Source: Acidaminococcus timonensis
Lineage (GTDB): Bacteria; Bacillota; Negativicutes; Acidaminococcales; Acidaminococcaceae
Length of the DNA stretch: 64,000 bases
Direction: 5' to 3'
Assembly (NCBI RefSeq): GCF_900106585.1
Contig: NZ_FNWH01000006.1
Coordinates: forward strand, 930,001-994,000
The translations under genes were made by a program, and so were the position numbers. The notes under the pieces were generated by a model. It was not told where the DNA came from and searched no databases. It saw nothing but the letters and a program-made list of their open reading frames with translations. Each line of letters begins with the position of its first letter. Position 1 is the stretch's first letter. Below are positions 1 through 64,000 of this stretch, piece by piece.

Positions 1-251
1 CCCGTCAGCCGGGTGATGAAGGGCGATACGAACTGGCCGGGCTGTGCCGTTACCGGCTGCACCAGGGTGGTGAAATCAGCACCCGGTTTGCCGTCTATAA
101 CTTCCAGGGCCCCGATTTCGATAATCTGGTCCCGTACCGGATCCAGACCCGTGGTCTCCAGATCCACCACCACATAGGTGGAAGGCATCTGCAGCAGACT
201 GCGGCCTGTACCCGGCAGCGTGCCGGCAAAGGTTCTTTCCCTGCGTCCCAT
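1..251 (-). CDS. DnaQ-like 3'-5' exonuclease (3' part outside window)
   Basis: Partial gene; only about 83 N-terminal residues lie in the window. The protein reads into the exonuclease I motif of the DEDD superfamily (DLETTG, with D30 and E32 as likely metal-binding residues), followed by DQIIEIGAL, the usual continuation in DNA polymerase III epsilon and PolC-type exonuclease domains. It should remove 3' nucleotides from DNA or RNA. The ATG at 251 gives a 21-residue extension before the domain; an internal ATG at 188 would start just ahead of it, and neither has a clear ribosome site. It begins 4 bases after the HMA gene stops, so the two are probably co-transcribed. Which exonuclease subfamily it belongs to cannot be decided from this fragment. 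Confidence 0.8.
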
Positions 252-255
252 GATG

Positions 256-516
256 TCAACCGAACAGGCGGGCAAAGAACCCCTTCTTCTTTTCATAGGG
301 TTCCACCCGGAAGCTGGTCATCTGATAGCCCGTATTGTCAATGACCTTGCGGACCTGGTTTTCATCCAGGGGTTCGTCCGCAATGATATCCGTTTCCTTT
401 TTGCTGCGGGACGAAGAAACCGAATCCACCCGGAAGGCGTTCCGGATGGCAGAATTGATATGGCTTTCGCACATGCCGCAGGCCATGCCTTCGACACCAA
501 CAATCATTTTTACCAT
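256..516 (-). CDS. HMA-domain metal-binding protein (CopZ-like)
   Basis: An 86-residue soluble protein with one heavy-metal-associated fold. The metal site is GMACGMC (C13 and C16), the CxxC loop that carries Cu(I) or a similar soft metal in CopZ/Atx1 chaperones. The C-terminal tail is basic and aromatic ([12 protein letters not shown]), which is unusual for CopZ and could bind a membrane or partner. The start is fixed by an AAGGAGG ribosome site 8 bases upstream. A consensus promoter lies just before it and a palindrome sits in the leader. Role inferred: delivers or buffers copper; no copper ATPase is next to it in the window. Confidence 0.85.
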
Positions 517-543
517 AAAATTGCCTCCTTGCTCAGAAACCCT

Positions 544-560
544 ATACCTCGTATGGGTAT
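544..560. promoter_or_regulatory. Palindrome downstream of the HMA promoter, possible CsoR-type operator
   Basis: The inverted repeat ATACC-N7-GGTAT lies about 10 bases after the expected transcription start. Position and GC-rich centre resemble copper-sensing CsoR operators, but the spacer is not the usual G tract. The identity is a guess. Confidence 0.35.
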
Positions 561-572
561 CTGGTGGTTTTC

Positions 573-600
573 ATTATAGACGGTTTCAAAGATTTGTCAA
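573..600 (-). promoter_or_regulatory. Sigma-70 promoter of the HMA gene
   Basis: TTGACA (595-600) and TATAAT (573-578), both perfect consensus, are separated by 16 bases and point at the HMA gene. Confidence 0.75.
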
Positions 601-720
601 GGCTAACTTTGGTTTCTCCCGCCAGTTTCTCCTTTTCCCGTCAACTTCTGACCACTCCTCGCTGACAGAATAACATTTTCTATTTTTTCATCCCATTATA
701 AAAATTTTTCCGTAACCCTA

Positions 721-749
721 TTGACACGGTTTGTCCACTATGGTATCCT
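721..749 (+). promoter_or_regulatory. Promoter of the T-box leader
   Basis: TTGACA (721-726), 17-base spacer, TATCCT (744-749). Transcription would start near 756, about 330 bases before the YkvI-type gene, matching the T-box leader between them. Confidence 0.75.
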
Positions 750-769
750 TCTATCCATCAAACAAAAAC

Positions 770-1050
770 GCCAAAACGCTATGACGCAAAATAGTACGTT
801 TGGAAGAAGGCTCCAGAGAGCTGCCGCCCGGTGCAAGGCAGCGCCCGATCCAGACCGAACTGATTGCCGAGCGGATGGGACGAAAAACAAGTAGTCCCCT
901 ACGGGCACTCCCGTTACAGAGCATGGCTGTCGCCACAGGCCGCAGCCGAGAGCGCGTCCATCGGACGAAACAGAGTGGTACCGCGGAAGGTCAGTTCGCC
1001 TTTCGTCTCTTAGCAGCCATGCGGAGAGACGAAGGGCGTTTTCGTTTCTC
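770..1050 (+). ncRNA. T-box riboswitch (tRNA-sensing leader), probably leucine-type
   Basis: The leader shows the ordered T-box parts. Stem I has the AGAGAGCTGCC...GGCAGC block (815-842). The T-box sequence AGAGTGGTACCGCGG (972-986) contains the bulge that pairs with the tRNA acceptor end. It is followed by a terminator hairpin of 14 paired bases (998-1038) with a T run. The candidate specifier is CTG at 860-862 in GAACTGA context, which would read leucine. The TGGT bulge fits a tRNA with discriminator A, as tRNA-Leu has. The T-box call is firm; the amino acid assignment is tentative. Confidence 0.88.
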
Positions 1051-1084
1051 TGGACACTTTCTATCTTGTAAGGAGGAATATCCA

Positions 1085-2311
1085 ATGACCATCCAATCCA
1101 CTGCCATCAAGGGCGCCACCTTATCCATGTGCTTCTCCGTAGGCGCTGTACTGTTCAGCTCCCACGCCGGCGGCGGCTTTGCCACCGGCAACCAGGAAAA
1201 CGTGTACTTCATCAGCCTGGGCTGGCTGGGGCCCATCACCGCCATCTTCACCATGCTCCTGTTCACCCTCACCATCAAAGAGGCCATGAACATGTACAAC
1301 AGCCGCCACCTGACCAGCTACAAACAGCTGTTCCAGAACCTGTACAGACCGGTGCGGGGCCTGGAATATTTATTTGAAGCTTTCTTTTACATCATGGTGC
1401 TCATGGCCGTGTCCGCCACCATCTCCGGCGCTGCCTCCGCCCTGGCTGCCCAGACCGGCATGGCCTACACCACAGGCATCGGTGTGGTAGGCGCCGTGAT
1501 CTTCTTCCTGACCATCTTCGGAGCCGGGCTGGTACGCCGGGCCACCACCTACATGGGCATCGCCATCCTGGCCATGGCCATCACCATCTTCTCCGTGGGC
1601 ATCGCCATGGGAGGGCAGGTTCCCGGCACCCATTTCATCGCCGACGCCCTGGCGGCCGACTTTGCCGCCAATGGCTTCAGCAAACTGCCCACCGCCATTT
1701 TACACGCCTTCACCTACTCCGGTTTCCAGTGTGTGGTCATCCCCACCATGGTCGTAGTGGGCGCTCCCCTGGTCACCCGGAAGAACTGCGCCACCAGCAT
1801 GTGGTTCTCCTTCTTCATGAACGCCACCGCCCTGACCATGGCCGTGTGCATGCTCATGGGCTGGACCGGCATCTACGGAAAGACTCCCCTGCCCACCCTG
1901 ATGAGCCTGAAAGCCATGGGCATGCCCTGGCTGACCATCCTCTACACCGTAACCCTGATGCTCTGCCTGATCTCCACCGGTGTGACCACCGTGTTCGGAT
2001 TCACTGCCCGGTTCTCTGAAATGAGCGCCCTGAAGAAAGTCACCCGAAACGCCGTGATCCGCAGCGCCATTGTCACCCTGTTCATCATCTGCCTGTCCAT
2101 GACCGTATCCATGGCAGGCCTCACCAACATCATCAAATACGGCTATGGCTACTGCGGCTACCTGGCCATCGCCATCATCATCGTACCCTTCCTGGTCATC
2201 GGCCGCATGAAGAACAAACGGTACGCCACCGATGCCGAATACCGGGAACGGATCGATGCCATGAACGAATATCCGGGCATGGAAGAAGAGGTGCCGGCAC
2301 AGGAAATGTAA
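1085..2311 (+). CDS. YkvI-family membrane carrier
   Basis: A 408-residue integral membrane protein with about ten to eleven hydrophobic spans. It starts at the ATG at 1085, seven or eight bases after AGGAGG; an upstream in-frame extension would run through the T-box RNA and is discarded. The N-terminal segment with SSHAGGGFATGNQE and an overall LeuT-like/APC layout match the YkvI family, uncharacterised relatives of amino acid carriers. The short cytoplasmic C-terminus is acidic (GMEEEVP). Control by a tRNA-sensing leader argues that its substrate is an amino acid; leucine or a related branched-chain amino acid is the leading guess from the specifier. No other gene is in the transcript, which ends at a strong hairpin. 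Confidence 0.85.
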   Translation: MTIQSTAIKGATLSMCFSVGAVLFSSHAGGGFATGNQENVYFISLGWLGPITAIFTMLLFTLTIKEAMNMYNSRHLTSYKQLFQNLYRPVRGLEYLFEAFFYIMVLMAVSATISGAASALAAQTGMAYTTGIGVVGAVIFFLTIFGAGLVRRATTYMGIAILAMAITIFSVGIAMGGQVPGTHFIADALAADFAANGFSKLPTAILHAFTYSGFQCVVIPTMVVVGAPLVTRKNCATSMWFSFFMNATALTMAVCMLMGWTGIYGKTPLPTLMSLKAMGMPWLTILYTVTLMLCLISTGVTTVFGFTARFSEMSALKKVTRNAVIRSAIVTLFIICLSMTVSMAGLTNIIKYGYGYCGYLAIAIIIVPFLVIGRMKNKRYATDAEYRERIDAMNEYPGMEEEVPAQEM

Positions 2312-2338
2312 GGTAAAAGAGGGCATGTGAAAATAAAA

Positions 2339-2375
2339 AGGAGGGTGTTGCACGTCCTGTGCAACACCCTCTTCT
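2339..2375 (+). terminator. Intrinsic terminator after the YkvI gene
   Basis: A 13-bp stem (GAGGGTGTTGCAC and its complement) with a 5-base loop and a T-rich tail, placed between convergent genes, so it may serve both. Confidence 0.85.
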
Positions 2376-2376
2376 T

Positions 2377-3258
2377 TTACTCCACCATCGCCTGATAAAT
2401 CTGCTCTGACAAATCAGCCATGGTTTCGTAAGGGGTGTAGTTCCCGGTGAAAATCACCAGCACATAATCCCCTTTGGGCGTGTAGACGATCCCTCCATCG
2501 TGGCGGAAGTCGCTGACCTCTCCGGTTTTGTGGGCCACCACCGTCCCCTTGGGCAGCGCTCCGGGGATGCTGTCGTTGTCAGTCTGGCGTTTGTAAATCT
2601 CCAGCATTTCCCGGTCCTGAGCCGGACCCACACATTGTCCCCGGTACAACCGCTTGAACAGCAGCGCTATATCCCGGGTGCTGGTCATGTTTTCCCGTCC
2701 TTCTCTCATGGCCTCCGTATCCATCATTTTCCGACGCAGGACGCTGTGGGTGTACCCGTGGCTCTGCATGTAGGAATTGATCCGGTCCATGCCCAGCCGG
2801 TCGATGAGCAGGTTGGCAGCCGTGTTGTCGCTTTCCGTGATCATCAGGTCCATGGCCTCCTGAAGGGACACCCGGGTTCCGTACCCCCGGCCCTGGAGGA
2901 TGCCGGCTCCTCCCACCACATTGTCCGGAGTGAGGGTGAACGTTTCATTCCGGCGCAGACTGCCGCTTTGGATATCCTCATACGCTTTGGCCAGGATGAA
3001 GACTTTGATCATGCTGGCGGCGGGCATGGTCTCGCTGCCCCGGTAGATGCTCTGGTTGGTGGACAGATTGGTGAAATAGATCTGGAAGGGGCCGGCCCCC
3101 TGGATGATCTTCCCGATTTCCTGCATCCGGGGGCTCAGAGCCGTTCGGGCAGAAGCTGCAGCCGGGGTACTGGCCGAAACGGTCCGGGGAAGGCTCCACC
3201 CGGGCATAAGCAGCAATCCGGCCAGCAACAGACCGATTCCCTTGTTGACTGGTTTCAA
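2377..3258 (-). CDS. Secreted class A beta-lactamase-like serine hydrolase
   Basis: A 293-residue exported protein. An N-terminal signal segment (GIGLLLAGLLLMPGWSL) is followed by the serine beta-lactamase/DD-peptidase fold: SMIK (S82, K85), SDN (143-145) and KTG (244-246). The catalytic serine of this family acylates beta-lactams or peptidoglycan peptides. A glutamate that could act like E166 is present around residue 182 in a region that might be the omega loop, so true beta-lactamase activity is possible but unproven. The start is a TTG at 3258 that overlaps the TGA of the upstream amidase (TTGA), with GGAG 8 bases before it, so the two are translationally coupled. The longer in-frame reading lies inside the amidase gene and is rejected. 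Confidence 0.85.
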   Translation of the reverse strand: MKPVNKGIGLLLAGLLLMPGWSLPRTVSASTPAAASARTALSPRMQEIGKIIQGAGPFQIYFTNLSTNQSIYRGSETMPAASMIKVFILAKAYEDIQSGSLRRNETFTLTPDNVVGGAGILQGRGYGTRVSLQEAMDLMITESDNTAANLLIDRLGMDRINSYMQSHGYTHSVLRRKMMDTEAMREGRENMTSTRDIALLFKRLYRGQCVGPAQDREMLEIYKRQTDNDSIPGALPKGTVVAHKTGEVSDFRHDGGIVYTPKGDYVLVIFTGNYTPYETMADLSEQIYQAMVE

Positions 3259-3983
3259 AAGAACTTCACTCCTTCTCTGGCAAGCTGGTCCTTCAGGCCC
3301 TTCATGAAACGGGGCCCCGGATCGGTTTTGCCGTGATAATAACCGGGGATGTTTTCCTTCCACAGGGGCGTATGCCGGGCCTGATTCTGCTGGTAGTGTC
3401 CCAGCACCCACTGGATGGTGGGATATTTTCCCCGGAGATACCGGATCAGTTTCACATTGGCTTCCAGTTGGGCCCGGGTCAGATCTTCCCGGCCCTCCAC
3501 CCCTCCCACGTTCTCGATGCCGATGGAGCACCAGTTCAGCCCGATGGCATGGCGGTTCAAGGCCGTTTCCGGAGTCAGCTGCCAGATGGTCCCGTCCCGA
3601 TCCACCAGATAATGGGAAGCCACGTTCAGGGTGCCGTTCCGAAGCTGGGGATTCTCCTCAGGATAAAAGTACCGGTACACCCCATCCCGTGAACTGGACG
3701 CCGTCCAATGGACCACCACGGCCCGGGGAACGATGGTTTCCATTTCCTGTCCGTAGTGGATCCGGGCATAGTCCCTCATCAACCGGCGGCGCAGGTCCGT
3801 AAAGGCAATGGGATGGACCGCCATGGCCGGTTTTTCCGGGGAAGGATGCTGCCATGCACCGCTTTCCCGGGCTGACGGTTCCGCTCCGGCGCAATTTTTG
3901 GGAAACGGGCTCCCGGGCCAGCCGGCCAGGGCCAGAACCGCCGCCAGCAAAAGGGCCCGCCGCGCCAGTTTTTTCTTGTTCAT
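3255..3983 (-). CDS. N-acetylmuramoyl-L-alanine amidase, Amidase_2 family
   Basis: A 242-residue protein with an N-terminal hydrophobic signal (residues 8-22) and an AmpD/PGRP-type amidase domain from about 80. Likely zinc ligands are H92 (VVHWTASSS) and H196 (LGHYQQNQ) plus the aspartate of GKTDPG; NRHAIGLN and SIGIENVGG are further family signatures. It cuts the bond between muramic acid and the stem peptide of peptidoglycan, here outside the cytoplasm. AGGAGG lies ahead of the ATG at 3983. It is coupled to the downstream beta-lactamase-like gene, suggesting a wall-remodelling or recycling pair. Confidence 0.88.
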   Translation of the reverse strand: MNKKKLARRALLLAAVLALAGWPGSPFPKNCAGAEPSARESGAWQHPSPEKPAMAVHPIAFTDLRRRLMRDYARIHYGQEMETIVPRAVVVHWTASSSRDGVYRYFYPEENPQLRNGTLNVASHYLVDRDGTIWQLTPETALNRHAIGLNWCSIGIENVGGVEGREDLTRAQLEANVKLIRYLRGKYPTIQWVLGHYQQNQARHTPLWKENIPGYYHGKTDPGPRFMKGLKDQLAREGVKFF

Positions 3984-4044
3984 GTGCTCTCCTCCTTTCC
4001 GTCCATTGTACTCCTCTCCCCTTTTTTCTTCCAGTCATTCAAAA

Positions 4045-4165
4045 AAATAAAGGCGCTGTGAAAAAATCATCCACAGCGCCTTTATTTCGCTAGCGTCAGC
4101 TGGCTTCCATCGGCTGGTGACTAGTGACTAGTGACGAGGTGTGAAAAAGCATTTTTCACACCCCC
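4045..4165. repeat. R2 double-hairpin repeat, copy A
   Basis: Hairpin 1 (4050-4083, AGGCGCTGTG stem), a linker with CTAGCGTCAGCTGG and TGACTAGTGACTAGTGAC, then hairpin 2 (4138-4162, GGTGTGAAAAA stem). It lies between two minus-strand genes and can stop transcription of the upstream one. Same family as the copies at 8938, 33240, 53925, 56465 and 60830. Confidence 0.85.
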
Positions 4166-4183
4166 TTGCCCAAACAAGGTTCG

Positions 4184-4654
4184 TTACGGTTCGATGGGGC
4201 CGATTTCGATTTCGTCGATTTTTCCCTTTTCGATTTCAAAGATCAGACCCACCCCGGGCAGACCCTCCGCCCTGTAGATGGATTTATCCCCACGGACCAT
4301 GTCCGGCTTTCCGTAGGTCCCCTCCAGGAGAGAAGCGTCCATTCCCACATGGATCCCTTCCGGAGTTGCCCAGCCGTTGTTGGCAGACACTTCTACCTGA
4401 TAGACAACGCCTTCCGCCAGATGGAGGGAGACCCCATCTCCATATTCGTATTCCACCACCGATCCAGACGGATGGGAAGCAGAATGTTCCCGTTCCGTTT
4501 CTGTAGGGGCACCGTATATCTGCCGGATATACGATCCCTCACTGCCAATTCCGATGCCGCCCAGGTACAGGGATTTCTGAGGTACCGATGCCAATGCGGC
4601 CGAAGCAGCCAGCGTCAAAAGTGTGGTGAGACCCACAATTGTCCATTTTTTCAT
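4184..4654 (-). CDS. Small secreted protein of unknown function with two tandem BamE-like motifs
   Basis: A 156-residue protein beginning MKKW, with a clear cleavable signal peptide (hydrophobic core and ALA-S near residue 23). The mature part has two similar segments, GIGIGSEGSYIRQIYGAPTE and GIHVGMDASLLEGTYGKPD, the pattern G-x-x-x-G-M/S...YGxP seen in SmpA/BamE-like and related periplasmic domains. The ribosome site AGGAGG touches the ATG at 4663 but sits 9 bases from the ATG at 4654, so 4654 is chosen. It is probably monocistronic and followed by R2 hairpins. Function not recognised; location outside the inner membrane is the only safe inference. Confidence 0.7.
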   Translation of the reverse strand: MKKWTIVGLTTLLTLAASAALASVPQKSLYLGGIGIGSEGSYIRQIYGAPTETEREHSASHPSGSVVEYEYGDGVSLHLAEGVVYQVEVSANNGWATPEGIHVGMDASLLEGTYGKPDMVRGDKSIYRAEGLPGVGLIFEIEKGKIDEIEIGPIEP

Positions 4655-4744
4655 CAGGTCCATCCTCCTTGTTTTTAAGAATTATTATTGATTTAGATTT
4701 TATCATAATTATATGGAAAATTACAACCCTTTTTTATGACACTT

Positions 4745-5330
4745 ATGTCCCCCGCCACGGAGACGACAAAGAGGAGTCTCTCAGTCCTGCGGAAAAGGAT
4801 AAAGCTTTGTGTCCCCCTGAAAGGGGGAAAGGACCCGCTTGCGGGTAGGGGGTTCGCACGCCTCTCTGAATTTTAAAGACGGTGTTACTAGTATGATTGA
4901 TATAAGAACCCACCACCAGAATGGTAGTAAAGAGTCGTATGGTCGGTGTAAAAACCTATCCACCATTGCGCTGACGCGCAACGGTCCCCCTTCCCTTTCA
5001 GGGAAGGACAATTACTTGTGTCCCCCGCGACGGAGACGACGAGCAGGAGTCTCCTAGTCCCGTGGAAAAGGGGGAAAGGGCCCGCTTGCGGGTAGGGGGT
5101 TCGCACGCCTCTCTGAATTTTAAAGACGGTGTTACTAGTATGATTGATATAAGAACCCACCACCAGAATGGTAGTAAAGAGTCGTATGGTCGGTGTAAAA
5201 ACCTATCCACCATTGCGCTGACGCGCAACGGTCCCCCTTCCCTTTCAGGGAAGGACAAAGATTTGTGTCCCCCTGAAAGGGGGAAAGGGCCCGCCTTGGC
5301 GGGTAGGGGGTTCGCACACCTGACAAACGA
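4745..5330 (+). repeat. R1 fold-back repeat array, locus 1
   Basis: Three left ends (acccgc-tt-gcgggt hairpins near 4826, 5080 and 5290) and two right ends (near 4960 and 5205) in direct tandem order. The stem tip of both right ends is TTGCGC-TGAC-GCGCAA. One left end carries the long module (5023-5075), the others the short CCCCCTGAAAGGGGG hairpin. Fills the gap between the 4654 gene and the Rpn gene; no coding evidence. Confidence 0.85.
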
Positions 5331-5465
5331 CAAGAAACACGCATTCCTTCATCACCCCGATTACCGTTTATGACGGTCTTTTTGCACTTAATGACGGTCA
5401 CTGATTATCCCCTCTTCTTTTTATGGTATAGTATCCTCAAGAAAATACCGGAAGGAGCACTGTCT

Positions 5466-6344
5466 ATGGAAAATTTGAAATCTTTTGATGAATTAACATT
5501 TCTGGATAACTTCATGTTCCAATGTGTCCTGCGAAATCCCCGTCTGTGCAAGCATCTGATCGAGAAAATCCTGCAGATTTCCGTCAAGGAGCTCCACTAT
5601 CAGGAATTCGAAAAAACCATTAACCTGGGCCTTGCCAGCAAAGGAATCCGGCTGGATGTCTATGTGAGAGATGAACAGGGCCGAGTATACGATATCGAGA
5701 TGCAGTGTACCCAATTCCCTCAAAAAGGACTGGCCAAACGGAGTCGTTTTTACCAGTCCATGATTGATATGGAGCTGCTGGAAAAAGGAGAAAAATACGA
5801 AAATCTGAACGCCTCCTACATCATCTTCATCTGTACCTTCGACCCCTTCGGCAGAAATCTGCCCATGTACACTTTTACCCATTGCTGTGAAGAAGAAAAC
5901 ACGATAAAATTAAAAGACGGAGAAACTCGATTGTTCCTGAACAGCAAGGGCAGCGAAAATGCCCGGGATCCGGAAATTGCTGCCTTTCTCCGCTATGTGG
6001 ACGGCAAGGCAGCAGAGGGTGAATTCGTCCGGAGCCTGGATCAGGAAGTGCAGTTTGTGAAGAGCCTGGAAAAAGTGAGGCGAGAATATATGATCCTAAG
6101 TGACGAAATCAGAAGACGCCAGGAAGAAGCAGCAGCAGAGGGGATGGCCAAGGGGATGGCCAAGGGGATGGCCGAAGGAATGGCCAAAGGGATGGCCCAG
6201 GGAATGGCCCAGGGAATGGCCAAAGGGCAGGCGGTCTTTGTCAAACGGATGCTGGCACGGGGGAAAAGCATTCAGGAGATTGCCGATGGACTTGGTCTCT
6301 CCGCCGACGAAATCAGGACCCTGGCTGAAATGGAAGAATCATAA
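5466..6344 (+). CDS. Rpn-family PD-(D/E)XK nuclease / transposase-like protein
   Basis: A 292-residue protein of the recombination-promoting nuclease group (PDDEXK_2). The N-terminal part (1-190) holds the nuclease core with D64 (IRLDVYV) and E78-x-Q80 (YDIEMQ) as the likely metal site, and a typical FDELTFLDNFMFQ opening. Near residues 225-262 comes a run of GMAKG-type tetrapeptide repeats (GMAKGMAKGMAEGMAKGMAQ and on), then a short helical tail. These proteins cut DNA and promote RecA-independent recombination in E. coli relatives. The start at 5466 follows GGAG; the longer reading enters the R1 repeat. Flanked by R1 arrays on both sides, with a terminator right after it. Whether it acts on R1 is an open question. 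Confidence 0.85.
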   Translation: MENLKSFDELTFLDNFMFQCVLRNPRLCKHLIEKILQISVKELHYQEFEKTINLGLASKGIRLDVYVRDEQGRVYDIEMQCTQFPQKGLAKRSRFYQSMIDMELLEKGEKYENLNASYIIFICTFDPFGRNLPMYTFTHCCEEENTIKLKDGETRLFLNSKGSENARDPEIAAFLRYVDGKAAEGEFVRSLDQEVQFVKSLEKVRREYMILSDEIRRRQEEAAAEGMAKGMAKGMAEGMAKGMAQGMAQGMAKGQAVFVKRMLARGKSIQEIADGLGLSADEIRTLAEMEES

Positions 6345-6370
6345 CAAAACAGGTGATCGTTTCGAGCACA

Positions 6371-6402
6371 GAAACCGCAGGCTATCGGCCTGCGGTTTTT
6401 CT
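6371..6402 (+). terminator. Terminator after the Rpn gene
   Basis: AACCGCAGGC stem, 4-base loop, complementary stem and six Ts. The same CCGCAG-type hairpin recurs after the YfcC gene (13584). Confidence 0.85.
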
Positions 6403-6427
6403 AATGGTAACAGGGAATCCACCCCGG

Positions 6428-6800
6428 GCAGAGACGGGGCCGGTCGCAGGGTCGGTGTACGAACCTATCCACCAGCCATGCGGCTGGTCCCCCTTCCCTT
6501 TTCCCCGGGACTAGGCTGTTCCTTCTCGTCACGGCCGTCGCAGGGAAGGACAAATCCTTGTGTCCCCCGCGACAGAGACGACGAAGAGGAGTCTCCCAGT
6601 CCGGCAGAAAAGGGGGAAAGGACCCGCTTCAGCGGGTAGGTGGTTCGCATGCCTCTCTGTCTTTTAAAGACGGTGTTACTCGGACGGTCGATGTCAGAAC
6701 CCACCACCAGCCATTCGGCTGGTCCCCCGCCCTTGAAAAGGGCGGATATTGTGATGGCGTGGGTGCCATTCGGCTGGTCCCCCTTAAAAGGGCGGATAAT
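6428..6800 (+). repeat. R1 fold-back repeat array, locus 2
   Basis: Right end with long module (6455-6560; tip CAGCC-AT-GCGGCTG), left end with long module (6562-6650), and two shortened right ends (about 6700-6795) in which the outer hairpin has become CCGCCCTTGAAAAGGGCGG or is cut off. It looks like a decaying array. Confidence 0.8.
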
Positions 6801-6850
6801 AGGGTATGGCGGATCCGGAGAGGATTTGGGTTAACTTTTATTCCATTGTC

Positions 6851-6878
6851 TTGACAAATACCTCTATCTGAGTATAAT
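6851..6878 (+). promoter_or_regulatory. panC: Promoter of panC
   Basis: TTGACA (6851-6856), 16-base spacer, TATAAT (6873-6878); both hexamers are perfect. Confidence 0.8.
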
Positions 6879-6884
6879 AAAAAC

Positions 6885-7098
6885 CCGAATGATGGAACTT
6901 CTGGCAGGAGATAAATTTAGGGTTCCATCCCAAAACGGTTTCCCGATGCTGGATTGCGCGCGCAGACCATGGCCATCCATGGTCTGGATCCCTTCGGACT
7001 CGGAACCTACAATATATCGAAAGACTGGGACGGCAAGGTGCCCCTCTCTCATATGGGTACTGGATGTTCCAGGACTTTCACTGAAAGGTGTTGTCGTT
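6885..7098 (+). other. Long untranslated leader of panC
   Basis: About 210 bases separate the promoter from panC. The stretch contains the palindrome CCATGGCCATCCATGG and GGATCCCTTCGGACTCGG pairings. No known riboswitch was recognised. Upstream in-frame readings exist but have no ribosome site. Confidence 0.45.
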
Positions 7099-7950
7099 AT
7101 GCAACTGTTCCGTACCGTTAAAGATCTGAAGGACTTTGTCCGCACTGCCAAAAAAGAAGGCAAAACCATCGGCCTGGTGCCCACCATGGGTGCCCTCCAC
7201 GAAGGCCATGCCTCTCTGATCAAAGCCGCTGCCCGGGAGAATGACGTGGTCATCGTCAGCGACTTTGTAAATCCCACCCAGTTCGGTCCCAACGAAGACT
7301 ATGATGCCTATCCCCGGAAACTGGCCGCCGACGAAAAAGTCGCGGAAGCTGCCGGTGCCACGGCCATCTTTGCCCCTTCGCCGGCTGAAATGTATCCCCA
7401 CAAGGATATGACCTGGGTGGAAGTGACGGGCAATATCACCAAGGTTCTTTGCGGCCGCACGCGCCCCATCCATTTCCGGGGTGTGGCCACGGTATGTACC
7501 AAGCTGTTCAATCTTTCCCAGGCCGACCGGGCCTATTTCGGGTTGAAAGATGCCCAGCAGACGGAAGTCCTCCGCCGGATGGTGGAAGACCTGTTCATGA
7601 ATGTGGAACTGCGTATCATGCCCATCGTCCGGGAAGCCGACGGGCTGGCCAAAAGTTCCCGGAACGTCTACCTCTCTCCGGAGGAACGGAAGGCCGCTCT
7701 GGTCCTTTCCCGGAGCCTGAAGCATGCCAGAGAATCCTTTGACGCCGGCCAGCGGGATCCCCGGAAACTGGTGGACCAGGTCACGGAAGAAATCAAGGCA
7801 GAACCCATGAGCAACATCGATTATGTGGAACTGTACGGGATGCCGGGCCTGACGGAAGTCACCGGCCCCATTTCCAGCCGTGTGCTGCTGGCTGTGGCGG
7901 TGAAATTCGGCACCACCCGCCTAATCGACAACGTGGTGCTGGAGGGCTGA
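7099..7950 (+). CDS. panC: Pantothenate synthetase
   Basis: A 283-residue cytoplasmic enzyme joining pantoate and beta-alanine with ATP to give pantothenate, the precursor of coenzyme A. Family marks: PTMGALHEGH (28-37, the HIGH-like nucleotide site), FVNPTQF, GRTRPIHFRGVATV, YFGLKDAQQ, and KSSRNVYLS (the KMSKS-like loop). Length is normal. The ATG at 7099 is preceded by AAAGGTG and matches the family start; 70 upstream in-frame residues are leader. panB and panD are not in the window. A BASS-type carrier follows within 4 bases, likely for pantoate or pantothenate. Confidence 0.95.
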   Translation: MQLFRTVKDLKDFVRTAKKEGKTIGLVPTMGALHEGHASLIKAAARENDVVIVSDFVNPTQFGPNEDYDAYPRKLAADEKVAEAAGATAIFAPSPAEMYPHKDMTWVEVTGNITKVLCGRTRPIHFRGVATVCTKLFNLSQADRAYFGLKDAQQTEVLRRMVEDLFMNVELRIMPIVREADGLAKSSRNVYLSPEERKAALVLSRSLKHARESFDAGQRDPRKLVDQVTEEIKAEPMSNIDYVELYGMPGLTEVTGPISSRVLLAVAVKFGTTRLIDNVVLEG

Positions 7951-7954
7951 TCCC

Positions 7955-8929
7955 ATGGTGGACAAAATCGTACATTTCTGCACCCGGTACATGTCCATCG
8001 GTGTGGTGCTCATCGGATTCCTGGGCATCCTGGAACCGGGGCTCATGAAGCCCCTGGCCCCTCAGATCCCCACCTTCCTGGGCATCATCATGTTCGGCAT
8101 GGGGATGAGCCTGAAACCGGCTGATTTCCGGAATGTCTTCCGGCAGCCCCGGAACGTGGCCATCGGGACCCTGCTCCAGTTCACCATCATGCCGGCTGTG
8201 GCCTTCGGACTGATCCACCTGTTCCGGCTCCCTCCCGCCATCGCCATCGGCGTGGTACTGGTAGGTTGCTGCCCCGGGGGAACCGCTTCCAATGTGATTT
8301 CCTACATCGCCCATGCAGATGTGGCCCTGTCGGTATCCATGACCATGGTGAACACCCTGCTGGCGCCCTTTGTGACCCCCTTCCTGGTGTGGCTCATTGC
8401 CGGCACCTGGGTGGATATCGATTTTGTGGCCATGATGATTTCCATTGTGAAGATGGTGCTGCTGCCTCTGATCCTGGGCATCGGGATGAATTCCTTCTTC
8501 CCCCGCCAGGTCAGCCGGGTCATCCGGGTGATGCCCATGCTCTCGGCCCTGGTGGTGATCCTTACCGTAGGCTGTGTGGTCTCCATGTCCGGCAGAGCCA
8601 TTGTGGATAATGGGCTGGTGATCCTGTGCGTGGTAATCCTGCACAATCTGTGCGGGATGCTGCTGGGCGGTTTCTTCGCCCGCCGTTTCGGCCTGGACAA
8701 AGCCCAGTGCCGGGCCATGACCATCGAAGTGGGCATGCAGAATTCCGGTCTGGCTTCCACGCTGGCGCTGATGTATTTCACCGCAGCGGGAGGCATTGCC
8801 GGTGCCATCTTCTCCGTATGGCATAACGTTTCCGGCTCCCTTTTCGCCTCCTACTGTGTAGGCAGGGACGAAGAAGACGGGCAGGAAGAAACGGTTGGAG
8901 AACTGGCCGGAGAAAAAAGCAGAAACTGA
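7955..8929 (+). CDS. BASS-family transporter, probably PanS-like pantoate/pantothenate carrier
   Basis: A 324-residue integral membrane protein of the bile acid:sodium symporter family with about nine to ten spans. Typical segments are GIIMFGMGMSLKPADF, VGCCPGGTASNVISYIAHADVALSVS (the crossover region) and EVGMQNSGLASTLA. It begins 4 bases after panC, with GGAGG inside the panC end, so it is co-transcribed. In Salmonella a BASS protein (PanS) moves ketopantoate; the panC link suggests the same pathway here. The acidic, charged C-terminus is cytoplasmic. Substrate is inferred from context only. Confidence 0.85.
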   Translation: MVDKIVHFCTRYMSIGVVLIGFLGILEPGLMKPLAPQIPTFLGIIMFGMGMSLKPADFRNVFRQPRNVAIGTLLQFTIMPAVAFGLIHLFRLPPAIAIGVVLVGCCPGGTASNVISYIAHADVALSVSMTMVNTLLAPFVTPFLVWLIAGTWVDIDFVAMMISIVKMVLLPLILGIGMNSFFPRQVSRVIRVMPMLSALVVILTVGCVVSMSGRAIVDNGLVILCVVILHNLCGMLLGGFFARRFGLDKAQCRAMTIEVGMQNSGLASTLALMYFTAAGGIAGAIFSVWHNVSGSLFASYCVGRDEEDGQEETVGELAGEKSRN

Positions 8930-8937
8930 ATACAAAA

Positions 8938-9050
8938 AACAGGCGCTGTGAAAAAATCATCCACAGCGCCCTTATTTCGCTAGCGTCAGCTGGCTTCCTT
9001 CGGCTAGTGACTAGTGACGGGGTGTGAAAAAGCATTTTTTCACACCCCCT
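8938..9050. repeat. R2 double-hairpin repeat, copy B
   Basis: Hairpin with GGCGCTGTG stem (8942-8970), linker with CTAGCGTCAGCTGG and TAGTGACTAGTGAC, then GGTGTGAAAAA hairpin (about 9020-9047). Sits between convergent genes and can terminate both. Confidence 0.85.
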
Positions 9051-9055
9051 GTTTT

Positions 9056-10300
9056 TTACCATCCCCCGGGCAGCATCCCCCCGATGCTCAGCAGCGCATA
9101 CACACCGGACCCCAGGAACACCGCCAGCACCAGATGCTGGATCCAGGGGGCGGCCAGCCATCCGCACTGCCAGCAGGGTGCCTGGTCCCCCCTTTTCCGG
9201 GCATTCCGGAGCATGAATACCGGCAGCACCGACATGATGATGCCCCCAAAGGTCCCGGCACTGAAAATGGCACTGACAAAGCCCACCAGGCCGCTGCTGG
9301 CCAGGAAGACGGGCGGAAGGACGATGAAGGCCAGGCACAGGGCCCGGCTGCGGAAATCCCGTTCCGACCGGAACCCCAGCCGCTCGATGCAGTTGGTCAG
9401 GAAACTTTCCGCAATGGCCCAGAAAGAAGTGAGCATGGCACAGAATGCAAAGAAGTTCACCAGCAGATAGAACAGCGGATTCCCCAGGGCCCGTCCCCAG
9501 GAAAGAGAAGCCACCTGGGTGATCTCCGAACCCGGCAGCATCAGGAACACCGCCAGGGGCACCAGGGCCAGGATCAGGAACGAGATCCCCGTACCCCCCA
9601 GGATGGCCGGCACCAGCTTTTCCGGACGGTCCCGGAAGCCCCGGGCCAGTTCGGGCACAATGTACTGCACCGCATAACAGAACACCGCAATGTTGAACAC
9701 CGGGATCCCCCAGGTCCAGTGGGCGTACAGGATCTCTTCCACAGGGACCCGGGCCCACAGGAAAGAAGCCCCCACCAGCACCAGCAGCATCAGGATCATC
9801 CCCAGGCCCAGGAACTTCTCCGCCGTACCGGTGACCTTCAGCCCCAGCCAGACCACAGCCGTGGCCCCGATGGAAAACAGCAGGCTGGCCTCCTGCACAG
9901 GCAGCCCGAAAAAGGCACTGAGGATCTTGCCGCAGCCGGTGATGTAGGCGATCAGGCTGCAAAAGCTGGTGGCCCCCACCGAAAAGAAAATCAGCCAGGA
10001 GCCTGCCTTCCCCACATATTTTTCAGCCAGCCCGGAAAGCTGGAGAGGCTGCCGGGTGCGCAGGGCCGTTTCCGCCACATAGAGCATGGAAGCAATCGAA
10101 AGGAACCCGGCCACCAGCAGCCAGGTCAAAAGCACCGGCCACCCGGCCTTCCGGCTGGCATACGCCAGGCCCAGCACCCCTGAGCCAATGGTGGCCCCCA
10201 CCACCAGCATCACCGCTTCCGTAAAAGAAAGCCGGTGGACTTCCAGGGCCCCCTCCTCCAGCGCAGCCTCCTCCAGCTGTTTCGTTTCCGTATATTCCAT
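9056..10300 (-). CDS. Amino acid permease, aromatic (Trp/Tyr) permease-like family
   Basis: A 414-residue membrane protein with about eleven spans of the APC superfamily. The first span carries VVGATIGSGVLGLAYASRKAG, the unwound-helix glycine motif of the hydroxy/aromatic amino acid permeases (TyrP/Mtr group). The N-terminus before it is acidic (LEEAALEEGALE). Of two candidate ATGs, 10300 is preferred because GGGGAG lies 10 bases upstream, while 10321 has no ribosome site. Monocistronic, with its own extended -10 promoter. Tyrosine or tryptophan uptake is the likely role; substrate not provable from sequence. Confidence 0.82.
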   Translation of the reverse strand: MEYTETKQLEEAALEEGALEVHRLSFTEAVMLVVGATIGSGVLGLAYASRKAGWPVLLTWLLVAGFLSIASMLYVAETALRTRQPLQLSGLAEKYVGKAGSWLIFFSVGATSFCSLIAYITGCGKILSAFFGLPVQEASLLFSIGATAVVWLGLKVTGTAEKFLGLGMILMLLVLVGASFLWARVPVEEILYAHWTWGIPVFNIAVFCYAVQYIVPELARGFRDRPEKLVPAILGGTGISFLILALVPLAVFLMLPGSEITQVASLSWGRALGNPLFYLLVNFFAFCAMLTSFWAIAESFLTNCIERLGFRSERDFRSRALCLAFIVLPPVFLASSGLVGFVSAIFSAGTFGGIIMSVLPVFMLRNARKRGDQAPCWQCGWLAAPWIQHLVLAVFLGSGVYALLSIGGMLPGGW

Positions 10301-10355
10301 CGCATCTTCTCTCCCCTTCATAGATTGTCAAGTCACCTGACCTGCATACCGGTCC

Positions 10356-10366
10356 ATTGTAGCACA
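10356..10366 (-). promoter_or_regulatory. Extended -10 promoter of the aromatic permease
   Basis: TGTGCTACAAT on the minus strand; no good -35 was found. Confidence 0.5.
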
Positions 10367-10414
10367 ACCGGCAGAAAGGGAAAAGGCAAGTTAACGGAAA
10401 GCACAAAAAGATTT

Positions 10415-10725
10415 GTGTCCCCATGCGACGGAGACGACAAAGAGGAGTCTCCCAGTCCGGTGGAAAAGGGAGGAAAGAACCCGCTTGCGGGTAGGGGGTT
10501 CGCACGCCTCTCTGAATTTTAAAGACGATATTACTCGCAGGGTCGGGGTATGAATCCACCACCAGAATGGTAGTAAAGAGTCGTATGGTTGATGTACGAA
10601 CCTATCCACCGTCCATTCGGACGGTCCCCCTTCCCTTCCAGGGAAGGACAAAGCTTTGTGTCCCCGCGACGGAGACAACGAAGAGGAGTCTCCTAGTCCG
10701 GCGGAAAAAGGAGGAAAGTCTGTCT
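10415..10725 (+). repeat. R1 fold-back repeat array, locus 3
   Basis: Left end with long module (10415-10510), core, right end with tip CGTCC-AT-TCGGACG (10605-10650), then a second, broken left end with long module that runs out near 10725. Lies between the permease and the M20 gene promoter. Confidence 0.82.
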
Positions 10726-10896
10726 TTATCATACCGTTTTGTCTGTCCTGCTTTATGGACATAAAAACAGTGAGGGTCTTCTTTCCAAGCCACCATTCGG
10801 TTCCCACGTCGTTTTCATTTGTAACATTTATCCATTATATTTCTCTCCATTCTCTGTATATGACATGAATTTGTCACGTTGCAGCCGATTTTGCAG

Positions 10897-10902
10897 TACA
10901 AT
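10897..10902 (+). promoter_or_regulatory. -10 element ahead of the M20 gene
   Basis: TACAAT about 33 bases before the start codon; the -35 is poor. Confidence 0.35.
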
Positions 10903-10934
10903 AAAAATAATTCTATAAAGGGGAGGCACATACC

Positions 10935-12122
10935 ATGAATCAAGAAATCCTACAGGCCATCCAGGAAGAACTTCCGGAAGCATCCCGTCTGGTCCGGTAT
11001 CTGTACGACCACCCGGAAACTGCGTATAAGGAGGTCCTTTCCAGCCGGGCCATCGTCGACGACCTGAAGAAAGCCAGCTATGAAGTGGAGTATCCATTTA
11101 TGGAAAAAGAACTGGGATACGGAACCGCTTTCCGGGCCACCCTGAAGAACGGCCCGGGCCCTTCTGCCGCCATCCTGGTGGAATATGACGCCCTGCCCCA
11201 GATCGGCCACGGCTGCGGACACAACCTCCACGGCCCCCTGTCCGTCCTGGCCGCTCTGGCTCTTGCCAGACGGAAAGACCTGTTCTCCGGAACTCTGGAA
11301 GTGATCGGCACACCGGCAGAAGAAGAAGAAGGCGCCAAACTCCACATGGCTCCTGCCGGCATCTTCGACAACCTTTCCCTGGCCATCATGATGCACAGCG
11401 GCAGCGGGCACTACAGCCAGACCAACATGGATGCCACCGCCCTGCGCTGCTACATTGTGGAATTCTTCGGCAAGAGTGCCCACGCAGCTGGCAGCCCCTG
11501 GCTGGGCCACAACGCCCTCACCGCAGCCCGCAAGTTCATGGACCTGCTGGACGCCCGGCGTGACGGGTTCCATCCCGGTACCATCATGAGCGAGATCATC
11601 CTGGACGGGGGTAAGCAGCCCAACATGGTCCCCGATTACGCCAAGCTCCGCATGGAATTCCGCTCTCCCTCCATGGGTGAACTGGAAAACCTGGATCACA
11701 TCGTCCACTGCTGCGCCAAAGGGGCCGCCATCGCCCTGGAATGTACCGAAAAATTCACCCTGGGCTTCCCGGATTTCAACGACATGGTCCGGGTACCGGC
11801 CCTGGAAGACAAAATCACGGAAGAATTCCAGGCACTGGGCAAGCCCATCGAACCGGCTGCTCCTGCCGGCGGTTCTACGGATGTGGGCAATGTGAGCTAC
11901 TGCTGCCCTACCATCCAGCCCATCATCAGCATTACCGAGGAACCCTATTCCCTGCATACACCCGAACTGCGGGATGCCACGCTGACGGACCACGCCCGGG
12001 ACCAGATGGCCGCCGGAGCCGCTGTCATCGCCGACACAGTACTTGCGATTTTCAATGATGCTGCCTTCCGGGAAAAAGTCCAGAAAGACTTCAAGGCAGC
12101 CGTAGCCAGAAAAAAGGGGTGA
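10935..12122 (+). CDS. M20-family metallohydrolase (aminoacylase/AbgB-like)
   Basis: A 395-residue cytosolic amidohydrolase. Metal-site features of the M20D branch are present: PQIGHGCGHNLHG (H and C pair region), GTPAEEEEGAK (catalytic glutamate), and a dimerisation domain (about 180-290, FFGKSAHAAGSPWLGHNAL). It should remove an acyl or aminobenzoyl group, or cut a dipeptide. Start has GGGGAGG seven bases ahead. A YfcC carrier starts 7 bases downstream, so the pair probably imports an N-acyl amino acid, p-aminobenzoyl-glutamate-like compound or dipeptide and hydrolyses it. Confidence 0.88.
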   Translation: MNQEILQAIQEELPEASRLVRYLYDHPETAYKEVLSSRAIVDDLKKASYEVEYPFMEKELGYGTAFRATLKNGPGPSAAILVEYDALPQIGHGCGHNLHGPLSVLAALALARRKDLFSGTLEVIGTPAEEEEGAKLHMAPAGIFDNLSLAIMMHSGSGHYSQTNMDATALRCYIVEFFGKSAHAAGSPWLGHNALTAARKFMDLLDARRDGFHPGTIMSEIILDGGKQPNMVPDYAKLRMEFRSPSMGELENLDHIVHCCAKGAAIALECTEKFTLGFPDFNDMVRVPALEDKITEEFQALGKPIEPAAPAGGSTDVGNVSYCCPTIQPIISITEEPYSLHTPELRDATLTDHARDQMAAGAAVIADTVLAIFNDAAFREKVQKDFKAAVARKKG

Positions 12123-12128
12123 AGCATC

Positions 12129-13550
12129 ATGGCTGAAGAAAAGATTCCCGTGCTGCCGGAAGAAACCGGCAAGAAGAAATTTGCGTTACCACACATCTAT
12201 GCCCTGCTGTTTGGTATCATCATTTTATGTACGCTCATGACCTGGATCCTGCCCGCCGGGGAGTTCGACCGGGTCACCAATGCCACCGGCCAGAAGATCG
12301 TAGTGGCCGGTACCTTCCATCTGGTAGACGCCCATCCAGTGGGTATCTTCGAAATGTTCAAATGCATCTATGAAGGTCTGTGTAACGCCGCTAACGTGAC
12401 CATGTTCGTGTTCGTGGCCTACGCTTTCATCGGCCTCATCATCGCCACCGGCGCCTTCAACGGTCTGGTAGCCGGTCTGCTGCGGATTTTCAAGGGCAAA
12501 ACGAAAGTGGCCATCATCCCCATTTTCATCACCCTGATCGGTTTCGCCTCCTCCACCATCGGCGTGTTCGAAGAAACCTTCCCCTTCATCCCCATTTTCG
12601 TGGGCATTTCCATTGCCATGGGCTATGATGCCATCGTGGGTATGGCCATCGTTTCCCTGGCTGCTGCGGTGGGCTACGCCGGGGCCTTCATGAACCCCTT
12701 CACCGTAGGCATGGCCCAGAGCATCGCAGGTCTGCCCATCATGAGCGGATCCGGCTTCCGGATTTTCTGCCACATCTGCATGATTGTGGTGGCCTCCATC
12801 TACACCATCCGCTACGCCCTGAAAATCGAAAAGGATCCCACCAAAAGCCTGGTTTATGGAGACCCGTCCGAATTCAGCATGAGCCAGGAGGAAGTGGCCA
12901 GCCATCCCTTCGGTGTGCGGGAAAAAGCCGTGCTGCTGGTCCTGCTGGCCGGCATCATCGTCCTGGTGTATGGTACCAAGAACTTTGGCTGGTATTTTAC
13001 CGAGCTCAGTGCCCTGTTCATGATTATGGGCCTTGTTTTTGCCTTCATCATGGGCTGGACCCCCAATGAAATCGCCCGGAAGCTGAGCCGGAACTTCACC
13101 GACATCGCCGAGGCCTGCATGATGATCGGCATTGCCAGAGGCGTCCTGATCGTCATGCAGCACGGGCACATCATGGATACCTTCGTGTACGGGCTCAGCC
13201 TGCCCCTGGCCTCCTTCCCCACAGTGATTTCTGCCGAATGCATGCTGCTGGTGCAGACCCTGCTGAACTTCCTGATTCCGTCCGGATCTGGGCAGGCCGT
13301 GGTCAGCATGCCCATCATGGCACCCCTGTCCGATCTGCTTCACATTCCTCGTCAGCTGGCGGTACTGTGCTTCCAATACGGTGACGGGCTGTCCAACATC
13401 CTGTGGCCCACGGCCATGGCACCGGTATGCGCCGGGATTGCCGGAGTCAAGGTGGAGAAATGGTGGAAATGGTTCGTGCCCCTGTTCCTGTTGCTGCTTC
13501 TGACCCAGATGGTCACCGTAGCCGTGGCCCTGATGATCGGCTGGCAGTAA
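12129..13550 (+). CDS. YfcC-family membrane transporter
   Basis: A 473-residue membrane protein with about twelve spans. It has the YfcC/ArcD-like pattern: PHIYALLFGIIILCTLMTWILPAGEFDR at the start (first span then a conserved PAGEFDR loop), the hairpin region IGFASSTIGVFEETFPFIPI, and LIPSGSGQAVVSMPIMAPLSDL near the end (a P-S-G-S-G-Q motif of IT-superfamily carriers). Located behind the M20 hydrolase, so it probably brings in the substrate. Substrate unknown. Ends at a strong hairpin. Confidence 0.88.
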   Translation: MAEEKIPVLPEETGKKKFALPHIYALLFGIIILCTLMTWILPAGEFDRVTNATGQKIVVAGTFHLVDAHPVGIFEMFKCIYEGLCNAANVTMFVFVAYAFIGLIIATGAFNGLVAGLLRIFKGKTKVAIIPIFITLIGFASSTIGVFEETFPFIPIFVGISIAMGYDAIVGMAIVSLAAAVGYAGAFMNPFTVGMAQSIAGLPIMSGSGFRIFCHICMIVVASIYTIRYALKIEKDPTKSLVYGDPSEFSMSQEEVASHPFGVREKAVLLVLLAGIIVLVYGTKNFGWYFTELSALFMIMGLVFAFIMGWTPNEIARKLSRNFTDIAEACMMIGIARGVLIVMQHGHIMDTFVYGLSLPLASFPTVISAECMLLVQTLLNFLIPSGSGQAVVSMPIMAPLSDLLHIPRQLAVLCFQYGDGLSNILWPTAMAPVCAGIAGVKVEKWWKWFVPLFLLLLLTQMVTVAVALMIGWQ

Positions 13551-13583
13551 GGAAAAGAGAATCGTTTATCCTTGAAAGAAGAT

Positions 13584-13619
13584 ACAAAAACCGCAGACCT
13601 CTGGCCTGCGGTTTTTCTT
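13584..13619 (+). terminator. Terminator after the M20-YfcC operon
   Basis: AAAACCGCAG stem, 9-base loop, CTGCGGTTTTT and a T-rich tail. Confidence 0.85.
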
Positions 13620-13639
13620 TATCTTCTTCCTCCTTTCCG

Positions 13640-13920
13640 TCAGCAGTCTCCCAGTCCTGTGGGAAAAGGGGAAAAATTTGTGTCCCCCTGCAAGGGGGAA
13701 AGGGCCCGCTTGCGGGTAGGGGGTTCGCACACCTCTCTGCCTTTTAAAGACGGTGTTCCTCGTATGGTCGGTGTAAAACCTATCCACCATTGCGCTGACG
13801 CGCAACGGTCCCCCTTCCCTTTCAGGGAAGGACAATTACTTAGTTTCCCTACCCCCTTCCCTTTTCCCCAAGGCTGGGCTGTTCCTCTTCGTCACGACCG
13901 TCGTGGAAAGGACTAAAGGA
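13640..13920 (+). repeat. R1 fold-back repeat, locus 4
   Basis: One unit: left end with short hairpin (13683-13735, preceded by a piece of the long module at 13645-13675), core, right end with tip TTGCGC-TGAC-GCGCAA (13788-13835), then a degenerate long-module copy to 13915. Confidence 0.82.
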
Positions 13921-13951
13921 TATTATCCTCAGCCCCCGTTGATGGTCTCCA

Positions 13952-13960
13952 TGGTATAAT
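13952..13960 (+). promoter_or_regulatory. Extended -10 promoter of the helicase gene
   Basis: TGGTATAAT, 30 bases before the ATG, immediately after the R1 copy. Confidence 0.55.
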
Positions 13961-13989
13961 ACCCTTATGTACGAAAGGGAGGCCGTGAT

Positions 13990-16900
13990 ATGGACAAACT
14001 ACAAGATGGGCTCTATGAAAAGGTAGTTTCACAACGCCTGGACAAACAGCTCAGGCAGGAATTTGCCGAAAACAAAATTTGGTATACCCTCAGCGACCCC
14101 ATGGATCCCCAGGATGCGGTACAGTACCTGGCAGAATATGTACGTCATTTGGTGCAGGTTTGCCTGAAGGACCTGGCGGATCAGGACGATGATACCCTGC
14201 TGCAGCAGGAGCTGGCACTGACCAATGGCCTGGTGGATACACTGCGAGCACACTTGCCGGAAATGGGAACGGATAACCAGATCAACCTGCCCAACTTCCT
14301 GCTTTTGGAACTGCAGCACCGGTTGAACCATCTGGAGCCAGCCCACCGTCCTCGACCCCAGACCTCTCTTTCTCACTCGTTTTTGTTCACCAACAGCCAC
14401 AAGGATGTATCCCTGGTCACGGAGCTGCAACGGGAAATTGCTTCCAGCGACCGGATTGATTTTCTGGTATCGTTCATTCGATATTCCGGGTTGTCCCTGA
14501 TTCTTCCCTATCTGCGCACCTTTACCCAGGCGGGCGGCCATCTGCGAATCCTGACTACCACCTATATGGGCGCCACAGACCCCAAAGCCATTGCCAAACT
14601 GGCGGAACTGCCCAACACGGAAATCCGGATCTCCTATAACGTAAAGGAAACCCGTCTCCACGCCAAGGCCTATTTATTCCACCGGAACAGCGGCTATTCC
14701 ACTGCCTACGTGGGCTCTTCCAATCTGTCCCATGCCGCCATTGCCGATGGTCTGGAATGGAACATGAAGGTCACCCAGCAGGATATGCCGGCGATTATGG
14801 ATAAAATGTGGGCCACTTTTGAAACCTACTGGCATTCCGAAGATTTTCAGGCCTACCATAAGGAAGATCTGCCGGCACTGCAGAAGGCCATCGACCAGGA
14901 ACGAGGCCGGGACACAAAAAGCACGGTGGCATTGCCCTATACCTTTACCATCCACCCTTATCCGTTCCAGCAGGTGATTCTGGATGCATTGGAAGTAGAG
15001 CGGAAGGAACGGAACCACTGGAAGAATCTGATTGTTGCGGCTACGGGGACTGGGAAAACGGCCCTTTCAGCCTTTGATTACCGGCGATTCCTGCAAACCC
15101 GTCCCCAAGGGGCCAGGCTGCTTTTCCTTGCCCACCGGGAAGAAATCCTGGAGCAGAGTCTTTCCTGCTTCCGTCAGGTGCTGAAGGATCCTTCTTTTGG
15201 AGAATTGGCAGTTGGCGGCAGGCATCCCGCTCACATGGAGCATGTATTCATGTCCATCCAGACCTGTAACAGCCTGAAACTGTGGGAGAAAATGGATCCG
15301 GCGTACTACGACATGATCATTGTGGATGAATTCCACCATGCGGCAGCGCCTTCCTACCAGAAGCTGCTGAATACCTTTACCCCCCAAATTTTACTGGGCC
15401 TGACGGCGACTCCGGAGCGAATGGACGGCAAGAGCATCCTGGGCTTTTTTGACAACCACATTGCCGCCGAAATCCGGCTGCCGGCTGCCATTGAACGGCG
15501 TCTGCTCTGTCCCTTCCATTATTTCGGTGTGGAAGATACGGTGGACCTGCGCCATGTAAACTGGACCAACGGCCATTACGACGTAGGGGCCCTGACCAAT
15601 CTGTACGTCATGGAAAGCCATACGGCCAGCAAGCGGGCAGACGCCATTTTACGGGCTCTGGATAACTATACCGCTGATTTGCGGGATGTGAAAGGCGTTG
15701 GGTTTTGCGTTTCCAAGAAACACGCTCATTTCATGGCGGAATATTTCACCCGGAAGGGCATCCCCTCCCTGGCCCTGGACAGTGATTCCAGTGAGGAAGA
15801 ACGGCAAAGCGCACGCCAAAAGCTGGAAAGCGGCGCGGTCACCTTCCTGTTCGTAGTGGATCTGTTTAACGAAGGGGTGGACATCCCCTGTATCAACACC
15901 GTGCTGTTCCTGCGACCCACCAACAGTATGACGGTATTTTTGCAGCAGTTGGGCCGTGGGTTGCGGCTGGATAAAGGGAAGGATTGCCTGACCGTACTGG
16001 ACTTTGTGGCTCAGGCCAACCGCCATTACGATTTTGCCAGCCGCTTCCAGGCTCTGGTAGGCCGCAGCGATGTGCCAGTAAAACGGGAAATTGAACAGGG
16101 CTTCCCCCACGTGCCCAAAGGCTGTTCCATCCAATTGGAAGAAATTGCCCAGAAACGGGTACTGGATACCATTCGCGCCCAGCTGCGAGGCAATGCGTTT
16201 TACCAGGATTGTATCCAGGAACTGTATGAAACCACAGGACATCGGCTACCCACAATCAGTGAATTTTTCCAGGCTGCCAAGGTAACTCCCCAGGCCTTTT
16301 ACAATGGCAAGCGGACGTATGCACGGCTGTGCGCCAATGCAGGGGTGATTGCCGATTTTGCAAGAACGGACGAAGAAAGCCTGCTGGAACGGGCACTGCC
16401 CCGGCTGCTGGGCATGGATTCTCCCCAATGGCTCCGTTTTTTACAAAAAGTTCTGCCCACGGGAGATAAGCCCCATGCATGGGACCCAATTCAAAAACAA
16501 TACCTGCGGATGTGGCAGTTTACCCTGTGGGGCAAAGATTGGCAGGAAGCGTCCCTGACAGAGCCCTGGGAAGCCATCAGCCTGTGGCAAAAACGGCCGG
16601 AGCTGCGCAGGGAATTGGAAGAAGTATTGGATTTCCAGTTTGGCCGGTTCAACGTACTGCCCCAAAAAGCCAGGCTCCCCTATCCCTGTGCCCTGGAAGT
16701 CTATTGCAATTATTCCCGGGACCAGATTTTTGCAGCGCTGGGTCTGGAAAAGTCCAATAGTGTACGGGAAGGGGTTAAGTACCTGCATCCCAAAAACAGT
16801 CAGGTGGTAACCCGGGATACGGACGTGTTTCTGGTAACCCTGAACAAGTCGGAAAAGGAATTTTCCGAATCCACCCGGTATGAAGATTATTCCATCAATA

Positions 16901-17175
16901 AAAATCTGTTTCACTGGCAAAGCCAGAACGCCACCAAACCAGAATCCAAAACAGGCCAGCGGTATTTGAACCAGCGCAAGAACGGATCCATTGTATTGCT
17001 GTTTGTACGGGAGCAGAAAAAGGATCCCCAGGGAGGGTCCCAGAATTATACCTTTTTAGGTCCGGCCCAAATGGTCAAGGCCTGGGGCAGCCAGCCCATC
17101 ACTATCCTCTACAGATTGGACTGTCCCATTCCGGCCCAGTACATTACCAAGACGGACAGCAGCGGGGTCTTATAA
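13990..17175 (+). CDS. PLD-nuclease / superfamily 2 helicase / DUF3427 fusion protein
   Basis: A 1061-residue cytosolic protein with three parts. Residues about 130-310 form a phospholipase D-like (HKD) nuclease domain: RLHAKAYLFH (H-x-K near 222) and YVGSSNLSHAAI. Residues about 320-690 form an SF2 helicase: Walker A AATGTGKT (near 350), DEFHH as motif II (near 446), GLTATPER (motif III) and QQLGRGLRLDKGK (motif VI, near 652). The C-terminal 370 residues resemble DUF3427. Such proteins are seen in many genomes and sometimes in defence regions; their exact job is unsettled, but DNA translocation plus cleavage is likely. GGGAGG precedes the ATG. It stands alone between two R1 arrays, and its codon use looks less biased than neighbours (more AAA and TTT), which hints at transfer. 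Confidence 0.88.
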   Translation: MDKLQDGLYEKVVSQRLDKQLRQEFAENKIWYTLSDPMDPQDAVQYLAEYVRHLVQVCLKDLADQDDDTLLQQELALTNGLVDTLRAHLPEMGTDNQINLPNFLLLELQHRLNHLEPAHRPRPQTSLSHSFLFTNSHKDVSLVTELQREIASSDRIDFLVSFIRYSGLSLILPYLRTFTQAGGHLRILTTTYMGATDPKAIAKLAELPNTEIRISYNVKETRLHAKAYLFHRNSGYSTAYVGSSNLSHAAIADGLEWNMKVTQQDMPAIMDKMWATFETYWHSEDFQAYHKEDLPALQKAIDQERGRDTKSTVALPYTFTIHPYPFQQVILDALEVERKERNHWKNLIVAATGTGKTALSAFDYRRFLQTRPQGARLLFLAHREEILEQSLSCFRQVLKDPSFGELAVGGRHPAHMEHVFMSIQTCNSLKLWEKMDPAYYDMIIVDEFHHAAAPSYQKLLNTFTPQILLGLTATPERMDGKSILGFFDNHIAAEIRLPAAIERRLLCPFHYFGVEDTVDLRHVNWTNGHYDVGALTNLYVMESHTASKRADAILRALDNYTADLRDVKGVGFCVSKKHAHFMAEYFTRKGIPSLALDSDSSEEERQSARQKLESGAVTFLFVVDLFNEGVDIPCINTVLFLRPTNSMTVFLQQLGRGLRLDKGKDCLTVLDFVAQANRHYDFASRFQALVGRSDVPVKREIEQGFPHVPKGCSIQLEEIAQKRVLDTIRAQLRGNAFYQDCIQELYETTGHRLPTISEFFQAAKVTPQAFYNGKRTYARLCANAGVIADFARTDEESLLERALPRLLGMDSPQWLRFLQKVLPTGDKPHAWDPIQKQYLRMWQFTLWGKDWQEASLTEPWEAISLWQKRPELRRELEEVLDFQFGRFNVLPQKARLPYPCALEVYCNYSRDQIFAALGLEKSNSVREGVKYLHPKNSQVVTRDTDVFLVTLNKSEKEFSESTRYEDYSINKNLFHWQSQNATKPESKTGQRYLNQRKNGSIVLLFVREQKKDPQGGSQNYTFLGPAQMVKAWGSQPITILYRLDCPIPAQYITKTDSSGVL

Positions 17176-17184
17176 GGAGGAAAA

Positions 17185-17610
17185 AGGGCCCCATGCGGCA
17201 GGGGATTCGAACATCGGCCGATCCTTTTACAGACGGTATAATTAATTCGTACTGTCGGTGTAAAAACCCATCCACCGTGCTACGCACGGTCCCCCTTCCC
17301 TTTTCCCCGGGACTAGGCTGTTCCTCTTCGTCACGGCCGTGGCAGGAAGGACAAAAGATTTGTGTCCTACGCGACTTTGTGTCCCCCTGAAAGGGGGAAA
17401 GGACCCGCTTCAGCGGGTAGGGGGTTAGAACACCTGACTAACGACAAGAAGATATAAGAACCCACCACCAGAATGGTAGTAAAGAGTCGTATGGTCGATG
17501 TACGAACCTATCCACCGTCCATTCGGACGGTCCCCCTTCCTTCTCCCTGGGACCAGGCTGTTCCTGTTCGTCACGGCCGTCGCAGGAAGGACAACGACTT
17601 GCCCCCTACC
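17185..17610 (+). repeat. R1 fold-back repeat array, locus 5
   Basis: Starts with a damaged left end (17185-17215), then a right end with tip GTG-CTACG-CAC and the long module (17270-17350), a left end with short hairpin (17379-17430), and a right end with tip CGTCC-AT-TCGGACG and long module (17505-17600). Two different stem tips occur in one array. Confidence 0.82.
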
Positions 17611-17635
17611 TCTTTTCTTTCTGTTCCACCTGTTT

Positions 17636-17641
17636 TATAAT
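17636..17641 (+). promoter_or_regulatory. -10 element of the OYE-crcB-rlu operon
   Basis: TATAAT, 34 bases before the ATG; the -35 is weak. Confidence 0.45.
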
Positions 17642-17674
17642 CATATACAGTTATCTTGGAAAGGAACATGAACT

Positions 17675-18700
17675 ATGTACGATTTCTTACAAAAACCCCT
17701 GCAACTGGGTTCCCTGACGTTGCGGCACCGCCTGGTGCTGCCCCCCATGGCCACGGAAAAGGCCGCTGACGGCAGGATCACCCCGGCCCTCATCGCCTAT
17801 TACCGGGAAATGGCCCAGGGCGGCCCTGCTCTGGTGATCCAGGAACACTGCTATGTGGCTCCGGAAGGCAAAGCCAGCCCCCACCAGATCGGGATGGATG
17901 GGACTGCCGACATGGCCGCCCTGAAAGAACTGACCGCTGCTGTCCATGCCTGCGGCGTACCGTTTCTGGCCCAGCTGAGCCATGCGGGCAGTGCGGCCCA
18001 TAGGGCTGTGACCGGATTGCCGGTGGTGGGCCCCAGCGCCGTAAAGAATCCGGGCAAAGTGGCGGCGGTAGGCGGCGTCAGCCCGGACCTGCCGGAAGCT
18101 CTGGACCAGGACGGCCTGGACCGGATCCGTCAGGCTTTCGTGGACGCTGCCCTGCGGGCCAAAGAGGCCGGTTATGACGGAGTGGAGATCCACGCTGCCC
18201 ATGGCTACCTGCTGGACCAGTTCTATTCTCCCCTCACCAACCACCGCACGGATGAATATACCGGGAGCACCCTGGAAGGCCGCACCCGGTACCTGCAGGA
18301 AGTGTGCAGGGCAGTACGCCAGGCCGTGGGCCCCGACTTTGTGGTGACCCTGCGCCTGGGTGCCGCTGATTACATGCCGGGCGGCGCCACTGTGGAAGAG
18401 GTACCCCGGGCGATTTCCCTGCTGCAGCAGGCCGGTGTGGACGGGTTCAGCATTTCCGGCGGAATGAGCGCCTTTTTCCGTCCCGGTCACACGGAACCCG
18501 GATATTTCGCCGAACTGTCCCGGGCCGCCAAATCCGCCACCGCGCTGCCGGTGATGCTGGCTGGCGGCATCACCACAGGGGAACAGGCGGAAAGACTCCT
18601 GGAAGAAGGCCGGGCTGATCTGATCGGCATTGCCCGGGCCGCACTGAAGGATCATCAGATATTCAGGAAAATCGTTGATCCTGTCGCCCAAAGGAGCTGA
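17675..18700 (+). CDS. Old-yellow-enzyme family NAD(P)H:flavin oxidoreductase
   Basis: A 341-residue FMN-binding TIM barrel. Signatures: LGSLTLRHRLVLPPMAT near the N-terminus, QLSHAGSA (99-106), GVEIHAAHGYLLDQFYSPLTNHRTDEYTGS across 167-199 (substrate/FMN motif with the catalytic HAAH), and GGIT...ADLIGIARAAL for phosphate binding. It lacks the C-terminal iron-sulfur/NAD domains of 2,4-dienoyl-CoA reductase, so it is the short OYE type, reducing activated C=C bonds. First gene of a compact operon with crcB and an RNA-modifying enzyme; physiological substrate unknown. Confidence 0.9.
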   Translation: MYDFLQKPLQLGSLTLRHRLVLPPMATEKAADGRITPALIAYYREMAQGGPALVIQEHCYVAPEGKASPHQIGMDGTADMAALKELTAAVHACGVPFLAQLSHAGSAAHRAVTGLPVVGPSAVKNPGKVAAVGGVSPDLPEALDQDGLDRIRQAFVDAALRAKEAGYDGVEIHAAHGYLLDQFYSPLTNHRTDEYTGSTLEGRTRYLQEVCRAVRQAVGPDFVVTLRLGAADYMPGGATVEEVPRAISLLQQAGVDGFSISGGMSAFFRPGHTEPGYFAELSRAAKSATALPVMLAGGITTGEQAERLLEEGRADLIGIARAALKDHQIFRKIVDPVAQRS

Positions 18701-18704
18701 TACG

Positions 18705-19064
18705 ATGACTTCCTGTATCATTGTGGGCCTGGGCGGGTTCGTGGGGTCAATTCTCCGGTACCTGATCGGTCTTTTGCCCTATGAACACAGCAGCGGCTTT
18801 CCGCTGAAGACGTTTTTCATCAACATCCTGGGGGCCTTCCTCATCGGGGCCGTGGCGGCTCTGGCCGGCCGCTCTTCTCTTTCGCCCCGGCTGGCCCTGT
18901 TTTTGAAGGTGGGCATCTGCGGCGGGTTCACCACCTTCTCTTCTTTTGCCCTGGAAAGCCAGCAGCTGGTGGATAAGGGTTCCCCAGTCACGGCGGCCCT
19001 GTACATGGGCCTGTCCCTGTTCTTCGGCATCCTGGCCTGCATCGCCGGACAGAAGGTGGTGTAA
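18705..19064 (+). CDS. crcB: Fluoride channel
   Basis: A 119-residue four-span membrane protein of the Fluc/CrcB family, exporting fluoride as a dual-topology dimer. Key motifs: GGFVGSILRY (first span), NILGAFLIG (the conserved N in span 2), and GGFTTFSSF (the phenylalanine box with the T-T-F-S motif). Start at 18705 has AAAGGAG 9 bases upstream. It begins 4 bases after the OYE gene and shares TAATG with the next gene. No fluoride riboswitch was seen ahead of the operon. Confidence 0.95.
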   Translation: MTSCIIVGLGGFVGSILRYLIGLLPYEHSSGFPLKTFFINILGAFLIGAVAALAGRSSLSPRLALFLKVGICGGFTTFSSFALESQQLVDKGSPVTAALYMGLSLFFGILACIAGQKVV

Positions 19065-19930
19065 TGGACTTCATCCTGCCCTGTTCGGCGCCTCCCACCC
19101 GGCTGAAGACGTTCCTGCAGCAGCTGGGCCTTTCGGGCACCTACTGGAAGAAGCTGAAGGCTGCCGGTGCCCTGACGGTAAACGGTGAAGTCCTCCAGAG
19201 GGACGCTCTGTTGCAGCCCGGTGACAGGGTCTGCTGGCACTTTCTGCCGGAGCATTCGGACCTTTTGCCGGAGGAAGCACCTCTCACCGTGTTGCTGGAA
19301 ACGGAACTGCTGCTGGCCGTGGACAAGCCGGCGGGCCTTGTGACCCACAACGCCGGAAAGGAGCGGACCCCTTCTCTCAGCCGCCGGGTGGCCTGGTACT
19401 ATCACCAGCACCATCTCCTCTGCGGCATCCATCCGGTCTCCCGTCTGGACCGGGAAACTTCGGGCATCGTCCTGTTTGCCAAAAATTCCTGTGTCCACCA
19501 CATGCTCAGTGCCGGCCGGCTGGAAAAGACCTATCTGGGCCTGACCCGGGGCCAGTGGGAACAGCCGGAGGGCCTCATCGACCTGCCCATCGGCCGGAAA
19601 CCCGGCTCCATTGTGGAGCGGCAGATCGACCCCAATGGACTTCCTGCCCGTACCCGGTACCGGGTGCTGGAAGAACGGGGAGGCTGCAGCCTGGTCCAGT
19701 TCACCCTGGAAACGGGCCGCACCCACCAGATCCGGGTCCACTGCGCCGCCATGGGCCACCCCCTTCTGGGAGACACCCTGTACGGAGCCCCCGGTGCTCC
19801 GGGCCGCCACTACCTCCACGCCTGGAAGCTCCTGGTTACGGTCCCATTTACGGAAAAGGTCCTGACCCTGGAGGCCCCGGTGCCGGAAGATTTTACCGCT
19901 GTATGGAAAAAAATCACGGATATGGTATAA
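19064..19930 (+). CDS. RluA-family pseudouridine synthase
   Basis: A 288-residue enzyme converting uridine to pseudouridine in RNA. An S4-like segment at the N-terminus (TRLKTFLQQLGLSGTYWKKL) precedes the catalytic domain with HPVSRLDRETSGIVLFAK (catalytic D in RLD), GRTHQIRVHCAAMGHPLLGDTLYG and the AVDKPAGLVTH strand. RluA/RluC/RluD subtype cannot be told apart; target probably 23S rRNA or tRNA. Overlaps crcB by one base. Its 3' end contains the promoter of the following aldolase gene. Confidence 0.92.
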   Translation: MDFILPCSAPPTRLKTFLQQLGLSGTYWKKLKAAGALTVNGEVLQRDALLQPGDRVCWHFLPEHSDLLPEEAPLTVLLETELLLAVDKPAGLVTHNAGKERTPSLSRRVAWYYHQHHLLCGIHPVSRLDRETSGIVLFAKNSCVHHMLSAGRLEKTYLGLTRGQWEQPEGLIDLPIGRKPGSIVERQIDPNGLPARTRYRVLEERGGCSLVQFTLETGRTHQIRVHCAAMGHPLLGDTLYGAPGAPGRHYLHAWKLLVTVPFTEKVLTLEAPVPEDFTAVWKKITDMV

Positions 19931-19931
19931 T
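19923..19931 (+). promoter_or_regulatory. Extended -10 promoter of fba
   Basis: TGGTATAAT spans the last codons and stop of the pseudouridine synthase gene, 33 bases before the aldolase ATG. Confidence 0.55.
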
Positions 19932-19933
19932 GA

Positions 19934-20893
<960 letters not shown>

Positions 20894-20897
20894 GTAT

Positions 20898-20943
20898 ACA
20901 AAATAAGGGACTGTTGCTGAAGCAACAGTCCCTTATTTTGTAT
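20898..20943 (+). terminator. Terminator between fba and the TetR gene
   Basis: A 17-bp or longer stem (AAATAAGGGACTGTTGCT and complement) with a very short loop; symmetrical A and T ends make it work in both directions for the convergent genes. Confidence 0.88.
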
Positions 20944-20950
20944 CTTGCGT

Positions 20951-21631
20951 TTATTTCCGGATGTGGCCGTACAGGAACCGGTCCACCATGCCGGCCACCA
21001 CCTTGTGGATGTTGTCCCTGTTGATGGCGCCCTGGTTGTACAGCATAAAGATGCTGAAGTAGAAATTCTGGCTCATCAGGGTCAGATTGTCCTGGCACTC
21101 CTTGATATACCCGGCATCCATGGCCTGCTGGAGAATTTGCCGAAGCAGCTGCACTTCCCCGCCGATCAGCTGGGCATACCGCCGTTTCACAGCCACTTCC
21201 TCTTCAGTGGGCTTCCGGCCCCAGCGCATGTCCAGCACATGCTCTCCCTTTTCCTGGTTCCACAGCAGGCGCCAGCCTGCCTGCTGGTTCAGCAGTTCGA
21301 ACAATATCACCGACCACAGGATATCATTGGTATAGAGAAAATGGAGGAAGGTATACACATAGGCCTGGAACTGGCCTTCGAAGGTGGTCTCCTTCCCCAC
21401 GGCTGCGTCCAGCGCTTTCATCAGCCGCTTGTTCTTGCCCAGGACCAGGGTGTAGAACAGGTTTTCCTTATTCTTGAAATATTTATAGACCGTTCCCTTC
21501 CCGGTATCAGCGATCTGGATGATCTCATCCAGGGTGGCCTGGTGATAGCCCTTCCGGGAAAAGACTTTTTCCGCAGCTTTCAGGATCCGTTTGTCCTTTG
21601 GGATATCGTCGGTGGCTGTTTTATTCGTCAT
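20951..21631 (-). CDS. TetR/AcrR-family transcriptional regulator
   Basis: A 226-residue DNA-binding protein. The N-terminal helix-turn-helix is classic TetR: RILKAAEKVFSRKGYHQATL then IIQIADTGKGTVYKYFKNKENL (recognition helix around 40-58). The C-terminal helices (about 70-220) form the ligand/dimer domain with no recognised ligand. ATG at 21631 after GAGG. The nearest gene on the same strand upstream is the AEC carrier, 164 bases away, which it may control; target not shown by the sequence. A TATAAT-type -10 lies about 55 bases upstream. Confidence 0.9.
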   Translation of the reverse strand: MTNKTATDDIPKDKRILKAAEKVFSRKGYHQATLDEIIQIADTGKGTVYKYFKNKENLFYTLVLGKNKRLMKALDAAVGKETTFEGQFQAYVYTFLHFLYTNDILWSVILFELLNQQAGWRLLWNQEKGEHVLDMRWGRKPTEEEVAVKRRYAQLIGGEVQLLRQILQQAMDAGYIKECQDNLTLMSQNFYFSIFMLYNQGAINRDNIHKVVAGMVDRFLYGHIRK

Positions 21632-21795
21632 GGGGTCCTCACTCCTACAACAATTCTTGGTATTTCAGCAATTTTTGATCTTGTCATTCTTTTATTATAT
21701 CATGGTTGTCCTGGTTTTTCACATTTTTGCCATATACACAGAAAGAGGCCCCTGGATGCACCGGGCCCGGGGTGCTGGGAGAAATGCTCCCACCT
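21632..21795. other. Gap between TetR and AEC genes
   Basis: Contains a -10-like TATAAT for the TetR gene and, near 21755-21795, a GC-rich imperfect hairpin (CACCGGGCCCGGGGTG, GGGAGAAATGCTCCC) that may end the AEC transcript. Confidence 0.4.
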
Positions 21796-22734
21796 TTACA
21801 GCAATCCCAGATTCTTGAAAGCCAGTACCCACAGGAACATGGTCAGGCAGCTGGCCGCCGAGGAAAAGATCACACAGTTCCCTGCCAGTTCCCCGTCGCT
21901 GTCCATCTGCTGGGCCATGGCAAAGGAAGCCACTGCACAGGGAGTGGCACTCATGGCCATCAGGGAAGCCAGTTCCACATTCCGCAGCCCCAGGGTCACG
22001 GCAGCCCCCAGCACGATGGCCGGAGCCAGTACCAGCCGGCCCAGCACCGTGAAGACCAGTTCCCGCATCTCACTGATGGCGCCCTGGAGGGTGAAGGAGG
22101 CCCCCAGCACGATCAGGGCAAAGGGGGTGGTGCTACCTGCAATGGCCTTGATGCACTTGAGCAGCGATTCCGGTGCCGGAAAGGGCAGCAGCTTGAACAG
22201 CAGGCCGCCGATGGCCCCCAGGATCATGGGATTCCTGAGGACCCCCCACAGGATCTTGACCGGGTTGAAGGTACCGCCCCGGAATGTTTCCAGGGTGAAC
22301 ACGGCCAGCACATTGTAGATGGGGACGATGATGGCGCACAGCATCAGCGGCAGCGCCATGGCTTCCGCCCCATACAGGTTCTCCACCAGGGGGACTCCCA
22401 GAAGGATGAAGTTGCTGCGGTAGAAGGCCTGAATCATGGCACCCCGCTTCTTGTTGTCCTTGACCAGGGTGGTGACCAGGACGAAACCCACAATGTATTC
22501 CAACAGCAGGGCCGCCACGGCAAAACCCACGAAAGAGGGCTTCACCACCTTGCTCACATCGGTGAAATACACTGAGTAGAACATGTTGGTGGGCAGGAAC
22601 ACTCCGAAGACCAGTTTGTTGAAGTACGAAATGATCTGGGGCGTGAACCCGTACCGTTTCTTGGCCAAAAGCCCCACACCCATATAGATCATCAGCGGTA
22701 GAACAGCCCCCGCCGCAATCCAGAAATTCCCCAT
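21796..22734 (-). CDS. AEC-family transporter (auxin efflux carrier/malonate type)
   Basis: A 312-residue membrane protein with about ten spans in two five-helix halves, matching the AEC family (PF03547). Family features: an N-terminal VLPLMIYMGVGLLAKK, then FNKLVFGVFLPTNMFYSVY, central FYRSNFILLGVPLVENLYG, and terminal MSATPCAVASFAMAQQM with a conserved proline-centred crossover. Members move carboxylates such as malate, malonate or amino-acid-derived acids. Upstream lies the argC terminator. No enzyme partner in the operon, so substrate is open. Confidence 0.85.
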   Translation of the reverse strand: MGNFWIAAGAVLPLMIYMGVGLLAKKRYGFTPQIISYFNKLVFGVFLPTNMFYSVYFTDVSKVVKPSFVGFAVAALLLEYIVGFVLVTTLVKDNKKRGAMIQAFYRSNFILLGVPLVENLYGAEAMALPLMLCAIIVPIYNVLAVFTLETFRGGTFNPVKILWGVLRNPMILGAIGGLLFKLLPFPAPESLLKCIKAIAGSTTPFALIVLGASFTLQGAISEMRELVFTVLGRLVLAPAIVLGAAVTLGLRNVELASLMAMSATPCAVASFAMAQQMDSDGELAGNCVIFSSAASCLTMFLWVLAFKNLGLL

Positions 22735-22796
22735 AAGAAGGCCCCCCCTGTTCTGTAATCAAAATGGAATAAGCAGTATAAGCGTACCATAATAAA

Positions 22797-22838
22797 AAAA
22801 AGTTGTAAAGAAAGGCACAGGCATTTCTTTACAACTTT
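22797..22838 (-). terminator. Terminator after argC
   Basis: Minus-strand hairpin of about 13-15 bp (GTTGTAAAGAAA stem) followed by eight Ts. Confidence 0.85.
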
Positions 22839-22858
22839 CGCGTCAGCCGGCTGGACCC

Positions 22859-23782
22859 TTACAGTTCCAGTCCCGTGGCGGGATCCAGCCCCATGGCGAT
22901 ATTCATGTTCTCAATGGCGGCGCCGCTGGCCCCCTTGCCCAGGTTGTCGAACTGGGCGCTGACGGTGAACCGTTCCTCGTTGCCGCAGATGTAGATCTTC
23001 AGATTGTCCTTGCCTGCCAGGGTGTTGCTGCCCAGCATCTTGGGCTGTTCCTCGGAGGTTTCCACGGTGATGAACTTCTGGTCCCGGTAAAAATCCTGGT
23101 ACAGCTTCCGGATGGCGGACAGGCTCAGGTCCGTGGGCATCAGGAACCCGGCCGTGACCAGCATGCCTGCATAGTAGGGAGCCACGATGGGCAGGAAGAT
23201 CGGGGACTGTTCCAGCCCGGTGTATTTCAGGATTTCCGGCAGGTGCTTGTGCTTCTGGCCCAGGGAATAGATCCGGGGCGCATCCAGCTCCTTGTCGTGG
23301 AGATTTTCATAGGAAGCGATCATCTTCTTGCCCCCGCCGGAATATCCGGTGAGAGAAGTGAGGGTATAGAGCCCGGTCTTTTCGATGAGCCCGGCCTTCA
23401 CCAGCGGTGCCAGTACCGCAATGGAACCGGTGGCATGGCAGCCCGGGTTGGAAATGCGGCGGCTGCTCTGGATGGCATGCAGGTACCGGGGACCCAGTTC
23501 CGGGAATCCGTAGGCCCAGTCCGGATCGCAGCGGAAGGCCGTGGAGGTGTCGATAATCCGGGTATCGCAGTTTTTGGCTGCTTCGGCCACTTCCCGGGAA
23601 GCGGCGTCCGGCAGGCACAGGAACGCCACATCAGCCAGGTCGATCTTTTCCAGCCGGGCATCCAGGTTCTTGCGCAGGTCGCTGCTGATGGTGAGCAGCT
23701 CGATGTCACTGCGCTGTTTCAGCCGCTGTGCCAGACGCAGACCCGTAGTCCCCTCGCCGCCGTCGATGAATACTTTAAACAT
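22859..23782 (-). CDS. argC: N-acetyl-gamma-glutamyl-phosphate reductase, type 2
   Basis: A 307-residue NADPH-dependent enzyme for the third step of arginine synthesis. The short N-terminus FIDGGEGTTGLRLAQRL and overall length mark the type 2 subfamily. The catalytic cysteine is in SNPGCHATGS (near residue 113), and GYSGGGKKM and LPIVAPYYAGM follow. No other arg genes are in the window, so it is a detached arginine gene. A TATAAT -10 lies at 23839-23844, and an ArgR-box-like sequence is further upstream. Confidence 0.93.
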   Translation of the reverse strand: MFKVFIDGGEGTTGLRLAQRLKQRSDIELLTISSDLRKNLDARLEKIDLADVAFLCLPDAASREVAEAAKNCDTRIIDTSTAFRCDPDWAYGFPELGPRYLHAIQSSRRISNPGCHATGSIAVLAPLVKAGLIEKTGLYTLTSLTGYSGGGKKMIASYENLHDKELDAPRIYSLGQKHKHLPEILKYTGLEQSPIFLPIVAPYYAGMLVTAGFLMPTDLSLSAIRKLYQDFYRDQKFITVETSEEQPKMLGSNTLAGKDNLKIYICGNEERFTVSAQFDNLGKGASGAAIENMNIAMGLDPATGLEL

Positions 23783-23838
23783 GTCAAACCACCCCTCACT
23801 TGTGTTGTCAGATGTATCTTATGGTTTAGAATAGGAAC

Positions 23839-23844
23839 ATTATA
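23839..23844 (-). promoter_or_regulatory. -10 element of argC
   Basis: TATAAT on the minus strand, 57 bases from the start codon; -35 weak. Confidence 0.45.
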
Positions 23845-23883
23845 ACACACAAGGGGGCCGGGGTATAGGGATTTTTTGGTAAA

Positions 23884-23902
23884 AACGCATAAAAATTCAT
23901 AA
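23884..23902. promoter_or_regulatory. Possible ArgR box upstream of argC
   Basis: CGCATAAAAATTCATAA resembles the arginine repressor half-site pair (TGnATn4ATnCA). It lies about 45 bases upstream of the -10. Weak match. Confidence 0.3.
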
Positions 23903-23944
23903 ATAATGAGAATCTGTGCATTTTTTGGTGTAAGAACAAGGGTT

Positions 23945-24770
23945 TTGTGTCCCCCTGAAAGGGGGAAAGGACCCGCTTGCGAGTAGGGGGTTAGAACGCC
24001 TAACTGACGACAAGAACCAGATACTGTGAAAAGGTTACGGATAAGTCGTATGGTCGGTGTAAGAACCTATCCACCGTCCATTCGGACGGTCCCCCTTCCC
24101 TTTCAGGGAAGGACAAATATTTGTTTCCTAGTCCTGTGGAAAAGGGCTTTGTGTCCCCCGCGACGGAGACGACGAGGAGGACTCTCCCAGTCCTGTGGAA
24201 AAGAGGAAAAGCCTTGTGTCCCCCTGAAAGGGGGAAAGGGCCCGCTTGCGGGTAGGGGGTTAGAACGCCTGACTGACGACAAGAACCAGATACTGTGAAA
24301 AGGTTACGGATAAATCTTATGGTCGGTGTAAGAACCTATCCACCAGCCATACGGCTGGTCCCCCTTCCCTTTTCCCCGGGACTAGGCTGTTCCTATTCGT
24401 CACAGCCGTCGCAGGGAAGGACAAATACTTGTGTCCCCCCTACTTGTGTCCCCCTGAAAGGGGGAAAGGACCCGCTTGCGGGTAGGGGGTTAGAACGCCT
24501 GACTGACGACAAGAACCAGATACTGTGAAAAGGTTACGGATAAATCTTATGGTCGGTGTAAAAACCTATCCACCAGCCATACGGCTGGTCCCCCTTCCCT
24601 TGCAGGGAAGGACAAATACTTGTGTCCCCCGCGACGGAGACGACGAAGAGGAGTCTCCTAGTCCTGTGGAAAAGAGGAAAAGCCTTGTGTCCCCCTGAAA
24701 GGGGGAAAGGACCCGCTTGCGGGTAGGGGGTTCGCACACCTGACTACCTTTACAGACGATGTTACTCATA
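23945..24770 (+). repeat. R1 fold-back repeat array, locus 6
   Basis: Four left ends (about 23950, 24220, 24460, 24690) and three right ends (24065 with tip CGTCC-AT-TCGGACG; 24335 and 24570 with tip CAGCC-AT-ACGGCTG). Between units the spacer GACTGACGACAAGAACCAG is repeated almost exactly. Short and long modules alternate. Longest plus-oriented array in the window. Confidence 0.87.
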
Positions 24771-24775
24771 TGGTT

Positions 24776-26683
24776 TTACCGTTTCCCCACCAGACACCGC
24801 ATGGAATTCAGCACACAGAGGATCAGCACCCCTGTATCTGCGAAAATGGCAAACCACATGTTGATGAACCCCAGGGCCCCCAGCACCAGGCTGATGACCT
24901 TGATCCCGATGGCGAACACAATGTTCTGGTACACGATGCCCACGCACTTCCGGGCAATCCGGATGGCCGTGCTGATCTTCAGGGGATCGTCGTCCATGAG
25001 CACCACATCCGCCGCTTCGATGGCCGCATCACTGCCCAGGGCCCCCATGGCAATGCCCACGTCCGCCATGGCCAGCACCGGTGCGTCATTGATCCCGTCG
25101 CCCACAAAAGCCACTTTGTCCTTTTCGTCCTTGCGGCGGATCAGCTGATCGACCTTCTCCACCTTGCCCTGGGGCAGCAGTTCGCTGTACACCCTGTCGA
25201 TGCCCAGCTGGGCCGCCACGGCCTCCGCCGGTTTCTTCGCATCTCCGGTGAGCATGACCACTTCCTTCACGCCGTTTTCCTTCAGGGCCCGCACGGCCTG
25301 TGCAGAATGGGCCTTGATCCGGTCGGCGATCAGGATATGCCCCTGGTATTCGCCGTCCACGGCCACATGCACCAGCGTCCCCACCATATGGCAGTCCATA
25401 TAGGGAATACCCAGCTGGTCCATAAGCTTGTAGTTGCCGGCGGCTACCTTGTGCCCATCCACATTGGCCAGCACACCCTTACCGCCGATTTCTTCGATAT
25501 CTGTCACCCGGCTGCGGTCGATGAGCTTGCCGTAAGCCTTCTGCAGGCTCTTGCTGATGGGATGGCTGCTGGCACATTCGGCCAGGGCTGCCAGTTCCAG
25601 CACCCGTTCCTTGGCCATTTTATTGTGGTGCAGGGCGCTGACCTCGAACACCCCTTCCGTCAGGGTGCCCGTCTTATCCATGACCACGTAGGCCGTATGG
25701 GCCAGGGTCTCCATGTAGTTGGACCCCTTGATCAAAATGCCCTGCCGGCTGGCACCCCCGATGCCCGCAAAGAAGCTCAGGGGAATGGAAAGCACCAGGG
25801 CACAGGGGCAGCTCACCACCAGGAACAGCAGGCTGCGGTACAGCCACATATGCCACAGGGGAGGCAACCCCAGGATCATCCGTACCACCGGCGGCAGCAA
25901 AAACAGGGCCAGGGCCGAACCGCACACCACCGGGGTGTACACCCGGGCGAACTTGCTGATGAACACTTCAGATTTCGCCTTCCGGCTGCTGGCATCCTCC
26001 ACCAGCTCCAAAATCCTGGACACCGTGGATTCGCCAAATTCTTTGGTGGTGCGGATGGTCAGCACGCCGCTCTGGTTGATGCAGCCGCTGATCACCTCAC
26101 TGCCCGGTTCCACTTCCCGGGGCAGGCTTTCGCCGGTAAGAGCCGCCGTCTCCAGGGTGCTGCGGCCGGTGACCACCACGCCGTCGATGGGCACTTTTTC
26201 CCCGGGCTGTACGGTGATCACCGTCCCCACCGCCACTTCATCCGGGTCCACCTTCACCAGCTGCCCGTCCTTTTCGATGTTGGCGTAGTCCGGCCGGATG
26301 TCCATCAGGTCGCTGATGTTCCGCCGGCTTTTGTCCACCGCATAGTCCTCGAACAGTTCCCCCACCTGATAGAACAGCATGACGGCCACGCCTTCCGCAA
26401 AATCGGCGTTCTCGTAGATGCCCAGACCGAAGGCCCCCAGGCTGGCCACCGCCATCAGGAAGTTCTCGTCCAGCACCTGGCCCTTCTTGATGTTCTTCAG
26501 GGCCTTCTTCAGGATGTCGTAGGAAATGATCAGGTAGGCCGCCAGGTACGGCAGCAGGTGCAGCACCCGGGTGGTGGTGTCCACACCGGTTCCGCTCCAG
26601 CTGTCCGGCAAAAAGCCTGCCCCGATGGTCAGGAGGGCACTGACGGCAATCCGCCCGATCATGTGTTTCTGTTCTTGTTCCAT
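24776..26683 (-). CDS. Heavy-metal P1B-type ATPase, Zn/Cd/Pb class
   Basis: A 635-residue efflux pump. It has no N-terminal HMA domain; a separate 72-residue HMA protein is encoded just upstream. Motifs: LTGESLP (actuator), SCPCALVLS (CPC metal site in the membrane), DKTGTLT (phosphorylated D), SSHPIS (the HP locus), [11 protein letters not shown]. Late membrane helices carry a K (AIGIKVISL) and a D (FADTGV) at the places typical of the ZntA/CadA class, so zinc or cadmium rather than copper. RBS GAGAGGTGA before the ATG at 26683. Its 3' end meets the R1 array with no clear terminator between. Confidence 0.92.
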   Translation of the reverse strand: MEQEQKHMIGRIAVSALLTIGAGFLPDSWSGTGVDTTTRVLHLLPYLAAYLIISYDILKKALKNIKKGQVLDENFLMAVASLGAFGLGIYENADFAEGVAVMLFYQVGELFEDYAVDKSRRNISDLMDIRPDYANIEKDGQLVKVDPDEVAVGTVITVQPGEKVPIDGVVVTGRSTLETAALTGESLPREVEPGSEVISGCINQSGVLTIRTTKEFGESTVSRILELVEDASSRKAKSEVFISKFARVYTPVVCGSALALFLLPPVVRMILGLPPLWHMWLYRSLLFLVVSCPCALVLSIPLSFFAGIGGASRQGILIKGSNYMETLAHTAYVVMDKTGTLTEGVFEVSALHHNKMAKERVLELAALAECASSHPISKSLQKAYGKLIDRSRVTDIEEIGGKGVLANVDGHKVAAGNYKLMDQLGIPYMDCHMVGTLVHVAVDGEYQGHILIADRIKAHSAQAVRALKENGVKEVVMLTGDAKKPAEAVAAQLGIDRVYSELLPQGKVEKVDQLIRRKDEKDKVAFVGDGINDAPVLAMADVGIAMGALGSDAAIEAADVVLMDDDPLKISTAIRIARKCVGIVYQNIVFAIGIKVISLVLGALGFINMWFAIFADTGVLILCVLNSMRCLVGKR

Positions 26684-26758
26684 ATTTTGTCACCTCTCCG
26701 GAGGGTGGGCCCGGGGCCTCATCCCTGCGGTCTCCCCTTTCTATGATTCAGCAGCTGC

Positions 26759-26977
26759 TTAACAGTAGATTTTGAAATCGTCGTCCAGTTTTTCCACGTT
26801 GGCCTTGCACCGGTCCATGACCTCCCTGGGATCAGCCCCTTCTTCAAAGGTCACCTTCAGCTTCAGCAGCATGAAGTTCAGCACGGCATCTTTGACGCCC
26901 TCCGTAGCCTTCACCGCTTCTTCCATTTTGGCCGCACAGTTGGCGCAGTCCACATCCACTTTATAGCTTTTGGTCAT
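26759..26977 (-). CDS. Stand-alone HMA-domain protein
   Basis: A 72-residue single-domain metal binder; CxxC at C11-C14 (DVDCANCAAKME). The DCANCAAK form is that of the N-terminal domains of Zn/Cd ATPases, and the downstream pump lacks such a domain, so this is probably its detached metal-binding module. The last residues contain another cysteine (KIYC). Co-transcribed with the ATPase from a strong promoter with an operator-like palindrome. Confidence 0.88.
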   Translation of the reverse strand: MTKSYKVDVDCANCAAKMEEAVKATEGVKDAVLNFMLLKLKVTFEEGADPREVMDRCKANVEKLDDDFKIYC

Positions 26978-27004
26978 TTCAGGTCCTCTCTTTCTGTCTT
27001 AACA

Positions 27005-27022
27005 ATTAAAGAGTCATTTAAT
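27005..27022. promoter_or_regulatory. Operator-like palindrome ATTAAA-N6-TTTAAT
   Basis: A perfect 6-6-6 inverted repeat about 10 bases downstream of the transcription start of the metal ATPase operon. Size and AT content suit an ArsR/SmtB or other metal-sensing repressor; the protein is not in the window. Confidence 0.5.
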
Positions 27023-27036
27023 CGTTTTCTACCCTA

Positions 27037-27065
27037 TTTATACCCTATCCCCCAATAAAAGTCAA
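27037..27065 (-). promoter_or_regulatory. Promoter of the HMA-ATPase operon
   Basis: TTGACT (27060-27065), 17-base spacer, TATAAA (27037-27042) on the minus strand. Confidence 0.7.
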
Positions 27066-27100
27066 GAGGAATCAAATTTCATAGAAACTCGATTCCTCTT
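27064..27100 (-). terminator. Hairpin after feoB
   Basis: Ten-bp stem AAGAGGAATC/GATTCCTCTT with a 17-base loop, followed on the minus strand by a short T-rich stretch that overlaps the -35 of the next operon. Confidence 0.55.
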
Positions 27101-27139
27101 AATTCAAAAAGTGTTTAATTGTTTACATTCCTGCAGGAG

Positions 27140-29221
27140 TTACCGCAGCACATGGTAGAACAGGAAGGTGACCACCCAGGCTGTCACCAGCTGGAACCCG
27201 GCCTCGAAGCCCGTCCATTTCCAGCTGCCGCTTTCCTTGTGGATGGTGGCCAGGGCCGCCGCACAGGGCACGTACAGCAGGCAGAACACCATCAGGCAGA
27301 CGGCATTGACCCAGGTGAACCCGATGCTTTCCAGGCTCTGGGCAAAGGCTGCCATCCCGGCCCCGCTGCTGGCGTTGGTGATACCGAACAGCACGGCGCA
27401 GCTGGAAACCACCACTTCCTTGGCGCTGATCCCGGCCAGAAGGGCCAGGCAGATCTGCCAGAAGCCCAGGCCCACCGGTTTGAAGATGGGGACCAGTACA
27501 TGGCCGATCAGGGCACCGAAGCTTTCCCCGGCGTCGGTGGTGTACCCTGCCGGGCCGAAGTTCAGCAGGAACCAGATGATGATCGTCCCCAGGAAGATCA
27601 CCGTGCCCGCTTTCTGCAGGTAGCTTTCCACCTTTTCCCACATGTAGATGCTTACGGTGCGCATATCGGGCATCTTGTATTCCGGCAGTTCGATCAGCAG
27701 GTAATCCTCATCCTCCCGCTTCCGGAACATCTCCAGGCCCCGCAGGCCCAGGGCCACCAGGATGGCCACCACCAGCCCGATCAGATACATGGAATAGGCC
27801 ACGCCCATGGCATGATTGCCGAAGAACATCTCGGCGAACAAGATGTAGATGGTCAGCCTGGCATTGCAGCTCATGAAGGGCGTGATCAGCATGACCTTGT
27901 ACCGGTCCCGCTTGTGCTCCAGGGCCCGGGAGGCCATGATGGCCGGTACCGTACAGCCGAAGCCCAGCAGCATGGGGATGAAGGCCTTGCCCGAAAGCCC
28001 CAGCCGGCTCATCACATCTTCCATCACATAGGCCACACGGGCCATGTAGCCCGAGTCCTCCAGGAAGCCCAGGGTCAGGAACAGGATCAGGATGTTGGGC
28101 AGGAAGGTGATGATGGTACCCACGCCTCCCAGCACCCCGTCGATGACGAGGCTCTGCAGGGCCTGGTTCACGTCGCCGGCGGCCATGGCAGCCTTGAGGA
28201 TTTCGCTGAGCCAGTCGATGGCATCTTCCATATAGCCTTTCAGCCAGTCGCCTACGGTGAAGGTCAGGAAGAACACCACGGCCATGATCAAAAGGAACAC
28301 GGGGATGCCCAGGTATTTGTTGGTCAGGACGCTGTCCAGCCGGTCCGTCAGCTTGTCACTGGCCTCCTTGTGCAGCAGCACTTCGTGGATGATTTCTTCG
28401 ATGAAGTCATATTTTTCCCGGATGATCTGGGTCTCATAGTTCTTATCCAGCAGGTCGTTGCGCTGCACCGGGTACTTCTTCAAAATCTCCTGGTCCTGCT
28501 CCAGCAGCTTGATGGCGTGCCACCGGGGATTTACGATATCCGGATACTTCTCCTCCAGGGCCACGATCAGCTGGTCGATCCGGTCCTCGATGGGGTCGCT
28601 GTATACCATGGCATACATCTTGTGATCCAGCCGGTGGGCCCCTACGGCCTTGTGCTCATGGATCAGCGGATCCGTGTGTTTGGCGTCCCGGTGGTGGATG
28701 GCCGCATGGAGCAGCACATCCAGGCCCCGGCGCTTCCGGGCCGAAACGGGAATCACCGGGATGCCCAGCATTTCCGGCAGCCGGTGCAGGTCGATTTCCA
28801 TGCCCCGCTTTTCCACAATGTCCATCATGTTCAGGGCCATGACCACGGGCTTGCCCAGCTCCAGCAGCTGCAGGGTCAGATACAGGCTGCGCTCCAGGGC
28901 CGAAGCGTCCACCACGTTGATGATCACGTCCACTTCATCGCTGAGGATGAAGTCACGGGACACGATTTCTTCCATGGTGTAGGACGTAAGGCTGTAGGTC
29001 CCCGGCAGATCCACCAGGCGGATGTCGATGTCGTGGCGGCGGATGGCCCCTTCCACCTTTTCCACCGTAACCCCGGGCCAGTTGGCCACCTTCAGGTTGG
29101 CACCGGTGAAGGCATTGAACAGGGTGGTCTTGCCGCAGTTGGGGTTGCCGATGAAGCCGATGGTCATATGATGGGCATCATGCAGGGTGTTTTCCTTCGG
29201 CTGCTGCGTATCCTTAGTCAT
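27140..29221 (-). CDS. feoB: Ferrous iron transporter B
   Basis: A 693-residue inner-membrane Fe(II) transporter. The N-terminal G protein has G1 GNPNCGKTT (27-35 region), G3 DLPGTYS, and G4-like ALNMMD; the GDI region follows to about 270; then the gate domain and about eight spans with FLEDSGYMARVAY and GFGCTVPAIMASR. ATG at 29221 overlaps feoA by 8 bases and has GGAGG upstream; five extra upstream residues are rejected. feoC is absent. Works with FeoA in anaerobic iron uptake. Confidence 0.95.
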   Translation of the reverse strand: MTKDTQQPKENTLHDAHHMTIGFIGNPNCGKTTLFNAFTGANLKVANWPGVTVEKVEGAIRRHDIDIRLVDLPGTYSLTSYTMEEIVSRDFILSDEVDVIINVVDASALERSLYLTLQLLELGKPVVMALNMMDIVEKRGMEIDLHRLPEMLGIPVIPVSARKRRGLDVLLHAAIHHRDAKHTDPLIHEHKAVGAHRLDHKMYAMVYSDPIEDRIDQLIVALEEKYPDIVNPRWHAIKLLEQDQEILKKYPVQRNDLLDKNYETQIIREKYDFIEEIIHEVLLHKEASDKLTDRLDSVLTNKYLGIPVFLLIMAVVFFLTFTVGDWLKGYMEDAIDWLSEILKAAMAAGDVNQALQSLVIDGVLGGVGTIITFLPNILILFLTLGFLEDSGYMARVAYVMEDVMSRLGLSGKAFIPMLLGFGCTVPAIMASRALEHKRDRYKVMLITPFMSCNARLTIYILFAEMFFGNHAMGVAYSMYLIGLVVAILVALGLRGLEMFRKREDEDYLLIELPEYKMPDMRTVSIYMWEKVESYLQKAGTVIFLGTIIIWFLLNFGPAGYTTDAGESFGALIGHVLVPIFKPVGLGFWQICLALLAGISAKEVVVSSCAVLFGITNASSGAGMAAFAQSLESIGFTWVNAVCLMVFCLLYVPCAAALATIHKESGSWKWTGFEAGFQLVTAWVVTFLFYHVLR

Positions 29222-29450
29222 GGGCCACCTCCACATTGTCCACCCCGATGTTCCGGGTCATGTTGTAGCCCAGGGCGAAACGGGTGCCCCGGAGCAGGAT
29301 GATCATGATGCCCCGGCCCTTCCGGTTCAGCACCGAAATCCGGGTGCCCAGGGTCATGCCCAGGGCCTGTAACCGCCGTTCAATGGTAAAAGGCAGATCG
29401 ATTTTGGTCACAACCGCACTCTGCCCGATTTTCAAATCACTCAATTGCAA
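29214..29450 (-). CDS. feoA: FeoA SH3-like protein
   Basis: A 78-residue cytoplasmic partner of FeoB with the FeoA fold: LQALGMTLGTRISVLNRKGRG and ALGYNMTRNIGVDNVEV. Start is a TTG at 29450, chosen because AGGAGG lies 9 bases ahead and no ATG is available. Translationally coupled to feoB through the overlapping ATGACTAA. Confidence 0.92.
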   Translation of the reverse strand: MQLSDLKIGQSAVVTKIDLPFTIERRLQALGMTLGTRISVLNRKGRGIMIILLRGTRFALGYNMTRNIGVDNVEVAHD

Positions 29451-29481
29451 AACAGACTCCTCCTATAAGGGGGAAAGAAAG

Positions 29482-29512
29482 AAAAAAGGAGACTGTCTTC
29501 CGGACAGCCTCC
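29482..29512 (-). terminator. Attenuator-like terminator in the feoAB leader
   Basis: GGAGGCTGTC-CGGAA-GACAGTCTCC followed by six Ts on the minus strand, between the feo promoter and feoA. Confidence 0.7.
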
Positions 29513-29560
29513 CATACAAATCAATGTAAGCTTTCCTCCCCAAGACTAACCGTAGTTCTT

Positions 29561-29590
29561 ATTATAGAACAGATAAGGAGAATGTGTCCA
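29561..29590 (-). promoter_or_regulatory. Promoter of feoAB
   Basis: TGGACA (29585-29590), 18-base spacer, TATAAT (29561-29566). The leader to feoA is about 105 bases and holds the attenuator-like hairpin. Confidence 0.62.
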
Positions 29591-29594
29591 GTGC

Positions 29595-29735
29595 TCAGAA
29601 TGTCCAATCCACGCCCACGTTCCACTGCCACTTCCTGTTCCATTTGATCACAGAAAAATTATCCTTGTCCGTGGTGAAAAGGATGGACAAAAAGACAGAA
29701 TCCACAAAACCGAAGAAAAAATGATGATACACAAG
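29595..29735 (-). pseudogene. Possible 3' relic of an outer-membrane beta-barrel gene
   Basis: The minus-strand reading ending at 29595 finishes KWQWNVGVDWTF, alternating aromatic/hydrophobic residues with a final phenylalanine, as in outer-membrane barrel C-terminal strands. About 40 residues are open and no start or ribosome site fits. It may be chance. Confidence 0.3.
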
Positions 29736-29775
29736 CAGAAAAAAACAAGGTGTCATTTGACATAACACCTTGTTT
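29736..29775 (-). terminator. Terminator after the cupin-TIGR04076 operon
   Basis: AAACAAGGTGT stem and seven Ts on the minus strand. Confidence 0.8.
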
Positions 29776-29848
29776 CTGTAAAGAAGTCTGAATTTGACCG
29801 CAGCCATAATTTATGAAAATGGTTTCGGTGTCCTCCGATTGTACGGCC

Positions 29849-30121
29849 TTATTCTTTCACCACTTCTGCCTTGAACACCATGATGGTATCCGCATCGCTG
29901 CAGCAGAATTCCGCTGTGCCTTCGGGCTGGCCGGGGATTTTGCCCCCGTACCGCAGGATGTCGATGTACGGAAAGGCACAATGCATGGCCATGGGGCAAA
30001 TCTTCCCCCGGTCCTCGTCGAAATCGAACACCTCACCCACATGGTGCCCCCGGTGACACCCCATTTTCCCCCGCCGGTCCGTGACCGTGATCCGGATCTT
30101 GGGACGTTTACGGTTTTCCAT
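29849..30121 (-). CDS. TIGR04076-type small cysteine/histidine-rich protein
   Basis: A 90-residue protein matching the uncharacterised TIGR04076 pattern: KIRITVTDRRG, CHRGHHVGEVFDFD, ICPMAMHCAFPYIDILRYGGKIP and EFCCSDADTIMVFK. Conserved Cys and His residues suggest metal or cofactor binding; function unknown. The ATG at 30121 has GAGGG 6 bases ahead; an ATG at 30133 would overlap the cupin stop (ATGA). Same operon as the cupin gene. Confidence 0.75.
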   Translation of the reverse strand: MENRKRPKIRITVTDRRGKMGCHRGHHVGEVFDFDEDRGKICPMAMHCAFPYIDILRYGGKIPGQPEGTAEFCCSDADTIMVFKAEVVKE

Positions 30122-30129
30122 GATTGCCC

Positions 30130-30780
30130 TCATTCCAGCGTCAGCAATAATCCCATCTTAAACCGCTTTTCGGCCTTTACCCAATGCTGGCCGTTCTTGG
30201 CGAACCGGAACTGTTCGCCCTGTTTCAGCACGTGTTCCTGCTCTTCGTACCCGATGACTCCTTCCCCGTCCAGAGCAAAGATCAGTGCATCCCCGTGGGC
30301 TGCATGCTGGCTCAGGCCCGTGCCGGCATCAAAGGCCATGACCACGAATTTCATCTTTTCGTTGTGCACCACGTCCATATTCACGATTTTCCCGTCCTGG
30401 TAGGGTACCAGGTCCGCCAGTTTGAATACCTTACCTGCTTCGATGACTTTGTTCATGATATCCTCCTTCTGGATTTCGATTTCCACATACACCGTATCGG
30501 TTTTCGCCGCCATGCCCACAGGTACATCCGTGGGGGCCAGGATGCCTTCGCCGGCCGTCAGGACAGTCCCTGCCGGGGCTCCGGTCAGTTCGAGGGTGCC
30601 TTCCTGCACCAAAATCAGTTTATGATAGGGAAAGATTTCGGCACTGATGTCCGTATCCGCCCCCAGGGAGAACACCCAGATGGGGTTCTTTCCTTTATGG
30701 ATTTCCTGAGAAATGGTGCAACCGGGCACCGGCCGGTTGGCCGCCGCAATCGAAAAAACTTTGCCAGCTTCAAATTCCAT
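30130..30780 (-). CDS. Two-domain cupin protein
   Basis: A 216-residue protein with two related beta-barrel cupins, about 1-105 and 109-216. Each half opens similarly (MEFEAGKVFS and MNKVIEAGKVFK). The second has the better cupin motif (LSQHAAHGDALIFALDGEGVIGYEE), with H-x3-H for a metal; the first lacks the histidine pair (FPYHKLILVQEG). Start at ATG 30780 with AGGTGG; the GTG at 30789 has no ribosome site. A strong internal ribosome site precedes the second half. No substrate can be named; sugar, oxalate-like or sensing roles are all possible. Followed by the TIGR04076 gene. Confidence 0.8.
   Translation of the reverse strand: MEFEAGKVFSIAAANRPVPGCTISQEIHKGKNPIWVFSLGADTDISAEIFPYHKLILVQEGTLELTGAPAGTVLTAGEGILAPTDVPVGMAAKTDTVYVEIEIQKEDIMNKVIEAGKVFKLADLVPYQDGKIVNMDVVHNEKMKFVVMAFDAGTGLSQHAAHGDALIFALDGEGVIGYEEQEHVLKQGEQFRFAKNGQHWVKAEKRFKMGLLLTLE
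30456..30468 (-). promoter_or_regulatory. Internal ribosome binding site in the cupin gene
   Basis: AAGGAGG (30462-30468 on the minus strand) five bases before the in-frame ATG at 30454-30456; it would yield a single-cupin protein of about 108 residues. Confidence 0.55.
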
Positions 30781-30853
30781 TCCATCCACCTACTTTCTGT
30801 TTCTGGAATCATTGTACGATGAAAATGCGTAAAAATAAGTTGGTGTGACAACG

Positions 30854-30881
30854 AAAAGGGAGTGCTTCCGCACTCCCTTTT
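30854..30881 (-). terminator. Terminator after thrB
   Basis: AAAAGGGAGTG hairpin with a T tail on the minus strand, immediately after the thrB stop. Confidence 0.8.
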
Positions 30882-30882
30882 C

Positions 30883-31803
30883 TCACATCACCTTCGCTCC
30901 TTCGCTGTCGATTTCCAGCAGATGGATGGTGGTCCCGATATTTCTTTTTTTGAACGGCTCTTCCATGGCTTTGCCCACCTTCATGGGGTCCCCGTCCTGG
31001 GGCACATAAGCCATCAGCGTGGAGCCCGCTCCGGAGATGATGCCGTTGTAGGCACCGGCTTTCCGGGCAGCTTCCAGGGCTTCCTTCGCCCCGGGGATCA
31101 GGGGCAGCCGATAGGGCTGGTGCAGCCGGTCTTCCAGCGCCGTGGTCAAAAACTCATAATCTCCGCTCATCAGGCTCCCTACCAGAAGTGCCGCCCGGCT
31201 GGCGTTGTACACTGCATCCTTATGAGGCACGGTCCTGGGCAGAGCCGCCCGTGCCTTGCTGGTGGGCAGCGGCATATCCGGCACCAGCACCACCAGTTTC
31301 AGGGGCCTGGCCAGGGCGATCTTCAGACTTTCCACCCTGCCGCCTTCCATCACGTTCACCGTGATGCCGCCCAAAATAGCCGGTGCCACATTGTCAGGGT
31401 GGCCCTCGATTTTGGTGGCTTCCGTAACCAGTTCCGCCTTCGTCAGGGGATTCCCTGCCAGGGCATTGGCCGCCGTCAGCCCGGCCACAATGGCCGTGGA
31501 GCTGCTCCCCAGGCCCCGGGAAACGGGCACCCGGATCCTGCAGGTGATCTTCAGCCCGGTTTTCGGCTGTTTCAGCTTCTCCCACAGGGCGAAAAAGGAC
31601 TGGGCGGCCAGGTTGGACCGTCCTTCCGGCAGCTGCCCGGATCCCTGGCCCTCGCTGACCACCTGGACTCCCTGCTCCAGAGGCAGCCGTTCATAGGTAA
31701 ACTCATTATACAGGGTGCAGGCCAGTCCCAGGCAGTCGAAGCCGGGGCCGCAGTTGGCCGAGGTGGCCGGTACCCGCACCGTCACTTTCCCATTTTCCAT
31801 CAT
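30883..31803 (-). CDS. thrB: Homoserine kinase
   Basis: A 306-residue GHMP kinase phosphorylating homoserine with ATP on the path to threonine. Motifs: VPATSANCGPGFDCLGLA (motif 1), PVSRGLGSSSTAIVAGL (the ATP-binding P-G-L-G-S-S-S motif), and SGAGSTLMAY (motif 3). Two adjacent ATGs (31803, 31800); GAAGGAA lies upstream. Follows hom at 20 bases, last gene of the operon. Confidence 0.95.
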   Translation of the reverse strand: MMENGKVTVRVPATSANCGPGFDCLGLACTLYNEFTYERLPLEQGVQVVSEGQGSGQLPEGRSNLAAQSFFALWEKLKQPKTGLKITCRIRVPVSRGLGSSSTAIVAGLTAANALAGNPLTKAELVTEATKIEGHPDNVAPAILGGITVNVMEGGRVESLKIALARPLKLVVLVPDMPLPTSKARAALPRTVPHKDAVYNASRAALLVGSLMSGDYEFLTTALEDRLHQPYRLPLIPGAKEALEAARKAGAYNGIISGAGSTLMAYVPQDGDPMKVGKAMEEPFKKRNIGTTIHLLEIDSEGAKVM

Positions 31804-31822
31804 CCGTCGTTCCTTCTTCCTG

Positions 31823-33130
31823 TCAAGCCAGCTGGTCGTCTTCTACGCGGATGATATTGCAGATCCGTGCCACACAGCTCAGCTTGCTCAGGGCTTCGGA
31901 GGCTCTGCGCAGATCGAACTCGGACACCCCGTAGGTGATCACCACGATTTCCGCCAGGTTCCCCAGGGACCGTTTCTGCACAACCGTGTTCAGGCTGACC
32001 TTGCTGTCCCCGAAGGCTTTGGCGATGGTGGCCCAGACACCGGGCTGATCTTCCACCAGCATCCGGATGTAGCAGGGAGAGATGATCTCCTCCGGCGGCA
32101 GCATGGGCTTGTGCTCGTAGCAGGTACAGCCCACCCGGCCGGTGCAGCCGGCCTGGATGTTCCGGGTGCTTTCGATGATATCTCCGCACACGGCGCTGGC
32201 CGTGGGCATCCGTCCGGCGCCCCGGCCGAAGAACATGGCCTCGCCGATGGGCTGGCCTTCCACGTACACGGCGTTGAACACATCGTTGACCGTGGCCAGG
32301 GGGTGATCCTTCCGCAGCATGGTGGGATGGACCCTGGCACTGATGCCCTTCCCGTCCTTCTGCTTGGCGATCCCCAGCAGCTTGATCACATAGCCCAGCT
32401 CGCTGGCGTATTCAATATCCCGGGAAGAGATCTTGTCGATGCCTTCCACATATACATCGTCCAGGCTGACCCGGCTGTTGAAGGCAATGGAAGCCAGGAT
32501 GGCGATTTTCCGGGCGGCATCGAACCCGCCCACGTCGGCGGTGGGGTCGCTTTCGGCGTAGCCCTTGTCCTGGGCTTCCTTCAGCACTTCCGCAAAGTCC
32601 ATATGCTCCTGGGTCATCTTGGTGAGCATGTAGTTGGTGGTGCCGTTGATGATGCCCATGATCTTGGTGACCTTGTTGGCAGCCAGGCTTTCCTTCAGGG
32701 GCCGGATGATGGGGATACCGCCGGCCACAGCGGCTTCAAACAGGAAGTCCACATGGTTCCGGGCCGCCAGTTCGAACAGTTCCTTGCCGTGGGTGGCCAC
32801 CACATCCTTGTTGGCGGTGACCACATTCTTGCCGGCCTTCAGGGCGGCCTCCATGTATTCCAGTGCCGGATGCTCCCGGCCCATCAGTTCCACCACGATG
32901 TCGATGTCCGGATCGCCAATGATGTCATCGATCTTGTCCGTGGTAGCCAGTTTGGGATCCAGGGCCCGGACTTTGTCCGGATGACGGGCCAGCACCTTTT
33001 TGATGCAGATGGGGCAGCCCACCCGTTCCGTGATCAGGTCCCGGTTCTGGTTCAGCACCAGGATCACGCCACCGCCAACAGTGCCTGCCCCCAGCAGTCC
33101 AATGTTGATCTGTTTCTTTTTGTTTGCCAT
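31823..33130 (-). CDS. hom: Homoserine dehydrogenase
   Basis: A 435-residue NAD(P)-dependent enzyme reducing aspartate semialdehyde to homoserine. Rossmann motif GLLGAGTVGGGV (N-terminal), ANKDVVATHG, GGIPIIRPLKESLAANK, the active-site stretch AESDPTADVGGFDAARK, and a C-terminal ACT regulatory domain (MLVEDQPGVWATIAKAF) likely sensing threonine. ATG at 33130 is chosen for AGGAGG eight bases upstream; eleven upstream in-frame codons are dropped. Joined with thrB and, upstream, a PheB-type ACT protein. Confidence 0.95.
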   Translation of the reverse strand: MANKKKQINIGLLGAGTVGGGVILVLNQNRDLITERVGCPICIKKVLARHPDKVRALDPKLATTDKIDDIIGDPDIDIVVELMGREHPALEYMEAALKAGKNVVTANKDVVATHGKELFELAARNHVDFLFEAAVAGGIPIIRPLKESLAANKVTKIMGIINGTTNYMLTKMTQEHMDFAEVLKEAQDKGYAESDPTADVGGFDAARKIAILASIAFNSRVSLDDVYVEGIDKISSRDIEYASELGYVIKLLGIAKQKDGKGISARVHPTMLRKDHPLATVNDVFNAVYVEGQPIGEAMFFGRGAGRMPTASAVCGDIIESTRNIQAGCTGRVGCTCYEHKPMLPPEEIISPCYIRMLVEDQPGVWATIAKAFGDSKVSLNTVVQKRSLGNLAEIVVITYGVSEFDLRRASEALSKLSCVARICNIIRVEDDQLA

Positions 33131-33169
33131 ACCCTCATCCTCCTGGTTAATAAGGGCTGCCACAGGGGC

Positions 33170-33320
33170 AGCCCGTTATTGGTTCTATACACCTATAAGA
33201 GTCTTTAGTCTCTAGTCTGCAGCCGTTGGAAAAAAATTTGCCCCTGGCAAATTTTACCCTTCAGCTAGTGACTAGTGACTGCTGACTAGTGACAGATTGT
33301 GAAATTGAATTTCACAACCT
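33170..33320. repeat. R2 repeat, copy C
   Basis: Linker with CTAGTGACTAGTGACTGCTGACTAGTGAC (33265-33293) next to a GTTGTGAAATT hairpin (33297-33319) and, at 33225-33255, an AAATTTGCC...GGCAAATTT hairpin. A further AGTCTCTAGTCTGCAG piece lies at 33200-33220. Between the PheB-like gene and hom. Confidence 0.75.
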
Positions 33321-33794
33321 TTAGTCCACCTGTCCCAGCACATCCAGGCGCTTTACACCGTCGATGAGCCGCAGCTTGTCCAGCAGGGCTTCCATGTCGA
33401 TGTTCAGGTACTTGGTCTCCACGGCGATGGTGGTATTGGCCACGCCCTGCAGAGGCACTCCCTGGTTGATGGTGATCACGCTTCCGCCGTCAGCCGCAAT
33501 GGTATTCAGTACGCTGCTGAGCACACCCGGTTTGTGTTCCAGCAGCAGGGAAATGGTGATGACCTTTTCCTTGCTGGCATCGTAGAAGGGGAACACATAG
33601 TCCTTATATTTGTAGTAGGCGCTCCGGCTCAGTCCCACCTTGTTCACCGCCTCGTTGACGGTCTTCATCTTGCCCCGTTTCAGGATTTCCTTGACCAGAA
33701 TGGTCTTTTTGATGGCTTCGGGAAGGATTTCCTCTTTCACCAGGTAAAACTCTGATTTCTTGTCAATTTTGCTGTCGTCTTTGTTGATTGCCAT
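33321..33794 (-). CDS. ACT-domain protein, PheB/UPF0735 family
   Basis: A 157-residue regulator-like protein. N-terminal part with a winged/HTH-like segment (KTVNEAVNKVGLSRSAYYKYKDYVFPF, about 45-75), then an ACT domain (KEKVITISLLLEHKPGVLSSVLNTIA...). Strong match in layout to B. subtilis PheB, found next to hom-thrB there too. Start ATG 33794 (AAAGGAT upstream); earlier in-frame ATGs exist. It probably binds an amino acid and adjusts the aspartate/aromatic pathway; biochemical role of the family is unproven. Confidence 0.85.
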   Translation of the reverse strand: MAINKDDSKIDKKSEFYLVKEEILPEAIKKTILVKEILKRGKMKTVNEAVNKVGLSRSAYYKYKDYVFPFYDASKEKVITISLLLEHKPGVLSSVLNTIAADGGSVITINQGVPLQGVANTTIAVETKYLNIDMEALLDKLRLIDGVKRLDVLGQVD

Positions 33795-33842
33795 CTGTCT
33801 ATCTATCCTTTCCATAAGAATGTTAATCCTCTGTCGGTAGAC

Positions 33843-33853
33843 ATTATACCACA
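33843..33853 (-). promoter_or_regulatory. Extended -10 promoter of the threonine operon
   Basis: TGTGGTATAAT, 49 bases before the ACT gene start. Confidence 0.55.
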
Positions 33854-33879
33854 GGAAACAGGATTTTACCACCTGTTTG

Positions 33880-34872
33880 TTACTCTTTCTTGGCCGATCG
33901 CTTCATCAGATCCCGGATGGCCTCTGTCACCTGCTTCTTTTCAAACAGTACCTGGTACAGCTGCTCGATGATGGGCATCTCCACCTGGTGATTCCGGGCC
34001 AGTTCCCGCACCACCGGCGTGGCGTTGATCCCTTCGATGACCATCTTCGTACCCCCGGTGATCTCCTCCAGGGTCCTGCCCCGGGCCAGGGCGTACCCGG
34101 CACTCCGGTTGCGGCTCAACGGGCTGGTGCAGGTGGCGATCAAATCTCCCACCCCGGCCAGCCCGAAGAAGGTGGCCCGATGGGCCCCCAGTTTCACCCC
34201 CAGCCGGGTCAGCTCGGCCAGGCCCCGGGTAATCAGGCCGGCCTGGGCGTTTTCTCCGTAGCCCAGCCCGGACAGCATCCCTCCCACCAGGGCAATGCAG
34301 TTCTTCACACATCCGCACAGTTCCACCCCGATCAGGTCGGTGGAAGTGTAGGGCCGAAAGTACCCGTTCATGAAACACTTCTGCAGGAACCGGGCTTCCT
34401 GCAGCTTCCTGCAGGCGATCACCGTGGCCGCCGGCTGCTTCTGGGCGATCTCCCGGGCCAGGTTGGGGCCGCTGAGGGCCGCAATGGCACGGGCCCGGGG
34501 GAAGTTCTCCTCCAGGATCTCCGTCATCAGTTTGTGGGTGGCCAGGTCGAAGCCCTTGGTGCAGGTCAGAAGCACCGTATCCCGGCAGTCGGTGATCTCG
34601 GCCACCTGCCGGGCAATGGCCGCCATGCCCTTGCTGGGCACCACAAAGACCAGCACCGTGGCACCGGCGACTGCTTCTGCCAGGCTGCCGGTCACGGTAA
34701 TGGCCGGATTCAGGGTAAAATCGGGCAGGTAGTCTGCGTTGCAGCGGGATTCCTGGATGCGGGCGGCTTTTTCCGGGTTCCGGGCCCACAGATGGACGGT
34801 GTGCCCGTTGTCCGCCAGGATCTGGGCCAGGACGGTTCCCCAGCTACCTGCCCCGATGACCGATAATTTCAT
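33880..34872 (-). CDS. gpsA: Glycerol-3-phosphate dehydrogenase [NAD(P)+]
   Basis: A 330-residue enzyme reducing dihydroxyacetone phosphate to sn-glycerol-3-phosphate for phospholipids. N-terminal Rossmann GAGSWGTVLAQILADNGH, SGPNLAREIAQKQPAATV, GCVKNCIALVGGMLSGLGYGENAQAGLITRG (with catalytic K), and GLAGVGDLIATCTSPLSRN. Start at 34872 with GGGGAGG; the longer reading is a shadow. Last gene of the long operon, next to plsY, whose substrate it makes. Confidence 0.95.
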   Translation of the reverse strand: MKLSVIGAGSWGTVLAQILADNGHTVHLWARNPEKAARIQESRCNADYLPDFTLNPAITVTGSLAEAVAGATVLVFVVPSKGMAAIARQVAEITDCRDTVLLTCTKGFDLATHKLMTEILEENFPRARAIAALSGPNLAREIAQKQPAATVIACRKLQEARFLQKCFMNGYFRPYTSTDLIGVELCGCVKNCIALVGGMLSGLGYGENAQAGLITRGLAELTRLGVKLGAHRATFFGLAGVGDLIATCTSPLSRNRSAGYALARGRTLEEITGGTKMVIEGINATPVVRELARNHQVEMPIIEQLYQVLFEKKQVTEAIRDLMKRSAKKE

Positions 34873-34884
34873 AGTCGTTTCCTC

Positions 34885-34928
34885 CCCTTTACATGGAAAA
34901 GGAGGTGTGAAAAAATCACACCCCCCAC
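34885..34928 (-). terminator. R2-like hairpin between plsY and gpsA
   Basis: AGGTGTGA-AAAAA-TCACACC stem with T tracts on the minus strand; probably a partial terminator inside the operon. Same stem sequence as R2 hairpin 2. Confidence 0.6.
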
Positions 34929-34931
34929 TAT

Positions 34932-35534
34932 TCATTTTTTCAAATGCCCCTGCCTGATCTTGCTCTCCGTGCCGTTCTTCAGCCGAAGGATATTCTGGTA
35001 ATGGCGGGCCACCACCATGATGGCGCACAGGCTGACGAATACCACCAGCCGCCAGTCATACCCCAGGTACCAGGCGGACAGGGGCGCCGCAATGGCTGCC
35101 AGAATGGATCCCAGGGACACGTACCGGGTTACGAATACGGTGGCCAGCCAGATGGTCAGGGAAAACAGCGCCACTTCAGGCATCAGATACAGCAGGATGC
35201 CCAGGCCCGTGGCCACTCCCTTGCCCCCCTTGAAGCCGCACATCCAGGAGAAGCTGTGACCCGCAATGGCGGCTACGGCGCACACCAGAAGCACCGGCAG
35301 CTCCCCGGAGACGAAATGGTTCACCATGTACAGGGCCAGGACCCCTTTCAGCAGGTCCCCCAGCAGTACAAAGGAAGCCATCCGGGCGCCCACTGTGCGG
35401 AACACATTGGTGGCCCCGATGTTATGGCTGCCGTAGTCTCGGATGTCGATGCCGCAGACCCATTTCACCAGCAGCAGGCCGCTGGAGATGGATCCCAGCA
35501 GATACCCGATGAGTGCACTCCATAGATAGTCCAT
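34932..35534 (-). CDS. plsY: Acyl-phosphate:glycerol-3-phosphate acyltransferase
   Basis: A 200-residue inner-membrane enzyme with about five spans that moves an acyl group from acyl-phosphate to G3P. Conserved loops: GSISSGLLLVKWVCGIDIRDYGSHNIGATNVFRTVG (motif 1, with S/G/N residues), GHSFSWMCGFKGGKGVATGLG (motif 2) and the C-terminal ARHYQNILRLKNGTE (motif 3). Between der and gpsA; a natural lipid pair with gpsA. Confidence 0.95.
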   Translation of the reverse strand: MDYLWSALIGYLLGSISSGLLLVKWVCGIDIRDYGSHNIGATNVFRTVGARMASFVLLGDLLKGVLALYMVNHFVSGELPVLLVCAVAAIAGHSFSWMCGFKGGKGVATGLGILLYLMPEVALFSLTIWLATVFVTRYVSLGSILAAIAAPLSAWYLGYDWRLVVFVSLCAIMVVARHYQNILRLKNGTESKIRQGHLKK

Positions 35535-35549
35535 GATCGTTCCCCGTCC

Positions 35550-36881
35550 TTACGCCTCGTCCTCGTTCTTGCCCCGGACGATGATGTTGATGGGCGTGCC
35601 CTTGAACCCAAAGGCTTCCCGCAGTTGGTTTTCCAGATACCGCTGGTAGGAGAAATGCATGATTTCCGGCTCGTTGCAGAAAATCACGAAGGTGGGCGGC
35701 TTGACCTTCACCTGGGTGGTGTACAGGATCTTCAGCCGCTTGCCCTTTTCCATGGGCGGCTGGTTCATGGCCACGGCGTCGATGACCACCTGGTTCAGCA
35801 CACTGGTAGCCACCCGCATGGAGTTGGCTTCGGCGGCGTCCCGGATCATCTCCGGCAGCCGGCTGATCCGCTGCTGGGTCAGGGCGGACACATACACCAC
35901 ATTGGCGTAGGGCATGAAGATCAGTTCGTTGCGGATCGTTTTGGTGAATTCTTCCGTGCTCATGACGGTCTTGTTGGGATATAGATCCCATTTGTTCACC
36001 ACGATCACAATGCCCTTGCCTGCCTCGTGGGCGTAGCCGGCGATCTTCTTGTCCTGTTCCGTGATGCCTTCCACGGCGTTCAGCACCAGAAGGACCACAT
36101 CGCTGCGGTCCACGGCCCGCAGGGTGCGGATGATGGAATATTTTTCAATGGGTTCGTCGATCTTGCCTTTCCGGCGCATGCCGGCGGTGTCGATGAAGAG
36201 ATAGGTCTGGCCGTCCTTTTCCACAGGCACGTCGATGGCGTCCCGGGTGGTGCCGGCCACATCGCTGACGATGCTCCGGGTCTGGCCGATGATGTCATTG
36301 AAGATGGAAGATTTGCCCACGTTGGGCCGGCCGATGATGGCCACTTTGATCACATCTTCATCTTCATCGTCATCGTCCCCCTCTTTGGGGAATTTCTCCA
36401 CGATGGCATCCAGCAGGTCCCCCAGGTTCAGTTTATTGGAAGCGGAGATCAGGTAGGGTTCCCCAATCCCCAGGTTGTAGAATTCGTAGGCTTCGGCTTC
36501 CTGTTTGGGCGTATCCGCCTTGTTCACAGCCAGGATCACCGGCTTTCTGGACTGGCGCAGCAGTTTGGCCACTTCCATATCGTCGGTGGTGATGCCCGTA
36601 CGGGCGTCACACACGAACAGGATCACATCCGCTTCCCGGATGGCGATTTCCGCCTGTTCCCGGATGGAAACGGCGATGGAATCCGTGTTCTGCATCTCGA
36701 TACCGCCGGTATCCACCATGGTGAATTTCCGGTCCAGCCATTCGGCATCGGCATAGAGACGGTCACGGGTCACCCCGGGAGTGTCTTCAACAATGGAGAT
36801 CCGGCTGTCGGCGAATATATTAAATAGTGTTGATTTGCCGACGTTGGGTCTGCCGACAATGGCAACTATGGGTTTGCTCAT
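35550..36881 (-). CDS. der: Double-domain ribosome assembly GTPase
   Basis: A 443-residue EngA/Der with two tandem G domains (GRPNVGKST near 10-18; GRPNVGKSS near 186-194; DTPG and DTAG motifs; NKAD and NKWD) and a C-terminal KH-like domain (TTQVKVKPPTFVIFCN). The linker between G domains is strongly acidic (EGDDDDEDED). Essential for 50S maturation. Sixteen bases upstream of plsY. Confidence 0.96.
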   Translation of the reverse strand: MSKPIVAIVGRPNVGKSTLFNIFADSRISIVEDTPGVTRDRLYADAEWLDRKFTMVDTGGIEMQNTDSIAVSIREQAEIAIREADVILFVCDARTGITTDDMEVAKLLRQSRKPVILAVNKADTPKQEAEAYEFYNLGIGEPYLISASNKLNLGDLLDAIVEKFPKEGDDDDEDEDVIKVAIIGRPNVGKSSIFNDIIGQTRSIVSDVAGTTRDAIDVPVEKDGQTYLFIDTAGMRRKGKIDEPIEKYSIIRTLRAVDRSDVVLLVLNAVEGITEQDKKIAGYAHEAGKGIVIVVNKWDLYPNKTVMSTEEFTKTIRNELIFMPYANVVYVSALTQQRISRLPEMIRDAAEANSMRVATSVLNQVVIDAVAMNQPPMEKGKRLKILYTTQVKVKPPTFVIFCNEPEIMHFSYQRYLENQLREAFGFKGTPINIIVRGKNEDEA

Positions 36882-36902
36882 GGAATGTTCCTCTTTCGTT
36901 CT

Positions 36903-37949
36903 TCAGCATTTTTTCCCGTAGGAAAGAGAGCGCAGGGCCGCGGCCAGGTCTCCGGTACAATAGGTCCGCACCTGCCGCAGCTGTCCTGCCTCTGTACACC
37001 CGGTGAGGGTGTAGAAATCTTTCACGGCCTCCTGCAGCCGCCCGATCCAGTCGATGGTATAGCGGGTCCCCCGTTCCTGGACTGAACGGAGGATATTTCC
37101 GGCCATCCCCACTGCATTGGCGCCCAGTACCTGGGCTTTGAACACATCCAGTGCCGTCCGGATCCCTCCGGAGGCAATGATGCCCTGCTGCCAGCCCCGG
37201 GCCTCCACCACTTCACACAGTGACAGGGCGGAGGGGATGCCCCAGCGGGACAGTTCCCCGTTCCCTTCCGGGTAGCGGCAGCTTTCGATGGCCGGGAAGT
37301 TGGTGCCCCCGGCACCGCCGGTATCCAGGATGGATGCCCCGGCCTCCAGCAGCTTTCTGGCGTCTTCCCGATCCATCCCGCAGCCGGTCTCTTTGACGAT
37401 CACCGGCACGGAGACACTGGCACAGATCTCTCCGATCTGCTCCAGCCAGTGGGAAAAATCCCGGTCCCCTTCTTCCATGGCCAGTTCCTGGGCACTGTTC
37501 AGATGGATCTGCAGTGCCCGGGCCCCGATCATGTCCACCGCCCGCTGTGCCTCCTCCGGTCCTGCCAGCGCACTGACGTTGGCGAACAGGATCCCATCAG
37601 GGTTGGCTTTGCGGACGATGGTGAAGGTGTCCTCATGCAGGCCTTTGCGCACGGCCCCGTACTGGGACCCCACCGCCATGGCACAACCCGTCTCCCGGGC
37701 CACCACAGCCAGCTTTTCGTTGATCCGCTTCACCCCGTCGGCGCCACCGGTGATGGCATTGATGATCAGGGGGGAAGAAAGGGTCCCCACCCCGGGCAGG
37801 GTGGTGGAAAGGTCCACTTTCCGCCGATCCACCTGGGGCAGGCACCGGTGCATCACCTGCACATCAGAAAAGCCGGTGGCGCAAGGACCATCGTCAAGGT
37901 GCAGGGCATACTTGATATGATCGATTTTACGGCTCTCCCGGCTTTTCAT
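36903..37949 (-). CDS. fni: Type 2 isopentenyl-diphosphate isomerase
   Basis: A 348-residue FMN- and NADPH-dependent enzyme swapping IPP and DMAPP. N-terminal RKIDHIKYAL and the TIM barrel with INAITGGADGVKRIN, AVGSQYGAV, HLNSAQELAMEEGDRDF (the Q-E pair near the active site), and VIVKETGCGM, SGGIRTALDVFKA, GMAGNILR for FMN phosphate. A functional match to the neighbouring IspH, which makes IPP/DMAPP. GAGAGG before the ATG. Confidence 0.94.
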   Translation of the reverse strand: MKSRESRKIDHIKYALHLDDGPCATGFSDVQVMHRCLPQVDRRKVDLSTTLPGVGTLSSPLIINAITGGADGVKRINEKLAVVARETGCAMAVGSQYGAVRKGLHEDTFTIVRKANPDGILFANVSALAGPEEAQRAVDMIGARALQIHLNSAQELAMEEGDRDFSHWLEQIGEICASVSVPVIVKETGCGMDREDARKLLEAGASILDTGGAGGTNFPAIESCRYPEGNGELSRWGIPSALSLCEVVEARGWQQGIIASGGIRTALDVFKAQVLGANAVGMAGNILRSVQERGTRYTIDWIGRLQEAVKDFYTLTGCTEAGQLRQVRTYCTGDLAAALRSLSYGKKC

Positions 37950-37985
37950 GAGTTATGATCCTCTCTTACGAGTTCTTGTCAGATC

Positions 37986-40028
37986 TTATTTACGGGCTTC
38001 AGCTTCAGCTTCTGCCAGTTTTTCGCCCAGATCCTGGGACAGAGCACCTTTTTTGCCCAGGTATTGACGCATTTCAGCTTTTTCAGCGTCTTCCTTGGCT
38101 TTGGTGATGCTCAGAGCGATCTTCTTGTGTTCCGTGTCCACACGCAGGACCTTCACTTTGACTTCCTGGCCGATTTCCAGGACATCTTCCGGTTTGTCGA
38201 TGCGCTGTTCAGCGATTTCGGAGATGTGGATCATGCCTTCGTTCTTGTCGTTCAGTTTGACAATGGCGCCGAAGGGCAGGAACCGTACCACTTTACCGGT
38301 CACAACGTCGCCCACTTTGAATTCCTTGGCAGCGGTCACCCAGGGATCTTCCTGCAGAGCCTTGATGGACAGGCTGATACGACCCTTTTCTTCGTCCAGG
38401 CCCTTGATGTACACATTGACTTTTTCGCCCACTTTGTACAGGTCAGCCGGTTTCACGCTGCGATCCCAGGACACTTCAGAGATGTGTACCAGGCCCTGTA
38501 CCATGGGAGCGATCTCCACGAACATACCGAAGTCAACGATGCTCTTGATGGTACCTTCAACGGTTTCGCCTTCATGGAAGGTCTGGAAAGCTTTTTCCAG
38601 GGCTTCATGACGTTCTTCTTCCCGTTTGGCTCTTTCTTCCTTCCAGGCAGCGTTCTTGGCAGCCCGTTCTTCACGCAGAACGTTTCTGCGGGAGAATACC
38701 AGGCGTTTCTTTTCCGGATTGATTTCCAGCAGAGAAACTTCCAGATCCTTGCCTTCATATTCTTTTACATCATCCACATGCTTCAGATCCAGGTGAGAAG
38801 CGGGGATGAAACCGGTCAGTCCTTCGTAGGAAACGGTCAGTCCGCCTTTCACAGCCCGCAGGCCCTTTACTTGGACGGTCTTCTTGTCAGCCAGTTGTTC
38901 CGGCAGTTTCAGCCAAGCCTGATCGGCTTCAGCCTTGATTTTGCTCAGGACAACCAGACCATCCTGGTTTTCGCTGGCGATGACTTTCAGGGTAACTTTG
39001 TCGCCCGGTTTCACAGTAGGGGCAACAGTGTCTTTGGTGCCACCTGCAACCCATTGATCGAATGCAACAGACCCTTCGCTCTGATAGCCGAAGTCCACAA
39101 CGACCTCGTCATCGGTTACTTCTACAACAGTGGCATCCACAATCATGCCAATGTGCAGTTTCATGCATTCCTGTTCGCCCAGCAAGCTTTCCATCGTTTC
39201 CATAGTTCCAATAGCCTCCTCAATAATTTCCTGCGGCGTCGATGCGCCAGCAGTGATGCCAATTTTATGTGCTCCGGCCAGCATTGGTCCAGTGATCTCG
39301 CTGGCGTCCTGCAAAAGATAGGAACGGGGGTTGATTTCCCTGGCCAGTTCCCACAGGTGTCTCGTGTTCGCGCTGTTCTTGCCGCCAAACACGAAGAAAA
39401 CATCTGTTTTCCCGGCCAGCTGCCGTGCGGCAGCCTGTCGTTCTGCGGTGGCAGTGCAAATGGTTCGCACGACTTTATAGTCGCCCGGACGTTTCTCCTG
39501 AGCCATTCGAAGCAGAAGGTTAAACTTCTCAGCTTCAAAAGTCGTCTGACTGACTACCCCAAACTTATCTTTTTCAGGAAGAGATCCAAGATCATCGGGT
39601 GTTTCGATGACCACAGAATCACTGCCTGCCCAAGCCTTGATACTTTGCACCTCAGGATGACGCTTTTCCCCAATAATGATTACGAAACGGCCTTCCCTTG
39701 CCAGTTCAGCAGCCGTTTTCTGTGCTTTCCGCACATGAGGACAAGTGGCATCGATGATGTTCAGTCCCCGGTGCCGGGCCTCCTCATAAAGAGCGGGCCC
39801 CACGCCGTGGGAACGGAATATGACTATATCACCAGCCGCGAATTCAGCCAGCTTCTCCTTACATTCTACACCTTGCTGTCGCAGTTTCTCAACAACACGG
39901 GGATTATGAACCAATTCACCCAGAGTGGCAATACTATTATTATACCCTTTTGTTTGCAGTTCTGCAACGTGTATTGCTCTTTTTACGCCATAACAAAAGC
40001 CACAGGGGTCTGCAACGTAGATTTTCAT
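37986..40028 (-). CDS. ispH-rpsA: Bifunctional IspH / ribosomal S1 fusion protein
   Basis: A 680-residue fusion. Residues 1-280: 4-hydroxy-3-methylbut-2-enyl diphosphate reductase with the three [4Fe-4S] cysteines in DPCGFCYG (C12), DATCPHV (about 96) and RTICTAT (about 192), plus E and T/S of the active site; last step of the MEP pathway. Residues about 295-650: four S1 RNA-binding domains (VVDFGYQSEGSV; GLRAVKGGLTVSYEGLTGFIP; IVDFGMFVEIAPMVQGLVHI; FLPFGAIVKLNDKNEGMIHI). The last two repeats fit S1 best. The fusion is known in Clostridia and Negativicutes. ATGA overlap with plsC. Confidence 0.95.
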   Translation of the reverse strand: MKIYVADPCGFCYGVKRAIHVAELQTKGYNNSIATLGELVHNPRVVEKLRQQGVECKEKLAEFAAGDIVIFRSHGVGPALYEEARHRGLNIIDATCPHVRKAQKTAAELAREGRFVIIIGEKRHPEVQSIKAWAGSDSVVIETPDDLGSLPEKDKFGVVSQTTFEAEKFNLLLRMAQEKRPGDYKVVRTICTATAERQAAARQLAGKTDVFFVFGGKNSANTRHLWELAREINPRSYLLQDASEITGPMLAGAHKIGITAGASTPQEIIEEAIGTMETMESLLGEQECMKLHIGMIVDATVVEVTDDEVVVDFGYQSEGSVAFDQWVAGGTKDTVAPTVKPGDKVTLKVIASENQDGLVVLSKIKAEADQAWLKLPEQLADKKTVQVKGLRAVKGGLTVSYEGLTGFIPASHLDLKHVDDVKEYEGKDLEVSLLEINPEKKRLVFSRRNVLREERAAKNAAWKEERAKREEERHEALEKAFQTFHEGETVEGTIKSIVDFGMFVEIAPMVQGLVHISEVSWDRSVKPADLYKVGEKVNVYIKGLDEEKGRISLSIKALQEDPWVTAAKEFKVGDVVTGKVVRFLPFGAIVKLNDKNEGMIHISEIAEQRIDKPEDVLEIGQEVKVKVLRVDTEHKKIALSITKAKEDAEKAEMRQYLGKKGALSQDLGEKLAEAEAEARK

Positions 40029-40627
40029 GAATTTCTGTCCTTGTGAGCGTCCATGAGAGCCTGGATTTCCTCCATCAGCTTCTCGCTCAGTTCCTCCACT
40101 TCCAGTTTTGTCCCTTTTTCATCTTCCAGGTCCATGGGTTTGCCGAAGACCACGGTCACCTTCGGCCAGAAGCTGCTGCGCCGTTTCAGGTCGCTGCCCA
40201 GGATGCAGGTGGGCACCACAGCAGCCCGTCCCTTCAGGGCAATGGCCAGAGCTCCGGGCTGGGCCTTCCCCAGCCGGCCGTCTTTGCTGCGGGTCCCTTC
40301 CGGGAAGATCCCCAGCACTTCACGGTGCTTCAGGATGGTCAGCGCCGTACGGATGGCGTGGGCATCCCCGGCTCCCCGGTGGACCGGGAAGGCTCCCAGG
40401 CTCTTATACAGAGGCCCCAGGATGGGTACGAACAGCTCGCTCTTGGCCATGAAATGCACCGGCCGGGAAGATGCGGTCCCCACCATGGGCGGATCCAGCA
40501 GGCTCACATGGTTGCAGGCAATGACCACGGGTCCTGTCTTCGGGATGTTCTCCCGGCCGATCACCTTCAGCCGGTAAACAATCCGGAACAGGATGGAAAA
40601 GATGAATTGTACGAACCGATACCACAT
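40025..40627 (-). CDS. plsC: 1-acyl-sn-glycerol-3-phosphate acyltransferase
   Basis: A 200-residue membrane-bound enzyme making phosphatidate. One N-terminal anchor (FVQFIFSILFRIVYRL), NHVSLLDP (H-x4-D catalytic motif, about 39-46), FPEGTRSKDG (motif III) and CILGSD. Overlaps cmk by one base (TAATG) and ispH-rpsA by ATGA. With plsY and gpsA it completes phosphatidate synthesis in this operon. Confidence 0.94.
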   Translation of the reverse strand: MWYRFVQFIFSILFRIVYRLKVIGRENIPKTGPVVIACNHVSLLDPPMVGTASSRPVHFMAKSELFVPILGPLYKSLGAFPVHRGAGDAHAIRTALTILKHREVLGIFPEGTRSKDGRLGKAQPGALAIALKGRAAVVPTCILGSDLKRRSSFWPKVTVVFGKPMDLEDEKGTKLEVEELSEKLMEEIQALMDAHKDRNS

Positions 40628-41292
40628 TATAATACCTTTCCTGCCATCTGGGCAATCTGTTCTGTGACTTCATCGATGGAAAGTGCGGTGGAATCCAGAT
40701 AATGGGCATCTTCTGCACAGCGCAGGGGGGAGATTTCCCGGTTTTCGTCCAGTTCGTCCCGCTGGGCGATCCGTTTCTCCAGATCGGCCAGATCCACAGG
40801 CACGCCCTTTTCCTTCAGTTCCAGGTACCGGCGTCTGGCCCGTTCCTCCACAGAGGCCGTCAGGAACACTTTCAGCTGGGCCCCCGGGAACACCACGGTG
40901 CCGATGTCGCGGCCATCCATGACCACGCCCCCGGCTTCCCCGATCTTCCGCTGGGCTGCCACCATGGCAGTCCGCACGCCCCCTACAGCCGCCACCCGGG
41001 ACACGTTCCGGGATACTTCCAGGCTGCGGATGGCATCGGTCACTTCCCGGCCGTCCACAAACACCCGGTTGGCCCCGTCCCTGTACTGGAAGGTGATGCG
41101 GATCCGGTTGGCGATGGCGGTCACCTCTTCTTCACTGAAGGGCCGGCCGCTTTCCAGGAAGCACAGGGTCACAGTTCGGTACATGGCACCGGTGTCGATG
41201 TAGGCGTACCCCAGCCGGGCCGCCACCTTTTTGGCGATGGTGCTCTTCCCGGCACCGGCGGGGCCATCGATGGCAATGATGATCTTTTTCAC
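40627..41292 (-). CDS. cmk: Cytidylate kinase
   Basis: A 221-residue nucleotide kinase phosphorylating CMP/dCMP. P-loop IDGPAGAGKST (8-18), DTGAMYR, ADLEKRIAQRDELDENREISPL (lid and NMP-binding), MDGRDIGTVVFP. A GTG at 41292 with GAGGA eight bases upstream is preferred; it overlaps the baiN stop (GTGA). In Firmicutes cmk-plsC-ispH/rpsA is a classic run. Confidence 0.94.
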   Translation of the reverse strand: MKKIIIAIDGPAGAGKSTIAKKVAARLGYAYIDTGAMYRTVTLCFLESGRPFSEEEVTAIANRIRITFQYRDGANRVFVDGREVTDAIRSLEVSRNVSRVAAVGGVRTAMVAAQRKIGEAGGVVMDGRDIGTVVFPGAQLKVFLTASVEERARRRYLELKEKGVPVDLADLEKRIAQRDELDENREISPLRCAEDAHYLDSTALSIDEVTEQIAQMAGKVL

Positions 41293-42551
41293 TTGGTTTC
41301 CTCTTTTCCCCATTCAGCGGCATGGGTGCCTGCCACGTAGCCCGACGAAAAGGCTGCCTGCAGGTTGTAGCCGCCGGTATATCCGTCCACATCCATCACT
41401 TCGCCTGCAAAGTACAGGTTCGGCACCTTCCTGGAAGCGAAGGTGGAGGGATTGATTTCTCTGGTGCTGACCCCGCCGGCCGTAACAATGGCTTCGGCCA
41501 GGGGGCGTGTGCCCGTCAGGGGCACGGTGAATCCCTTCAGAGTTTCCACCAGGCGCTGGCGCTCCTTCCGGGTGATCTGGTTCACTTCCTGCTCCGGTCT
41601 CAGACAGGCCCCGTCAATGACGGCCGGGATCAGGCTCTGGGGCAGCAGGTCGTGGAGGCCGCTTTTCATCTGCTTCCGGCTGTATTTGGCAAAATCCCGC
41701 TGCACCCGGGCGTCCAGTTGTTCCACGGTAAGGGCCGGCTTCAAATCGATGGAAAGGTCCAGCAGGGCCTTCGGGTCCTTCTGCCAGGCCCCGGAGGCTG
41801 CCCGGGAAAGGGTCAGGATGATGGGACCGCTGACCCCGAAATGGGTGAACAGCATCTCCCCGAATTCCTGGCCCAGCACCCTGTCCCCCTGGAGCAGGGT
41901 GGCCCGCACGTTCCGCAGGCTCAGGCCCTGGAGGCTCCGGATCCGGTCATCGTCCGATTCCAGGGGCACCAGGGCCGGTTTGGGCGGTACGATGGTGTGC
42001 CCGGCCTCCCGGGCCAGCCGGTACCCGTCGCCGGTGGACCCGGTCCGGGGATAGGAAGCCCCGCCGGTGGCAATGATCACCGCATCCGCCGGATAATGAT
42101 TGCCCTGTCCGTCGATGACACCGGTGACCCGGTCTCCTGCCAGCTCCAGGTGTTCCACCCGTTTGTCCTTCAGAAGGCGCACATGGAGGTCCCGGAGGAT
42201 CTTCTCCAGGGTCTTCACCACATCCAGGGCCCTGTCGCTCTGGGGAAATACCCGGCCGCCCCGCTCCACCTTCACCGGCAGGCCGTTCTGTTCCAGCAGT
42301 TCCATTATATCCCGATTGGTGAAGGAATGGAAAGCCCCAAACAGGAATTTTCCGTTGCCGGGGATCATGGAGATCATGTCCCTCATGTCGCAGGCATTGG
42401 TGATGTTGCAGCGGCCCTTGCCGGTGATCATCAGTTTCCGCCCGGCCATGCCCATCTTTTCCAGCAGGGTCACCCGGGCCCCGCTCCTGGCTGCAGAGAT
42501 GGCGGCCAGGAAGCCGGCGGCACCGGCCCCGATTACAAGCACCCTACTCAT
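41289..42551 (-). CDS. BaiN/RdsA-type flavoprotein (HI0933 family)
   Basis: A 420-residue FAD-binding oxidoreductase. N-terminal GAGAAGFLAAISAARSGARV dinucleotide-binding loop, GRKLMITGKGRCNITNA, middle insertion domain (about 190-340), and C-terminal AIVTAGGVSTREINPSTFASRKVPNLYFAGEVMDVDGYTGGYNLQAAFSSG. This is the widespread NAD(P)/FAD-dependent family that includes BaiN; real substrate unknown in most bacteria. Sits in the core operon between rluB and cmk, overlapping both. Confidence 0.88.
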   Translation of the reverse strand: MSRVLVIGAGAAGFLAAISAARSGARVTLLEKMGMAGRKLMITGKGRCNITNACDMRDMISMIPGNGKFLFGAFHSFTNRDIMELLEQNGLPVKVERGGRVFPQSDRALDVVKTLEKILRDLHVRLLKDKRVEHLELAGDRVTGVIDGQGNHYPADAVIIATGGASYPRTGSTGDGYRLAREAGHTIVPPKPALVPLESDDDRIRSLQGLSLRNVRATLLQGDRVLGQEFGEMLFTHFGVSGPIILTLSRAASGAWQKDPKALLDLSIDLKPALTVEQLDARVQRDFAKYSRKQMKSGLHDLLPQSLIPAVIDGACLRPEQEVNQITRKERQRLVETLKGFTVPLTGTRPLAEAIVTAGGVSTREINPSTFASRKVPNLYFAGEVMDVDGYTGGYNLQAAFSSGYVAGTHAAEWGKEETK

Positions 42552-43284
42552 GGCCTTCCATCTCCTTTTCCAGATCGGCCAGCTCTTCCGGCGTCAGGTC
42601 CCGGTACTGGCCTTTTTTCATGCCCTCCAGGGTAAGGCTGCCCACCTGGATCCGTTTCAGGTGCTTCACCGGGAATCCGATGAAATCGCACATGCGTCGC
42701 ACCTGGCGGTTGCGGCCCTCATGGATGGTGATGGTGAACCGGGTCACATGCCTGGCCTCATCCACCTCCTGCACATACACCATGGCCGGCGCCGTAAGCC
42801 CGTCCTCCAGGGGAACCCCCAGCCGCAGCAGATCCAGCTTCTCTTCCGGGACCCTGCCCCGGACCTCCACCAGGTAGGTCTTGTTCACATGGTGGCTGGG
42901 ATGGGTCAGGTGCTGGGCCAGCTCCCCGTCGTTGGTCATGAGCAGCAGGCCCTCGGTCTGGTAGTCCAGCCGGCCCACCGGGTACAGCCGTTCCGGCACT
43001 TTCGCCACCAGGTCGGCCACCGTGGGGCGGCCCTGGGGATCCTTCATGGTGGTGACCACGCCCCGGGGCTTGTACAGCAGAAGGGTCCGCTTGGCGGTTT
43101 TCCGGCGCAGGGGTACCCCGTCCACCGCAATGGTGTCCCGGGGCCCCACCCGGGTGCCCAGTTCCGTGACCGTCCTGCCGTTCACGGCCACCCGTCCGGC
43201 GGTGATGTATTTTTCACATTCCCGGCGTGAAGCCACGCCGCAGGCTGCCATAACCTTCTGCAGCCGTTCCTTTTCCTGTTCCAT
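42544..43284 (-). CDS. rluB: RluB/RsuA-family pseudouridine synthase
   Basis: A 246-residue enzyme with an S4 RNA-binding domain (RLQKVMAACGVASRRECEKYITAG, 5-30) and catalytic domain with PVGRLDYQTEGLLLMTNDGELA (catalytic D) and EGRNRQVRRMCDFIGFPV. The motifs identify the RluB/E/F/RsuA branch; 23S U2605 is the expected target in Firmicutes. Next to scpAB as in most relatives. Confidence 0.92.
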   Translation of the reverse strand: MEQEKERLQKVMAACGVASRRECEKYITAGRVAVNGRTVTELGTRVGPRDTIAVDGVPLRRKTAKRTLLLYKPRGVVTTMKDPQGRPTVADLVAKVPERLYPVGRLDYQTEGLLLMTNDGELAQHLTHPSHHVNKTYLVEVRGRVPEEKLDLLRLGVPLEDGLTAPAMVYVQEVDEARHVTRFTITIHEGRNRQVRRMCDFIGFPVKHLKRIQVGSLTLEGMKKGQYRDLTPEELADLEKEMEGHE

Positions 43285-43289
43285 GCATT

Positions 43290-43841
43290 CTACTCCTTAA
43301 ACAATGGCTCCGGCCCTTCCGCCGTGCCGTCCAGCACTTCTTCCGGCAGCCGGGGCAGGTCTTCCAGGGAGTTGAACCCGAAAGCCTGCAGGAACTCCTC
43401 CGTGGTGCCGTACAGAATGGGCCGGCCGATCACTTCTTTCCGTCCCACTTCTCCCACCAGGCCCAGTTCCACCAGGGTGCCCAGCACCCCGTCCACCTTC
43501 ACGCCCCGGATGGCCTCCATCTCGCTTTTGGTCACCGGCTGGCGGAAGGCGATGATGGCCAGGGTCTCCATGGCCGCACTGGACAGTTTCACTTCCTGCT
43601 TTTCGTGGAGCCGCCGTACCAGCCCTGCCGCCTGCTTCTTCGTCACCAGCTGCCAGCCTCCGGCCACCTTCCGGAGCTCGATGCCCCGATCCTCCTTCCG
43701 GTACTCCCTTTGCAGGGCCTCCAGAAGATCCGCCACCTCGTCGGTGCTGCAGTAAAGGGCCGCGGCCGCCCTCTCCAGGCTCAGGGGGTCCCCGCTGGCA
43801 AACAGCAGGGCCTCCAGCTTAGCGGTTTTCGTCAGTTCCAT
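43290..43841 (-). CDS. scpB: Segregation and condensation protein B
   Basis: A 183-residue winged-helix protein. LEALLFASGDPLSLE, VTKKQAAGLVRRL, LSSAAMETLAIIAFRQPVTKSEMEAIRGVKVDGVLGTLVELGLV and YGTTEEFLQAFGFNSLEDLP are family marks. Forms the SMC-ScpA-ScpB condensin. AAAGGAGG before ATG; starts inside the scpA 3' end (23-base overlap). Confidence 0.95.
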   Translation of the reverse strand: MELTKTAKLEALLFASGDPLSLERAAAALYCSTDEVADLLEALQREYRKEDRGIELRKVAGGWQLVTKKQAAGLVRRLHEKQEVKLSSAAMETLAIIAFRQPVTKSEMEAIRGVKVDGVLGTLVELGLVGEVGRKEVIGRPILYGTTEEFLQAFGFNSLEDLPRLPEEVLDGTAEGPEPLFKE

Positions 43842-44547
43842 GGTGCCGTTCCTCCTTTGACGTCAGATACATGGGGGCAAAAGGGGCCTCTTGGACCAGG
43901 CCGATTTCCTTCAGCCGCAGCAGCTCCAGCACAGCCAGGAACACGCTGATGGTCTCGCTGTGGCTGCGGGGATTGCGGATCAGCTTCCGGAAGGCCAGGG
44001 GCTTTGTGCGCCCGGCCAGCTGCTCCCGGATGGCCTCCATCTTCTCCTGCACCGGAAATTCCTGCCGGGGGATCACCGGTTCCTCCTCCGGCCGGGCCGG
44101 CAGCAGGTTCGTCAGCGCCCGCAGCAAATCTGCCAGGGCATACCGTTTCACCTTCATGTACTTCTTCGTCAGGGGCAGGGGCCTGCGGGCCACCTGCAGG
44201 CTGGCCTCCTGCAGGCACTCCCGCAGAGCCGCCGCCTGGCGTTTGGTCTTCTGGTATTCCACCAGCATATCCACCAGCATCTGCCGGGGATCCGCCTCTT
44301 CCTCCTCTTCCTCCTCCGGATCCCTGGGCAGCAGCATCCGGCTCTTGATCTGCAGCAAAAGGGCCGCCATCAGCAGGAATTCGCTGGCTACATCCAGGTC
44401 GTACTCCTGCATGGCGTTCAGATAGGCGATGTATTGCTCCGTCACCGAAGCGATGGGGATGTCATAGATGTCAATCTTGTCCTTTTCGATCAGGTGGATC
44501 AGAAGATCCAGGGGACCCTGGAAATCCGCCAGTTTGATTTCGTACAA
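43819..44547 (-). CDS. scpA: Segregation and condensation protein A (kleisin)
   Basis: A 242-residue kleisin linking SMC heads. N-terminal helix-loop (DFQGPLDLLIHLIEKDKIDIYDIPIASVTEQYIAYL), an acidic central loop (DPEEEEEEEADPRQ) and a C-terminal winged helix (SETISVFLAVLELLRLKEIGLVQE). The start is a TTG at 44547; the ribosome site is weak (AAGGGGG), and no better start is visible. Sixteen bases after the M50 protease gene. Confidence 0.94.
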   Translation of the reverse strand: MYEIKLADFQGPLDLLIHLIEKDKIDIYDIPIASVTEQYIAYLNAMQEYDLDVASEFLLMAALLLQIKSRMLLPRDPEEEEEEEADPRQMLVDMLVEYQKTKRQAAALRECLQEASLQVARRPLPLTKKYMKVKRYALADLLRALTNLLPARPEEEPVIPRQEFPVQEKMEAIREQLAGRTKPLAFRKLIRNPRSHSETISVFLAVLELLRLKEIGLVQEAPFAPMYLTSKEERHHGTDENR

Positions 44548-44562
44548 TGGTCCCGGGCCCCC

Positions 44563-45186
44563 TTAGAAGAACAGGCCCAGGATGGCCTGGCACAGCGACA
44601 GGTACAGGGTGGCGATGGGCTGGATCACCACATTCCCGATACCCGTGAAGCACAGCACGATCAGGATCAGATTGCAGTAGGGCCCCACCAGCCGTTCATA
44701 GGCCAGTGCCTTGTCCAGGGGCAGCACCGTCCGCAGCACATTGTACCCGTCCATGGGAGGGATGGGGATCAGGTTGAAGAAGGCAAACCAGACATTATAC
44801 AGCATGAGCCAGTTCAGGAACAGGATCACGCCCCGTCCCGCCCTGAAATACTGCACAAAGAGCACCTGCAGGAACATGGACAGGAAGGCCACCAGAAGGT
44901 TGCTCCCCGGCCCGGCAAAGGCCACCTTCAGCATCCCCGTCCGGGGATCCGTATAGTACCGGGGATCCACCCGCACCGGTTTGGCCCAGCCGAAGCCCAC
45001 CAGCAGCAGCATCAGGGACCCGATCAGGTCCAGGTGGGCCAGGGGGTTCATGGTCAGCCGGCCGTCCGCTTCCGGGGTGGGATCCCCCAGGCTGTCAGAC
45101 ATGGCTCCGTGAGCATATTCATGCACCGTGATGGTAAACAGCAGTGCCGGGATCCGATAGATCACCGAAGCATCCAGATTCAGCAT
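44563..45186 (-). CDS. Site-2 protease family (M50) membrane protein
   Basis: A 207-residue integral membrane metalloprotease with five or so spans. HEYAH (23-27) gives the zinc histidines and glutamate; NLIPIPPMDGYNVLR supplies the third ligand (D). The compact, PDZ-less form occurs in most Firmicutes ahead of scpA; substrate unknown. First gene of the long minus-strand operon; AAAGGA ribosome site. Confidence 0.9.
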   Translation of the reverse strand: MLNLDASVIYRIPALLFTITVHEYAHGAMSDSLGDPTPEADGRLTMNPLAHLDLIGSLMLLLVGFGWAKPVRVDPRYYTDPRTGMLKVAFAGPGSNLLVAFLSMFLQVLFVQYFRAGRGVILFLNWLMLYNVWFAFFNLIPIPPMDGYNVLRTVLPLDKALAYERLVGPYCNLILIVLCFTGIGNVVIQPIATLYLSLCQAILGLFF

Positions 45187-45227
45187 ACAGAAAGTCCTTT
45201 CTGTGAGAAATTGATTTGATTCTTCTC

Positions 45228-45256
45228 ATGGTATCATAATACAGAAAAAGGGTCAA
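45228..45256 (-). promoter_or_regulatory. Promoter of the M50-scpAB-...-gpsA operon
   Basis: TTGACC (45251-45256), 17-base spacer, TACCAT (45228-45233). The -35 lies inside the codY terminator stem. Confidence 0.5.
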
Positions 45257-45280
45257 ACGGCTTTTGCCGCCTGACCCCAG
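45246..45280 (-). terminator. Terminator after codY
   Basis: GGGTCAGGCGGC-AAAA-GCCGTTTGACCC and five Ts on the minus strand. Confidence 0.85.
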
Positions 45281-45301
45281 GTCCCTTTGCTTCTCTTGTG
45301 C

Positions 45302-46078
45302 TTACTTCTTGTGTTCCTTCAGCCCGTCCCGCAGGTATTCGTTCAGGATGCGGACGTAGGTTCCCTTCATCCCCAGGGATTCGGTTTCCAGCACGCCGGC
45401 GCTTTCGAATTTACGCAGGGCGTTGACGATCACGCTCCGGGTGATGCCGGCCTGGTCGGCGATCTTGCTGGCAACCAGCAGGCCTTCGTTCCCGGGCAGT
45501 GCCTTCAGGATTTCGGAGATGGCTTCCAGTTCGCTGTAGCTCAGGTTGCTGAAGGCGATCTGGACCATGGCCTTCTTGCGGCTGGCTTCTTCGATGTGCA
45601 TGGCCTTGTCATGGAGCAGCTGCATGCCGATGACGGTGGCCGCGTATTCGCTGAGCAGCAGGTCGCTGTCCACGAATTCCTTCTTGAATTTGCCCAGGAT
45701 CAGGGTGCCCAGACGGACCCCGTTCCCGAAGATGGGGACCACTGTGGTGTATTTGCTTTCAAACAGGCATTTGGTGCCTTCGCTGAAGGCGCACATATTC
45801 TTCACCAGACGATAATTGGAAGAAGTTTCCCGGATGCCTTCCAGCCATTTCACGTATTCTGCCGGGAACCGGCCCACATCCAGCACTTTCTTGATCATCA
45901 GTTCACATTCGAAACCGTCCAGGATGGAATATCCCAGCAGTTCCCCGTCTTCAGAGACGATGTAGATATTCGCCTTGATGACATCCTTCAGAACTTCCGC
46001 CATCTTTTTATAGCTGACGGTTTCAGTGTTCTGCAGCAGTTTGTTGATCGCTCTCGTTTTTTCCAGTAACGCTAACAT
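45302..46078 (-). CDS. codY: GTP- and branched-chain amino acid-sensing repressor CodY
   Basis: A 258-residue global regulator. Residues 1-150 form the GAF ligand domain (LLEKTRAINKLLQ at the start; ILDGFECELM; FPAEYVKWL); residues about 180-250 form the winged helix (SKIADQAGITRSVIVNALRKFESAGVLETESLGMKGTYVRILNE). Senses GTP and branched-chain amino acids, controls nutrient genes. TAGGAGGG before ATG; 12 bases after xerC in the conserved topA-trmFO-xerC-codY cluster, here without hslVU. Confidence 0.95.
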   Translation of the reverse strand: MLALLEKTRAINKLLQNTETVSYKKMAEVLKDVIKANIYIVSEDGELLGYSILDGFECELMIKKVLDVGRFPAEYVKWLEGIRETSSNYRLVKNMCAFSEGTKCLFESKYTTVVPIFGNGVRLGTLILGKFKKEFVDSDLLLSEYAATVIGMQLLHDKAMHIEEASRKKAMVQIAFSNLSYSELEAISEILKALPGNEGLLVASKIADQAGITRSVIVNALRKFESAGVLETESLGMKGTYVRILNEYLRDGLKEHKK

Positions 46079-46089
46079 AGTAGTCCCTC

Positions 46090-47025
46090 CTAGGCCCTTG
46101 GATGATGTTTCTCATAAACCGCAGTCAGCCGCTCTGCGGTTACATGGGTATAGATTTGTGTCGTGGACAGGCTGGCATGCCCCAAAAGTTCCTGCACCGC
46201 CCGCAGATCCGCCCCGTGATCCAGCAGATGGGTGGCAAAGGTATGCCGGATGGTATGGGGGCTGATGTGTTTCTGCAGAGCAGCCATTTCCACGTATTTG
46301 TCCAGGATTCTCCGTACGCTCCTTGCTGACAGCGGAGTACCCCGGCTGTTGACGAAAACATAAGCATGAGACGGCACCCGGTACTTTTCCATCAGGACCC
46401 GGCGGCTCTCCCTCAGATAGGCATCCAGGGCTTTCACACAGGGATGGCCCAGGGGGACCAGCCGTTCTTTGTGGCCTTTCCCCATAAGCACTGCGTACCG
46501 GTTGCCCAAATCCAGGCGGGTCAGTATAAGTCCCACCAGTTCCGAAACACGGCACCCTGTAGAATAGAGGAATTCCAGAATCGCCCGGTCCCGCCGTCCC
46601 AGGACCGTGGTCAGGTCCGGCAGCCGCAGCAGCAGATCGATTTCGAACTCTTCCAAAAATACAGGGAGCTTCTTTTCCAGTTTGGGCGTCCGCACCTTCA
46701 GGAAGGGATTGGCCGGAATATGGCCCTCCCGCCTGAGGAAGCGGTAGAACGAACGCAGGGCGGACACCCTCCGGGCAATGGTCCGGCGGGCAAGGCCCTG
46801 ATCATGGAGTTGCGCCAGGTAAGCACGGATATCCAAAAGACGGACCTTCCCCCACTCCACCGGAGTCATCCGGGTTTCCAGGAATTCATGGAAACGGAGC
46901 AGATCATCCCGGTAATTCACAATGGTCAGGGGCGAAGCGTCCTTTTCCACCTCCAGATAGGTGAAAAACGCCTCCGCTTCCCCATCCCTCAAGGGTTGTG
47001 GTGTCAGGTCCTTCTTTCTTTCCAT
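46090..47025 (-). CDS. xerC: Tyrosine recombinase XerC-like
   Basis: A 311-residue site-specific recombinase for chromosome dimer resolution. N-terminal SAM-like domain (FFTYLEVEKDASPLTIVNYRDDLLRF), catalytic residues R (STGCRVSEL), K (GKGHKERLVPLG), H-x-x-R (SPHTIRHTFATH), H (LGHASLSTTQIYTH) and nucleophile Y of IYTH. Placement beside trmFO, topA and codY supports the housekeeping role. ATG 47025 has GAGG; the TTG at 47037 is less likely. Confidence 0.93.
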   Translation of the reverse strand: MERKKDLTPQPLRDGEAEAFFTYLEVEKDASPLTIVNYRDDLLRFHEFLETRMTPVEWGKVRLLDIRAYLAQLHDQGLARRTIARRVSALRSFYRFLRREGHIPANPFLKVRTPKLEKKLPVFLEEFEIDLLLRLPDLTTVLGRRDRAILEFLYSTGCRVSELVGLILTRLDLGNRYAVLMGKGHKERLVPLGHPCVKALDAYLRESRRVLMEKYRVPSHAYVFVNSRGTPLSARSVRRILDKYVEMAALQKHISPHTIRHTFATHLLDHGADLRAVQELLGHASLSTTQIYTHVTAERLTAVYEKHHPRA

Positions 47026-47088
47026 AGCCTGCCTCAAATTGTAGGAATTTTATTGAATTCTCGACAATTTCATACTACCATATTCAGA

Positions 47089-48405
47089 CTAATCATGCAA
47101 GTTCTTTTTTACATTTTCTAAAACTTTTAAACTTCTCCGGGCAATGGCCCCGTTCTTTTCCTTTTTGCCCCGGATCCGGGGGCCGTCCCAGGGAGCGATC
47201 AGGCCGAAGTTGATGTTCATGGGCTGGAAGTGTCTGACCTCCGGATTGCTGATGTAGTGGCTCAGGGCGCCCATGGCCGTCTCTTTCGGGAACACCACCC
47301 GGGGTTTGCCTGCCAGGGCCCGGGCCACATAGATCCCTGCCGCCAGGCCGGAAGCCGCGCTTTCCACATAGCCCTCCACCCCGGTCATCTGGCCGGCGAA
47401 GTAGAAATGGGGGTTGGTGCGCAGGGAATAATCGGCGTCCAGCAGCAGGGGGCTGTTCAGGTAGGAATTCTTGTGCATCACCCCGTAGCGGACGAACTCG
47501 GCATTTTCCAGGCCCGGGATCATCCGGAACACCCGGCGCTGTTCCGGCCATTTCAGATGGGTCTGGAAGCCCACGATGTTGTACAGGGTGCCGGCCCCGT
47601 TGTCCTGGCGCAGCTGCACCACGGCGTAGGGATCCTTCCCGGTACGGGGGTCGGGCAGGCCCACCGGTTTCAGGGGACCGAACCGCATGGTGTCCTCTCC
47701 CCGCAGGGCCATTTCCTCGATGGGCATGCAGGCCTCGAACACGTTGTGCTCGAAATCCTTCACAGGGGCCGTCTCCGCATGGCACAGCGCCTGCCAGAAC
47801 CGCAGGTATTCTTCCTGATTGAAAGGGCAGTTGTAGTAGGCCGCTTCCCCCTTGTCGTAGCGGGAGGCCTTGTACACTTTGCTCTGGTCCAGGGAATCCA
47901 CGGTGACGATGGGCGCCGCCGCATCAAAGAAATGGAAATAGTCCTTTTGGACCAGTTTCTGGATGGCTTCCGACAGGGCGCCGCTGGTCAGAGGGCCGCT
48001 GGCGGTGATCACGTAATCTTCCGGAGCGAACCGGCTGTAGTCGGTCACTTCCTCCTCCACCAGGGTGACCAGCGGATTTTCCCGGATGGTGCTGGTGACA
48101 CCCTGGGCGAACCCTTCCCGGTCCACGGCCAGAGCCCCGCCGGCAGGGACCTGGTGGGCGTCCGCTTCCCGGATGATCAGGGAATCCAGCTGCCGCATCT
48201 CCTCCTTCAGGAGGCCCACGGCGTTTTCAATGTTGTTGGCCCGCAGAGAATTGCTGCATACCAGCTCGCTGAACAGGGCCGTATGGTGGGCCGGGTCGCT
48301 TTTGCCCGGCCGCATTTCGTGCAGCACCACAGGGATGCCCTGCTTTGTCAGCTGCCAGGCCGCTTCGCAGCCCGCCAGCCCGGCACCGATAATATGGATG
48401 GTCAT
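47089..48405 (-). CDS. trmFO: tRNA (uracil-5-)-methyltransferase TrmFO
   Basis: A 438-residue folate- and FAD-dependent enzyme making m5U54 in t[18 protein letters not shown] (FAD), [12 protein letters not shown] (Cys near 53), [21 protein letters not shown] (catalytic Cys near 223), and [25 protein letters not shown] 48405 follows a weak site; a GTG at 48417 is the alternative. Normally directly after topA; here 790 bases of R1 repeat intervene. Confidence 0.94.
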
Positions 48406-48434
48406 GGATCTACTCACTTTCTGTCTATGTTGTC

Positions 48435-49195
48435 GCGGAAAAAGGAAGGTCTTTTGTCCTTCCCGCGACGGCTGTGACGAACAGAAACAGCCTGGTCCCG
48501 GGGAAAAGGGAAGTCTTTTGTCCTTCCCTGAAAGGGAAGGGGGACCAGCCCTATGGCTGGTGGATAGGTTTATACACCGACCGTACGGGTAACACCGTCT
48601 GCTGCCAGTTGTCCGGTGTGCTAACCCCCTACCCGCAAGCGGGTCCTTTCCCCCTTTCAGGGGGACACAATTCTTTGTCCTTCCCGCGACGGCTGTGACG
48701 AACAGGAACAGCCTGGTCCCGGGGAAAAGGGAAGTCTTTTGTCCTTCCCTGAAAGGGAAGGGGGACCAGCCCTATGGCTGGTGGATGGGTTTTTACACCG
48801 ACCGTACGAGTAACATTGTCTGCTCTCGTTTGTCCCGTGTGCTAACCCCCTACCCGCCAAGCGGGTCCTTTCCCCCTTTCAGGGGGACACAATTCTTTGT
48901 CCTTCCCGCGACGGCTGTGACGAACAGGAACAGCCTGGTCCCGGGGAAAAGGGAAGTCTTTTGTCCTTCCCTGAAAGGGAAGGGGGACCAGCCCTATGGC
49001 TGGTGGATAGGTTTTTACACCGACCGTACGGGTAACACTGTCTGCTCTCGTTTGTCCCGTGTGCTAACCCCCTACCCGCAAGCGGGTCCTTTCCCCCTTT
49101 CAGGGGGACACAAATCTTTTTCCCTTTTCCACGGGACTGGGAGACTCCTTCTCGTCGTCTCCGTCACGGGGGACACAAATCTTTGTCCTTCCCGC
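48435..49195 (-). repeat. R1 fold-back repeat array, locus 7 (reverse orientation, inside the topA-trmFO gap)
   Basis: Three full units in head-to-tail order. Each has a right end with long module (near 48460, 48690, 48905), short hairpin, tip CAGCC-CTAT-GGCTG, the core, and a left end with acccgc hairpin (near 48630, 48850, 49075). The units are almost identical, showing recent local duplication. No promoter was found inside. Confidence 0.9.
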
Positions 49196-49196
49196 C

Positions 49197-51272
49197 TTAT
49201 TTCTTCTTCAAACTGGCATTGGGACACTTCTCGTTGCTGCAGTGGAGCACGGTCTTTCCGCTGCGTTCCCGGTGTTCCAGCATCATGCTGCCGCACTGGG
49301 GGCACTTTTCGTCAGTGGGCTTGTCCCAGCTGACGAACCGGCAGGTGGGATAATTGCTGCACCCGTAGAACAGCCGCCCGGTCTTGCTGTGCCGCTCGAT
49401 CAGATCGCCTCCGCACTTGGGGCACTTGACTCCGATCTTCACCAGGATGGGCTTGGTATTCCGGCATTCCGGGAACCCGGGGCAGGCCAGGAACCGGCCG
49501 TGGCGCCCTTCCTTGATCACCATGAACCGGCCGCATTTCTCGCATCGGATGTCCGTGACCTCGTCCTTGTGTTCCACCACCGGAATCTCCGCGTCCGCCA
49601 CTTTCAGGGCTTTCTCGAAGGGCACGTAGAACTCCCGCAGCACTGTTTCCTTGTCGGTCTTGTGCTCGCTGATGGCATCCAGCTCGCTTTCCATGTGGGC
49701 ACTGAAGGGCACATCGATGAAGCTGGAAAAATAATGGGTCAGCATGTCGATGGTCTGGTTCCCCAGCGGCGTGGGCATCAGCTTCTTCCCTTCCTTGGCC
49801 ACGTACCCCCTGGCCAGGATGGTCTGGATGATGGGGGAATAGGTGCTGGGGCGGCCGATGCCCTTTTCTTCCAGTTCCTTTACCAGGGTGGCTTCCGTAA
49901 AGTACGCCGGCGGTTCCGTAAAGTGCTGCACCGCTTCGTTCACCTTGATCAGATTCAGTTCCGTCCCCTTCTCCAGGGCCGGTACCTTTTTGTCCTTTTC
50001 CTCGTCCTTCCGGTCCGCCAGTTTCAGGAACCCGTCGAACTTCACCACAGAGCCTGTGGCTTTCAGTTCGTAGCTGTCCCCTTTGATGGTGAGGGTGGTC
50101 AGGGTGCTGACGCTGCTGGCCATCTGGCTGGCTACGGTGCGCTTCCAGATCAGGGTGTACAGCCGCAGCTGATCCCGGTCCAGGAACTTGCTCATCTCTT
50201 CCGGGGTCCGGTTCACGCTGGTAGGCCGGATGGCCTCATGGGCCTCCTGGGCATTCTTCCGGCTGCTGTACACATTGGGCTTTTGGGGCAGGTAGCTGTC
50301 GCCGTAGTTCTCACCCACATAATCCCGGATCTCTGCCACCGCCGCCGAGGCCAGGTGCACCGAGTCGGTACGCATGTAGGTGATCAGGCCCACAGAACCC
50401 TTCCGTCCCAGGGTGACCCCTTCGTACAGCTGCTGGGCCAGCATCATGACCTTCTTCGTGGAGAAGTTCAGCTTCTTGTTGGCCTCCTGCTGCAGGCTGG
50501 AGGTGGTGAAGGGCGCCGCCGGTTTCCGCAGCCGGTCCCGTACGGAACAGTCCGTCACCTGGTACCGGGCCTTCTTCAGATCCTCCGTCACCTGGTCCGC
50601 TTCCTGTTTGTTGTGGATGGCCAGCTTTTTTCCGTCCTTTTTGGTGACTTCCGCCGTGATTTTGGGCGTCTTCCCCGGAGCCAGGGTTACAGAGCTGGTC
50701 CAGTATTCCTCGGGCTGGAAGTCGTCGATGGCCTTCTGCCGGTCGCAGATGATCTTCACGGCCACGCTCTGGACACGGCCGGCGCTGAGGCCCTTGCGGA
50801 TTTTCCGCCACAGAAGCGGGCTCAGCTGATAGCCTACGATCCGGTCCAGGATCCGCCGGGTCTGCTGGGCGTCCACCATGTCCATGTCGATGGCATGGGG
50901 TTCTTTCAGGGCCCCCTTGATGGCGGTCTGGGTAATTTCATGGAAGGAAATCCGGCAGGGCGACGCCGGATCCACGCCCAGGATGTAGCTCAGATGCCAG
51001 GAGATGGCCTCCCCTTCCCGGTCCGGGTCCGTTGCCAGATAGATCTTGTCGGCCTTTTTGGCCAGGGTCTTCAGTTCCTTGATCAGCGGACCTTTGCCCC
51101 GGATATTGATGTATTTGGGTGTGAAATCATGCTCCACGTCCACCCCGAACTGGCTCTTGGGCAGGTCACGCAAATGGCCCATGGAGGCACGGACGGTGAA
51201 CGTCCTGCCCAGGAACTTCTCGATGGTTTTGGCTTTGGTAGGGGATTCCACGATGACCAGTTTGTTTGTCAC
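49197..51272 (-). CDS. topA: DNA topoisomerase I
   Basis: A 691-residue type IA topoisomerase relaxing negative supercoils. TOPRIM (LVIVESPTKAKTIEKFLG; ATDPDREGEAISWHL), the active-site tyrosine in GLITYMRTDSVHL (near 300), and three C-terminal zinc ribbons (CEKCGRFMVI...CPGFPEC; CPKCGGDL...CSNYPTC; CPQCGSMM...CSNEKC). Start is GTG at 51272 with TAGGAGG. The stop at 49197 abuts the R1 array by a single base, so the array was inserted or grew right at the gene end. Confidence 0.96.
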   Translation of the reverse strand: MTNKLVIVESPTKAKTIEKFLGRTFTVRASMGHLRDLPKSQFGVDVEHDFTPKYINIRGKGPLIKELKTLAKKADKIYLATDPDREGEAISWHLSYILGVDPASPCRISFHEITQTAIKGALKEPHAIDMDMVDAQQTRRILDRIVGYQLSPLLWRKIRKGLSAGRVQSVAVKIICDRQKAIDDFQPEEYWTSSVTLAPGKTPKITAEVTKKDGKKLAIHNKQEADQVTEDLKKARYQVTDCSVRDRLRKPAAPFTTSSLQQEANKKLNFSTKKVMMLAQQLYEGVTLGRKGSVGLITYMRTDSVHLASAAVAEIRDYVGENYGDSYLPQKPNVYSSRKNAQEAHEAIRPTSVNRTPEEMSKFLDRDQLRLYTLIWKRTVASQMASSVSTLTTLTIKGDSYELKATGSVVKFDGFLKLADRKDEEKDKKVPALEKGTELNLIKVNEAVQHFTEPPAYFTEATLVKELEEKGIGRPSTYSPIIQTILARGYVAKEGKKLMPTPLGNQTIDMLTHYFSSFIDVPFSAHMESELDAISEHKTDKETVLREFYVPFEKALKVADAEIPVVEHKDEVTDIRCEKCGRFMVIKEGRHGRFLACPGFPECRNTKPILVKIGVKCPKCGGDLIERHSKTGRLFYGCSNYPTCRFVSWDKPTDEKCPQCGSMMLEHRERSGKTVLHCSNEKCPNASLKKK

Positions 51273-51290
51273 GATTTTTCCTCCTAAGTG

Positions 51291-52400
51291 TTAAACGGCT
51301 ATATAACGGTTCCGGCTGGTGCGCTGGATGTGGCCGGCAAGCTCCAGTTCCATCAGGAGCATGCTCAGCTGGTCCAGGGGCCAGGGGAAGGCGTCCGCCA
51401 GGGAATCCAGGGTCTGGCCCGGCTGTTTCTGCAGCCAGGCGATCAGCTCCCGGGCCCGGGGTTTCTCTTCCGGTTTCAGTTCCGGGAACAGGTCCAGCTG
51501 CCGGGGTCGGTCCCTTTTGGGCAGGCCCTCCTCCCTGTCCTGCAGGAAGGCAAGGACCTCATCGGGGGTGTCCGCCAGGCGGGCCCCCTGTTTCAGGAGC
51601 CCGTTGGTGCCCTGGCTGGTGGCAGCGGTGATGGGTCCGGGGACGGCAAACAATTCCCGGTTCTCGTCCAGGGCGATATGGGCCGTGTTCAGGGCCCCGC
51701 TGCGCTCTCCCGCCTCCACCACCAGCACCCCTTTGGAAAGGCCCACGATGATCCGGTTCCGCTGCAGGAACTGGGGCGCCAGGGGCGGCTCCCAGGGAGC
51801 GAACTCGGTGACCAGGGCCCCTTTCTCGCAGATCCGGTCGAACAGGCGCAGATGGCGGCTGGGGTACAGCTTTTCCAGTCCGCCGCCCAGCACGGCCACA
51901 GTGATGCCTCCGGCCTCCACCACCGCCCTGTGGGCAGCTCCGTCGATGCCGTAGGCCCCGCCGCTGAACACAGGGATGCCTGCCAGGGCAGCCGCCCGTC
52001 CAAAGGAAGCCGCCGTCCCCAGGCCGTAATCCGTGGCCTTGCGGCTGCCCACAATGGCCAGGCCCTGTTCGCTGTCAGGCAGGCGTCCCTTTACGTACAG
52101 AATGGCCGGCGGCAGGGACAGCTGCTGCAGCAGCCCGGGGTAACCGGCGCTCTGGCGGGTAAGGAGCTGTACCGTATGGGTCTGGGTATAATCATACACC
52201 CGTTCCGGCAGATTTTTCCAGCGCCGGCCGCCCCAGGATCGTTCCAGAGCCGGCACCAGGAGACCCCGGGCCGTCAGTTCCGCCCGGGATGCCTCATACG
52301 CCCCCTGGTAGGAGCCGAAGGCCTCATGGAACCGGGGCACCCATCGGGCCGCTCCATGTCCCAGAAGATCAGCCAATGCGGCACAATAGATTTCTTCCAT
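51291..52400 (-). CDS. dprA: DNA-processing protein DprA
   Basis: A 369-residue protein loading RecA on incoming single-stranded DNA in transformation. Rossmann-like core with SAGYPGLLQQL, LAIVGSRKATDYG, SGGAYGIDGAAHRAVVEAGG, AVLGGGLEKLYPSRH, FLQRNRIIVGLSKGVLVVEAGERSGALNTA, FAVPG. C-terminal winged helix (PGQTLDSLADAFPWPLDQLSMLLMELELAGHI). ATG 52400 gives MEEIYCAALADLL, the normal N-terminus; twelve further upstream codons are dropped. Sets the start of the topA cluster. Confidence 0.94.
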   Translation of the reverse strand: MEEIYCAALADLLGHGAARWVPRFHEAFGSYQGAYEASRAELTARGLLVPALERSWGGRRWKNLPERVYDYTQTHTVQLLTRQSAGYPGLLQQLSLPPAILYVKGRLPDSEQGLAIVGSRKATDYGLGTAASFGRAAALAGIPVFSGGAYGIDGAAHRAVVEAGGITVAVLGGGLEKLYPSRHLRLFDRICEKGALVTEFAPWEPPLAPQFLQRNRIIVGLSKGVLVVEAGERSGALNTAHIALDENRELFAVPGPITAATSQGTNGLLKQGARLADTPDEVLAFLQDREEGLPKRDRPRQLDLFPELKPEEKPRARELIAWLQKQPGQTLDSLADAFPWPLDQLSMLLMELELAGHIQRTSRNRYIAV

Positions 52401-52570
52401 AACCCTATCACATCCCTTGGTACAATCTAAACGCAACTTCTTTGATCTGTGATTGCATATAATTATGTAGGAACCTACAAACGTTTATTAGTATACATGG
52501 AAACTGTCTGAAAAATCAAGAGGGGAGATTTCGGGAGAAGACCGGGACGATTGTGTCCCCCCTTCCCCTC
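52401..52570. other. Divergent gap between dprA and hydF
   Basis: Holds no recognised RNA. AT-rich AATTATATGCAATC and ATTAGTATACATGG pieces could be minus-strand promoter parts for dprA, but no convincing -35/-10 pair was found. Confidence 0.4.
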
Positions 52571-52599
52571 TTGCACACCCGGCTTTTCTATTGTATGAT
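52571..52599 (+). promoter_or_regulatory. Promoter of hydF
   Basis: TTGCAC (52571-52576), 17-base spacer, TATGAT (52594-52599). Confidence 0.65.
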
Positions 52600-52669
52600 A
52601 ATGACAACAAACAATAATAATTCTGCATTGCTGATCGTTCGGCAATTCTTTTGTAAGGAGGAACCTTCC

Positions 52670-53884
52670 ATGCCTGCTTCTTTGAACTCCACCCCTTCCA
52701 GCGAACGGGTCCACATCGGCCTGTTTGGCTGCCGCAATGCCGGCAAATCGTCCCTGATCAACGCCATCACCGGCCAGGATCTGGCCATTGTCTCCGACTA
52801 CAAAGGCACCACAACCGACCCGGTGTCCAAAGCCATGGAAATCCTGCCCCTGGGCCCCGTCCTGCTCACCGACACCCCGGGGATGGACGATGACAGCGAC
52901 CTGGGCCAGAGCCGCATCGAAAAAGCCCGTCTGGTCCTGCGCAGCACGGATATCGCCCTGCTGGTAGTGGACGCCCGGGTGGGCCTTTCCCCCTTCGACG
53001 AAAAACTCCTGGCCGAGATCCGCAGCCGGAAGATCCCCTATCTGGTGGTATTCAACAAAGGGGATCTGGTCCCCGGCTTTCTGCCCCCCAAAGAGGTGGA
53101 AGACCATGCCATGGTGGTCAGTGCCACGGAGAACACCCATATCTGGGAACTGAAAGAACGGCTCAGCAAAGCCCTGGGCAAGGAAATCCAGAAGCCCATC
53201 CTGAACGACCTGCTGCAGCCCGGCGACCTGGTGGTGCTGGTGGTGCCCTGCGACGAAAGCGCCCCCAAAGGGCGACTGATCCTGCCCCAGCAGCAGGTGA
53301 TCCGGGAACTGCTGGACTTCCACCACAAGGCTATTGTGGTCCAGCCCCAGGAACTGCCCTCCATCATCGACCTGCTGGGCACGAAGATCAGCCTGGTGGT
53401 CACCGACAGCCAGGCGTTCCACACGGTGAACCAGATGGTGCCGCCTGAAATCCGGCTGACCAGTTTCTCCATCCTGTTCGCCCGGTACAAGGGCCAGCTG
53501 GAGTCCTACCTGGAAGGGGCCGCCCAGCTGAAGAAGCTGAAGGATGGGGACAGGGTGCTGATTTCCGAGGGCTGTACCCATCACCGGCAGTGCAACGACA
53601 TCGGCACGGTGAAGCTGCCCAACTGGATCCGGAAGTTCTCCGGGGCCCAGCCTGCGTTCAGCACCAGCAGCGGCAAGGGATTCCCCGATGACCTGACGCC
53701 CTTCAAACTGGTGGTCCACTGCGGGGCCTGCATGCTGAACGCCCAGGAAGTGGCCTACCGCCAGCAGTCCGCCCGCAGCCAGCACGTACCCATGACCAAC
53801 TATGGCATCGCCATCGCCTGCATGAACGGTATCCTCCCCAGGGTCCTGGCCCCCTTCCCGGGGATGCTGGAAAAACTGAAATAA
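52670..53884 (+). CDS. hydF: [FeFe]-hydrogenase H-cluster maturation GTPase HydF
   Basis: A 404-residue scaffold protein delivering the 2Fe subcluster to hydrogenase. GTPase domain (GLFGCRNAGKSSLINAI; SDYKGTTTDPV; DTPGMDD; NKGD), a dimerisation domain (about 180-260), and the cluster-binding domain with EGCTHHRQCND and HCGACMLNAQ (conserved C-x-H-x...H-C-x-x-C). Start 52670 with AAGGAGG. Implies an [FeFe]-hydrogenase plus HydE and HydG elsewhere; they are not in the window. Confidence 0.95.
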   Translation: MPASLNSTPSSERVHIGLFGCRNAGKSSLINAITGQDLAIVSDYKGTTTDPVSKAMEILPLGPVLLTDTPGMDDDSDLGQSRIEKARLVLRSTDIALLVVDARVGLSPFDEKLLAEIRSRKIPYLVVFNKGDLVPGFLPPKEVEDHAMVVSATENTHIWELKERLSKALGKEIQKPILNDLLQPGDLVVLVVPCDESAPKGRLILPQQQVIRELLDFHHKAIVVQPQELPSIIDLLGTKISLVVTDSQAFHTVNQMVPPEIRLTSFSILFARYKGQLESYLEGAAQLKKLKDGDRVLISEGCTHHRQCNDIGTVKLPNWIRKFSGAQPAFSTSSGKGFPDDLTPFKLVVHCGACMLNAQEVAYRQQSARSQHVPMTNYGIAIACMNGILPRVLAPFPGMLEKLK

Positions 53885-53886
53885 GA

Positions 53887-53922
53887 AAAACGAGTGCCGC
53901 AAAAACGGCACTCGTTTTTGTC
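53887..53922 (+). terminator. Terminator after hydF
   Basis: AAAAACGAGTGCCG-CAAAAA-CGGCACTCGTTTTT; bidirectional in form. Confidence 0.9.
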
Positions 53923-53924
53923 AC

Positions 53925-54007
53925 TAGTCTCTAGTCTCTAGCCGATGGAAGCCAGCTTACGCTGGCAAATTTAAGGCGCTGTGAATGATTTTTTCACAGC
54001 GCCTTTT
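53925..54007. repeat. R2 repeat, copy D
   Basis: Linker CACTAGTCTCTAGTCTCTAG, GCCAGCTTACGCTGGC hairpin, then AGGCGCTGTGAATGATTTTTTCACAGCGCCT hairpin (53973-54003). Between convergent hydF and the next gene. Confidence 0.8.
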
Positions 54008-55348
54008 TTAGAAGAACTTGCTGAACAGATCCAGCACCTTTCCGATATGCTGCAGCTGGTCCTGGTATTTTGCCAGCTGCTGGGGATCCACCTGGCCATT
54101 GGCGGCCGCCTGGCCCAGCTCGTTCAGTTTGGCGATGATCTCATCCTGGTGATCCACCAGCACACTCACCACCTTGCCCACCACCGGCGTGTTCAGCGCC
54201 TTCTGCAGGGCTTCCCGCTGCTGGAGCAGGGTATCGGCACTGCTGCCCGGCACCCGGACCGCCGGAGGCAGGGTGCTCCCCTTCTGGACGGTTTTCCGGC
54301 CCGTGCTGCCGGCCTGGGAAGTCGTCTGGCTGTCTTCACCCGTATCGGTGCTGTCGATGGCCTGGTCCACTTTGTCCCGGATCACGTCCACCACCGGGGC
54401 CAGGGGGGTATCCTCCAGGCTGCCGGCGGCCTTGTCCACCACCGTTTTGGCGAGACCTTTGGCGCCAGCTGCCGTGGCAGGGTCCACCTTCTTGCCGTTT
54501 TTGGCCAGGATCTTGCCATAGTAAGCCTTCAGGTTGGTGATTTCCACCAGCTGCCAGTTCCCCTTCTCATTCTTGCTCATGTGCAGCACCAGCTGGTCCG
54601 TTCCCACCGAAGGGTTCTCCAGGTCCAGGTTCACCAGGGCATCCTGGCCATAGTTGGCTCCCGGCTTGATGTCCTTCACCTTCAAGGCCGTCCAGTCCAC
54701 CAGCAGGGCCCTGTCCGGCTCCGTTTTTCGGTAGGAATCGGTCCAGTCACCAGTCAGCACCCCGTTGTGGATCAGCTCCTGGGTATGCTTCTCGTACTCG
54801 TCCTCATCCTGTTCCGTGTATTCCGGGATGGTGCCGGCCTCCCACTGGGCCTGGCGCACATCTTTGTAGCCCTTTTTCACCACTTTGGGCAGATCCGTGT
54901 GTTCCTGGAAGGTCAGAATATCATGCTTGTTCACGCTCTGCTGGATCAGCTTCACGGCATACTGGGGGGTGCGGATGTAGTACAGCTCGTACCAGCCCAG
55001 CGCCCCGGCCAGCAGGGCCACCAGGATGCCCCCGATCACCAGGTGCTTCTTTTTCTTTTTGCGCCGGGCTTCCGCCTTCTCCCGCTCCTTCTGGTCACGG
55101 GAAAAAGAAGGCAGGGAAGGCATACCCATATGGGGCATACCCGGCCGCCAGCCAGTCCCTCCCCGGCCGTCCTGCGGCTCGGCAGGCTGCTGGCCGTAAG
55201 GATCCTGCCCCGGGTCCGGCTGCTGATCATAAGGAGGCTGCTGATCATAAGGAGGCTGCTGGCCATACGGATCCGGGTCCGGCTGCCCGTTCCCATCAAG
55301 ATACGGATTGTTCCCGCCCTGCCAGGACGGATTTTGGTTCGGTTCCAT
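54008..55348 (-). CDS. Pro/Gln/Tyr-rich single-span membrane protein, DUF2939-like
   Basis: A 446-residue protein of unknown function. Residues 1-85 are low complexity and rich in P, Q, D, Y and G, with PPYDQQ and DPYGQQ repeats. A basic KKKKKK stretch (about 97-102) precedes one membrane span (HLVIGGILVALLAGALGWYELYY). The extracytoplasmic part opens with TPQYAVKLIQQSVNKHDILTFQEHTDLPKVVKKGY, resembling DUF2939, and continues as a mostly helical, charged region to a C-terminal coiled segment. Orientation predicted N-in. GGAG 13 bases ahead of ATG. Closed by an R2 hairpin. Confidence 0.65.
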   Translation of the reverse strand: MEPNQNPSWQGGNNPYLDGNGQPDPDPYGQQPPYDQQPPYDQQPDPGQDPYGQQPAEPQDGRGGTGWRPGMPHMGMPSLPSFSRDQKEREKAEARRKKKKKHLVIGGILVALLAGALGWYELYYIRTPQYAVKLIQQSVNKHDILTFQEHTDLPKVVKKGYKDVRQAQWEAGTIPEYTEQDEDEYEKHTQELIHNGVLTGDWTDSYRKTEPDRALLVDWTALKVKDIKPGANYGQDALVNLDLENPSVGTDQLVLHMSKNEKGNWQLVEITNLKAYYGKILAKNGKKVDPATAAGAKGLAKTVVDKAAGSLEDTPLAPVVDVIRDKVDQAIDSTDTGEDSQTTSQAGSTGRKTVQKGSTLPPAVRVPGSSADTLLQQREALQKALNTPVVGKVVSVLVDHQDEIIAKLNELGQAAANGQVDPQQLAKYQDQLQHIGKVLDLFSKFF

Positions 55349-55374
55349 AGATGCTTCGATCTCCTTTGAAAATC

Positions 55375-55790
55375 AAGGTACTGATAAGGCCCCCTTGTGG
55401 GCAGGGGGCCTACAACTGCCAAACTTTTACAGACGGTGGTATTCGTCTGGTCGGTGTAAAAACCTATCCACCAGCCATAGGGCTGGTTCCCCTTCCCTTT
55501 CAGGGAAGGACAAAAATCTGTGTCCCCCTGAAAGGGGGAAAGGACCCGCTTGCGGGTAGGGGGTTCCCACACCGGACAACCGGCAGCAGACGGTGTTACC
55601 CGTTCGGTCGGTATAAAAACCCATCCACCAGCCATGCGGCTGGTCCCCCTTCCCTTTCAGGGAAGGACAAAGACTTGTGTCCCCCGCGACGGAGACGACG
55701 AGAAGGAGTCTCCTAGTCCTGTGGAAAAGGGGGAAAGGACCCGCTTCAGCGGGCAGGGGGTTCCCACACCGGACAAGCGACAAGAACAGG
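55375..55790 (+). repeat. R1 fold-back repeat array, locus 8
   Basis: A worn left end (55385-55405), right end with tip CAGCC-ATA-GGGCTG (55470-55515), left end (55525-55575), right end with tip CAGCC-AT-GCGGCTG (55630-55675), left end with long module (55680-55770). In the gap between the DUF2939-like and HD genes. Confidence 0.84.
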
Positions 55791-55813
55791 ACAATCGTCC
55801 ATTTTCTCCCTGT

Positions 55814-56326
55814 TCAGCGGGTCCCCTTGTAGTCCTCGAAATACAGCTCCTCAAACAGTTGCTTTCCTGTCTTTGTCTTGTACAGCATCTCGTACAGATG
55901 CTGGTTGCTCTCCCGGCTGTCCCCGTGTTCGTAGGGGTTCACCAGCATGTCCGCCTCTGCCAGGATCTGGGCATCCAGCCCGTCGATGCTGGCATAGGTA
56001 TGGTGATGGGCAATGAGCCACAGGATCCGGTCCTGGTCAGCCCCGGTGATCCCCAGCTGATCCAGCAGGGGTTTGGCTTCCTCCGGCCCCAGTTCCTCCT
56101 GCATCTTGCCGGTGCAGGTCCCATGGTTCAGCGCTTCCCCTTTGTGGATGCCGATATCATGGAGATAGGCGGCTGCCTCCAGGTTGAACAGCTCCCGGCC
56201 GGAAAGGCCCTCTGCCACCCCGATGAGCCGGGCAAAGGCATGGACCTTCAAGAAATGATGGATGCGTCTTGCATCCCCCTTGTCATATTCGATCATCAGC
56301 AAGGCCAACTGGTCTAAGGTTTCCAT
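55814..56326 (-). CDS. HD-domain phosphohydrolase
   Basis: A 170-residue (plus alternative Met) single-domain protein. HD signature: H at RRIHHFLKVHAFARLIG, AAYLHDIGIHKGEA (the HD pair near 57), and HHHTY (about 108) and D (EADMLVN) complete a metal site. Acts probably on a nucleotide or phosphoester; closest to uncharacterised HDIG proteins. Two neighbouring ATGs (56329, 56326); GGGAGG suits 56326. Confidence 0.85.
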   Translation of the reverse strand: METLDQLALLMIEYDKGDARRIHHFLKVHAFARLIGVAEGLSGRELFNLEAAAYLHDIGIHKGEALNHGTCTGKMQEELGPEEAKPLLDQLGITGADQDRILWLIAHHHTYASIDGLDAQILAEADMLVNPYEHGDSRESNQHLYEMLYKTKTGKQLFEELYFEDYKGTR

Positions 56327-56464
56327 CATAGTCCTCCCCTAAGGATACAATTTTCCTTCATTATACTATGATTCAGAAGCAGTGGAAAGGAATGACAGAA
56401 AAAGTTCAAAGATTAGAATAGGGTTTTCTATCCATTCCTGGAAATGAGCCCACAGGTGAATTTC

Positions 56465-56511
56465 CTCCTTCGGCTAGTGACTAGTGACTGCAGACTAGTG
56501 ACTGCTACACA
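56465..56511. repeat. R2 linker, copy F (no double hairpin)
   Basis: GGCTAGTGACTAGTGACTGCAGACTAGTGACTGC without the usual stem pairs, directly beside the terminator of the mgtA operon. Confidence 0.65.
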
Positions 56512-56541
56512 CAAAAAAAGGATCCCGCGCCAGCGGGACCC
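56512..56541 (-). terminator. Terminator after mgtA and the 41-residue gene
   Basis: GGTCCCGCTGGCGCGGGATCC hairpin followed by seven Ts on the minus strand. Confidence 0.85.
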
Positions 56542-56568
56542 TCTTCCCTTTCCACAACGCATCGTCGG

Positions 56569-56694
56569 TCACACATGGCGCTGCGCTTTCGGAGCCCTGG
56601 TCCAGCAGACCACCTGCATCAGGCAGACCACCAGCACAATGGCTCCCATGCCGATCCAAAACAGGGGTTCCAGATTCATCATCAAGTCCAGCAT
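56569..56694 (-). CDS. 41-residue single-span membrane protein behind mgtA
   Basis: A short gene with AAAGGAGG eight bases before ATG 56694. The protein (MLDLMMNLEPLFWIGMGAI and on) has a hydrophobic helix at about 10-30, two cysteines at the far end of the helix, and a basic tail ending KAQRHV. It begins 37 bases after the mgtA stop and precedes the operon terminator. Size, topology and position resemble MgtS, MgtU and MgtR, small proteins that steady or remove Mg pumps in enterics; there is no sequence likeness to claim. Function inferred from place. Confidence 0.75.
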   Translation of the reverse strand: MLDLMMNLEPLFWIGMGAIVLVVCLMQVVCWTRAPKAQRHV

Positions 56695-56730
56695 GGCGCG
56701 TTCCTCCTTTCCCAAAAAATGAAATCCATC

Positions 56731-59487
56731 TTACAGCAAACTTCCATAATGGCGGATATACGCTTTTTTGATGCTGGTGGCCAGCAGCATATAGGCCAGT
56801 ACCACCAGGGCCAGGAATCCGAAATACACCCCCGGCAGCGGCAGAAATCCCAGGTCCCTGCCCAGGCTCCCGGTAAAGGGCAGCAGGGTACAAAGGGCAA
56901 TCCCGCTGGTGGTGAGCATGGTCAGGGTGGCCGACGCATGGCTCTGGATGAACGGGATCTTGGGGGTCCGGATCATATGGATGACCAGGGTCTGGGTCCA
57001 CATGGATTCCACGAACCACCCGGCCTGGAACAGGGCCGTATAGGCCTGCCGCATATCCATCCCGGCAAAGGCCCCGGCTGCGATCTTCGTCCCCGCCGGG
57101 ATGTGGTTGAAGGTCAGGCCGCCGCTGATGAACTGGGGACAGATCACGAAATACAGCACCAGATAGGTGATCCAGTCGAACACCGAGCTGGTGGGGCCCA
57201 GCCACAGCATGAAGCTGCCGATGCTGCCGGCATCCCAGTTCCGGGGCACCTTCAGGTATTCCTCATCCACATTGTCCCAGGGGATGGCGATGCAGGAGAT
57301 TTCGTACAGCAGGTTCAAAATGATCAGCTGCAGGCTGCTCATGGGCAAAAACGGCAGCAGGGCACTGGCCGCCAGCACCGAGAACATGTTCCCGAAGTTG
57401 GAGCTGGCCGTCATCTTGATGTATTTGATCATGTTGGCGTAGGTCTTGCGTCCTTCCACAATGCCCTGTTCCAGCACCATCAGGCTCTTTTCCAGCAGGA
57501 TGATGTCGGCACTTTCCTTGGCAATATCCACGGCGCTGTCCACCGAAATGCCGATGTCCGCGTTCTTCAGTGCCGGCGCGTCGTTGATACCGTCACCCAT
57601 GAAGCCCACCGTATGGCCTTTGGCCTGCAGCGCCTCCACCACCCGGGCTTTCTGGTCCGGGGACAGCTTGGCGAACACCGTGGTCCGTTCCACTTCCCCT
57701 TCCAGTGTCTTCTCATCCATATTGTCCAGGTCGCTGCCCAGCAGGATGTGCTCCACGGGCAGCCCCACCTGGCGGCAGATGCACCGGGTGGTCTTTTCGT
57801 TGTCCCCGGTGAGCACCTTGGTGGTGACCCCGTGGTCCTTCAGGGCCGCAATGGCCTCAGCGGCGCTGTCCTTGGGCGGATCCAGGAAAGCCAGATAGCC
57901 CAGGAGCACCATGCCGTTCTCATCTTTTACCCCGAAGGCCCCTACCGGGGAGGGGTTGATTTTCCGGGCCAGGGCGATCACCCGCATCCCCTCTTCGTTC
58001 AAATGGTCTGCCACGCTGCAGATCTTTTTCCGCAGGGCGTCGGTCAGGGGCAGGGGTTCATGGTTTTCCTCCACATGGCTGCACACCTGCAGCATTTCTT
58101 CCACAGCCCCCTTGGTAATCATCTGGGTCCGGCCCCTGGGATCGGTGACCACCACCGACAGTCTCCGGCGGGCGAAATCAAAGGGGATCTCGTCCACCTT
58201 CTTGTAGTTCTCCGACAGATCCACCAGCCGGGGATCCGCATTTTCTTCCTCTTCCGTCTTTTTGATGATGGCCCGGTCCATGAAGTTCTTGTACCCGGTC
58301 TGGAAGTAGCTGTTCAGGTAGGCATACCGCAGTACCCGCTGGCTGGACTGGCCCTGGGCGTCCAGATGGTATTCCAGCACCACCTTGTCCTGGGTCAGGG
58401 TCCCGGTCTTGTCCGTGCACAGTACATCCATGGCCCCGAAGCTCTGGATGGAGTTCAGGTTCTTCACCACGGTCTTCTTTTCCGACATGGAAACGGCGCC
58501 CTTGGCCAGGCAGGTGGTCACGATCATGGGCAGCATTTCCGGTGTCAGGCCCACGGCCACGGAAATGGCGAACAGGAAGGCGGACACCCAGTCCCCCTTG
58601 GTCATGCCGTTCACAACGAACACGATGGGCACCATGGCCATCATGAACCGGATCAGCACCCAGGATACAGAGTTCACGCCTTTGGTGAAGTTGGTTTCCG
58701 GGGCCTCCTGGGCCATGGAACTGGCCAGGCTGCCGAACAGGGTCCTATCACCGGTCCGCAGCACCACCCCTGTGGCCGAACCGGAGATCACGTTGGTCCC
58801 CATGAAGGCCAGGTTGTCCAGTTCCGTCACGGCTTTGCTTTCGCTGTTCTGCACCGCTGCCGGCACCTTTTCCTGGGGAGCACTTTCCCCGGTCAGGGAA
58901 GACTGGCTCACGAACAGGTCCCTGGCCTCCAAAATCCGCAGATCCGCCGGCACCATATCACCGGTGGACAGGAACACCAGGTCTCCCACTACCACATCTT
59001 CCAGCGGCACTTCCCGGCGTTTGCCCTCCCGGATCACCGTACAGGTGGTGGTGATCAGTTCCAGCAGCTTCTCCGCCGCATCGCCGCTGCGGGCTTCCTG
59101 GATGAACCGCAGGCAGCCGGAGATCAACAGCAATGTCAGGATGATGCACACGGTCACCGGGTTGAAGTTCGCCCAGTCCCCCGCCCGCCAGGGCAGGATG
59201 ATATCTGTCACCGTGGAAACCCCGGCCAGCACGAACAAGATCACCGTGAAGGGGTTGATGAAGGCCTCTGCCAGACGCTGGGGCAGGGTCTTTTTCTTTT
59301 CCCGGGTCACCTTGTTGGCACCGTAGGCATCCCGGTTCTTTTCGATCTGATCCGGCGTCAGGCCCCTTTCCGTGGAGCCCAGTTTCCGGAGCAGTTCGCT
59401 CTTTTCCAGGCCGGCCACCTGTTTCAGGAAGTTCTGGGTTTCCTGGGAAGCCGACTGGAGTTTCAGTACCTTATTTTCTTTTTTCAT
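56731..59487 (-). CDS. mgtA: Magnesium-importing P3B-type ATPase
   Basis: A 918-residue pump importing Mg2+. About ten spans. [11 protein letters not shown] (actuator), [11 protein letters not shown] (phosphorylated D), [11 protein letters not shown], and membrane segment [20 protein letters not shown] with the N-T-P/ L-T-P-E-M signature of MgtA/MgtB. Long N-terminal cytoplasmic part (1-95). Transcribed under an M-box riboswitch. Ribosome site AGGAGG is partly covered by a hairpin. Followed by the 41-residue membrane protein gene. Confidence 0.96.
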
Positions 59488-59495
59488 GTTGTTCC

Positions 59496-59532
59496 TCCTA
59501 AAGAATTGCGGGGCGCTATCCCCTCTTTAGGA
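59496..59532 (-). promoter_or_regulatory. Hairpin covering the mgtA ribosome site
   Basis: TCCTAAAGA (minus-strand 59532-59524) pairs with TCTTTAGGA (59504-59496), with an inner GGGG/CCCC. The second arm contains part of the AGGAGG at 59494-59499. Confidence 0.55.
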
Positions 59533-59669
59533 AGCTGTCAATTTAAGCCCGGAACCGGAAAGGCAGGACGGATTCCGCCTACGTTTCCGTACCCCGGCCT
59601 GTGCGATCGACCGCTTCCGCTGGCACTGTCCATGCCTTTCCACCACCTTTCTTGGACCTGAAATCGACA

Positions 59670-59897
59670 AAAGAAAACGCCGTCCGGGTAACCCGAACGG
59701 CGAAAAATTTGATTTTCTTCAATGGAGCAGGTCCATTGCCACCGTACGAGCTTCAACTCTACAGGGCGGTGAAACTGCATTATGCGGCGCCTTCTTGTTT
59801 GACGCAGCCTGTTCAGACCTACGCGGGATGTCTCCATCCTGTTGCGGCAGCAGTCCATATCCCTGTAGGAGCCTTGCCTACCGGACACGATTCATTT
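59670..59897 (-). ncRNA. M-box magnesium riboswitch
   Basis: The minus strand holds the M-box core: GGTAGGCAAGGCTCCTACA (L-rich P1/P2 block), GATATGGACTGCTGCCGC, later TAGAGTTGAAGCTCGTACGG. It ends with a terminator (CGCCGTTCGGGT-TA-CCCGGACGGCG, 59678-59702) and TTTTCTTTT. Promoter right upstream, mgtA right downstream. High Mg2+ should favour termination. Confidence 0.93.
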
Positions 59898-59906
59898 GAT
59901 GGTTAT

Positions 59907-59935
59907 ACTATAACCGATAAATAAAACTTTGTCAA
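59907..59935 (-). promoter_or_regulatory. Promoter of the M-box-mgtA transcript
   Basis: TTGACA (59930-59935), 17-base spacer, TATAGT (59907-59912). Confidence 0.8.
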
Positions 59936-59948
59936 GTTTATTACATTT

Positions 59949-60749
59949 TTACTTCCGCCCCACCAGCAGGCAGGAGCCCTTCAGCAGGCTCTTTTCTGCC
60001 TCTTCCGGAGTCAGGAACAGGCCCTGGTCCGTGGGCACCAGTTCTGCCTCCTGGACGCCGCTTTCCAGCACCCGTTTCAGCAAAATGTCCTTATCTCCGT
60101 AGAATCCTCTGGTCATGATGTCATGGATCACGAACACCCCGCCCTTCTTCAGGGTCCGCAGGGCCTCCAGGATGGCATCCACCCGGTCCATGCCCTGCAC
60201 ATGATGGTACACGTAGTTGCTCACCACGGCGTCGAACGTCTCATCCGGGAACTCCACCTTCTGGGCCATGCCGTACATGAACACCGCATGCTTCACGCCT
60301 TCTGCCTTCGCATTGGCCTGGCACAGCTTCTGGTCCACGCCCGGGGTCACCTTCTGGTCCCAGGGATCCGTGCCGATGATCATGGCATCCGGATGCCGTT
60401 TGGCAATGGCCAGGGCCAGTGCCCCGCTGCCCGTGCCGATATCCAGCACATGGGCCTTGGGCGGCAGGTCCACTTTGGAAGCCACCCCGCTGAGCACCTT
60501 CCAGGCAATGCTGCGAGGGTTGTTCAGATCGAAATACTGGTAGGCCCCGTACCACTGCCAGGTTTTATACCCATACCAGAAGGTGGCCATGGAAAACACG
60601 AAGATCATCACCAGCCGGATGGGCGTGGGCAGGATGCCTCCCAGTCCGAACACCCCGAACACCAGGAGCAGAATCAAGGGAATGGCCGTCCGTTCGATGC
60701 CTTTGTGCAGTACCGTCTTCGGCAGCCAGTTTTTATAATCCGGTTTCAT
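59949..60749 (-). CDS. Membrane-anchored class I SAM methyltransferase
   Basis: A 266-residue protein. Two N-terminal spans (ERTAIPLILLLVFGVFGLGGIL and IRLVMIFVFSMATFWYGYKT) then a soluble Rossmann methyltransferase: VLDIGTGSGALALAIAKRHP (motif I), GTDPW (motif II), FDAVVSNYVYHHVQG (motif IV), GGVFVIHDIM. Substrate unknown; a membrane-associated lipid or quinone is possible. GGAGG before ATG. Monocistronic between R2 copies. Confidence 0.85.
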   Translation of the reverse strand: MKPDYKNWLPKTVLHKGIERTAIPLILLLVFGVFGLGGILPTPIRLVMIFVFSMATFWYGYKTWQWYGAYQYFDLNNPRSIAWKVLSGVASKVDLPPKAHVLDIGTGSGALALAIAKRHPDAMIIGTDPWDQKVTPGVDQKLCQANAKAEGVKHAVFMYGMAQKVEFPDETFDAVVSNYVYHHVQGMDRVDAILEALRTLKKGGVFVIHDIMTRGFYGDKDILLKRVLESGVQEAELVPTDQGLFLTPEEAEKSLLKGSCLLVGRK

Positions 60750-60829
60750 AAGGATCGCCTCCAGAAAAATTCATACCTCTTAACTCGGTGATTCTTATTA
60801 TAGCACAAATGTAACCGTTTTGAACACAG

Positions 60830-60945
60830 AAAAAGGAGCTGTGAAATAATACTTCACAGCTCCTTAAATTCGCCAGCGTGAGCTGGCTTCCATCGGCTAG
60901 TGACTAGTGACGGGGTGTGAAAAAGCATTTTTTCACACCTTTTTT
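60830..60945. repeat. R2 double-hairpin repeat, copy E
   Basis: GGAGCTGTGAAATAATACTTCACAGCTCC hairpin, linker with CGCCAGCGTGAGCTGG and TAGTGACTAGTGACGG, then GGTGTGAAAAA hairpin with a T run. Terminates hisD on the minus strand side. Confidence 0.85.
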
Positions 60946-60949
60946 TTAA

Positions 60950-62209
60950 TTAGAACCGGCACTTGGCGGCGTACGCATGCCCTTCCAGGCCTTCGCCTTT
61001 GGCCATCCGGTTCACCAGCGGAGCAATCTTCCGGCTGGCTTCCGCCGTCATGCTCTGGTGGGTGCAGGTCTTCAGGAACGTGCCCACATACACACCACCG
61101 GTGTACCGGGCCGCCTTCACCGTGGGCAGGGTGTGGTTGGTGCCGGAGGCATAATCCCCGAACACTTCCGCCGTGTTGCCGCCGATGAACAGGGAGCCAT
61201 AGTTGTGGAGCTTTTCGATGACCCCATCCGCATCCTTCAGGTTCACTTCCAGATGTTCCGGCGCATAGCTGTTGGCCTTGTCGATGGCTTCGTCCAGGTT
61301 GTCCAGCAGCACCACTTCCCCGAAGGTATCCCAGCTCTGGCGGGCGATCTTCGCCGTGGGCAGCCAGGAGAGTTCCTCTTCCACCGCCTTGATGGTGTCG
61401 TTCGCCACCCGTTCACTGGTGGTCAGCAAAATGGCCTTGGCATTGGGATCGTGTTCCGCCTGGGCCAAAAGGTCCGCAGCCAGTACCTTGGGATCGGCCT
61501 GGTCGTCGCAGATCACCAGCACCTCGCTGGGGCCAGCCACGAAATCGATGCCCACCTGGCCGTAGCACTGCCGTTTGGCTTCTGCCACGAACTGGTTGCC
61601 AGGTCCTACGATCATATCCACAGGTTGAATGGTTTCCGTGCCGTAGGCAAAGGCCGCAATGGCCTGTACCCCGCCGATGGCGTAGATTTCATCGGCCCCG
61701 GCCAGGTCCATGGCCACCAGGGTGTGGGCGTTGATGTGCCCGGTGCCGTGAGCCACCGGAGAAGCCGCTGCAATCCGTTTCACCCCTGCCACCTTGGCCG
61801 GCGTGATCAGCATCATGGCCGAAGAATACAGAGGGAACCGACCTCCCGGCACGTAGCACAGGCAGGACTGGACCGGCAGTACCCGGTGTCCCAGGTGGAT
61901 CCCCGGCATGGGTTCAAAATCCGGCAGTTCCTTGATGGTGGCCCGCTGGGCTTCGGCGAACGCCCGCAAATTGTGCAGGGCCGCCTTCATATCTTCGATG
62001 TCCTGGGCCGGCACTTCCTTGTAGGCCGCTTCGATTTCTTCCTTGCTTACGCGGAACGCATCCCGCACATAGCCGTCGAATTTCTCGCTGTATTTCTTCA
62101 GGGCAGCATCCCCCTCGTTCACCACATCCTCGATGATGGCGGATACCGTGTTGCGCAGCTCCCGCCGGTCTTCCTTCGTCCGTTCCTTGCCTTCTTTGAT
62201 GTATTTCAT
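60950..62209 (-). CDS. Histidinol-dehydrogenase-family NAD enzyme
   Basis: A 419-residue zinc/NAD dehydrogenase of the HisD fold. Family marks: CYVPGGRFPLYSSAMMLITPAKVAGV, VDMIVGPGNQFVAEAKRQCYG, GIDFVAGPSEVLVICDD, LLAQAEHDPNAKAILLTTS, YAPEHLEVN (catalytic E-H), and SGTNHTLPT. No other his genes are near, and several positions (GTNHTLPT, VGPGNQFV) are a little off the classical HisD. It could be real HisD or a paralogue such as sulfopropanediol dehydrogenase (HpsN). ATG 62209 with GGGAGA. Confidence 0.82.
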   Translation of the reverse strand: MKYIKEGKERTKEDRRELRNTVSAIIEDVVNEGDAALKKYSEKFDGYVRDAFRVSKEEIEAAYKEVPAQDIEDMKAALHNLRAFAEAQRATIKELPDFEPMPGIHLGHRVLPVQSCLCYVPGGRFPLYSSAMMLITPAKVAGVKRIAAASPVAHGTGHINAHTLVAMDLAGADEIYAIGGVQAIAAFAYGTETIQPVDMIVGPGNQFVAEAKRQCYGQVGIDFVAGPSEVLVICDDQADPKVLAADLLAQAEHDPNAKAILLTTSERVANDTIKAVEEELSWLPTAKIARQSWDTFGEVVLLDNLDEAIDKANSYAPEHLEVNLKDADGVIEKLHNYGSLFIGGNTAEVFGDYASGTNHTLPTVKAARYTGGVYVGTFLKTCTHQSMTAEASRKIAPLVNRMAKGEGLEGHAYAAKCRF

Positions 62210-62375
62210 TGGTATGTCTCCCTTCTCCTCTTCCATTATAAAGGACTGGCGCCCAAACGCAAGGGCCAACCCCCAAATCCTGTTTCCAGGGGTGTTTTCA
62301 GATCATGGCTAGAGTATATCCGTTCCAGTACACTCCACGTCAACCCCACTTTTCTGGGGTAAAGTGCAAAAAATG

Positions 62376-62405
62376 TTGAGCAGACTCAAACTTTTAGGGT
62401 ATAAT
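62376..62405 (+). promoter_or_regulatory. Promoter pointing into R1 locus 9
   Basis: TTGAGC (62376-62381), 18-base spacer, TATAAT (62400-62405) on the plus strand. Confidence 0.6.
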
Positions 62406-62414
62406 AAAGCATCC

Positions 62415-63265
62415 GGACACAAGTCTTTGTCCTTCCCGCGTCTTTTGTCCTTCCCGCGACGGCTGTGACGAACAGGAACAGCCTGGTTCCGGGGGAAAGG
62501 GCGTCTTTTGTCCTTCCCTGAAAGGGAAGGGGGACCGTTGCGCATCAGCGCAATGGTGGATAGGTTCTTACACCGACCGTACGACTCTTTACTACCATTC
62601 TGCTGGATAGGTTCAAACACCGTTTCTAATTTTACATTGGGTGTGCTAACCCCCTACCCGCAAGCGGGCCCTTTCCCCCTTTCAAGGGGACACAAATCTT
62701 TGTCCTTCCCTGAAAGGGAAGGGGGACCGTTGCGCATCAGCGCAATGGTGGATAGGTTCTTACACCGGCCCTGCGAGTAACACCGTCTGCTGCCGGTTGT
62801 CCGGTGTGCTAACCCCCTACCCGCTGAAGCGGGTCCTTTCCCCCTTTCAGGGGGACACAACGCTTTTCCCCTTTTCCACAGGACTGGGAGACTCCTCCTC
62901 GTCGTCTCCGTCGCGGGGGACACAAATCTTTTGTCCTTCCCTGAAAGAGAAGGGGACCGTTGCGCATCAGCGCAATGGTGGATAGGTTTTTACACCGACC
63001 GTACGACTCTTTACTACCATTCTGCTGGATAGGTTCAAACACCGTTTCTAAATTTACATTGGGTGTACTAACCCCCTACCCGCAAGCGGGCCCTTTCCCC
63101 CTTTCAGGGGGACACAACGCTTTCCCCCTTTTCCACAGGACTGGGAGACTCCTTCTCGTCTCCGTCGCGGGGGACACAACGCTTTGTCCTTCCCTGGAAG
63201 GGAAGGGGGACCGTTGCGCATCAGCGCAATGGTGGATAGGTTTTTACACCAACCTTGCGAATTAC
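62415..63265 (-). repeat. R1 fold-back repeat array, locus 9 (reverse orientation)
   Basis: Three left ends (near 62650, 62815, 63070) and four right ends (near 62515, 62705, 62940, 63190). All right-end tips are TTGCGC-ATCA-GCGCAA. Long modules at about 62445-62505, 62865-62925 and 63120-63180. Inserted between a plus-strand promoter and the MerR gene, and between hisD and MerR. Confidence 0.9.
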
Positions 63266-63294
63266 CCACAATATCACCAGAAAGGAAACCATCA

Positions 63295-64000
63295 TGAAAA
63301 TCGGACAGGTAGGCAAAAAATACGGGATCTCCCGGGATCATCTCTATTACTACATCAACTATGGGCTGCTGGTGCCCCCCAAATCCGGCAAACAGTACAT
63401 TTTCGACCCGGCCACCCTCCACGACCTGGATACCATCCTGGCCCTGCAGCAGCTGGGCTTCACCCTGGCAGAGATCCACCACATCCTGTCCCTGTACCGG
63501 ATCACCGACGGAGAAAACGACGACATCCGGGAAGAACTGCTGCAGCTGTACCAGCATCAGAAAGAGAAATGCCAGCAGGAACTGGCCAAACTCCATGACC
63601 AGGTGGAAGGCCTGAACCAGAAGATCCGGGAACTGACCGCCCGGCAGAAAGGCCCCGCCCGGAAAGTGGGCGTGCCCCTGTCCATGCTGGGGCTGCTCGC
63701 CTGTCCCCGCTGCCACAAAGCCCTGGCCCTTTCCCAGGTGGCCATGGACACCCGGTACATCTACCAGGCCCAGCTGGCTTGTCCCTGCGGCTATCAGGCC
63801 CACATCCACGACGGCATCCTGATGACCGAAAACCGCTACACCGACAACGACGATACCCCCGACGTACACCGGCTCATGTACAAGGACCTGCCAGCCGGCA
63901 TGATCAGCCTGTTCCAGCAGGCCTGCAACTTCATGAACCGGCAGCTGGACGGGATGGACCTTTCCGGCAGCGTGGTACTGGAAACCTATGTGAACGCCTG
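63295..64000 (+). CDS. MerR-type regulator fused to a zinc ribbon and methyltransferase-like part (3' end outside window)
   Basis: At least 235 residues, open to the window edge. Residues 1-70: MerR winged helix (KIGQVGKKYGISRDHLYYYINYGLL; FDPATLHDLDTILALQQLGFTLAEI). Residues about 78-120: dimerising coiled coil. Residues about 137-180: a zinc ribbon (ACPRCHKAL, then ACPCGYQAH...HDGIL) like the one that precedes RlmA/UbiE-type methyltransferases. Then a segment ending SGSVVLETYVNA, likely the start of a methyltransferase core (motif I not yet reached). The ATG at 63295 has GAAAGG upstream. Fusions of this order are rare to my knowledge. Confidence 0.78.

Follow-up and report, generated by a model that had tools for sequence, protein, structure and literature searches.

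What is the short open reading frame (ORF) that lies directly behind the Mg2+ pump gene mgtA in Acidaminococcus timonensis, and what might its product do? This ORF occupies 56569 to 56694, minus strand, of the 64,000-nucleotide stretch of DNA that was analyzed (the window). It has 41 codons, from an ATG at 56694 to a stop codon ending at 56569, and its product is MLDLMMNLEPLFWIGMGAIVLVVCLMQVVCWTRAPKAQRHV; the plus strand of this interval gives a different reading. The original prediction described a gene with a perfect ribosome site, a single membrane helix, a basic tail, and a place between mgtA and its terminator. We found all four features. The Shine-Dalgarno (SD) sequence AAGGAGG (56703 to 56709, minus strand) stands 8 nt before the ATG. 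Residues 10 to 32 (56599 to 56667, minus strand) are predicted from AlphaFold2 and alignments to form one long membrane helix, with conserved F12, W13, and W31. In the AlphaFold2 model, made from a 58-row alignment, this helix has block pLDDT values of 93 to 94, and there is a short N-terminal turn. The residues after the helix, 33 to 41 (56572 to 56598, minus strand), are basic. The mgtA stop lies 36 nt upstream of the ATG, and a hairpin at 56548 to 56513 lies downstream.

Such a combination is rare in the window. We found that only three ORFs of 20 to 80 codons start 4 to 10 nt past AGGAGG in the whole 64 kb, and the product of the small gene, with a peak Kyte-Doolittle value of 2.48, has the sole membrane-grade stretch among them. 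The second ORF (60038; peak, 0.41) is embedded in the frame of a longer one. The third (29450; peak, 0.89) lies just upstream of a large, feoB-like ORF.

On the minus strand upstream of mgtA, we found a promoter-like site, TTGACA-17-TATAGT (59907 to 59935), that matches 11 of 12 consensus positions; two sites of this quality occur in the stretch, compared with 0.4 expected in shuffles. An M-box (ykoK leader) Mg2+ riboswitch aptamer (RF00380; 85.1 bits, gathering 44) occupies 59731 to 59892 of the same strand. Between it and mgtA is a terminator-like hairpin of 11 pairs with a T-rich tail (59678 to 59702, minus strand), a putative expression platform, for which one hairpin was found and 0.7 were expected in shuffles. 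The mgtA gene (56731 to 59487, minus strand) encodes a 918-amino-acid Mg2+ P-type ATPase that scores above the cutoff for both NF011702 (1,162.5 bits) and TIGR01524 (1,122.2 bits). The intrinsic terminator of the operon (56513 to 56548, minus strand; -24.0 kcal/mol, z of -5.25, then a U-run) starts 20 nt past the stop codon of the small gene. This hairpin was picked up by the energy fold and was absent from the output of a separate pattern scan. Given the promoter-like site, the M-box, the adjacency of the genes, and the terminator, the pump and the small gene look like one Mg2+-controlled transcription unit and are probably cotranscribed. RNA folding around the start of the small gene was within chance (z of +1.26), and we therefore propose no attenuator there.

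Control by an M-box does not extend to all relatives of this locus. An M-box lies upstream of mgtA in the window and in all three of the other Acidaminococcus loci scanned, and none was found in the 11 scanned loci from outside Acidaminococcus (3 of 14 loci overall, all Acidaminococcus). M-box control of the small gene is therefore not general, and carriers outside Acidaminococcus are either regulated otherwise or have a leader beyond the flank examined. PMC12810186 reports a different arrangement, a small ORF upstream under an M-box in Mycobacterium tuberculosis.

An ORF of 41 codons is unremarkable by its length alone, and it could have arisen by chance or reflect a conserved RNA element that mimics coding. 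We found that relatives of the small gene make this reading barely credible. The usual form of the family has about 50 residues, with the outline MNWTxIWMKLFGTTEFLGLNMGFWVSMAVVLLIVILMNVVFWGMKPKK, and its core is FW, 17 residues, and W, followed by K-P-K in most members. The core F, W, and W are invariant in 23 aligned members and also in a 58-member alignment. The Acidaminococcus form is a short form that does without most of the N-terminal segment, and the window protein keeps the FW and W of the core. It matches the family profile at 34.6 bits (E value, 1.4e-8), and that profile was seeded by a GFW motif that is absent from the window protein. Family rows (n = 77, of which four repeat the species or sequence of another row) span 37 to 86 amino acids. 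The start codon is ATG in 76 of the 77, and the SD match has at least 5 bases in 75 and 6 to 7 bases in 68, counts that are favored because starts were picked by the best SD.

We also found that the frame evolves as a protein. Among five Acidaminococcus sequences, pN was below pS in all 10 pairs, with dN/dS between 0.12 and 0.59. Across the family (70 members), the pooled pN/pS was 0.27 and pN was below pS in 34 of 35 disjoint pairs, with distant pairs near saturation since pS was 0.46. The other two forward frames contain stops in 68 and 21 of the 70 members. The protein sequence of the family is under purifying selection. The synonymous-biased divergence, the invariant FW and W, and the kept SD and frame all argue against a chance ORF or an RNA element. 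Loss of the frame in relatives had been named beforehand as an observation that would count against the gene, and the frame is kept. That the mgtA operon contains a genuine small gene is thus strongly supported by the frame, the SD, the divergence, and the relatives. We concluded that the 41-codon ORF is such a gene and that it stands last among the genes of an operon made up of promoter, M-box, mgtA, small gene, and terminator.

Two further features of the protein are kept across the family. K and R are more numerous on the C-terminal side of the helix than on the N-terminal side in 75 of 77 rows and equally numerous in the other 2. By the positive-inside rule, the basic flank of a membrane helix faces the cytoplasm, and the basic tail is thus expected to lie in the cytoplasm. 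In 75 of 77 rows, a polar residue (N, Q, H, or E) occupies core position 16; in the window protein, this residue is Q27. Separately, we noted a 4-residue insertion past the invariant W in Phascolarctobacterium-labeled and related loci (L072 at 6742 to 6906, L107, and L112).

To see how far the family reaches, we took the best 80 of 497 confirmed mgtA loci, ranked by match to the window MgtA, which makes the sample a biased one. Of the 79 loci in this set that could be judged, 72 have a relative of the small gene behind mgtA; 71 were found by HMM and L047 was added in a later check, and the locus that could not be judged, L051, ends 75 nt past mgtA. No relative was found behind mgtA in seven of these loci (L026, L027, L029, L038, L045, L094, and L096). 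The median gap between mgtA and the small gene is 15 nt in the 71 HMM carriers. Carriers among the best 80 loci belong mainly to the Lachnospiraceae, Oscillospiraceae, and other Clostridia. The Negativicute carriers are Acidaminococcus, Megasphaera, and two Phascolarctobacterium-labeled metagenome-assembled genomes (MAGs), and carriers from other phyla are a Gordonibacter isolate (L086) and a Synergistaceae MAG (L102), the last of which may be a binning error. The original prediction of a Negativicute counterpart of MgtS or MgtU was thus too narrow in its taxonomy, with most members clostridial and two from other phyla.

Genome surveys, which are broader than this sample, gave the same association from the side of the small gene. 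Of nine Acidaminococcus genomes sampled, including that of the window, five have mgtA and the small gene and four have neither. In 250 Negativicutes genomes, 11 had a match to the small gene at an E value below 1e-12. All 11 fall among the 22 genomes with MgtA above the cutoff, and each of these small genes sits behind mgtA, up to a few hundred nucleotides away. In a survey of 398 genomes across the phylum, MgtA was above the cutoff in 19 and a strong match was found in 3, all behind an mgtA reading frame; 2 of the 3 were already in the Negativicutes survey. In G317, the mgtA frame upstream of the small gene appears broken. Combined, the two surveys gave strong matches in 12 genomes, every one behind mgtA. 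These counts leave out weaker matches (E values of 3.9e-5 to 0.01), which made up 3 of 14 in the Negativicutes survey and 12 of 15 in the phylum survey. One of them, in G231 (E value, 6.2e-5), has an internal TGA and lies on a different contig from the G231 mgtA.

This placement bears on another reading, that the protein is a small toxin of the type I kind or a peptide of a mobile element. The protein is short and hydrophobic with one helix, and LdrD was matched weakly in a profile search (E value, 0.55). However, every strong match sits behind an mgtA and the gene is under purifying selection. Phage and plasmid records gave no match to a clostridial member used as the query, and the window protein had four weak matches to plasmids, the best with an E value of about 1. 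Viral contigs gave four pattern matches to the family alignment, none of which was confirmed, in a search of low power with a short query. We consider a toxin or mobile-element peptide very improbable.

In G475 (L146, 1315 to 1581), one of the weaker matches proved to be the final part of a zinc-ribbon-like protein, with a helix much like that of the family (LGNVIFWSLIPK); no mgtA was seen in the L146 locus. In L145 (541 to 1647), an intact small gene follows an mgtA whose frame stays open for no more than 314 codons, reflecting either decay of the pump or a sequencing error.

Which MgtA proteins does the small gene accompany? We built a FastTree of 170 MgtA rows and labeled them by the presence or absence of the small gene. 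Rows with hardly any sequence past mgtA (L051, L133, L165, and L170) were labeled as lacking it, and the program issued a warning about long branches that meet in another part of the tree. All 77 carriers fall inside one clade of 87 rows with a support of 98. The label changes 8 times on the tree, compared with an average of 56 for shuffled labels. A clade of 44 MgtA paralogues contains no carrier. Of the ten unlabeled rows in the carrier clade, L051 is truncated and the flank of L129 extends for 248 nt; the other eight, which are the seven loci listed above and L134, appear to be without the small gene. It follows that an MgtA pump can do without the small protein. L026 and L027 (Terrisporobacter), both without the small gene, group with the Acidaminococcus pumps (support of 83).

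Many sampled loci have another MgtA gene upstream, and this allowed a comparison within loci. We applied a simple rule (an SD, an ATG within 60 nt, and a hydrophobic ORF of 25 to 100 codons), leaving out L037 and L051 for their short flanks. Such an ORF followed 63 of the 78 query mgtA genes and none of the 60 further MgtA ORFs in these loci. In 8 of the 15 cases that the rule missed, a family member is nonetheless present according to the HMM or other locus checks. Among other long frames, many of them spurious, only 1 of 223 was trailed by such an ORF, which again argues against a chance ORF. Distances between pumps and between small proteins correlate (r = 0.79 over 52 loci, with 0 of 2,000 permutations as high; r = 0.65 without Acidaminococcus), and this mirror-tree result reflects coinheritance, as expected for any tightly linked gene. 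We concluded that the small gene is closely linked to one MgtA clade.

Is the protein a relative of something already described? We found no Pfam or NCBIfam family for the window protein up to an E value of 10. For 23 family members, NCBIfam gave weak, scattered matches only (best E value, 0.011), and Pfam gave OATP at 0.00073 for one member and MRAP at 0.0018 for 9 members; the curated cutoffs, seen for the first of the 23, were not reached by that member. A profile search of a PDB copy returned no chain that is a credible relative. The end of the helix resembles V-ATPase subunit e (21 positions, A1 profile positions 30 to 50; E value, 0.0076), probably by chance. Among the open PMC library papers listed for the topic, we recognized none as describing a small protein behind mgtA outside the enterobacteria, and small-ORF catalogues may list the family unnamed. 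By the tests run, the small protein appears to form a separate family of putative small partners of P-type Mg2+ pumps.

The closest parallels are enterobacterial. According to passages of PMC10710835 and PMC10925321, MgtS (31 amino acids, Escherichia coli) is a small membrane protein that binds MgtA and shields it from degradation by FtsH. MgtU (28 amino acids, Salmonella) is produced together with MgtB, a P-type Mg2+ pump, and keeps FtsH from degrading it, as described in PMC10710835. MgtS and the window protein are alike as small, one-helix membrane proteins. They differ in length, MgtS having 31 amino acids and the family rows 37 to 86, and in gene position, the MgtS gene lying between ydeE and mgtT/mgrR, away from mgtA, while the family here lies directly behind mgtA. 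Profile comparison detected no homology to E. coli MgtS (hhalign of A1; probability of 0.3%, E value of 0.2), a test of low power with a single 31-amino-acid sequence, and none to E. coli MgtT, again with low power for short sequences. MgtU, whose known partner is MgtB, is likened by description to the product of the small gene behind mgtA. The trait of MgtU and MgtR, a small gene 3' of a P-type Mg2+ ATPase, is present in the window and in the 72 carrier loci. A helper that acts like MgtS or MgtU, as first proposed, is still the best functional guess.

The small gene accompanies one pump branch in many gut bacteria, and its product is therefore probably a dedicated small partner of the Mg2+ pump. 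We give somewhat better than an even chance to the reading that it is a coinherited, one-helix partner of one MgtA branch that stabilizes or tunes the pump, as MgtS and MgtU do. According to this model, low cytoplasmic Mg2+ would let transcription through the M-box, a step that rests on the riboswitch match and on known M-box behavior. MgtA and the small protein would then be made together at low Mg2+. The small protein would span the membrane once, with its N terminus outside and its basic C terminus inside, and its helix would pack on the transmembrane domain of its MgtA subclass as an accessory subunit, placing the basic tail at the cytoplasmic face of the pump. The pump would be kept in the membrane, shielded from FtsH-type proteolysis, or have its activity tuned. 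The steps after transcription are proposed by analogy with MgtS and MgtU as presented in portions of PMC10710835, PMC13209247, and PMC10925321. Physical binding to MgtA and stabilization rather than inhibition would likewise follow from these precedents. Genes for both MgtA and FtsH are present in the genome of the window, which has two FtsH-family genes above the cutoff. Counting against this model, PMC13174805 reports that purified Lactococcus lactis MgtA, which may be of another clade, hydrolyzes ATP without a named partner.

The main rival is a degradation adaptor like MgtR, a small membrane peptide of 30 amino acids from the Salmonella mgtCBR operon (PMC6813294, in part). Under this model, the small protein would bind MgtA (or MgtC) and hand its target to FtsH, limiting the pump. 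MgtR promotes degradation, whereas we read the protein here as a stabilizer or tuner. The gene order mgtC, DUF3784, mgtA, and small gene in part of the Clostridia (L046) resembles mgtC-mgtB-mgtR of Salmonella, a likeness by description. A relative of the L046 MgtC was found in 24 of the 80 loci, in L086 downstream of the small gene and in L092 on the other strand. A passage of PMC10710835 also has MgtR promoting the FtsH-dependent loss of MgtA and MgtB. However, MgtC was not found in 56 of the 80 loci, within flanks reaching 4 kb at most, and the one MgtC of the window's genome is about 610 kb away, so MgtC is not a general partner. The precedent itself is disputed because PMC6813294 reports that endogenous MgtR has no effect on MgtB stability. 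We consider an MgtR-like negative regulator unlikely.

It is also possible that the protein modulates the pump and leaves turnover alone, altering affinity, rate, dimerization, or lipid dependence in the manner of sarcolipin and phospholamban on SERCA or of KdpF in KdpFABC, a reading to which we give a low probability. KdpF, sarcolipin, and phospholamban are likewise small partners of P-type ATPases, of other pump subfamilies, and are likened here by description; sections of PMC10925321 catalogue such one-helix partners and ask whether more pumps have small proteins. With MgtR peptide, the Vmax of ATP hydrolysis by L. lactis MgtA fell from 1.3 to 1.0 μmol/min/mg, according to PMC13174805. The conserved polar residue at core position 16 would suit helix packing. 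Against this reading, no chain in the PDB copy is a credible relative.

We modeled a natural in-frame read-through at L086, in which the mgtA stop is treated as a residue and a 36-codon open linker leads into the small gene, with a 73-row alignment. The model is of moderate quality (mean pLDDT of 69.2, pTM of 0.52). In it, the small protein has a predicted short helix at 955 to 963 and a membrane helix at 973 to 995, with block pLDDT values of 85 and 82 over residues 971 to 990. A Foldseek search with this model returned P-type ATPases with MgtA first, and there are MgtA structures that share about 62% identity with the L086 pump.

The small proteins are candidate partners of the MgtA pumps of many gut bacteria and go with a single pump clade. 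PMC10925321, which presents the structure of E. coli MgtA, does not settle in what way small proteins act on P-type ATPases or whether more of these pumps have them. We hold tentatively, at slightly under an even chance, that an MgtA branch centered on gut Clostridia and Negativicutes, and passed to one lineage of Actinomycetota and perhaps one of Synergistota, has a dedicated, coinherited, one-helix subunit that moves with the pump. The enterobacterial MgtS and MgtU would then be one of several independent inventions of a small partner for Mg2+ P-type ATPases. MgtA genes without a partner in the same loci and the few clade members without the small gene are natural contrasts, which make the question testable in a heterologous host.

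The surroundings of the small gene yielded further observations. L046 (33 to 6952) holds a Mg2+ cluster in the order MgtA paralogue, Trans_reg_C (OmpR-type) protein, MgtC (PF02308, 113.5 bits), DUF3784, MgtA, and small gene. Relatives of its DUF3784 protein occur in 31 of the 80 loci, and relatives of its OmpR-type regulator occur in 65. In Acidaminococcus fermentans (L024, 6760 to 7140), a repeat-like insert puts 381 nt between mgtA and the small gene, and the SD, frame, and downstream hairpin are all kept past it. Judged by eye, this insert resembles the dispersed repeats of the window. Those repeats are about 60 to 230 nt long with palindromic parts (for example, CCCCCTTCCCTTTCAGGGAAGGACAAA), form 15 direct-repeat families, and lie at 4791 to 5336, 6412 to 6709, 10437 to 10718, 13662 to 13936, 17288 to 17615, 23929 to 24796, 48449 to 49184, 55411 to 55786, and 62440 to 63260. 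By eye, they look like a REP/MITE-type element.
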